Assembly: GCA_003151985.1 (NCBI GenBank) | Contig: PLZC01000073.1 | Span: forward strand, 18,612-52,157 | DNA from: Acidobacteriaceae bacterium | GTDB lineage: Bacteria; Acidobacteriota; Terriglobia; Terriglobales; Acidobacteriaceae | Reading direction: 5' to 3' | DNA: 33,546 nucleotides | In this document: positions 1-33,546 of the stretch, one piece after another | Layout of the letters: each line of letters begins with the position of its first letter | How positions within the stretch are numbered: the first letter of the stretch is position 1 | Notes under the pieces: generated by a model | The model's input: only the letters and a program-made list of their open reading frames with translations | What the model was told of the DNA's origin: nothing | The model's database searches: none | Program-made: the position numbers and the translations under genes

Positions 1-1
1 T

Positions 2-418
2 GGCGCCACCATCTACTACACCACCAACGGAAGTACGCCGACCACTTCTTCGACCCGGTACACCGCCGCGATCCCGGTGTCATCCACGCAGACGCTGAAA
101 GCGATTGCTACGGCCACTGGCTACACCGCAAGCGCCGTGGCCACAGCCGCTTACACCATCACGCCCCCGGCAGCGACGCCGACCTTCTCTCCGTCGGCGG
201 GCACCTACACTTCGGCACAGACGGTGACCATCAGCGACGCGACGACTGGCTCCACCATCTACTACACCACCAACGGAAGTACGCCGACGACGAGTTCAAC
301 CAAATACACCGGAACGATCACGATATCGGCGACGGAGACCCTGAGGGCCGTTGCCATCGCTCCTGGATACACGCTATCGAAGGAAGCGACTGTGGTCTAC
401 AAATTGCCTTCCAATTGA
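2..418 (+). CDS. C-terminal part of a surface/exported protein with tandem CHB_HEX_C_1 (chitobiase/beta-hexosaminidase C-terminal-like) domains; 5' end truncated by window edge
   Basis: Frame 2 is open from the window edge to TGA at 416-418. Translation shows repeated GxTIYYTTNGSTPTTSST.Y...I.IS.T.TLKAIA...GYT units. A 37-bp identical segment occurs at 6-42 and 252-288 (period 246 bp = 82 aa). Confidence 0.8.
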   Translation, partial: GATIYYTTNGSTPTTSSTRYTAAIPVSSTQTLKAIATATGYTASAVATAAYTITPPAATPTFSPSAGTYTSAQTVTISDATTGSTIYYTTNGSTPTTSSTKYTGTITISATETLRAVAIAPGYTLSKEATVVYKLPSN

Positions 419-432
419 ATTGCTCCATAGAA

Positions 433-467
433 TGGCAACGGCCAGCCCCCAGGGCTGGCCGTTGCCA
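433..467. terminator. Perfect 16-bp hairpin between convergent genes, candidate bidirectional terminator
   Basis: TGGCAACGGCCAGCCC / GGGCTGGCCGTTGCCA with a 3-nt loop, located between the + strand stop (418) and the - strand stop (489). No strong U-tract. Confidence 0.6.
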
Positions 468-488
468 ACATATCGAGTGACAAGTTGA

Positions 489-1040
489 TTATTGGGCGCG
501 ATGAGGCCTTCCAAGGGAGATCACCTGCAAATCGACCTTCGCTATTCCCGCATCGGTCATTGCAAGCTGCTGGGCAGCCCCATAGGAAAGGTCGATGATT
601 CGTCCTCCGTAAAGGTACCCGCGATCGGTAATGCGGACCACTACCGACCGATGGTTTTTGCGATTGATAACCCGCACTACTGAACCGAATGGAAGTGTAG
701 GGTGACAGGCCGTCATCGCCTTCATATCGAAGCGTTCGCCGCTTGCGGTACGCCTTCCGTTGAACACATCGCCATACCAGGAGGCTACCCCGTGACTCGT
801 CAAGCGGGCATGTTTGCCTTCAGGTTTTCTTGGCGCAAGCAAAGCCGGAGTTGCGCTCTGGACCGGATCCGCGAAGGTCGCGGTTGCCACTGGCTGGGAA
901 AGGTGCGCATCTGCTTGCACAATCCGCGTGGAAAGTGAAATCACCAGCGCGGTCAGTGCAACCGAGGAAGCGCAAGCCAGCAGCCATATCCGGAGTGGAG
1001 GAGTAGGGCTCGTGTTGCTTGATTTTTGTTTTCTAACCAT
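489..1040 (-). CDS. rlpA: RlpA-like septal ring lytic transglycosylase / double-psi beta-barrel protein
   Basis: GVASWYGDVFNGRRTASGERFDMKAMTACHPTLPFGSVVRVIN...VVRITDRGYLYGGRIIDLSYGAAQQL is the hallmark RlpA DPBB motif; N-terminal TM/signal anchor. Confidence 0.85.
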   Translation of the reverse strand: MVRKQKSSNTSPTPPLRIWLLACASSVALTALVISLSTRIVQADAHLSQPVATATFADPVQSATPALLAPRKPEGKHARLTSHGVASWYGDVFNGRRTASGERFDMKAMTACHPTLPFGSVVRVINRKNHRSVVVRITDRGYLYGGRIIDLSYGAAQQLAMTDAGIAKVDLQVISLGRPHRAQ

Positions 1041-1080
1041 CTGCCAATTTTACTAAATCGATACTGGTTCACTCAACCTG

Positions 1081-1112
1081 TTGGCGAGAAAAGCACTAAC
1101 TTGGCGAGAAAA
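1081..1112. repeat. Direct repeat TTGGCGAGAAAA x2 with 20-bp period upstream of the rlpA-like gene
   Basis: Exact 12-mers at 1081-1092 and 1101-1112. Confidence 0.8.
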
Positions 1113-1194
1113 TCCCAGATTTCGTGGCCCAAATCGGGAATAATACTCTTCCAGCTACCGGTTTGTGGGCTTTGTAACAGGGTACGACTTCTAG

Positions 1195-1221
1195 CGTGTC
1201 CTGAGCGGAGCCGAAGGATGC
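1195..1221. repeat. Single copy of a putative dispersed intergenic repeat (GTGTCCTGAGCGGAGCCGAAGGATG type)
   Basis: Translated as 'CPERSRR' / 'LRLRSG' in the spurious ORFs 1026-1433 and 1073-1393. I recognise this translation as recurring in many environmental genomes. Only one copy is present in this window. Confidence 0.45.
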
Positions 1222-1631
1222 CGATAAAGCCAATAAAATCAATGGGCTTTAGCCCCGGAGGGAATGTCGGCTGCTCAAGACGAGCCTGTTCGAAGTTTCC
1301 TGGCACTACTTTGCATCGAATTACGGTCCTTTGGCGCACAATATCTATGGAAGGTCGAGGAGGACGGCGGAAGCTTGGCGTGGTCGAATCCAACCCCCGC
1401 CACGGCGACCCTCATCGCGATACGAAAGAATAAATTTGGGCGTTTTTACTACTTTATTCACCCATTGAAGTCCATAAGCATCAATGAATGAATAACCTAC
1501 AAATCTACCCTATTAACTTACCAGTAAACAAAATCCTGCAATTCAGGCCAGTTTAAGCCAAAAAACTCACCTTTTACCTCAGTCAGTGACGATTTAACGG
1601 CCCCTGGATGCTGTCTCAGGCCAGAGGACAA

Positions 1632-2867
1632 TTACCGCCTTGGTGACCCCCCGGACATCCTGTCAACCTCGGATCCCGCCAGCAGAAAAGCGCCGACCCC
1701 ATAGACATAACTCCCTCCGGGACTGAGACTTCCCGGCGCAGCCCCGATCTTCTGGATCGAGCCCAGGCGCCCGTCAGCATAGATGTGGGTCAGCAAGCCC
1801 CGCCAGGCTTTGGCAACCACGGGCTGGTAAGTCTGCCTGTCGAGCAGACCCTCGTTGATGCCCCAGGCCAGCGCGAACGTGAAGAACGCCGATCCGGAAA
1901 CCTCGGGGTACTCATAGTCCCCTGCATCCAGCAACCCGCTGCGCCACAAGCCGTCTGTGCCCTGAATGGCTGCAACCGCCTGCGCCATCTGGCGAAACTG
2001 CGTCGTGTACCGCTCCCGAGTGGGGTGATTGGCGGGCAAGTAAGGCAGAACCCTGGCCAGGCCGCCCAACACCCAGCCGTTGCCCCGTGACCAAAACAGC
2101 TTGGCGCCGTTCCTTTCGTGCTGTCCGAGATAGCTTGCGTCGCGGAAGTAGAGATGCGCTGCCGGATCGTAAAGGTGGGCCGAAGTCAGGGTCCATTCGC
2201 GATCCATATAGTCCAGGTAACGCGCGTCTCCCGTGGCTTTGGCGAGCCGGGCCAGTGTGGGCGGGGCCATGAACAGCGCATCGCACCACCACCAAAGGTC
2301 CTTTCCTTTGTCATCGGGCCGCTCAAGGAGTTTGTCGGCTTCCGTCTTGATGGCTGCAATCCGTTCCGGCGCCTGGTGCTCGAAATACAAATCGAGATAC
2401 GACTGCGCGACCGCTTCATCGTCGGCGTTGGCAAAGACCGGCCCCAGCTTCCAGCCAGTTCGCTCTGCAAAATTGAGCACCGCGTCGTGGTAGTGGGCAT
2501 CGCCGGTTGTCCGCGAAGCTGCCAGTAGGCCGTCGTAGAGCGCTGCAAACGTCCAGTCCGTGCTGAAGCGGTTTTCGCCGCTGCGCAATTGCCAGTCTCC
2601 AACTTTGCGCATGGCCTTGCGGATCGCGCGCCTGTTCAGGGCAGGGGAAACGTCGTGCGCCAGCGGACCGGGATTGGCGGCCACATCTCCCGCAGGGTCC
2701 TCTTGAGTCGTTGCTTGCGCTTGTAAGCAATTTCGGGCCGCAAAAAGAATCAGTCCCAGCGCGGCCGCTTCAACTGCAACAACCTTTATTCCAAACCACA
2801 CTCGCTGCCTCGATTCCACGCCGCGAACACGCGTGAGAATTACGCAGCCAAGCCTACCGCATCCCAC
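1632..2867 (-). CDS. Glycoside hydrolase family 88/105-like (unsaturated rhamnogalacturonyl hydrolase type)
   Basis: Motifs WWWCDALFMAPP, YLDYMDREW, LFWSRGNGWVLGGLARVL, DGLWRSGLLDAGDYEYPEVSGSAFFTFALAWGINEGLLD are typical of GH88/GH105; N-terminal hydrophobic segment. Confidence 0.85.
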   Translation of the reverse strand: MGCGRLGCVILTRVRGVESRQRVWFGIKVVAVEAAALGLILFAARNCLQAQATTQEDPAGDVAANPGPLAHDVSPALNRRAIRKAMRKVGDWQLRSGENRFSTDWTFAALYDGLLAASRTTGDAHYHDAVLNFAERTGWKLGPVFANADDEAVAQSYLDLYFEHQAPERIAAIKTEADKLLERPDDKGKDLWWWCDALFMAPPTLARLAKATGDARYLDYMDREWTLTSAHLYDPAAHLYFRDASYLGQHERNGAKLFWSRGNGWVLGGLARVLPYLPANHPTRERYTTQFRQMAQAVAAIQGTDGLWRSGLLDAGDYEYPEVSGSAFFTFALAWGINEGLLDRQTYQPVVAKAWRGLLTHIYADGRLGSIQKIGAAPGSLSPGGSYVYGVGAFLLAGSEVDRMSGGSPRR

Positions 2868-3107
2868 GTAGCAGGCACAATTCGGTTGGAATGATCCTTT
2901 TATGCGTCAGCGTTACGATTTAAGATTTCGATCTCCAGCACCTCAAGTCCTTCCTCGGGCCTAAGGTACCCGCTCCGCCGGAACCAGTTATCGATCCAAT
3001 GGATGGGGCAAAGGTATCGCCCGCCCGAAGAATCGATTCGCGATATGGAAAGCTTGCGCGCGTACTTGCACCCACTCCAATTGACTTGCTTGCTGCCGTC
3101 ACGCAGG

Positions 3108-3956
3108 CTACTGTTTTGTCTCTGGCATGGCCTTCGCATCCTTCGCCTGCTGCGCCTCGACTCGGAAGCGCTTGAAGTCGAAGTCGCGCTCGGAAAAGTG
3201 CTGGCGAAAATTTTTGAGCAACAGGACGCGGGCTTGTATGCTGCCTTCGCCTCCGGTCGGAAGCCACAACTCGCCATTGACGGGCGCCTGGTCGAAATGG
3301 AAGTTGGACCCCTTTCCGATGCTTGCCACCAGGCCTCCGGCAACACGAAAGTTGTCGTTGAAGCTTACTTGAAGATGCGCAACCTGCCGGTCGGCTTCGT
3401 CAATCCACACCGTCCCCTGGAGCTTCTTTGAAGCGTCTTCGGCCAGGCCGTGGGTCTTGGCGTCTTTGCGGCCAATAAAATCGAAGACAATCGCCAGTCG
3501 GCCACGGTAGCTCTCGCGGCGGGGATTGCGAACGTCCATAATCTCCAGCACGCGGCTCACACTGATGCTCTGGCCTTCCAACGACTGATCCGGGGGGGTC
3601 TTCTCCGCCTTCTCCACCAGTTTGGTAACGCGTTCAGTTTCCTTTTGCTGGTCGTGATCGCTCAGAGGTCTACCCTCTTTCTTCACCAGGCGCTCAATCA
3701 CGTGCCGGTTGACAAAGAAATCCTCGTACTCCTGCGTCTCGGTCTTCTTCACCTGCCCGTCGGAGTCGATGTCGTCGGTAGTCCGCAATGAGGTGTAAGT
3801 GTAGCTCTCGCGTACCTTGTCAAGCTGCCTCTGGTGCTCAATTACCTCGCGCATAAGCTGTCGAATTTCGGGCAGAGGAGGATTGACCGCCGGTTGCGTC
3901 TGCGCGGTCATGAGCGAAATAAAGCTCACAAAGCCAAGGGCAAAGAGAGCGCGCAT
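3108..3956 (-). CDS. Exported hypothetical protein
   Basis: ORF 3108-4073; the better start is the ATG at 3956 (MRALFALGFVSFISLMTAQ signal peptide) preceded by GAGGAGA. No family recognised with certainty. Confidence 0.75.
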   Translation of the reverse strand: MRALFALGFVSFISLMTAQTQPAVNPPLPEIRQLMREVIEHQRQLDKVRESYTYTSLRTTDDIDSDGQVKKTETQEYEDFFVNRHVIERLVKKEGRPLSDHDQQKETERVTKLVEKAEKTPPDQSLEGQSISVSRVLEIMDVRNPRRESYRGRLAIVFDFIGRKDAKTHGLAEDASKKLQGTVWIDEADRQVAHLQVSFNDNFRVAGGLVASIGKGSNFHFDQAPVNGELWLPTGGEGSIQARVLLLKNFRQHFSERDFDFKRFRVEAQQAKDAKAMPETKQ

Positions 3957-4147
3957 GAAGGAATCTCCTCTGAATTGAGCTTTCGAGACAACATCAATTG
4001 TTGGACCCATCGTTTCACGAAAGGTCGCACAAGATTGAACTCGTTGATTTAGTGCAGCTTGGCTCTTCATCATGCTATAACGGTCCTGATGGTTCGCATC
4101 GGACCCGAACCCAAGGCCCGAGCAGAAGCGACAAGGAGAATGACGGA

Positions 4148-4492
4148 ATGATCAGACTGCTGATTCATTGGCTGTTAAGTGCGGTAGCCCTGCTGGTTGT
4201 TTCTCAACTGGTGCCGGGTTTCAATGTTGCAGGACTGGTACCGGCGCTGGTGGCGGCGCTGGTTATCGGCCTGCTGAATGCGACACTCGGCCTGCTGTTG
4301 AAGATCATCACTTTTCCCATCAGCATTCTCACCCTGGGGCTGTTTCTGCTGGTCATCAACGGAATGATGATCCTGTTGGCGTCCAACCTGGTGCGTGGCT
4401 TCCATGTCACCGGAATGCTCGCCGCATTTTGGGGAGCGGTGGTGCTTGCCCTGCTGGGTATGGTGATCCGGGCGCTCACCAAAAACGCCTGA
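4148..4492 (+). CDS. Phage holin family 4-like membrane protein (Phage_holin_4_2 type)
   Basis: MIRLLIHWLLSAVALLVVSQLVPGFNVAG...LLNATLGLLLKIITFPISILTLGLFLLVINGMMILLAS...; ATG at 4148 preceded by AAGGAGAA. Four hydrophobic helices. Confidence 0.8.
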   Translation: MIRLLIHWLLSAVALLVVSQLVPGFNVAGLVPALVAALVIGLLNATLGLLLKIITFPISILTLGLFLLVINGMMILLASNLVRGFHVTGMLAAFWGAVVLALLGMVIRALTKNA

Positions 4493-4725
4493 GCAGCCCT
4501 GAAAAGGTCGCGGAATAAACCGCTTAGCGTCGCCTCTGGACAACCATCATTGCTGGATGAAATGCTTAGGTGGATTGGTTATCAGGGACGCTCCCGCTTC
4601 CCCTGCGTCTGGCTGGCTATCAATCACTTGAAACCGTGCCGGGGACCCGAAAAACAGATCGGGAGAACTGAACCCAACCACGCCCGAGACCATCACAGGC
4701 GAAGCAAGAGGATCGGTACACCCGA

Positions 4726-7700
4726 TTGACGAAGATCGACCATAAACCATTCATTTCACGGATGTTAGTTCGATACAATCCAGCACTCTTCGCCGCCGCC
4801 GCGGTGCTGCTGGTGGCGGCGGCGGTGCTGGGGCCGGCAGTGGGCTGTCGCAACCGCCCTGCGCGCGTAGCAAATGCACAGCATCTTGATTTCAATCAGG
4901 ACGTGCAGCCGATTCTCGCCAGCCACTGCTTCAGTTGTCATGGCCCGGACCCTGAAATGCGCAAGGCCGGGCTGAGGCTTGATCTCGAAGAAGCGGCAAT
5001 GAAGAAGCGACCGGGGCATCCCGACGCGATTGTGCCCGGATATCCGGAGAAGAGCGAACTCGTCAAGCGCATTGAATCCAAAGATCCCCATCACCTCATG
5101 CCGCAGACGTCGCTCGGCGAAGCCAAGCCGATGAAGCCCGAAGAAATTGCCATCCTGAGGGAATGGGTGAAGGAGGGTGGCGCCTATCGGCCGCATTGGG
5201 CCTTCGAAAAGCCCAGCAAAGCGCCGCTCCCTGTTGCCGCCCAGCAGGATGGTTGGGCGAAGACGCCGATTGATGCGTTTATCCTTGCGCGATTGAAGAA
5301 GGAAGGCCTGCATCCATCGCCCGAGGCGGACAAGGAAACGTTGATTCGCCGAGTAACACTGGATCTCACGGGATTGCTGCCTGCTCCCGCGGAAGTAAGC
5401 GGATTCGTGAAAGATAACTCGCCCCAGGCCTATGAGCGTCTTGTCGATGGACTACTGGCACGACCAAGTTATGGCGAGGCGCGCGCGCGTTACTGGCTGG
5501 ATTACGCTCGCTACGCCGATACTTATGGCTTGCACTTCGACAACAGCCGCGACATCTGGCCTTATCGTGACTATCTGATTCGCGCCTTCAATAAAAACAA
5601 GCCGTTCGACCAATTCGCCATGGAGCAGATCGCCGGGGATCTTCTTCCCGCCAAAAATCTTGACCCACTTATTGCCAGCGGGTATGTGCGCCTCGGAGTA
5701 AGCAGCAACGAAGGCGGCACCATCCCGGAAGAACTGCGTGTGAACATTGCCCGGGAGCGAGCGGAGGCCTTCGGTGCCACGTTCATGGGTCTAACTGTAG
5801 GTTGCGCGGTCTGTCACGACCATAAGTACGATCCCACCACCCAGAAGGACTTCTACGCGCTCACCGCGTTCTTCAACAACATTGACGAGCGGCCTTTCAA
5901 TGGCGACAGGCCGGTTTGGGAGCCGGTAACTCGCATCCCCAAGGCGCAGAATCTGGAACCATACAACAGTGTGTTGGCAAAGCGATCTGACCTTGCCGCG
6001 CAACTGAACACTATGCGTTTGCACTCCCACACACTCGTCGAGCACTGGATCGAGTCGCGGCAGAATCCGGCAAAACCCGTCGTCGCCGACAAGCTGATCC
6101 TGCGTCTGCGCCTTGACGAGGGCGGAGGCGAAGTGCTCAAGAACAGCGCACCGAATGCTCAGCCGGCCAGTTTTCCCATCGGCAAGTCGAAGCCGCAATG
6201 GGGCGAGACAACCTGGTTGTGGCCAGACTTCCGCATGGATACCAGCTCCCGCGTGATGTTGGGACAAACCGGTGATTTTGAATCGAGTCAGGCATTTTCC
6301 TCGGGTGGGTGGTTCATGTTGCGTTCCGCCCCGCATGTTGCGGTGGACAACACCGGCACAATGATTTCCAAGATGGATGCGACCCAGCACAACCGCGGCT
6401 GGGATCTCTTCATCGACAATGGCATACTCAGCGTCGACCTTGTAAATCAAGCGCCAAAGGAACAGCCTCTTCCCAAAGCAGCGGCAAAGAAGAAACAGGC
6501 TCCCGTCAAAGACAAGTTCCGCTATCCAACGCCGGAAGACTTAACGGTCAAGGATCTTGCGCCCGACAAGGATGGAACAAAGAAGCAACCCCCCGAGAAG
6601 CCTGAGGCCAAGCCGAAGGAACCCCCGCAAGCCAAAGACACCACGCCGCTCGTTGCCATCAAGGTCTCCGCTGTCGATCCCGTGCCTGCGGACGGCCGCT
6701 GGAATCATGTGTTCTTTACCTACGACGGATCGGGCAAAGCCTCCGGAGTCAAGATCTATGTGAATGGCGCACCGGTCGCCACTCGCGTAGTTTTCGATGC
6801 ACTCGGACGGGCGTCGATACGGACCCAGGCCCCGATGCAGCTAGGTTGGAGATATCCCGACTCAACTCCCGCGCAGGACACTCGCTACCAGGACATTCGT
6901 CTCTATGCCCGTGCGCTCACCGCGGAAGAATCGAAGCGGCTGCCCGTTGAAGACTATGTCGCGGAACTAACTTCCAGACCCATCGCTCAATGGAATCAGG
7001 ACCAATGGCATGTGGTGAGCGAGTTCTATCTAAACGACGTGGATAACTCCTCCAGGGCGATCCAGAGTCAGATCAAGCAACTGGATGCACAATTGGAAAA
7101 GCTCTCCGCCGGAGGTGACTTGTCCATCGTGGCCTGGGAGAGGAATTCGATTGCGTATGCAAATGTCTTGACGCGCGGGGTGTATACGGCCCGCACAGAA
7201 AGGGTCGAGGCAAACACACCGCATTATCTCCCCCCATTACCGGCGGGCGAGCCCCACAACAGGCTGGCCCTCGCCAAGTGGACGGTCAGCGATCAGAATC
7301 CTTTGACGGCGCGAGTCACCATGAATCGCATGTGGAACGAGCTGTTTGGCGCCGGGCTGGTAGAGACAACAGAAGACTTCGGCATCATGGGCCAGCGGCC
7401 TTCGCATCCCGAATTGCTTGATTGGCTCGCCGTCGAATTCCGTGAGAGCGGATGGAACATCAAGCACATGTATAAGCTGATGGTGATGTCGACAGCTTAT
7501 AGGCAGAGTGCGAAGTCGACGCCCGAGCAACTCACCAAGGATCCTAAAAACCTCCTCCTGGCTCACGGCCCGCGCTTCCGCATGGATGCAGAGATGCTGC
7601 GGGATATCGCGCTGCAGTCCGGCGGGCTGCTGACAAATAAGATCGGCGGCCCCAGCGTGAGACCTTATCAGCCCGCGAACATATGGGAGCAGGTGAGCTA

Positions 7701-8205
7701 TCCCACCAGCGATACCGTCAAGTACACGCAGGGACAAGGGGAGGCGCTCTATCGAAGAAGTATGTATACCTACTGGAAGCGTATGGCGACGATGCCGGAC
7801 ATGGATGCATTCGACGCACCCATGCGCGACGCCGTATGCACCCGACGCCAGCGAACGGATACGCCCTTGCAGGCACTTGTCACTATGAACGGTGTGCAAT
7901 GGGTCGAGGCTGCGCGAGCGCTTGCCGAGCGAGTAATCCAGCAAGGCGGTCAGCAGCCGGACCAGCGAATCAAGTTATTGGGCGAAATCCTGCAATCGCG
8001 TGATCCATCCCCTCGCATGGCTTCCGTGCTAAAAGGTTCACTGGCACAAATGGAGAAGCACTATTTGGCTGACCCCAAGGCCGCTCATGATCTCGTAGCA
8101 GTAGGCGAAAAGCCGAGCAAAGCGTCGATCCCAGAGCCGGAACTGGCGGCATGGACGATGGTGGCCAGCGAGATGATGAATCTGGACGAGACAGTAACCA
8201 AGTAA
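4726..8205 (+). CDS. PSCyt1 / DUF1549 / LamG-like / DUF1553 (planctomycete-type cytochrome c domain) protein
   Basis: N-terminal TM; CFSCHG heme-binding motif; GCAVCHDHKYDPTTQKDFYALTAFFNNIDE; concanavalin-like region (GRWNHVFFTYDGSGKASGVKIYVNG); C-terminal RVTMNRMWNELFGAGLVETTEDFGIMGQRPSHPELLDWLAVEF. ATG start may be 4762 rather than the TTG at 4726. Confidence 0.9.
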   Translation: MTKIDHKPFISRMLVRYNPALFAAAAVLLVAAAVLGPAVGCRNRPARVANAQHLDFNQDVQPILASHCFSCHGPDPEMRKAGLRLDLEEAAMKKRPGHPDAIVPGYPEKSELVKRIESKDPHHLMPQTSLGEAKPMKPEEIAILREWVKEGGAYRPHWAFEKPSKAPLPVAAQQDGWAKTPIDAFILARLKKEGLHPSPEADKETLIRRVTLDLTGLLPAPAEVSGFVKDNSPQAYERLVDGLLARPSYGEARARYWLDYARYADTYGLHFDNSRDIWPYRDYLIRAFNKNKPFDQFAMEQIAGDLLPAKNLDPLIASGYVRLGVSSNEGGTIPEELRVNIARERAEAFGATFMGLTVGCAVCHDHKYDPTTQKDFYALTAFFNNIDERPFNGDRPVWEPVTRIPKAQNLEPYNSVLAKRSDLAAQLNTMRLHSHTLVEHWIESRQNPAKPVVADKLILRLRLDEGGGEVLKNSAPNAQPASFPIGKSKPQWGETTWLWPDFRMDTSSRVMLGQTGDFESSQAFSSGGWFMLRSAPHVAVDNTGTMISKMDATQHNRGWDLFIDNGILSVDLVNQAPKEQPLPKAAAKKKQAPVKDKFRYPTPEDLTVKDLAPDKDGTKKQPPEKPEAKPKEPPQAKDTTPLVAIKVSAVDPVPADGRWNHVFFTYDGSGKASGVKIYVNGAPVATRVVFDALGRASIRTQAPMQLGWRYPDSTPAQDTRYQDIRLYARALTAEESKRLPVEDYVAELTSRPIAQWNQDQWHVVSEFYLNDVDNSSRAIQSQIKQLDAQLEKLSAGGDLSIVAWERNSIAYANVLTRGVYTARTERVEANTPHYLPPLPAGEPHNRLALAKWTVSDQNPLTARVTMNRMWNELFGAGLVETTEDFGIMGQRPSHPELLDWLAVEFRESGWNIKHMYKLMVMSTAYRQSAKSTPEQLTKDPKNLLLAHGPRFRMDAEMLRDIALQSGGLLTNKIGGPSVRPYQPANIWEQVSYPTSDTVKYTQGQGEALYRRSMYTYWKRMATMPDMDAFDAPMRDAVCTRRQRTDTPLQALVTMNGVQWVEAARALAERVIQQGGQQPDQRIKLLGEILQSRDPSPRMASVLKGSLAQMEKHYLADPKAAHDLVAVGEKPSKASIPEPELAAWTMVASEMMNLDETVTK

Positions 8206-8218
8206 GTGGAGGTCCTTT

Positions 8219-9772
8219 ATGAAGCAGCATCCTCTTTGTACCGATACCGAGTGCGGCCCCAGTGTTCTGGATTTTCCCATTCCCGAGGGATTGAAGCAGG
8301 AATGGGCGGCGATCGAGACGCGTCGGCGTTTCCTGGGACGCACAGGCAAGGTGCTTGGTTGGGCGGCGCTGGCGAATCTGCTCGGCGGCCGCGCCCTCAT
8401 CGGCGATGCGCATGCTGCGGATACCAAGGGAGCGCAAGGGCTTCCTTCGGGAGAATACCTCAGGCTGCCTCATTTTGCTCCCAAGGCAAAGCGCGCAATC
8501 TACCTTTTCATGTCAGGCGGTCCACCCCAGATCGACATGTTGGATTACAAACCAAATCTGGCCGCCCTCTACGACAAGGATATCCCCGACTCGGTGCGAG
8601 GAGGGCAGCAGTTGACGGGAATGACCGCAGGACAGGCCCGCTTTCCGATTGCGCCGTCGCATTGGGCATTCAAGCGGTACGGCAAGACGGGCACGTGGGT
8701 AAGCGATCTGTTGCCCTATACCGCACGCATGGTCGATGACCTGGCCATCATAAAATCGACCAACACTGAAGCCATCAATCACGAGCCGGCTATCATGCTT
8801 ATGAACACGGGGAACATGAACGCAGGCAAGCCCTGCATGGGTTCGTGGCTTGCTTATGGGTTGGGCAGCATGAATGACAACCTTCCCACTTTCATGGTGC
8901 TCCAGACCAAGGTCAATCCCAAGGAGAACAACCAGCCGGTGTCGTCGCGACTGTGGGGCAGCGGTTTTCTTTCGTCGGAATACGCCGGGGTAGGGTTGCG
9001 ATCCGGCGGCGATCCGGTGCTCTATCTAAGCGATCCGAACGGAGTCGACCGCGAGGTGCGCCGCAAAATGCTCGATGCAGTCGAGGAAATCAATCGGCAA
9101 ACACTGGAGGAGTTAGGCGACCCCGAGACGAATGCGCGCATTGCCCAGTATGAGATGGCGTACCGCATGCAAGCATCGGTGCCGGAGCTTGCCGATCTGA
9201 GCAAGGAACCGCCGTCCACATGGGACCTTTATGGGTCCGATGCCAAGGAGCCGGGCACATTCGCATATAACTGCCTGTTAGCGCGGCGAATGGCTGAGCG
9301 TGGGGTTAGGTTTACCCAGATATACAAACGTGGATGGGATGTTCATGGCGATGTTACTGGAGTGCTGCCGACGCTTTGCCAGGAAACAGATCGCGCATCC
9401 TATGCGCTGGTAACCGATCTGAAGCAGCGCGGGTTGCTGGATGACACGCTCGTGGTCTGGGCCGGAGAGTTCGGCCGCACCGTCTATAGCCAGGGCGGAC
9501 TGACCAAGGATAACTATGGCCGTGATCACCATCCGCGATGCTTCACCACTTGGATGACAGGTGGCGGCGTGCGCACGGGGATCACTTATGGCGAAACAGA
9601 TGAGTACAGCTATAACGTGGTCAAGGACCCGGTCACAGTTCGGGACTTCAACGCAACCATCCTGCACTGCCTGGGCATCGACCACAACAAGCTGGCTTAC
9701 AAGTTCCAGGGACTGGATCAGAAGCTCACCGGACCAACCCCGGCAAGTGTCGTACCGGGGTTACTTGCGTGA
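8219..9772 (+). CDS. DUF1501 domain protein with twin-arginine-like N-terminus
   Basis: RRRFLGRTGKVLGWAAL; KRAIYLFMSGGPPQIDMLDYKP; VVWAGEFGRTVYSQGG..DNYGRDHHPRCFTTWMTGGGV; GGAGG upstream of ATG 8219. Confidence 0.9.
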   Translation: MKQHPLCTDTECGPSVLDFPIPEGLKQEWAAIETRRRFLGRTGKVLGWAALANLLGGRALIGDAHAADTKGAQGLPSGEYLRLPHFAPKAKRAIYLFMSGGPPQIDMLDYKPNLAALYDKDIPDSVRGGQQLTGMTAGQARFPIAPSHWAFKRYGKTGTWVSDLLPYTARMVDDLAIIKSTNTEAINHEPAIMLMNTGNMNAGKPCMGSWLAYGLGSMNDNLPTFMVLQTKVNPKENNQPVSSRLWGSGFLSSEYAGVGLRSGGDPVLYLSDPNGVDREVRRKMLDAVEEINRQTLEELGDPETNARIAQYEMAYRMQASVPELADLSKEPPSTWDLYGSDAKEPGTFAYNCLLARRMAERGVRFTQIYKRGWDVHGDVTGVLPTLCQETDRASYALVTDLKQRGLLDDTLVVWAGEFGRTVYSQGGLTKDNYGRDHHPRCFTTWMTGGGVRTGITYGETDEYSYNVVKDPVTVRDFNATILHCLGIDHNKLAYKFQGLDQKLTGPTPASVVPGLLA

Positions 9773-11214
9773 AGAGAATGAAAGAGATGGCCGTGCTCGC
9801 GGATCGGCTGCTTCCGAAGAACAAGTTGACAAGGGCGATTTGGTTCGGCTCGCTGTTGATGAGCGTGGCGCTGCTGATGCTGCCATTACTCTTCAAGTTG
9901 GATGGCAGGCCGCACACGGACTGGGAGCAATTTCTGGGACGATTCCATCCGCTGATGGTGCATCTTCCCATTGGGCTTATCGTATTGGTACCGCTGCTTG
10001 AGATTGCCGGAGCCTTCCGGCCGGCGCTCCGTGAGGCCGCGGGATTTGTACTTGGCTTGGCATTCGTCTTCTGCCTCGGCGCGTTAACGCTTGGCTACCT
10101 CCTTGCATACGGCAGCGGAACCGTAGGTGTCGTCATGACGCGGCATATGTGGGGCGGGATCGCATTGTCCATCGCCGTACTGTTATGTGTGCTGGCGCGG
10201 CCTTGGTGGTCTATTGGAGCCGTCCCACGAGTGTATCCGGCGATGCTAACTGGCTTGCTGCTGCTGTTGGCTTGGACCGCGGACCAGGGTGGCTCCTTGA
10301 CGCATGGAAGAAATTACCTCACCGAATACATGCCGGTTTCGCTAGAGAATATCTTCGGGGGCAGAGCCGTTCAGGCAAATGCACCAGGCTCCGGGTCGTT
10401 TTACGTCAAGCAAATCAGCCCAATCCTCGACGCAAACTGTTTCGTCTGTCACGGCGAGGGAAAGGTCAAAGGCGGCTTGCGCATGGACTCCTATAACTTG
10501 CTGATGAAGGGCGGCAAGGATGGACTTGCCATTGTCCCGGGCAGCCCGGAGAAGAGTCTGTTGCTTCAGCGCGTGACGCTCCCATCGAGTCACAAGCAGT
10601 TCATGCCCGCGGAGGGCAAGCCGCCATTGAAGCCGGAAGAGATCGCGCGGATCAAGGCATGGGTTGAGCAGGGAGCTTCGCCCATTGCGACGACCGTTGC
10701 GGGGATCTCGACCAGCAACGAGTCGGCGGAATTGCCGCTGCAGCCGGTGGCGGACTATAGCAGCGTACTCTCCGAAATCCAGCAGATAGACAAGGGCCAG
10801 GGAGCGAAGCTCGTGCAGGTATCGAGCAAGCCCTCGGATGGATTGATTCTGAATACGGTGGATGTCGCGGCAAGCTTCGGCGATGCGCAACTTGCCCAGT
10901 TCCAGAAGTTCGCACCCTATATAGTCGAAGCGGAGTTGGGGCGTACCGCTGTGACGAATGCGAGCTTCGATGCGTTGAGCAGGTTTACTCACCTGCGCGC
11001 GCTTCACCTGGAAGGAACCGGAGTAACCGGAGACGGACTTGCGAAGCTTGCTCCTCTATCAGAATTAACTTACTTGAACCTAAGCGGGACGAAGGTAACC
11101 GCGGCAGCCGTGGCATCGATTGGATCAATGAAGAATCTTCGTCACGTCTATCTCTATAACACTCCAGCTCAACCGGCGGTAGCGATGCAGACTATCGCGA
11201 GGAATACGCAATGA
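9769..11214 (+). CDS. DUF2231-like membrane domain + PSCyt1-type cytochrome c + leucine-rich-repeat protein
   Basis: GTG start overlaps the previous stop (GTGA at 9769-9772). RFHPLMVHLPIGLIVLVPLLEIAGAF, ILDANCFVCHGEGKVKGGLRMDS, LRALHLEGTGVTGDGLAKLAPLSELTYLNLSGTKVT. Confidence 0.85.
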   Translation: MKRMKEMAVLADRLLPKNKLTRAIWFGSLLMSVALLMLPLLFKLDGRPHTDWEQFLGRFHPLMVHLPIGLIVLVPLLEIAGAFRPALREAAGFVLGLAFVFCLGALTLGYLLAYGSGTVGVVMTRHMWGGIALSIAVLLCVLARPWWSIGAVPRVYPAMLTGLLLLLAWTADQGGSLTHGRNYLTEYMPVSLENIFGGRAVQANAPGSGSFYVKQISPILDANCFVCHGEGKVKGGLRMDSYNLLMKGGKDGLAIVPGSPEKSLLLQRVTLPSSHKQFMPAEGKPPLKPEEIARIKAWVEQGASPIATTVAGISTSNESAELPLQPVADYSSVLSEIQQIDKGQGAKLVQVSSKPSDGLILNTVDVAASFGDAQLAQFQKFAPYIVEAELGRTAVTNASFDALSRFTHLRALHLEGTGVTGDGLAKLAPLSELTYLNLSGTKVTAAAVASIGSMKNLRHVYLYNTPAQPAVAMQTIARNTQ

Positions 11215-12290
11215 ATCGAACTCCCGGTCAAGATAGAACAAGCGGATTGGACAGGCGGCGATTTATCGCTGTGACTGGAGCCACTGCGTTGGCCGCTCTG
11301 GCGGGCACGCGCGCCAACGCGCAGGCGGGTAACGCAGCTAATAACTCAAGAGGAGGAATGATGCAGACAGGAAATGGCGAGTGGACTTACCAGGTAGTTC
11401 CGGGATGGGGGCAGTTGCCCGCGGCAAAGTCTTTCGGCGGGACGCACGGAGGAATTGCAACCGACAAGGCCGGGCACGTCTACGTCAGCACACAGAGCGA
11501 GACAGGGGTCTTAGTCTATAGCCCGGATGGTGTGCTGCTGAAGACGATTGCCGGTGAGTATCCCGAAGTTCATTCGATGGTCTATGCCGAGGAGAATGGC
11601 AACGAGTACTTCTACGCCACCGTGCAGAAGGGAACGCCGAAAGAGAACTGGCTGTTCATCAAGATGAAGACGGACGGTACGGTTGTGCAGAAGATTACCG
11701 CTCCTGCGGAAGCTGGCTTCAAGGCGCCAAACGAGTGGCGGTTAACGGCGGCGGTCTCCGGGCCAGATGGCTCCATCTTCATCGCCAATGGTTATGGTGA
11801 CTCGCGACTCTTCAAGTTCGACAAGAAAGGGAATTATCAGGCAAGTTATTCCGGTAAAGGGACCGCGGATGGCTTGATGGATTGCAGCCACGGGTTAGCC
11901 GTCGACCGCCGCTATGACCAGCCGCTGCTGCTTGTCTGCGACCGCGAGAACCGTCGCCTCTGCCATTTTGATTTCGATGGAAAATTCGTGCGTACGGTAA
12001 CCCAGCATTTGCGCCGGCCATGCCAGATCAGTTTTCACGGTGACTATGCGGTAATTTCCGAACTCGAAGGTCGCGTCACCATCATCGACAAAGACAACAC
12101 CCCGGTCGCTTTCCTCGGCGATAATCCACAAAAGAAACAGTGGGCAAATTACCACCTTCAGCCAGGCGAAATCGCCGCCACCACCTTCAGTGCGGCGCAT
12201 GGATGTCACATCGACTCGAACGCCAACATCTATGTTTCCGATTGGAATCAAACCGGCAGGGTAACCAAGCTCGCGAGGGTAAGCTCATAG
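11211..12290 (+). CDS. Tat-exported NHL/6-bladed beta-propeller protein
   Basis: ATGA overlap with previous gene (11211-11214); DRRRFIAVTGATALAALAG Tat-like signal; propeller-type repeats (GIATDKAGHVYVSTQSETGVLVYSPDGVLLKTI, HGCHIDSNANIYVSDWNQTGRVTKL). Confidence 0.8.
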   Translation: MNRTPGQDRTSGLDRRRFIAVTGATALAALAGTRANAQAGNAANNSRGGMMQTGNGEWTYQVVPGWGQLPAAKSFGGTHGGIATDKAGHVYVSTQSETGVLVYSPDGVLLKTIAGEYPEVHSMVYAEENGNEYFYATVQKGTPKENWLFIKMKTDGTVVQKITAPAEAGFKAPNEWRLTAAVSGPDGSIFIANGYGDSRLFKFDKKGNYQASYSGKGTADGLMDCSHGLAVDRRYDQPLLLVCDRENRRLCHFDFDGKFVRTVTQHLRRPCQISFHGDYAVISELEGRVTIIDKDNTPVAFLGDNPQKKQWANYHLQPGEIAATTFSAAHGCHIDSNANIYVSDWNQTGRVTKLARVSS

Positions 12291-12326
12291 CGGTGTATCC
12301 TTAATACCAATTGAAAGGAAACCTAC

Positions 12327-13919
12327 TTGCCGCTTCAAGGCCTCTCGCTCATCGGCTCGCAGAATGGCTCATCGCAAGGGGCTGTCTTTTACGGATTCGA
12401 TCCCGCCACTGGAGAGACTCTTCAGCCCGGATACTCGACTGCGAGCAGCGAGGATGTGGAACAGGCGGCACAAATGGCGGCTCGAGCTTTTCCCGTTTAT
12501 GGCAACCTCGCAGGAGTAGCTAAGGCCAAATTTCTCCTCACGATTGCATCGGTCTTAGAGACCATAGCTCCCGAGATTGTTGACCGCGGCCGCCGCGAGA
12601 CAGGCCTGCCGGAAGCGCGTCTTCGCGGTGAACTGGCCCGCACCACAAATCAACTTCGCCTCTTTGCCGGCGTTCTGGAAGAAGGCTCATGGGTGGATGC
12701 GCGTATCGATCCCGCCCAGCCGGAACGGAAGCCCTTCCCACGCGCCGACATTCGGTCGATGCTCAGACCGCTCGGCCCGATCGCTGTCTTTGGCGCCAGT
12801 AATTTTCCATTGGCATTTTCCGTCGCCGGTGGAGACACGGTCTCCGCGCTAGCCGCGGGAAACCCCGTAATTGTCAAGGCCCATCCTGCTCATCCTGGAA
12901 CCAGCGAACTCGTTGGCCAGGCCATTCGCGAATGCGTTCTCGCCTGTGCATTACCCGAAGGAGTTTTTTCGCTCCTCTTTGACGCGCAGATTGAGGTGGG
13001 TGCGCAACTGGTTGCGCATCCACTGGTAAAGGCAGTTGGGTTTACAGGCTCGCAGGCGGCGGGCAAAGCGCTCATGAAGCTGGCGGCATCTCGGCCTGTC
13101 CCGATTCCATGTTATGCGGAGATGGGCAGCGTGAACCCGTTGTTTGTACTCCCTGGTGCGATGCGTTCCCGCACCTCCGCAATCGCCAGCGGCCTTCTAG
13201 GTTCTTTCACGATGGGGTCCGGACAGTTCTGCACCAAGCCCGGATTGGTGTTCGTTCCTCAATCGCCGGAGAGCGAGATATTTTCCGCGGCGCTCAAACA
13301 AGGGGTTCTGCAGATGCAGCCGCAAATCATGCTCACCAAAGGGATCGCAGCGAAATATGCTTCAGCACTACAGATGCGATCCGCAGAAAATGACCCCACT
13401 CTATCGGCGCAGTCGTTGCGGGCCGAAGGTCCGGGATGTGCCGAGCCGGTCTCACTGTTTCAGTCGAGCGTAGCCTCTCTCTTGCGTGAACCAAACCTTG
13501 CCGAAGAGGTATTTGGCCCCACAACATTGTTGCTGACTTATACCTCGCGCGAGGAGTTACTCGCTGCCGCAAACGCGCTGGATGGGCATCTGACCGCCAC
13601 CATCCATGGCACCGAAGAAGATCTGGCCGAGCATCGCGACTTGATCGCGGTGCTGGAAGAAAAAGTGGGCCGCCTGCTCTTCAACGGCTTCCCAACCGGC
13701 GTTGAGGTGTGCCATGCGATGGTGCATGGAGGGCCCTATCCAGCCACCTCGGATGGACGATCAACTTCCGTGGGAACCCAGGCCATCTTGCGCTTTGCCC
13801 GCCCTTTTTGCTATCAGGATTTTCCCGAAGCCGTGTTACCTGCAGAGTTACAGAACAACAATCCGCTGGGAATTATGCGCATGGCAAATGGAACCTTGAC
13901 CCGTGATGAGATCGAGTAG
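12327..13919 (+). CDS. Aldehyde dehydrogenase, alpha-ketoglutarate semialdehyde dehydrogenase-like
   Basis: TTG start; PLGPIAVFGASNFPLAFSVAGGDTVSALAAGNPVIVKAHPAHPGTSELVGQAI, GFTGSQAAGKAL, EMGSVNPLFVLP, GSGQFCTKPGLVFVP; length ~530 aa; genomic context with sugar-acid dehydratases. Confidence 0.85.
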   Translation: MPLQGLSLIGSQNGSSQGAVFYGFDPATGETLQPGYSTASSEDVEQAAQMAARAFPVYGNLAGVAKAKFLLTIASVLETIAPEIVDRGRRETGLPEARLRGELARTTNQLRLFAGVLEEGSWVDARIDPAQPERKPFPRADIRSMLRPLGPIAVFGASNFPLAFSVAGGDTVSALAAGNPVIVKAHPAHPGTSELVGQAIRECVLACALPEGVFSLLFDAQIEVGAQLVAHPLVKAVGFTGSQAAGKALMKLAASRPVPIPCYAEMGSVNPLFVLPGAMRSRTSAIASGLLGSFTMGSGQFCTKPGLVFVPQSPESEIFSAALKQGVLQMQPQIMLTKGIAAKYASALQMRSAENDPTLSAQSLRAEGPGCAEPVSLFQSSVASLLREPNLAEEVFGPTTLLLTYTSREELLAAANALDGHLTATIHGTEEDLAEHRDLIAVLEEKVGRLLFNGFPTGVEVCHAMVHGGPYPATSDGRSTSVGTQAILRFARPFCYQDFPEAVLPAELQNNNPLGIMRMANGTLTRDEIE

Positions 13920-13937
13920 TTGACTGCATCGTGTTCT

Positions 13938-14774
13938 TCAATCTCTTGGTGCGACTTTGTTAATCAGCGTCCCGATCTGCCCAATCGTGATTCGGATCTC
14001 ATCTCCGCTCGCAAGGGTAAAGGAGTCCGGCGGCACAATGCCGGTCCCAGTCATGAGAAAACATCCAAAAGGAAAACTGATTTCGCGATAGAGGTATTCG
14101 ACAAGCTGCGCGGGTTCCCGCTTCAACTCGGCAAGAGTCGTTGCCCCGCTAAACTCCGTATTCCCATCGCGAAGAATTTCCAACCCTATCGAGGTCGAAG
14201 CTGGCAAGGCATGGGGGCTGACCAGAACACAAGGTCCCAATGCGCAACTGCCGTCATAAACCTTAGCTTGTGGAAGATAAAGCGGGTTCTCTCCCTCAAT
14301 GTCGCGCGAACTCATGTCGTTCCCCGCCGTGTAACCAATGATTTTGCCAAATTGATTAGCCAGCAGCGTGAGCTCCGGTTCCGGCACATTCCAGTCGGAG
14401 TCCTTGCGAATTCGGACATGACTGCATGTACCGACCACGCGGCTTGCCGTGGATTTGAAGAACAGCTCCGGACGCTCGGCCGCATAGACCCGGTCATAGA
14501 AACTGCCGCCGCCCGCGACCTTTGACTCCTCCATCCGTGCGCTGCGACTGCGGTAGTAGGTCACACCGGCGGCCCACACTTCCTGGTTTCCCACAGGCGC
14601 TTCAATCTTCGCCGATGAAAAGTCCTTCGCAGGTCTGCTCTTCTCCGCGATGCTCAAAAGGTATCCATGCAAATCTCCATGGGTGACAAGCCCGTCCCAA
14701 TTCATTTCGGGCACGCGGTAACAGCTTTCATCTAACTCAACATAAGGGCCCTGGTTAGTCCGGTAGAGTCTCAC
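13938..14774 (-). CDS. Fumarylacetoacetate hydrolase (FAH) family protein, probable 2-keto-3-deoxy-pentonate dehydratase
   Basis: [20 protein letters not shown]..., [71 protein letters not shown] start overlaps the upstream IlvD-type stop (GTGA). Confidence 0.8.
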
Positions 14775-16798
14775 TTATCCTTCTCCAGAATTGAAATGAT
14801 CTTGTCTGTGTCGTAGACGCAGCCTCCCCAGACACCCCCGCTGGCATGGACCAGTGCAGCCCATAGGCGCGTGTCGTCGGGGAGAGACGGATGCGGACTC
14901 AGGTCTGGCCGTGGCTTTCGCTCAGCGAGGCAGCGGAGACCTTCCTCCGCGCCGAAGTATCCCTCCGTGTCGCCCACCAGATTCACTGTACCGGTAAGAG
15001 TCTGCCGGTCAACCACAATCTCGATCTGGTCGCCCTCTAGCACCTTGCCTATCGCGCCACCGGCGAGCGCCTCCGGCGAAATGTGGCCAATGCAAGCCCC
15101 GGTAGAAACTCCGCTGAAGCGCGCGTCGGTAAGCACGGCCACGTGTTTGCAGTGAGGCAACTGCTTCAGCGCCGACGTGATTTGATAGATCTCCTGCATG
15201 CCCGCGCCCGCAGGCCCGCCGCATATCAGCACAACTACATCACCCAGCGCCACGTTGCCGCTCTTGATGGCTTGGATCGCGGCCTCTTCTGTGACAAATA
15301 CTTTTGCCGGCCCGACATGTCGATACACACCGTATTCATCCACTAGAGAAGGGTCAATGGCCGTGCTCTTGATTACCGAAGCCTCGGGTGCAAGATTGCC
15401 AACCGGAAAGCAAATGGTCGAGGTCAAGCCTTTTGTCCGCGCGCCGTCCGGCGTCATAATCACTTCGTCAGGATCAATGCCGTCCATCTCCCGGAGTGTT
15501 TCGCGCAATTGATGGCGACGCGAACTATCGCGCCACCAATTCAAGCATTCGTCGAGAGTGGTGCCCGAGACGGTTAGTACGGATGTATCCAGAAGTCCGT
15601 GATCTTTCAGTCGTAGCATTACTTCCGGCACACCACCGGCTAGAAAAACTTGGACGGTGGCGAAGTTGCGCGGACCATTCGGCAGTGCATCAACAAGCCG
15701 TGGCGTCTGGCGATTCACGTCGGCCCAGTCGGAAGCGGTCGGCCGCGCAAGCTTCGCGGCAAAAGCAATCGCCGGGATATGCAACAGCAGATTAGTCGAG
15801 CCGCCAAACGCCGCGTGAACCACCATGGCGTTCTTGAGCGATGCAGGCGTCAGCACATCCACCGCACCCATTTGTAACTCATGCAAGCGCAGAACAGCTC
15901 GCGCCGAGCGTCGCGCGGAGTCCAGCCAAATCGGCTGGCCTGAAGGCGCCAAAGCGGAATGCGGAAGAGACAACCCCAGTGCCTCGCCCACCACCTGGGA
16001 AGTTGCCGCGGTGCCCAGAAACTGGCAGCCGCCCCCCGGAGTTGCGCAAGTGCGGCAACCGACTTCAGCGGCATACTCCAGTGTGATCTGCTCCTGCGCA
16101 AAGCGCGCTCCAATTGTCTGCACCTTGGCCGCATCCTCACCCGATTCAGGCAAAAGCGTGACCCCGCCTGGCACCAGCACAACCGGCATCTGTCCACATG
16201 ACGCCAGCGCCATCATCATGGCCGGGAGTCCTTTGTCGCAGGTGGCGATGCCGATAACTCCCTTTCGAGTGGGCATGGATCGGATAAGCCTGCGTAGCAC
16301 AATCGCGGCATCGTTACGAAAAGGAAGCGAGTCCATCATGCCGATGGTACCCTGGGTGCGTCCGTCGCAAGGGTCGGTGCATGCGCCCGCATAGGGTACT
16401 GCACGCATGGCCTTCAACTCGCGCGCCGCCTCCCCCACCAGCAGGCCCACTTCCCAGTGTCCGGTGTGAAATCCCAGCGCGATCGGCTCGCCATTCTCCG
16501 CTCGCATGCCGCCGTGCGTCGAGAGAATAAGAAACTCCGGATCGAGCAGGCGCGACGGGTCCCAACCCATGCCAGCGCTCTGACTTAGACCGAAAAGATT
16601 GCCCGAAGGTTCAGTCAGCAGCATCTCGGCGGATAACGGCAGAGACCCGGCAGGTCCGGGTGCGTGAGTGGCGACACGGAGCAAACTTTCGCCGGCAGAC
16701 TCAAGGACTGACGCAAGTGAAATCTTGTCGATCGAGAGCCTCGCTTTCAAGATCAAACTAAGTATAGAAGGTCCGCTCAATAAGGCGATCCAAATCAT
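14771..16798 (-). CDS. IlvD/Edd family dehydratase, YjhG/YagF-like (probable D-xylonate/aldonate dehydratase)
   Basis: [160 protein letters not shown] extends to 16879 but the ATG at 16798 avoids overlap with the divergent MFS gene. Confidence 0.85.
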
Positions 16799-16828
16799 CT
16801 TGGGCGCAAGAGGTGCTATAAATCTTGT

Positions 16829-18121
16829 GTGCAGAATCTGCAGACTGGAAATGCTGGGCCACTTCACAAGCAACTTCAAAGGCGATGGCTCTATCTGCTG
16901 CCCGCGGTCTTCGTAACCTATAGCCTCGCCTATCTTGACCGGGCAAACTATGGGTTCGGCGCCGCTGCCGGGCTGGCCAAGACACTCGACATCAGCGACT
17001 CCCGGGCCGCATTTCTCGGTTCACTTTTCTTTCTAGGCTATTTCCTGTTTCAAGTTCCAGGGGCTGCGTATGCGCGGCGCAAAAGCGCGGGCCGGCTGGT
17101 CTTCATTGCGCTTTTGAGTTGGGGCACGTTAGCGGCATTGACGGGAATCATTCGCCAGTTCTGGCTGCTCGCACTCGATCGGTTGTTATTGGGCGTAGCG
17201 GAAAGCCTGATCTTGCCCGCCATGCTGATCCTGCTGACCAACTGGTTCACGCGAGCGGAGCGTTCCCGCGCAAACACAATCCTGATTCTCGGCAATCCGG
17301 TCACCATGCTGTGGATGTCCGCTGCCACCGGCTACTTGATCAAGGCCGTGGGCTGGCAGATGACATTTGTCATCGAAGGAATTCCTTCCATCCTGTGGGC
17401 GTTCGTCTGGATTATCTTGGTGCGCGACCGCCCGCACAATGTGCCTTGGCTCAAGCCGGAGTGCTGCGACCAACTCAACCTTCAACTTGAGCAGGAACAA
17501 GAAACACTTCCAAGAATGCCAAGCTTGGCTATCGCATTCAGGACACCCGGCGTTTTGTTGCTATGTCTCCAATATTTCTGTTGGAGCGTAGGCGTCTACG
17601 GCTTCGTGATTTGGCTGCCTACCATGATCAAAGCTGGCATGAGTCGGGGCATCGAAACCGTCGGATTATTGAGCGCTGCGCCTTACCTGCTTGCCATCGC
17701 CCTTATGCTACCCGTGGCGTACCTTTCCGATCGCACACTTAGCCGCAAGCACTTTGTCTGGCCGTTCCTCGTCCTCTCTGGAATTTTCCTTTTCGGCTCA
17801 TACATCACAGCAAGCCACAGCTTCTGGCTGGCCTATGGATTCTTGATCCTCGCTGGTGGCACGATGTATGCGCCGTACGGCCCTTTCTTCGCCATCATCC
17901 CGGAGATGTTACCCAGGAATGTCGCCGGCGAAGTTATGGCGCTCATCAATGGCATTGGCGCCCTTGGTGCTTTCGTTGGCTCGTGGCTCGTTGGGTTGTT
18001 GCAGGCCGTTACCGGGAACTCCCAGGCCGGGTTTCTCTTCATGTCGGTGTCGCTGATCCTGGCAGGGGGGATTATCTTCCGACTTCGCCCGGTGAGCGAA
18101 CATGTTAAACCCGCACAATAG
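16829..18121 (+). CDS. MFS transporter, ACS (anion:cation symporter)-like, probable sugar-acid importer
   Basis: 12-TM pattern; [62 protein letters not shown] start; adjacent to aldonate dehydratase. Confidence 0.85.
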
Positions 18122-21100
18122 GCTCATCGCGGGGTAGTCCCAGGCGAGCCGCGCAGAAGTACTCAAACCGGATGCCGTATGTGCGCCGCATCTGAACCCA
18201 CACCTCGCGGAAACGAAGACTCCGCGACCATCTCATGAAAAGGATCGCCCAACCTCGATTGTCGGGATGATCCCAGAAGTCATCCAGTCGCAAATCCAGG
18301 AACACGTCCTCCATGAGTTGAATAAGTTCCAGGCCCATGCACATCTCTTCATTGGTTAATGGTCCAGTGACCGGCGGAGCTCCGCTCGTCATCAGTTCAT
18401 TCATGAAAGGATGAAGTACCGAAGTCTGGCGGAACCTCTCCCATATCCCATCGAGTGCTTGGGCATGCTTGAGGAATGATTCACTGGAACCGCCTGCGGG
18501 AGTAAGAACGTCGGCCAATTGTTCGGCGATCGTCACTGGGTGGTCTCCGGGCAACGTGCCCCTCAGTGAGTGGCGGACAACATGCTGACCGAGCTTCCGG
18601 TAACTCTCAAACTGATCCTCGGTAAAGAACTGGTTGGCCGTCGTCTCGTGCGGAAAAGATGGATGAGCGGCTCGATATTGGGTGACGCTCACATTCTCAT
18701 CCCCGGAAACTGAAGCCTTGAAGTAGATCAAGTATCCAATACTCCCGTTGCTGTACTTGATTTTGCCGATGGCACAGTGGGCGAGACTAACTCCGTCCTT
18801 CTGCTGGCGAATCGATTTCACGTCGATATCGATGATTGCGCCAAAATCCGTCTCGCAAATCCGGATCATATTCCCCAAACCGCCGAATTGGAGGAACTCA
18901 TCGCATTCTGCGTCGCACGCAATAATCACCTTGCAGCGGCGCCGGACTAATTCGTAGATCCCGAGGTTTTCGAAATGGCCGCCATCGGAGACATTGAGAT
19001 ACAGGCGTTTTTCGTCGGCGATGCCGAGCAACTCTCTCGTCAGGTAATAGATGCTGAAACGAAGCCCTCTCCGACTCCATGCCCTCTGGCCGGGATTGGG
19101 AAACCACCATCCAAGGCGCACGTTAAACATCGTCAGAAGAAATGCAACCAACGGAGACGTGTTATAGCCCATGTTAGAACTCACAGCCGCGCCGGATATG
19201 GCAACCGCTTGGCCCAACATGACCCCATCGGCGAATGCGGCGAATCCCGCTGTCTGTGTGGGCGCATATCCCACCTTGCGGCGATCGGATCCGCATCGCA
19301 GCGGCGTCAGGGAGAACGAGGCGCTATGACGAGTGTTCAGGGCCAGATCGGAACTCCCCGCGAGGTTCAGTGCGCAGTTGAAGATAGGGAATGGCCCGCG
19401 GAATCGGCCGTTGAATTCATCCAGTTTCCGGTCTTCCTTCAACTGCTGGAGTTTTATGTCGTCCTTGAAATCGAACTTCGTAAAAGGATTGGGCTTTCTC
19501 ATCCCCGGAGACCATCGCGCAGCTCCCAGATAGCAGCGCACAATGCGGTTCCGATAGAACTGGTTTAGCCCGAATATATTGATCTCGAAGAACCATGAGA
19601 AAAGCAGGCCGCAACCGACCGTAAACGCCAGCGTCACCGGAATCGCCCACCAGGGAAGATCGGCAAATACTATCAGAGGATCACCGGTCTTTAGTGCTAT
19701 GTTGGTAAAAATCTCCAAAAGCAAAACATACAATGCGGTTGCGGCAATGAAGATACTGCCAATGATGAATAACAAGCCGCCGACTCTTGCCAGTATCTCT
19801 AAGCCGACTGCATTGTTGCGGCCGCCTTCCCCTGTGGTTTTGCTGCTCTTTCCCGCAAAGAGTCCAGCTATCACGGTTCCCAACCAACTCGCGACCGATG
19901 TCCACTTGATTGCCGGGCTCCCGGTCATCCGCCAGAAATCGGCCGTCAACTCGGGTCCGAAGACCGCGGCGCCCGATAACGCGATGCCGCCTACAGCGTA
20001 GATCGTCAGCCAGGTTCCGAACCTCGTCCACCATTCTCTTGCGCCCTCGGTTGAATTTCGGCCTGTGAATCCAATGAACAATAGAACGCTAACCGCGAAG
20101 GCCAGCAATATAAGTGCCGGACCAAATACGGATGCATACCACTGGGAATGCGCTCTATCGGTTGACCAGATTCGGAAGATGAAAAAGACCCCGGAGAGCT
20201 CAACGTAAAGCACCAGAACACAGATCGTACTGATCCAGTAGGCGTGTGCCGCGCGGCGGGTTAGTGTTAAGAGTGCAATAAGAAGCAATGAAAGCCATGC
20301 GCTCACCAGGAGAAACCACCATGATCTCCATGCCACGAAAAAGATGCTGGAGTAAGTGTCAAAGCCTTGCAGGCTTGGCCAACGAGGCGAGGGCCGGTTG
20401 GCATCAGCCCACAAAAGCGCGGCAATCGCGAAGGAGCCAATCCAGGATGGCGCTACCGCCAGGTTTCTCACCCACTTCGATCGACGCGTCTTCTTATCGG
20501 TGACCACACCCGTTCCATGCAGGTTGTAGAGAACCGTAAATGTAACGATAACTCCCATGCTGAATGCCAGTACCCCCGACCAAGGGACGTCTGTCCACAG
20601 GGCCAACTGACCGTATGCCTGGAACACTCGCTGCGTGCCGAGGGCCGTCAATAGCAGCGCGAAGAGCCACATTACTCCTGTAAGTTGGATCAGGAATGCG
20701 TTTCGTGCCCAACTGGCCGCCATGGTCCATGTGTCGGCACTTAATAATCCCGTGCGCGGAGAAAGATAGTTGGAATAAGCGCGAAGATGCGCGATTGATT
20801 CGCTCCAGTCCGTCAACCTTCCCAGCCAATGCGCGGTCCGGCGCACATTTGCCACTAGCCATGACCCGATAAAGCCGCCCCCGGAGACTGTGGAAAGGTA
20901 ATCGACATATCGAAGCTGATCGAACTCCTGCAACCCCTGCAGGATTCCCAGATTAAAAGTTGCGCTGCGAATTCCACCTCCGGAGAATGCAAGACCAATC
21001 AGATTCTGCGGCTGCATTCCCGTCTTGATTCTTTCGCTCCAGCCTTCGGCGGTCCCAGTGATGTTCGGTGGCGCACCCCTGGTATGCTGGCCTGCTTGAT

Positions 21101-22289
21101 GTGTAACTCCCGGGTCAATGAAGCGTCGCCTTGATCGCTGCATGTGAATTTCATCCAGCTCTTCATCGAATACAGCGCGCCAATTTTTAGTCTCTGGTGG
21201 AAGTTTGGTGAACTCTTCCGGTTCAAAGAACCTGTGGTCTCTTTCCTCGCTCAATTCGATTGCGTTTTGCACAAGATCGCATACGAAGTCGAACACTGAC
21301 CGAATGGACTCTTCGGCCTTTCCCAACGATGCTTCGAGTTCACTGTCGTGGTGCAGGGTTGCATAAAACTTAAGCAGATGTAACCACGAAGAATTCGGAT
21401 AAGTTACCGAGCCCCGCCCGGACACATCGGCCCTGAGTAAGCGGGCAATCCAGTATATGTCCGCCAGAGCAAATCGCGCGGCAACCGGGTTAGTAACAAT
21501 CCATCCCCCTAATGGCCGGCTTCCCATTCCCTCCTCGACCTCGCCCTTCGCTTCGGTCGGCGGTTGCGGAGCCGCATCCGATGGTTGGAGAGACAAATAG
21601 AAGTTACTTCGCGACAATACCCAACTTGTCAGACCCGAACTGATACTTAGAAAACGAGCGGCCTGCTCCGAGCCGGCTTCAGGTCGCAGCCCCCTGAGCC
21701 AGAGTTCGTACTCAGTAGGTTCGTGTGGAGTCATGTGGAAGTCATCCAGGAAGCTGAGAGCCAATTGAATGGCTTCCGTCGACTCAAGCGTCACAAAGTC
21801 CGCAAGTTGCCTGTCTGTAACAGCAGAGAGAGGCAGCGTTGGTGGAACACAAAGTGAAAATGCGCGCTTATTTGAATCCGGATCAAGCTCTTGAACTGTC
21901 CTGTCGACGCCCAGCTTCTGAGCGAGACGGTCCGACAAGAATCGAACGGCAAAATAGAGATAAGCGCTGGCGAAACGTAGAAACGCGTCCGATTTGAAGA
22001 GTGTCCTCAGGCCCTCGATTTTTGGCGGCGCCTGTTCTTCCGCGTTTACGATTCCTGTCTCGTAGCCTATCTCGAGTAATGTGAGAGCCTGAAGTGCAAT
22101 GTCCAATCTGCGCCGCTGGGCGATGATCGCAGCGTCTCGATCCGACCTGAAACCGCCTTCGTTGTGTGGACGGAGTATGTGGCGAAGCTCGCTCTCGGGC
22201 TTCCTGGCAAGCTCATCGATAATAGACCAGAATTCCTCGTCTGCGTGCAGGCGCGTCAGAAGGCTATCTTTTCCACGGATGTCATTCAT
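18105..22289 (-). CDS. Very large membrane-spanning patatin-like phospholipase family protein
   Basis: GLAFSGGGIRSATFNLGILQGL (oxyanion hole), YLSTVSGGGFIGSW (nucleophile elbow), YLNVSDGGHFENLGIYELVRRRCKVII (catalytic D-G), with multiple hydrophobic segments in between. ORF reaches 22367 (TTG); ATG at 22289 is preceded by GGAAAG. Confidence 0.85.
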   Translation of the reverse strand: MNDIRGKDSLLTRLHADEEFWSIIDELARKPESELRHILRPHNEGGFRSDRDAAIIAQRRRLDIALQALTLLEIGYETGIVNAEEQAPPKIEGLRTLFKSDAFLRFASAYLYFAVRFLSDRLAQKLGVDRTVQELDPDSNKRAFSLCVPPTLPLSAVTDRQLADFVTLESTEAIQLALSFLDDFHMTPHEPTEYELWLRGLRPEAGSEQAARFLSISSGLTSWVLSRSNFYLSLQPSDAAPQPPTEAKGEVEEGMGSRPLGGWIVTNPVAARFALADIYWIARLLRADVSGRGSVTYPNSSWLHLLKFYATLHHDSELEASLGKAEESIRSVFDFVCDLVQNAIELSEERDHRFFEPEEFTKLPPETKNWRAVFDEELDEIHMQRSRRRFIDPGVTHQAGQHTRGAPPNITGTAEGWSERIKTGMQPQNLIGLAFSGGGIRSATFNLGILQGLQEFDQLRYVDYLSTVSGGGFIGSWLVANVRRTAHWLGRLTDWSESIAHLRAYSNYLSPRTGLLSADTWTMAASWARNAFLIQLTGVMWLFALLLTALGTQRVFQAYGQLALWTDVPWSGVLAFSMGVIVTFTVLYNLHGTGVVTDKKTRRSKWVRNLAVAPSWIGSFAIAALLWADANRPSPRWPSLQGFDTYSSIFFVAWRSWWFLLVSAWLSLLLIALLTLTRRAAHAYWISTICVLVLYVELSGVFFIFRIWSTDRAHSQWYASVFGPALILLAFAVSVLLFIGFTGRNSTEGAREWWTRFGTWLTIYAVGGIALSGAAVFGPELTADFWRMTGSPAIKWTSVASWLGTVIAGLFAGKSSKTTGEGGRNNAVGLEILARVGGLLFIIGSIFIAATALYVLLLEIFTNIALKTGDPLIVFADLPWWAIPVTLAFTVGCGLLFSWFFEINIFGLNQFYRNRIVRCYLGAARWSPGMRKPNPFTKFDFKDDIKLQQLKEDRKLDEFNGRFRGPFPIFNCALNLAGSSDLALNTRHSASFSLTPLRCGSDRRKVGYAPTQTAGFAAFADGVMLGQAVAISGAAVSSNMGYNTSPLVAFLLTMFNVRLGWWFPNPGQRAWSRRGLRFSIYYLTRELLGIADEKRLYLNVSDGGHFENLGIYELVRRRCKVIIACDAECDEFLQFGGLGNMIRICETDFGAIIDIDVKSIRQQKDGVSLAHCAIGKIKYSNGSIGYLIYFKASVSGDENVSVTQYRAAHPSFPHETTANQFFTEDQFESYRKLGQHVVRHSLRGTLPGDHPVTIAEQLADVLTPAGGSSESFLKHAQALDGIWERFRQTSVLHPFMNELMTSGAPPVTGPLTNEEMCMGLELIQLMEDVFLDLRLDDFWDHPDNRGWAILFMRWSRSLRFREVWVQMRRTYGIRFEYFCAARLGLPRDEPIVRV

Positions 22290-22459
22290 CTTTCCATCAC
22301 CATTGTGTTCCTTGGCTGGTGGAACGAAAGTCAATTTGCGTTCAATTTCTTTCGACTGAAGCCTCAATCTGCATAACTACGGTGCATGAACGGTATACAT
22401 ACGCGCAGTCACTTTGGAAGGGAAGTAACTCGACAGTTTGGCGCTCCCGAATGCTACGT

Positions 22460-22489
22460 TGGATACCACGCGCATTATTCGAAAGTCAA
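22460..22489 (-). promoter_or_regulatory. Candidate sigma70-type promoter for the patatin-like gene
   Basis: On the - strand TTGACT (22489-22484), 18-nt spacer, TATCCA (22465-22460). Confidence 0.35.
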
Positions 22490-22493
22490 GAAG

Positions 22494-22523
22494 TATTTGT
22501 CTAGACAAATAGCTGAGCTATTT
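22494..22523. repeat. Two overlapping perfect palindromes
   Basis: TATTTGTCTAGACAAATA (22494-22511, 18 bp perfect) and AAATAGCT-G-AGCTATTT (22507-22523, perfect), sharing AAATA. Confidence 0.85.
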
Positions 22524-24156
22524 AGTTGGGGTCCTTCATTAGCCAGTAGTGGAAGCCATCCACGATGGCCATCAGCGCTGCCTGGTTCATATCGCTACTC
22601 ACTCCCGCGGTAACCCAGGGTTCGCACCCGTCGGCGTAAAAACTCACTGTAACGCGCACGTGAGCTGCCGAGTCATGTGCCGACACATCGATCGCCGTGA
22701 CGCTGAAGGTGCCCAAATGCATCTTTGCCAAAGCGGGGTACCATCTTTCCAGCTCGCGCCGCATCGCCTTGGTCAGCGAATCCACTGGACCTGCGCCCTC
22801 CGCCCTGCTCGTTGTCACAGTAGATTCGCCGATGGACAAAGTCATGAATGCCTGAACGAATCTGTTGCCGATCTCGTCGGATTCGTCGAATACCCTCCAA
22901 CTGCGAATGCTGAAGCGATCGTGCAGCGAATTGAGCGCCTTCATGCAAGCCAGCTTGAACGAGACTTCGCTAACCGTGAAGCCACCGCCTTCAATCATCG
23001 CCTGGTTGGCGTCCATCAAGGCTTGCGCTTGAGTGGAATCGAGAGGAACGCCGAGTGCTTCAGAAAGAAGCATGATGTTAGCTCTTCCGGATTGACCGTT
23101 CACCCCGATTGTCGGGCTCGCACCAACCTTGGCGGGATCGCACCACAGGTATGCCCCCGGGTTCTTGCGCTCGCTGCTGCCATGCATGCCCGCCCATGTG
23201 CCGAACGCGCCCGGACCAACAATGGGAGTACCATGCGGTGCTTCAAGCGAGAATGCCGCATAAGCAGAGTGGGCAAGGCTGGTTAGCCCAGGCAGCGATT
23301 CGGGAGCCACAAACTCAGCTTCACCCCTGAGTTGCATGCCGCCCACTACGGTAGTCAGGTTCACATTGCCGCAACGCTCGCCGGTGCCCAGTAGAGTGCC
23401 TTGAATTTGCACTGCGCCGGCAAGGATGGCCGCCCGGCTGTTGGCGACGCCAAGGCCGCGATCTGTATGACCATGAAATCCAAACCTGGCTGCGGGGTAA
23501 TCCCGTGTCAGTCCACCAAACACCTCGGCCACTTCTTCAGGACTGGCGCCGCCCGTCGTGTCGCAAACAACAATGCGGCTCACTCCCTGGCGGACACATT
23601 GCGCTGTCATCTGGTGGAAGTATTCCAGGCTGCGCTCCCGAAACTCAGCGTCGCATTCATTGCCGTTCTCGCGTCGGCCGCAGGCGGCATCCATGGCGTG
23701 TTCGAGATCCACAAATACTTCCAGGCCGTTGTCCTGTAGGTACTCGATGGTTTCGTAAGCCATCAGTAGGTTTTCTTCCGGCGTCGTTTCCAGAGACTTC
23801 GTAACGTCCAGCAGCCTCGATTTGACGACCACTACTGCCACCGGAACGCGGCGTTTGCGGCTCACAATGAATTGCACGTCGCGCCATTCCTGCACTCTAG
23901 CGCCGTGGCCACGTGTCCTGCCGAATAGAGCCAGTTTCATAACTCCCGTATCCGTCGAAGAAAGCGCGCTGGTCAAGTCCTCTACAAATTGGTTTGCGCC
24001 TGCAAAGCCTATTTCCGCATACCGTACGCCAAACGCGCTCATCCGCTGAAGTAGACCAACAGCGTTCGGTACGGATATCTCGAGGTTTGGCTGTTGCATC
24101 CCGTCCCGAAGGCTGGTATCAAACAGTTCGACTTTTCTAGTTCCTGTTTCCTTCAT
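22522..24156 (-). CDS. cimA: Citramalate synthase (CimA-type, HMGL/LeuA-like)
   Basis: VELFDTSLRDGMQQPNLEISVPNAVGLLQRM, FGFHGHTDRGLGVANSRAAILAGAVQIQGTLLGTGERCGNVNLTTVVG, C-terminal LeuA dimer-type allosteric domain (VTTSRAEGAGPVDSLTKAMRREL). Confidence 0.85.
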   Translation of the reverse strand: MKETGTRKVELFDTSLRDGMQQPNLEISVPNAVGLLQRMSAFGVRYAEIGFAGANQFVEDLTSALSSTDTGVMKLALFGRTRGHGARVQEWRDVQFIVSRKRRVPVAVVVVKSRLLDVTKSLETTPEENLLMAYETIEYLQDNGLEVFVDLEHAMDAACGRRENGNECDAEFRERSLEYFHQMTAQCVRQGVSRIVVCDTTGGASPEEVAEVFGGLTRDYPAARFGFHGHTDRGLGVANSRAAILAGAVQIQGTLLGTGERCGNVNLTTVVGGMQLRGEAEFVAPESLPGLTSLAHSAYAAFSLEAPHGTPIVGPGAFGTWAGMHGSSERKNPGAYLWCDPAKVGASPTIGVNGQSGRANIMLLSEALGVPLDSTQAQALMDANQAMIEGGGFTVSEVSFKLACMKALNSLHDRFSIRSWRVFDESDEIGNRFVQAFMTLSIGESTVTTSRAEGAGPVDSLTKAMRRELERWYPALAKMHLGTFSVTAIDVSAHDSAAHVRVTVSFYADGCEPWVTAGVSSDMNQAALMAIVDGFHYWLMKDPN

Positions 24157-24283
24157 CTGTCCCCGTCCTTCGGAATGGATTGTCCTGCGAATAGTATAAG
24201 GGGCGCGAAAAATCGACTGACGCCTTCAACGTTTCATAGGGCAGCATATTCGCAATAAAGTCCTTCCGGCCTGCAAGCGCCTG

Positions 24284-25450
24284 CTAACTTCGCGACAGTC
24301 CATTGAAATATTTCTCGATGTAACTGTCGGTCATGCCGGCAATGAAATCTGCAACGGTGCGTGCAAGCCCTTGGGTAGGAATCTGCGCCTGGTGGTCCGT
24401 CGGCAGCAGGTCGGGGTCGGCGATGAGGGCGGCAAACAATCCCTGAACCACCTCGGTGGCGTGCCTGTGAGCCTCTTCCATGCTGGCGGAATTGTAGAAG
24501 TTGGCGTAGAGAAAGCTCTTTGCCGCGGCTCTTTCGGCTTCCATCTGGGGGCTCAATGCAGCCAGTCGCATAGGCGCATTGCGAATTTCGGCCAGTCTGG
24601 TTGCGTCGATTTGAGTCACCCGTCTTTGCGTTTCCTCCATCAAATCGGTCACCAGCGCATTCAGAACACGCTTCAACGCCTCGTATGCAGTCAGTTTGGC
24701 CGCCGCCGCCGGATAATCACTGAGTACTTCGTCATGGAATCCACGAAACAAGGCCACGCCCTCTCGCAGTTGTCCCAACGTCAGGACACCGGAGTCCAGT
24801 CCGTCGTCAAGATCGGCGGTCAGGTAGGCAATCTCGTCAGCCAGATCGATCAGTTGCGCTTCAAGCGGTGGAAAACGATCGAGGAAGTATTCCGCCAATT
24901 CCGGGTGCGTGGCGGCGGAGTAGTCGTGGGAATGCTTCACGATCCCTTCGCGCACTCCCAGGGTCAAGTTGAGCCCGCGAAACCCCGCGTAGCGCTCCTC
25001 GAACCAGGCCACAATGCGCAGGGCATGCAAATTGTGGTCGAAACCCAGTCCATGGGCCTGGAGGGCCAGATCGAGAGCCTTCTCGCCGGCGTGGCCAAAT
25101 GGCGGGTGGCCAATATCGTGCGCCAGGGCCAGGGCCTCGGCCAACTCAGCGTTCAGCCCCAGTGCTGTGGCCAGCGTACGGGAGATTTGGGTCACCTCCA
25201 ATGTGTGAGTCAGGCGGCTGCGGAAATGGTCGCTGGGCGGATCGTCAGGTAGACGGGTAAATACCTGGGTCTTGCCGGCTAGCCTGCGAAATGCGCGAGC
25301 GTGCAGAATGCGGGCGCCGTCGCGGGCGAATGGTGTTCGGTAAGGATGGGGAGGTTCTGCTAGCGCGCGGCGAGTCAAGTCGCCATCCACAGTTCCGCGA
25401 ACGGCAATTCCCGGGGGCAAGGTAAAATGCGTCTTGGTATCAGAATCCAT
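24284..25450 (-). CDS. dgt: Deoxyguanosinetriphosphate triphosphohydrolase-like HD protein
   Basis: ARAFRRLAGKTQVFTRLPDDPPSDHFRSRLTHTLEVTQISRTLATALGLNAELAEALALAHDIGHPPFGHAGEKAL and DEIAYLTADLDDGL. Confidence 0.92.
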   Translation of the reverse strand: MDSDTKTHFTLPPGIAVRGTVDGDLTRRALAEPPHPYRTPFARDGARILHARAFRRLAGKTQVFTRLPDDPPSDHFRSRLTHTLEVTQISRTLATALGLNAELAEALALAHDIGHPPFGHAGEKALDLALQAHGLGFDHNLHALRIVAWFEERYAGFRGLNLTLGVREGIVKHSHDYSAATHPELAEYFLDRFPPLEAQLIDLADEIAYLTADLDDGLDSGVLTLGQLREGVALFRGFHDEVLSDYPAAAAKLTAYEALKRVLNALVTDLMEETQRRVTQIDATRLAEIRNAPMRLAALSPQMEAERAAAKSFLYANFYNSASMEEAHRHATEVVQGLFAALIADPDLLPTDHQAQIPTQGLARTVADFIAGMTDSYIEKYFNGLSRS

Positions 25451-25705
25451 ATTCGATGTGCTGTTCGTGAGTTCAGGTCTGGTTATACCGCAAACGGGGA
25501 GGTTGATGCTTAACGAAAGGCACCTGCGTGCCGGAAATCACCTTCCACAACGGCCTCAGGTGCTATAAAGTTCCTCATGTGGCAAGGATTGGACAACGCC
25601 TGTTTCGTAGGCGTACCATCCTGGCGAATTTTCAATGGCCTGGAGCAGGGTCCGAACCCTGTCAACGGCCTCAGCGGCAATTAACTTCTGTAAAGGGAGA
25701 CAAGC

Positions 25706-26689
25706 ATGAATGCGATGAAGAAGGCTGCGTTGGCCGTGCTGGCGATGGGAATCTTGTCAATTGTGGCGTGTGACCGGCACTCGAACAAAGAGGTCTTTTA
25801 CCTGGTTGCTACCAACGTAAACCTGCCCTACTGGCAGACGGCCGCGGCTGGCTTCAACAAGGCGGCTGCGCAATACAAAGTGACCGCCAAGGTGGTCGGG
25901 CCTGACACCTACGACGCGGCGGCCGAGAAGGATGCACTGCACCATGCAGTTGCCGCCAAGCCGGCCGGCATCCTCATTTCGGTTGCAGACAGCGAAGTTT
26001 TACAGCCGGAGATAGACGCGGCCATAGCCGCCGGCGTCCCAGTCATCACCATGGACTCGGATGCTGCCGGTAGCCGCAGGCTCTACTTCATCGGCACAAA
26101 CAACCTCGATGCTGGCCGTATGGGCGGCAGGCGGGTGATCGAGAAACTGGGTGGTGCTGGGAATGTGGTTTTCTTCACTCTCACCAGCCAGCCCAACACG
26201 GATGAGCGTCTCAAGGGATTCAAAGACGTCTTCGCCACACGGCCGAACATCAAGATTGTGGACGTCGTGGACATCAAGGGCGATGCTCGCAACGCATTCG
26301 ACAAAACCCAGGAGTTTTTGGCCTTGACCGGCCCCAAGAAAATCGATGCCTTTATCTGCCTTGAAGCTTCCTCGGGCAAGGTCGTTGCAGACGCCATAAA
26401 GCGCGCCGGTGGCGGCAGGGAACTGGTGGCTTGGGATGTGGACCAGGATACGCTGGATGGAATCAAATCCGGGGCCATTGACGCAACCATCGCGCAAAAG
26501 CCCTTCACAATGGGCTACATCGGTTTGAAGGCTTTGGACGAGATATTCCACGCCCCCCCCGCGCAACTAAACAAGGATTTCAGCAAGGACTCCTTTTCGA
26601 CCTTTCCGCTCTATGTGGACACAGGTACCTCATTGGTCGATAGCAGGAACGTTGACCTCTACCTGACAGCAGCCCAGGGTTCAAAGTAG
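25706..26689 (+). CDS. Sugar ABC transporter substrate-binding lipoprotein (RbsB-like)
   Basis: Lipobox-like IVACDR; VFYLVATNVNLPYWQTAAAGFNKAAAQYKVTAKVVGPDTYDAAAEKDALHHAVAAKPAGILISVAD...AGVPVITMDSDA; AAAGGGAGA upstream of ATG. Confidence 0.9.
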   Translation: MNAMKKAALAVLAMGILSIVACDRHSNKEVFYLVATNVNLPYWQTAAAGFNKAAAQYKVTAKVVGPDTYDAAAEKDALHHAVAAKPAGILISVADSEVLQPEIDAAIAAGVPVITMDSDAAGSRRLYFIGTNNLDAGRMGGRRVIEKLGGAGNVVFFTLTSQPNTDERLKGFKDVFATRPNIKIVDVVDIKGDARNAFDKTQEFLALTGPKKIDAFICLEASSGKVVADAIKRAGGGRELVAWDVDQDTLDGIKSGAIDATIAQKPFTMGYIGLKALDEIFHAPPAQLNKDFSKDSFSTFPLYVDTGTSLVDSRNVDLYLTAAQGSK

Positions 26690-26757
26690 GAGCAAGCGGA
26701 TTGTGTAGGTGTTCCCTCGGCGCGATAACCGCGATTTGGATATTTTGACTTCCCGTA

Positions 26758-26787
26758 AGCCCGCGTCTCTTTCGTGAGATGCGGGCT
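26758..26787. terminator. Hairpin between convergent genes, candidate terminator
   Basis: AGCCCGCGTCTC-TTTCGT-GAGATGCGGGCT, 12-bp stem with one G-U pair. Confidence 0.55.
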
Positions 26788-26821
26788 CAACTGGCTGCGG
26801 AAAAACTCCTTGTTTTGAAAG

Positions 26822-26841
26822 GGCATGGCTTTAGCCGTGCC
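26822..26841. repeat. Putative REP-like hairpin GGCATGGCTTTAGCCGTGCC
   Basis: GGCATGGCT-TT-AGCCGTGCC, one G-U pair. Related core GGGCTTTAGCCC at 1244-1255 and ACTTTAGCCGCCG at 26868-26880. Confidence 0.5.
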
Positions 26842-26900
26842 GTGGGAGGGGCTGAACATGGGTGCGACTTTAGCCGCCGAAGGATCGCCTTGGGAATGGC

Positions 26901-29099
26901 TTACTCCGATTTGGACGGCCCAGTGGCGCTTTCTTGTTTGGCCAGCTTCACGCGGGCGGTTTCCAGCTTGTGCTGAACCTTGGCCACGTCACCGGGTTCC
27001 GCGTCTGCTGCGGCCGACTTCGCATACTCCGACAACGATAGTTCCCATTGTGCCGCCGCCAGCCGGATGCGCCCGGTTTTCTCATAAAGGTCGCCCAGAT
27101 GGTCATGCACGGTAGGGTCGGTTTGGTCCCGTTCCACAGCACGGCGCAGGTTTTCCTCCGCCAATTCATACTCTCCCAGCTTGAAGTAGGCCCACCCGAG
27201 AGAATCGAGGTACGCGCCGTTCATTGGCTCCAGTTCCACGGCTTTGCGGATCAGCTTTAGAGCCTCGGTCAACCGCGTACCCTTGTCGGCCAGCATGTAA
27301 CCGAGGTAATTCAGGGTCATCGAGCTCGTGGGGTCCAATTCCAACGCCTGGCGGAACAACTGCTCGGCCGGCTCAAAATGCTTTTGCCGCTCAGCCAGTT
27401 CGCCCCTGAGGAAAAGCAGGTAGGTGCGGTCTTCCTTCTTCGTGGTCAGCGCTGCGGCCCTGTTGAAGGTGTCGTCTGCATCCTTCCAGCGATGTACTCG
27501 TACATACATCTGGCCCATTGCCAGCAGAATTTGGCGGTCCGCCGGGGAGTTATCCAGCAACCCCTTGACCAGTGTCAGGCCTTCTTCGGTCTTCCCCTGG
27601 TCCAGCAGCTCACTAGCAAGTATCAGCTTCAACTCGCGGTCCTTGGGATTGGCGTCGACCGCTCTTCGCGAGACCTCCACTGCCTTGTCGTATTGCTTGG
27701 CATCCCGATATGTGTCTACCTGGCCCTGGTATCCACGAACTGCCGACTCGCCGCCCATATCAATCAACTTCTGGTAGGTGGAGATGGCCTGTTCGGGTTT
27801 GTTCTGCTCGTGATACACAGCACCCAGCCGCTCCAGGAAGATGCCGCGGTTGTTCTTCTCCTCGGTAGTGTAGGCGCCGTTCGCATGGGAGGTCAGTTCG
27901 ACCATCTTCTCGTAAACCTGCGCCGCCTCTTCATAACGGCTTAGCACGTCCAGCAGAAGCCCCTCATTGTAGCCGGCTTCAAGCGAGTTGGGGTCCTTCT
28001 TGCGCGCCTTGCGAATGGTGGTCAGCGCATCCTCATACTTTTGCTGGCGCCGTTGAATCTCGCTGATATGCACGAGCGCGCCGGCATCGTCGGGGTCGGC
28101 TTCAGCCAACTCCTGGAATCGCTTGAGCGCGGCGTCTAGCTGGTTGTCGTTGAGCAAGGCCTGGGCCAAGGCGCCCACGGTCCGCGAGTCCCCAGGTTCC
28201 ATATCGGCGGCGCGCTGGTAGGCGGCAACCGCGTCCTTGGTTTGCTTCAACTGGTCGTAGGATGCGCCCAGGGCAAACTCCATCTTGGTCGTGCGGTCCG
28301 CCGCTGGAACCGCTTCTATTACCTTGACGCTATGGGCCAGATCGCCACTTTCAGCATAGAGACGCGCCAGGTTCAGTACTACTTCCTCCGAGTCGGGCTC
28401 GATGGCTTGCGCCGTTTTGAACTCTTCCTCAGCCTTTTTGGCATCGTGCTTGACTGTGTAAAGCTGGCCCAGGACCATGTGGTCCTCGACGCTCTTGGGC
28501 TGCAGCGCCAAAATCTTCTCGAACTCGGCTATCGCCTGGTCCAGAGCATTACCGGAGGGCGAGGCGGAAGAGACGGCGTTTTGCCCATCGCTAAGTTGCC
28601 TCAGGTAAATGCGGCCCAGCAGCTTGTGCGCATCCACGTCATCTGGGATGCTCTTCAGCAGCGCTCGCGCTGTGACTTCGGCATCGTGCGCGCGGCCCGT
28701 GCGGAAGTAAAGCTCCGCCAGCCCATTGTGCAACTGAGCAGAGCCGGGGTCGGCGTTCAGAGCCTTTTTATATTCCTCGACGGCGAAACTTGTGTATTCC
28801 GGACGGCCCGAAGTGACGGCCTCTTCCTCATAGATATTTGCCAGGGTCAGGTGATAGTAAGCTTGGGCGCGATCCGCCGCCGTGGCAGCGCTCTCCCCGC
28901 TCTTTGCTTGCGCGCCTGGACTGACCTTGGCAGGCGCGGGCTCAGCGGGCTTCGCTGCCGGCGCCACAACTCCCGGGATTGGACTATCTTGTTGCGCCGG
29001 CGCGTTTTGGGCGCCCCCGGGCAGAGTTGGCAGCAAAACGAGAGAAGCGACCGCAAGCGGTAGCCAAACGGGCAATAAACAAGTCTTTGGTTTCATCAT
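26901..29099 (-). CDS. Exported multi-TPR protein
   Basis: Many TPR units (e.g. YYHLTLANIYEEEAVTSG.., AIAEFEKILALQPKSVEDHMVLGQLY, SSMTLNYLGYMLADKGTRLTEALKLIRKAVELEPMNGAYLDSLGWAYFKLGEYELAEENLRRAVERDQTDPTVHDHLGDLYEKTG). Likely start at 29099 with signal peptide MMKPKTCLLPVWLPLAVASLVLLP. Confidence 0.85.
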   Translation of the reverse strand: MMKPKTCLLPVWLPLAVASLVLLPTLPGGAQNAPAQQDSPIPGVVAPAAKPAEPAPAKVSPGAQAKSGESAATAADRAQAYYHLTLANIYEEEAVTSGRPEYTSFAVEEYKKALNADPGSAQLHNGLAELYFRTGRAHDAEVTARALLKSIPDDVDAHKLLGRIYLRQLSDGQNAVSSASPSGNALDQAIAEFEKILALQPKSVEDHMVLGQLYTVKHDAKKAEEEFKTAQAIEPDSEEVVLNLARLYAESGDLAHSVKVIEAVPAADRTTKMEFALGASYDQLKQTKDAVAAYQRAADMEPGDSRTVGALAQALLNDNQLDAALKRFQELAEADPDDAGALVHISEIQRRQQKYEDALTTIRKARKKDPNSLEAGYNEGLLLDVLSRYEEAAQVYEKMVELTSHANGAYTTEEKNNRGIFLERLGAVYHEQNKPEQAISTYQKLIDMGGESAVRGYQGQVDTYRDAKQYDKAVEVSRRAVDANPKDRELKLILASELLDQGKTEEGLTLVKGLLDNSPADRQILLAMGQMYVRVHRWKDADDTFNRAAALTTKKEDRTYLLFLRGELAERQKHFEPAEQLFRQALELDPTSSMTLNYLGYMLADKGTRLTEALKLIRKAVELEPMNGAYLDSLGWAYFKLGEYELAEENLRRAVERDQTDPTVHDHLGDLYEKTGRIRLAAAQWELSLSEYAKSAAADAEPGDVAKVQHKLETARVKLAKQESATGPSKSE

Positions 29100-29602
29100 T
29101 CTAGGGGGTCCATGCCTCTTTTGCCCGGGCGGCCGGTAAAATATTCGATGCTGGATGTCGGACGCACTTGAGGCGCCCGGCAGGTGCAACTCCGCCTACT
29201 ATAAAGACGATTTTAACCGTGATTGGTCGCGATGTCTTTGCTCAAAGCAGGATTTCCCATCAGAGAACCATGAAATCCCGGGAAAAAGGCGACCACCACG
29301 GATCCGACCAAACGGCTGCGCAAAGCACTAACATAGCGTTATTCCTGCAAAAGGCGGGATTTTCTACTCAATGACGACTAAAATCTGAGGGTTTTGTGTG
29401 CCGATCAGTGAACAGGGAAAATTTGCAAGCTATTCATTCTTTGCTACTTATTGGTATGAAAGGATGGAAAATGTGGAGAAAATGTAAATGCAAAGAGTAG
29501 GCGGAGAATTCAGGTGGGAGTTTGTTAGGTCGAAAGGTGTTTTGCAACCGACCACTCCCTGTACCCGTACGCAGAAATAATCCCTCAGGCGGAGCGTTTT
29601 AT

Positions 29603-29670
29603 TGGTGCCCGGAGGGGGACTTGAACCCCCACGATCTTGCGATCTGCGGATTTTAAGTCCGCTGCGTCTA
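29603..29670 (-). pseudogene. Truncated tRNA-Leu(TAA): 3' part with CCA, lacking 5' acceptor strand and most of the D-arm; probable att remnant
   Basis: - strand TAGACGCAGCGGACTTAAAATCCGCAGATCGCAAGATCGTGGGGGTTCAAGTCCCCCTCCGGGCACCA: anticodon stem GCGGA/TCCGC with TAA, long variable arm, T-arm GGGGGTTCAAGTCCCCC, 3' acceptor TCCGGGC-A-CCA. The expected 5' GCCCGGA is absent; the sequence upstream of TAGACGC is unrelated and AT-rich (TATTATATATGAGCAGCTTGAGAA). Confidence 0.88.
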
Positions 29671-29718
29671 TTCTCAAGCTGCTCATATATAATAGGTTAC
29701 ATTTTCAAAACTGTGAAG

Positions 29719-29740
29719 TGTGTAAGTTTATGTGTAAATT
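29719..29740. repeat. Short direct repeats TGTGTAAGTT / TGTGTAAATT just inside the att remnant
   Basis: 29719-29728 and 29731-29740, 9/10 identity, 12-bp period. Confidence 0.6.
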
Positions 29741-30008
29741 ATGATCCTTCCCTAACAAGTTCAATGAGCGCGTTGGGCTGTTGGCGTCAACCCAAAATCA
29801 TGACCAGGAAGATTCGGGGACACTGGCCGACATCGGTCCTTATCCGCTTTCAATCGCGCTCGTCGAACATCTTTATGCGGTCAAATCGATGAAGGGGAAA
29901 AGCCTGACCTGACGGCGCTAATATTCGGTCGTAAGTCGCAGATTCAAAGCGTCATATCTTTCACGATCTGCGGCTCGCCGAGAAGCGTCCAACGACGAAA
30001 CATGACTC

Positions 30009-30968
30009 CTAGGAACCCGAACTCTGCCTGAAGCAGTTCAAGAAAGCGGGTAGGTCCTCCTTGATGGTCTCAAGCTGGTGCTGGGATTTCGCGAATACCT
30101 GCCGGTAGGAATGGGACGCCATCCGGAGGTTCATGATCTCGGCATACCTTGCGTCAACTGTCGTGTCCGGGGGAACGTTCTGGCTAGACGGCTCCAGAAC
30201 GAGGAGAGCCTTCGTAGGTGACAGAGGATAGTAGACGTCGAAATTGGCAGGCGGCTCGTTGTTGGTCGGATTCGCGGCTAGGTTGATCAGCGGCTGGTCA
30301 GCGGTCACAAACGGGACCTTGCTCGGGTTGTCGATCAGGATGAATTTGTGGAGATGGCGCTCGACGTACAAACTGAACCCGACGTTTACCGCCACCATAT
30401 GGACGAGAGGGTTGGCGATTCTCATGTAAATAGCGAAGCGCTCGGCAGACATCGCTTGCTCGCTTTGCTTGATGTGGTTTGTACGGGCATATTGAACCGA
30501 AAGGCTGCGATAAAACAGTGCCGCCTGTTGGTCGTTCTGCAGGAACGAGGTATCACCTGTGCGAAGCGCGTCGAGATGTTTCTGGAAATCGTCTTCGATG
30601 GCGGTATGGAGGTCCTCGTTAGTTTCGCGGATCGCGCGTTCAAGAGCCAGTTCTCTTTCGGGTGTAGCATCGCCGGTTTCTCGTAGGCGTTGCCTTGCCT
30701 CATGCGGAAGCATCATCGAGTACAACAGAAGCTCGTGGCTCTGGCGTAATCCCTCTGGAGATTTGGCGATCACCACCCGGCGAATGAATTCGGCATCTTC
30801 ATGGGTGATTTCCTGAAGACGATAAAAGTAATTCTGCGCTGCGACGCCCTGAAGATTGGGACGGAATATCTCGTTTTCTTGCAGGCAGTAGATCAGCTTC
30901 TTTTGTGCCCAAGCCTGAAGGTAAAAGCGCGGAACATAATGATGGAGTTTCTTCCCGATGGCGGGCAT
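30009..30968 (-). CDS. DUF4238-like protein
   Basis: N-terminal LHHYVPRFYLQAWAQKKLIYCLQENEIF...VAAQNYFYRL and central FVTADQPLINL match the pattern I associate with DUF4238. Confidence 0.75.
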   Translation of the reverse strand: MPAIGKKLHHYVPRFYLQAWAQKKLIYCLQENEIFRPNLQGVAAQNYFYRLQEITHEDAEFIRRVVIAKSPEGLRQSHELLLYSMMLPHEARQRLRETGDATPERELALERAIRETNEDLHTAIEDDFQKHLDALRTGDTSFLQNDQQAALFYRSLSVQYARTNHIKQSEQAMSAERFAIYMRIANPLVHMVAVNVGFSLYVERHLHKFILIDNPSKVPFVTADQPLINLAANPTNNEPPANFDVYYPLSPTKALLVLEPSSQNVPPDTTVDARYAEIMNLRMASHSYRQVFAKSQHQLETIKEDLPAFLNCFRQSSGS

Positions 30969-31128
30969 GAAGGCATTTTACGGTATGCGGGGAGTAGTCA
31001 AGTGGCGATCTCCCGCCGATCCTGAAGCTGATGTCATGCAGCGATATTCTTGGTCCTATGGATCTCAGCGTTTTCTTCACAGTTTACGCAATCGTCCAGC
31101 TCCGCTCCCCCTAGCCTATATTTGGAAC

Positions 31129-31881
31129 ATGGCCAACAACTGCATCTTCTGCGGCAACCCCGCTGGAAGCCGTGAGCATATCTGGCCGAAGTGGATTCTC
31201 GAGAGGAAGAATTTCGGGCCCTTCCGTCTTAAGCGCGCGGGCGCACCAGATCTTATCCTTAACACCGAACTGACAACAAAGGCCGTCTGCCACGGCTGCA
31301 ACACTGGCTGGATGAGCAAGCTTGAGGCGGCACTTAAGCCCATTCTTGAGCCGATGTTTGAAGGCAAGAGTGTCAGCTTGGATATCTATCAACAACAGCT
31401 AATTGCGCTGTGGATGGTGAAGATGGCTTTCGTGTGGGATTCAACCAAAGGCCGCAACACAGACAACGCATTTTTTCGGAACGCTGACGGCATCGCGCTT
31501 GTGCAACGCATCATGCCGCCCTTCACTGCGGTGTGGCTTGGTCACATCGGCAGAGACTACCGGTCGGCGGACGGGCATGACATCACTCTTGATGAGCCGC
31601 CGAAGCGCGTCGGCGGCGGCAACGTCGTGACCATCGTCAATGAGCAATTCGTCGCCCAGATCGTGAGCCTTCGCCCCGACCAGATGCCCACGGGACCGAC
31701 GGCTATTCAGCTCGACTTTCCTCCAGGCAATTGGAACAACACATTGATTCGTGTTTGGCCGCAGGATAATGCCAATCCGATCGAATGGCCGCCACCGGCC
31801 GCACTCACCATTCTCGATTACCTTCTGCTTAGAGATCGATGGCGCACAGGCGACGAGACAGATCATATTATCCACTTGTGA
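31129..31881 (+). CDS. HNH-like / zinc-finger nuclease-like protein
   Basis: MANNCIFCGNPAGSREHIWPKWILERK...AVCHGCNTGWMSKLEAALKPIL: CxxC..REHIWP..CxxCNxGW pattern resembling HNH proteins. ORF extends to 30958 but ATG at 31129 immediately precedes the motif. Confidence 0.65.
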   Translation: MANNCIFCGNPAGSREHIWPKWILERKNFGPFRLKRAGAPDLILNTELTTKAVCHGCNTGWMSKLEAALKPILEPMFEGKSVSLDIYQQQLIALWMVKMAFVWDSTKGRNTDNAFFRNADGIALVQRIMPPFTAVWLGHIGRDYRSADGHDITLDEPPKRVGGGNVVTIVNEQFVAQIVSLRPDQMPTGPTAIQLDFPPGNWNNTLIRVWPQDNANPIEWPPPAALTILDYLLLRDRWRTGDETDHIIHL

Positions 31882-32009
31882 TTGTTCTTTCCGTCACTAA
31901 ACCGCATGCCCCAAATAGATCCGATCACTGCAGGATCAACCCGCAGCAGGTGTGCCCTAAACAACATGGTTCGATTCTACCCTTTCGCTTGCGCACTTAT
32001 GATTACGGT

Positions 32010-32252
32010 CTATACGGGCGGTTCCGGGTGCTTCTTGCAGATGATGGAAAACGTCCCTTCCTCCTCCTCAAGCTCTAATTGGCAATAATGCTCCTTGACG
32101 TGCAACTGCATCGAGGTCAAAAGGTCGATACTGATGCGGGTTCGTGCGGTCATTTCGCGGCTTCCAGCAGTTGGTGCGGCGGAAGCATTGTGGACAGTTT
32201 CGAAAAGTGCGCAAGCACTTCCTTTCGAGGGCTGCTGCGTTTCAGATCTCAA
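32010..32252 (-). CDS. Possible small protein overlapping the end of the HEPN-like gene
   Basis: 80-aa ORF from TTG 32252 overlapping the HEPN-like stop at 32242; alternative internal ATG start (MTARTRISIDLL...). No recognised family. Confidence 0.25.
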   Translation of the reverse strand: MRSETQQPSKGSACALFETVHNASAAPTAGSREMTARTRISIDLLTSMQLHVKEHYCQLELEEEEGTFSIICKKHPEPPV

Positions 32253-33192
32253 CAGGCTCGACTGGAAACTCAGGATCGTCTGTTTTTGGTGCCGGCGGAG
32301 CTGGGAGCTTTTTCACCTGGTCGTCGATCGCACCAGCGAAAGCGAGGACCGCTTTGTTAAGTGCCAGGATCTTTGGCAGATCCCATGAGCCGTCCTTACC
32401 GCCGCTAGTCTTGCCGTTGCGATGTACGATGTCGTGCCGATCACGGATACCGTTCGCAATCGTTGGGGGTGTTTCAGGGAATTTGATATCGAAGGCGCGC
32501 TTAAACATCATGCCCGACTCTTTAAGCATGTGCCAGTTGTGCGCGAGCACGTACGATCGAACCTCCGCGTCGATTTTCTTGAAGCGCTCGAAGATGTCGC
32601 AAAGCTTAATTTCCGTGTTCCGGAAATGCGGTGTTTTGAATACGAAATCCTCAAGGTACTGATCGCTTGCGGAGAGTGTTTTCATGAACGAATCTCCCAA
32701 GAATGTTTCCAAGGCTGTGATGACGTTGGCGAATAGCAATTTGTGAAGAGTTTTTTGCTTCGCCGCAGACGTCTTGATTTTTGCGGCACTTTCGATTTCG
32801 TTCATGCTCCCTAGGAGCGTCAGCAACGGATCGGTACCGCTGTCGATCAAGTCGGCAAGGTAGTCGTCGTCGAAGTCCTCATCGCTGGGCTTACCGGACC
32901 ACTCGTAGTTAATATCTCTCAGTTCCGAGACAAGTTCTTCGATGGCGTCATCGGATGCTATGCCACCGAACTCATTTTCAATGACATCTCTCGCGTCGTA
33001 AGGTCCGCCCCAAATCCACTGGAAACCGCCTTCGGATGAATCGTAAGGAAGCTCATCCGGCGGGTCGTATCGGCCGTCGAACCAGTGCCGCATTAGAGCA
33101 AGCTGGTCGTCCTGAGTTAGCTTCTTGACCTTCGAACCGGCGATGTGCTCGCTGGTCCTCGATAGAAAATAGCTTCGGCGTTTGCGGGGCAT
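32242..33192 (-). CDS. HEPN-domain-like protein (RiboL-PSP/MAE_28990-type HEPN suspected)
   Basis: ANVITALETFLGDSFMKTL ... NGIRDRHDIVHRNGKTSGGKDG contains an R-x4-H motif (RHDIVH) at 32422-32439 typical of HEPN ribonucleases; N-terminal GGPYDARDVIENEFGGI segment. Confidence 0.7.
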   Translation of the reverse strand: MPRKRRSYFLSRTSEHIAGSKVKKLTQDDQLALMRHWFDGRYDPPDELPYDSSEGGFQWIWGGPYDARDVIENEFGGIASDDAIEELVSELRDINYEWSGKPSDEDFDDDYLADLIDSGTDPLLTLLGSMNEIESAAKIKTSAAKQKTLHKLLFANVITALETFLGDSFMKTLSASDQYLEDFVFKTPHFRNTEIKLCDIFERFKKIDAEVRSYVLAHNWHMLKESGMMFKRAFDIKFPETPPTIANGIRDRHDIVHRNGKTSGGKDGSWDLPKILALNKAVLAFAGAIDDQVKKLPAPPAPKTDDPEFPVEPVEI

Positions 33193-33467
33193 GGATAAAT
33201 TGTAAGACGCCCGTGTCGACTATGACACAGAACTGTCGGCATACAAGTCGGCCTTTTCGCCGTCCGTCGGCGGGTGGCCCAGATCTCGGAGATGCAAGCG
33301 TGCCTAAAATGGGGGTGCCCGAGGTCACTCACTCTTGGGACTTGGGAAAGCACAGAGGCCCGCGAGCCAATTACTCCCGAAAAACGCATATGTAGCCGGG
33401 AGGAATTCTGGCTTCACGCATAATCGCCAAATCACTCATTGAGAAATCGATGAGTACCGGTATGTCT

Positions 33468-33546
33468 TAGTGCTGTATCAGAAGCGCCCTCCCAAAGCGC
33501 GTGCAAACTCGAACTGTTGCGCGCGGGCGCTCCAGATACAGCACTA
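33468..33546. repeat. 22-bp inverted repeat (2 mismatches) ending exactly at the window end
   Basis: TAGTGCTGTATCAGAAGCGCCC (33468-33489) versus GGGCGCTCCAGATACAGCACTA (33525-33546). Confidence 0.85.

Follow-up and report, generated by a model that had tools for sequence, protein, structure and literature searches.

The tRNA-Leu(TAA) fragment at 29603..29669 of the window is very probably the attR of an element belonging to a family that splits a host leucine tRNA gene, does not rebuild it, and usually carries a whole leucine tRNA gene of its own. The window is the whole stretch of DNA analysed here (33,546 nt; contig C22:18612-52157 of MAG G000, which has 468 contigs and is ~73% complete), and its right edge, 33546, is also the end of the contig. 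Judged from sequence, the fragment would be the chromosomal side of the attR of a split host tRNA-Leu(TAA). The split-tRNA-Leu family is widespread and apparently undescribed; no prior description of such elements was found in the literature (open-access text only). The features of the window are as follows.

24284..29189, block of backbone genes dgt - PBP4 - TPR flanking the CCA end of the fragment, syntenic in relatives
29603..29669, minus strand, 3' piece of tRNA-Leu(TAA), nt 21-87, CCA included, 97% identical to intact congeneric genes
29648..29660, minus strand, core GGACTTAAAATCC in the anticodon stem-loop, which complete relatives have at both ends
29661..33546, right portion of the integrated element, truncated by the contig end
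29719..29737, minus strand, arm-type direct repeat pair TTACACA-N5-TTACACA, matched nowhere else in the window
30009..30968, minus strand, DUF4238 protein, element cargo (PF14022, E 2.5e-22)
30958..31881, plus strand, 307-aa protein without a family match, CxxC and H residues seen by eye
32242..33192, minus strand, HEPN-like protein, element cargo (PF18735 below its cut-off, E 7e-4)

The tRNA fragment and its right-end signature

The first-pass annotation of this DNA described a truncated tRNA-Leu(TAA) preserved as a 68-nt 3' piece. The fragment is real, with 97% identity over tRNA nt 21-87 to the intact tRNA-Leu(TAA) genes of congeneric genomes, and its length is 67 nt, the T at 29670 lying outside the match. 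It is not a working tRNA: ARAGORN called no tRNA in the window, Rfam reported none in the window at the gathering score, and a permissive scan reached 24.5 bits against a cut-off of 29. No second copy and no intact tRNA-Leu(TAA) was found elsewhere in the assembly of 468 contigs (~73% complete). All stems of the 3' half are intact, and the variable arm carries a paired change (GATC/GATC vs GACC/GGTC). A group I intron was considered as the direct cause of the fragment and rejected, since the fragment contains no intron and its first base, nt 21, precedes the intron site.

The same annotation read the fragment as an attachment-site scar with an element to its right, and this agrees with the right-end signature, an arm-repeat pair 78 bp from the core and a boundary in the D-loop. 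The pair at 29719..29737, presumed to be integrase arm sites, starts at this distance on the element side; its pattern, TTACACA-N5-TTACACA, matched once in the window and not at all in 100 shuffles. Six further intact right ends of family elements have TTRCACA-N5-TTRCACA, starting 78-79 bp from the core (78 bp in G018, G034, G012, G038 and L148, and 79 bp in G008), and the pair was missing from five classical island ends in the same tRNA gene. The fetched loci, duplicates included, held 53 pairs with 4- or 5-base spacers; 48 of these lie no more than 200 bp from the core, and the remaining five were also close to a family integrase. The core-plus-arm pattern matched eight of 81 congeneric genomes, window included, always in a tRNA-Leu fragment, and its reversed control matched none of the 81.

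The 3' piece at family right ends starts in the D-arm or D-loop, at nt 15-21, a range that the window fits with a start at nt 21; the other intact right ends start at nt 15-17. In G059 (L108), a diverged fragment that starts at nt 19 lacks the arm pair. The D-loop boundary alone is thus not diagnostic, and it is the arm pair and its distance that carry the family assignment. The family integrase, the 5' half and the replacement tRNA of the window element were absent from the assembly (~73% complete), where only a distant recombinase, on C191, was found, so the membership of the window in the family is read from its right end.

Anatomy, spread and integrase of the split-tRNA-Leu family

A search of 60 congeneric genomes with the intact gene sorted the tRNA sequences into four classes: intact genes, 3' fragments from nt 28-31, 3' fragments from nt 15-21, and isolated 5' halves to nt 41-42. 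The 3' fragments from nt 28-31 are of the kind that classical islands leave in this genus. One such island, in the complete congeneric genome G002 (C1:3415836-3477483; L016, L044), occupies 61.5 kb in tRNA-Leu(TAA) and has an intact tRNA next to a 377-aa tyrosine integrase, with a displaced 57-nt 3' fragment on the same strand at a distance of 61.5 kb. The 3' fragments from nt 15-21 pair with the isolated 5' halves; in G008, 50 kb separate nt 1-42 (C27:179553) from nt 15-87 (C27:229616).

Elements of this second kind in the genus integrate in the anticodon stem-loop of tRNA-Leu(TAA) or tRNA-Leu(CAA). One end has nt 1-42 of the tRNA, the opposite end about nt 15-87. When the flanks are joined at the core, a perfect tRNA-Leu with the right anticodon results in each of eight distinct complete elements, which measure about 11 to 50 kb (G008 (AB60), G018, G034, Edaphobacter lichenicola M8UP30 and M8US30, TAA 166, Bradyrhizobium sp. 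CCGUVB4N and NORP106), and no tRNA was called at either half alone in any of the eight. The core GGACTTAAAATCC is the presumed site of strand exchange. This anatomy shows that the elements integrate in the anticodon stem-loop, that the host gene is lost and that a matching whole tRNA is supplied.

The left end of family elements consists of the 5' tRNA half, ~120-160 bp, the integrase gene and then, in TAA elements, the intron-bearing replacement tRNA. An integrase of 426-456 aa starts just inside the 5' half in G008, G018 and G034, and a TrwB coupling protein and a TrwC relaxase are encoded toward the other end of the same three elements; with both proteins inside the element, these relatives are predicted to be mobilizable or conjugative. 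Neither a relaxase nor a coupling protein is visible in the 3.9 kb right of the window fragment.

A scan of GTDB genomes gave 386 relatives of the integrase. The best 80 of these 386 come mostly from Acidobacteria and Alphaproteobacteria, with some from Gammaproteobacteria and Planctomycetes, and a 5' tRNA-Leu half lies upstream in 68 of the 80 loci (35 TAA, 33 CAA). The family integrase was found in no phage records and in 14 plasmid records, mostly partial.

By Pfam matches across members, invariant residues and fold, the family integrase is a diverged tyrosine recombinase. PF00589 was matched by 19 of 26 members and a SAM-like domain by all 26, and residues R247, R361 and Y393 are invariant, with a catalytic role suggested by the motif. 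A sequence search against solved structures returned nothing; comparison of the predicted fold, a model of moderate quality (pLDDT 76.5, pTM 0.48), gave XerA, Cre and lambda Int. Its divergence puts the integrase out of reach of NCBIfam models and, in some members, of the Pfam integrase domain too.

Several related loci differ in layout. The more distant integrase relatives L169 and L173 lie beside intact tRNA-Arg(ACG) and tRNA-Met genes and carry no replacement tRNA; they may represent conventional integration within the same recombinase family. L174 (9720-10010) and L177 have arm-repeat pairs on both sides of a GACTCAAAA core and no tRNA half, and look like either an unintegrated attP or integration elsewhere. 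The 50-kb AB60 (G008) element (L095/L096) encodes SNF2/helicase, N6/N4 methylase and DUF499 proteins in a row that resembles a defence system, together with a second, larger recombinase and an RHS-repeat protein.

Replacement tRNAs, their introns and known systems

Family elements usually carry a whole tRNA-Leu gene 3' of the integrase, and its anticodon is that of the broken gene in 46 of 46 loci at which both could be read (of the 80 integrase loci). An intron is present in 28 of 28 TAA replacements, in which it is 204-257 nt long, vs 1 of 18 CAA replacements. Counted by locus, 29 of 30 testable TAA loci are intron-bearing, the exception being L130; this count includes L146, which ARAGORN missed, and leaves out five loci where the contig breaks off no more than 331 bp from the integrase. 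In TAA replacements the intron lies inside the anticodon loop, after the first anticodon base. The RF00028 group I intron model matched in all 11 loci tested (E 2e-13 to 6.5e-6), above the gathering score in three of them; in the replacement tRNAs the RF00028 match lies between the exons, the 5' exon ends in U and the intron ends in G. Some intron-bearing copies are labelled Phe or Ser by ARAGORN, but because their exons join as CTT/AAAATCC these calls are taken as register errors and the tRNAs are read as Leu(UAA).

Fifteen CAA loci have no replacement beside the integrase. The replacement is at the right end in G018, G034 and G038, and in M8UP30 and TAA 166 the 1.5 kb next to the right end held none. 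A tRNA-Leu(UAA) can read UUG by wobble, so CAA loci that lack a replacement would be tolerable in principle. UUA has no reader other than tRNA-Leu(UAA), so a host with a TAA element would depend on that element. The leucine tRNAs found in AB60 have the anticodons TAG, GAG, CAG, CAA (the replacement) and UAA (intron-bearing), and the only tRNA-Leu(UAA) among them is the intron-bearing copy of the element. A lone 5' half of tRNA-Leu(CAA) lies at C2:88437 in AB60 (G008), 44 kb from a diverged tRNA-Leu(CAA) at C2:132612, and two of its leucine tRNAs may have been supplied by mobile elements.

From these features a mechanism can be proposed for the window element. The tyrosine recombinase would recombine in the anticodon stem-loop of the host tRNA-Leu(TAA), with strand exchange probably in the 7-nt anticodon loop, as for other anticodon-site integrases (PMC8371274). 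The host gene would be split into a 5' piece, nt 1-42, at the unseen left end and the 3' piece, nt 21-87, seen here, and would not be rebuilt. The unseen left end would be of the TAA type with an intron-bearing tRNA, from which the intron would splice itself out to give a tRNA reading UUA codons. Within the gene, the intron would break the integrase core, and the replacement would therefore not itself be a target.

We give an even chance to the group I intron being a shield, such that the host depends on an element-borne replacement immune to integration; this reading is favoured because the intron lies inside the presumed overlap loop and because most TAA replacements keep GGACTT identical to the target. 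It is also quite possible, at somewhat short of an even chance, that across the family the intron is a hitch-hiker and that replacements escape through a differing anticodon stem, as in CAA elements. There, 17 of 18 replacements have no intron, and each of the 17 departs from the target in the 5' stem or the loop of the core, four of them at just one base. Escape by a differing stem sits poorly with the TAA loci, however, since with GGACTT kept in most of them many replacements would match the core if they had no intron, and the intron is present in 28 of 28.

Islands and ICEs that target tRNA genes (the Islander class) are similar to the split-tRNA-Leu elements in their tyrosine recombinase, an attB at an anticodon-loop sub-site, a tRNA fragment at the island end, and a relaxase and coupling protein (PMC4383910). 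The accepted rule for that class is that island sequence restores the disrupted gene (PMC4383910), whereas in the present family a tRNA is formed at neither end, the replacement is a complete gene of its own, and the host leucine tRNA is swapped for that of the element. Island finders that seek an intact tRNA plus a fragment would miss split-tRNA elements. Integrating vectors of mycobacteria likewise disrupt tRNA genes, a loss that must be tolerated or covered, but they rely on further host copies (PMC13104609) while the present family brings its own tRNA.

Group I introns are known from tRNA-Leu(UAA) of cyanobacteria and plastids and from a few alpha- and betaproteobacterial tRNAs (PMC4033280). 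The cyanobacterial and plastid intron of tRNA-Leu(UAA) is, as here, a small group I intron in the anticodon loop (PMC4033280); the intron-bearing tRNA described here differs in lying inside a mobile element, beside an integrase, and in substituting for a broken host gene. The family offers a possible reason for the scattered occurrence of group I introns in bacterial tRNA-Leu(UAA). In archaea, the tRNA-Thr of Caldiarchaeum is the model for intron gain and tRNA splitting via mobile-element integration (PMC3293823). Both cases tie tRNA disruption and introns to integration, and in both the introns may protect attB, but the model concerns archaeal introns, one population and a gene rebuilt through attP (PMC3293823), whereas the present family has a bacterial, presumably self-splicing intron, supplies the replacement as a separate gene and comprises many elements in different phyla. 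The split-tRNA-Leu family allows the long-standing suggestion that introns guard tRNA genes against integration (archaea, PMC3293823) to be tested directly.

Alternative readings of the window, its flanks and its cargo

The CCA end of the fragment was said in the first-pass annotation to face backbone genes, and TPR-PBP4-dgt is indeed syntenic in relatives. In those relatives, however, tRNA-Leu(TAA) adjoins a lytic transglycosylase (SLT) gene, not TPR. No tRNA was found at the G000 homologue of this usual site, the SLT locus on C359. The position beside TPR reflects either movement of the tRNA gene in this lineage or a contig mis-join left of 29603. It is unlikely that the fragment and element were mis-joined to the TPR backbone during assembly, which would make the neighbourhood false and leave the attR itself sound. 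The 468 contigs and 73% completeness of the MAG, and the different neighbour in relatives, speak for such an artefact. The fragment, core and arm pair are nevertheless contiguous and in register with other right ends, so that a mis-join would have to fall left of 29603, and the 3' flank of tRNA-Leu(TAA) varies between relatives anyway.

A classical island, in which attP carried the tRNA 3' end, the unseen end regained a complete tRNA-Leu(TAA) and the window has just the displaced 3' fragment, is very unlikely here. Such islands do occur in the same tRNA gene of the genus (G002), and known islands often have their attachment site in the anticodon loop (PMC4383910), but all five classical ends start at nt 28-31 and have no arm pair, whereas the window starts at nt 21 and has one. 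The expectation of the first-pass annotation that a reconstituted tRNA lies on the other side is accordingly dropped, as the window signature is that of a family leaving two non-functional halves. Least probable, and only barely credible, is an old remnant, either a decayed tRNA gene or the scar left by a rearrangement, in both cases without an element. The absence of the upstream half would fit this and, as the annotation had said, no integrase is visible in the 3.9 kb right of the fragment; yet the stems of the 3' half are all intact, the variable-arm change is a paired one, and an arm pair at 78 bp would have no reason to be there. The fragment is thus best read as the attR of a split-tRNA-Leu element.

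The three proteins of the visible element (DUF4238, 307-aa and HEPN-like) are possible defence cargo. The CxxC and H residues of the 307-aa protein, seen by eye, suggest that it may be HNH-like. Defence-system models gave no match to the window cargo, and the fetched loci held no homologues of it except a weak HEPN match in L150. This cargo (30009-33192) adjoins attR and is without close relatives in the other elements fetched.

The C359 homologue of the usual tRNA-Leu(TAA) neighbourhood (G000:C359:4200-5060; L043) has the SLT gene and a small ORF but no tRNA, and two undetermined bases (nn) at 4775 lie there between inverted repeats. Between TPR and the fragment, 29347-29482 matches several other places in its own genome at 72-89% and is, by these matches, classed as a dispersed intergenic repeat.

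Follow-up and report, generated by a model that had tools for sequence, protein, structure and literature searches.

Three intact genes beside a tRNA-Leu(TAA) fragment

The window analysed here, i.e. the whole stretch of 33,546 nucleotides taken from an Acidobacteriaceae bacterium (contig PLZC01000073.1), carries the following features towards its right-hand end:

29604-29669, minus strand: 3' fragment of tRNA-Leu(TAA), an att-type scar, recognized by its similarity to intact tRNA genes
30009-30968, minus strand: DUF4238 protein, 319 aa, matching PF14022
31129-31881, plus strand: HNH_5-related zinc-finger protein, 250 aa, with the motif CxxC...EH.W..W...CxxCNxxWMS
32242-33192, minus strand: HEPN/RES-NTD1-HEPN protein, 316 aa, matching phrog_17908 and, weakly, PF18870 and PF18735, with an Rx4H motif
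33470-33546, no strand assigned: dispersed palindromic repeat outside any gene, with inverted ends TAGTGCTGTATC and GATACAGCACTA

The three open reading frames named in the initial annotation were all recovered, intact and with their conserved residues kept, and the DUF4238 and HNH-like genes do have divergent starts about 160 bp apart. The reading frame of the HNH-like gene is open from 30958, and Met 31129 was taken as its start. This position is the most likely one, since the homologues start at the same MxxxCxFC in the family alignments. Searches with PADLOC, NCBIfam and PDB sequences gave nothing useful for the window proteins.

The presumed att scar at the boundary of an island is a genuine tRNA fragment. 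It comprises 66 nt with up to 97% identity to the intact 87-nt tRNA-Leu(TAA) genes of same-genus genomes, and the similarity breaks off sharply at 29669. ARAGORN detected the intact 87-nt tRNA-Leu(TAA) in 11 relatives and no intact copy in the window; in 20 relatives, the stretch upstream of the TPR gene is devoid of tRNA. The 3' end of the fragment points left, towards the TPR gene. From the way in which tRNA-integrating elements leave scars, the element would be expected on the right-hand side and to cover the three genes. Several same-genus genomes contain second, shorter tRNA-Leu matches covering only query positions 9-66, which are perhaps further integration scars at the same tRNA.

Neither an integrase nor a second att was found next to the three genes in the window, the end of which is also the end of the contig. 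Any integrase and the far end of the island are out of view, because the contig stops at 33546 in the dispersed palindromic repeat. Copies of this repeat (TAGTGCTGTATC...GATACAGCACTA), 56 bp long and 95% identical, were found on two further contigs of the same genome, C241 and C116, the latter of which starts with its copy. The repeat is likely to be a small dispersed element at which the assembly was interrupted.

The DUF4238 protein belongs to a known one-gene anti-phage family

The DUF4238 protein matches PF14022 over nearly the full model (E 2.5e-22, 80.1 bits, where the Pfam gathering cut-off is 27 bits), which bears out its initial family call. In the tree, it groups with DUF4238 proteins encoded on plasmids (clade support 100/97), apart from the distant lineage formed by the DUF4238 proteins of two other loci, L066 and L131. 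The closest viral relative of the window protein that we found is encoded on the viral contig L234. A DUF4238 gene is also present in the P2-like phage Smp131, where it adjoins the integrase. At L066, the gene beside DUF4238 (10139-11419) gives a weak match, below the cut-off, to the CAP12/Pycsar TIR domain, and this TIR-like neighbour suggests a defence island.

The word "uncharacterised", initially used for the module, does not fit DUF4238. It is a named one-gene anti-phage system: when one DUF4238 gene was cloned out of a P2-like hotspot of E. coli, it conferred strong protection against T7, the molecular function of its product being unknown in that study (Rousset et al., 2022; PMC9122126), and later surveys list DUF4238 as a defence system. 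The window resembles this system in having a single DUF4238-domain gene, of a kind carried on mobile elements including Smp131. It differs in the host lineage, and the likeness is one of domain; a nucleotide search with four DUF4238 genes did not locate the tested E. coli sequence. By analogy with the experimentally supported homologue, the window protein would most likely be a sole-acting anti-phage effector.

The HNH-like protein is a divergent relative of HNH_5

The HNH-like assignment, based on the CxxC, EH and CxxCN motifs, is supported by the invariance of C5, C8, E16, H17, C54, C57 and N58 across 23 homologues. The window protein itself has no direct Pfam match. However, 11 of these 23 family members match HNH_5 (PF14279), albeit weakly (E up to 0.5, best 9e-6), and the core could be aligned by hhalign with an HNH_5 protein at 96%. 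The window protein thus shares with HNH_5 the CxxC...EH...CxxCN zinc-finger core, and differs from it in missing the model, in its WMS motif, and in a long C-terminal part. A further difference is the loss of the His in some relatives: in two of ten other members (L068:8862-9611 and L074:8093-8908), both from Acidobacteriota, the EH-motif His is replaced by Asp. Therefore, not all HNH-like proteins can be standard HNH nucleases, and these two may represent inactive or altered forms.

Structure prediction with AlphaFold, which had been proposed as a check, yielded models of the HNH-like and DUF4238 proteins (pLDDT 86 and 77, respectively), and neither model found a confident match in fold searches of the PDB. 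The best-scoring hits were hot-dog thioesterase-like chains for the HNH-like protein (Z 3.7, rmsd 3.5, 85 aligned) and helical chains for DUF4238 (Z 4.1). These missing matches are not evidence for a new fold; for the HNH-like protein they mean that the putative nuclease fold rests on motif and profile rather than on the fold search. Homologues of the HNH-like protein were located in prophages, plasmids and genomes. A PADLOC scan of their neighbours returned defence genes as one-off hits only, with no recurrent partner. Its motif suggests that the window protein most likely acts alone, in metal-dependent DNA cutting or DNA binding.

The HEPN protein probably has a previously described architecture

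The HEPN protein matches phrog_17908 with an E value of 6e-35, and the Rx4H motif on which the initial call was based (RHDIVH, R252 and H257) is invariant in six homologues, where it is conserved together with an N-terminal PY.S.EGG block. Both Pfam matches are below the respective cut-offs (PF18870, the HEPN/RES-NTD1 model, 18.7 bits with a cut-off of 27.4; PF18735, the RiboL-PSP HEPN model, 19.9 bits with a cut-off of 28.4), which makes the window protein a divergent member. Here too, the label "uncharacterised" proved unjustified, since the fusion of HEPN/RES-NTD1 to HEPN was already listed by Anantharaman et al. (2013; PMC3710099). As in that architecture, an N-terminal HEPN/RES-NTD1-like block is followed in the window protein by a HEPN domain with Rx4H, and homologues are carried by prophages and plasmids. 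We found them on conjugative plasmids and in 55 viral-contig loci, and one (L079) adjoins a phage integrase. Single-sequence viral searches with HEPN and with DUF4238 were empty; the viral homologues of both were retrieved with alignment queries. From the invariant Rx4H and the published biology of HEPN proteins, the window protein would most likely be a lone RNase triggered by phage or stress, with an N-terminal domain that senses or restrains the HEPN domain.

One HEPN homologue, in genome G298, has an in-frame stop within the matched stretch. This stop, the two Asp-for-His substitutions among the HNH homologues, and a contig that retains only a scar and cargo with no integrase seen would all fit a defunct island whose genes are decaying passengers with no present function. 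All three window genes are nevertheless intact with their conserved residues kept, and we regard such decay as unlikely.

The three families do not form a conserved neighbourhood in the loci surveyed

To what extent do the three families go together elsewhere? The same 396 genomes of the phylum were searched with each of them, and matches were found in at least 38 genomes for DUF4238, at least 11 for the HNH-like family and at least 4 for HEPN. These counts are lower bounds, because the genome search with PF14022 missed the DUF4238 gene of L066, which was found via the flanks. Where one genome had matches to more than one family, these were located on different contigs or separated by hundreds of kilobases; the exception is one pair in G415, a genome from the window's own family, and this pair came to light only through the flank analysis. 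In this analysis, a profile for each family was run against all open reading frames in the flanks retrieved around the matches. Reading frames were picked by a plain greedy procedure, the loci under study also served to build the profiles, and those that came out of one search are not wholly independent of each other.

A HEPN gene was found beside a DUF4238 or HNH-like gene in none of 58 other loci, and the HEPN family was absent from the flanks read at all 37 other DUF4238 loci. A conserved three-gene neighbourhood is therefore absent from these loci, contrary to the initial proposal that the three genes constitute one uncharacterised defence module. That proposal is left with the physical adjacency of the genes in this window only, and their alternating strands make a single operon impossible. 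We consider it highly improbable.

The DUF4238 and HNH-like genes have a somewhat closer relationship. Among the other HNH loci, 52 in number, L066 and L131 have the two genes side by side. These two loci are almost identical and represent a single lineage, the genes being convergent and 10-43 bp apart. In addition, at one of 37 other DUF4238 loci, on the viral contig (L234:2204-4540), a different HNH_5 protein is encoded upstream of DUF4238 in tandem, by phage tail genes. Co-occurrence in genomes is also slightly above chance (4 genomes vs. 0.94 expected, P 0.009), and the neighbourhood P value is about 0.001-0.02, both judged against a uniform-chance expectation. These observations could be taken to mean that the two genes are a loose defence pair sharing a divergent promoter region, with HEPN as an unrelated neighbour. 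By contrast, the partner is missing at 50 of the 52 other HNH loci, 36 of the 37 other DUF4238 loci lack an adjoining HNH-type gene, and the tested DUF4238 was active as a single gene (PMC9122126). The association is sporadic: the orientation differs each time (divergent in the window, convergent in L066/L131, tandem in L234), and the DUF4238 lineages involved are distant. We hold a pair of this kind to be improbable, and slightly more so its specific form as a two-component anti-phage system of unconserved order, in which the HNH protein would be an optional nuclease arm of DUF4238. The excess over chance can be explained by common residence in islands; there may also be a weak functional tie, loose and somewhat above chance. 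As regards L131 and L066, the pair on a MAG contig labelled Formivibrio (Pseudomonadota) is nearly identical to that of G415, and this reflects either recent transfer or mis-binning.

Conflict genes probably acquired independently at a tRNA-Leu site

Our findings indicate that the locus probably holds three one-gene conflict genes acquired separately where an element integrated at tRNA-Leu. The segment would be the margin of a genomic island, or of an island remnant, beside the tRNA-Leu(TAA) scar, with the three genes gathered independently by horizontal transfer and sharing a locus but not a mechanism. We favour this reading because the tRNA-Leu fragment breaks sharply and is intact in relatives, because the family distributions differ (at least 38, 11 and 4 of 396 genomes), and because HEPN never adjoins the other two elsewhere, while the DUF4238-HNH adjacency is rare. 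It is also consistent with the grouping of the window DUF4238 with plasmid proteins, away from those of L066/L131, and with the experimental activity of DUF4238 as a one-gene system (PMC9122126). Finally, distant bacteria have homologues of each family on their plasmids, prophages and islands, and in most cases the remaining two families are missing there. Against it stand the DUF4238-HNH adjacency in one independent lineage, the HNH_5 gene abutting DUF4238 in L234, the co-occurrence of the two families in genomes somewhat above chance, and an island that is visible on one side only, without an integrase. The defence or conflict role that had been proposed for the locus is plausible overall; its experimental support concerns DUF4238, in a homologue (PMC9122126). 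We infer the activity and mechanism of each gene, as we do the direction of the island.

We find no support for a new three-gene system. Instead, the locus adds new members to three families of conflict genes, and it flags the tRNA-Leu(TAA) site as one that holds defence-type cargo. The HNH_5-like family, with its CxxC/EH/CxxCN-WMS signature, its presence in prophages, plasmids and islands, and its negative result in PADLOC, is a reasonable candidate for a single-gene defence system.
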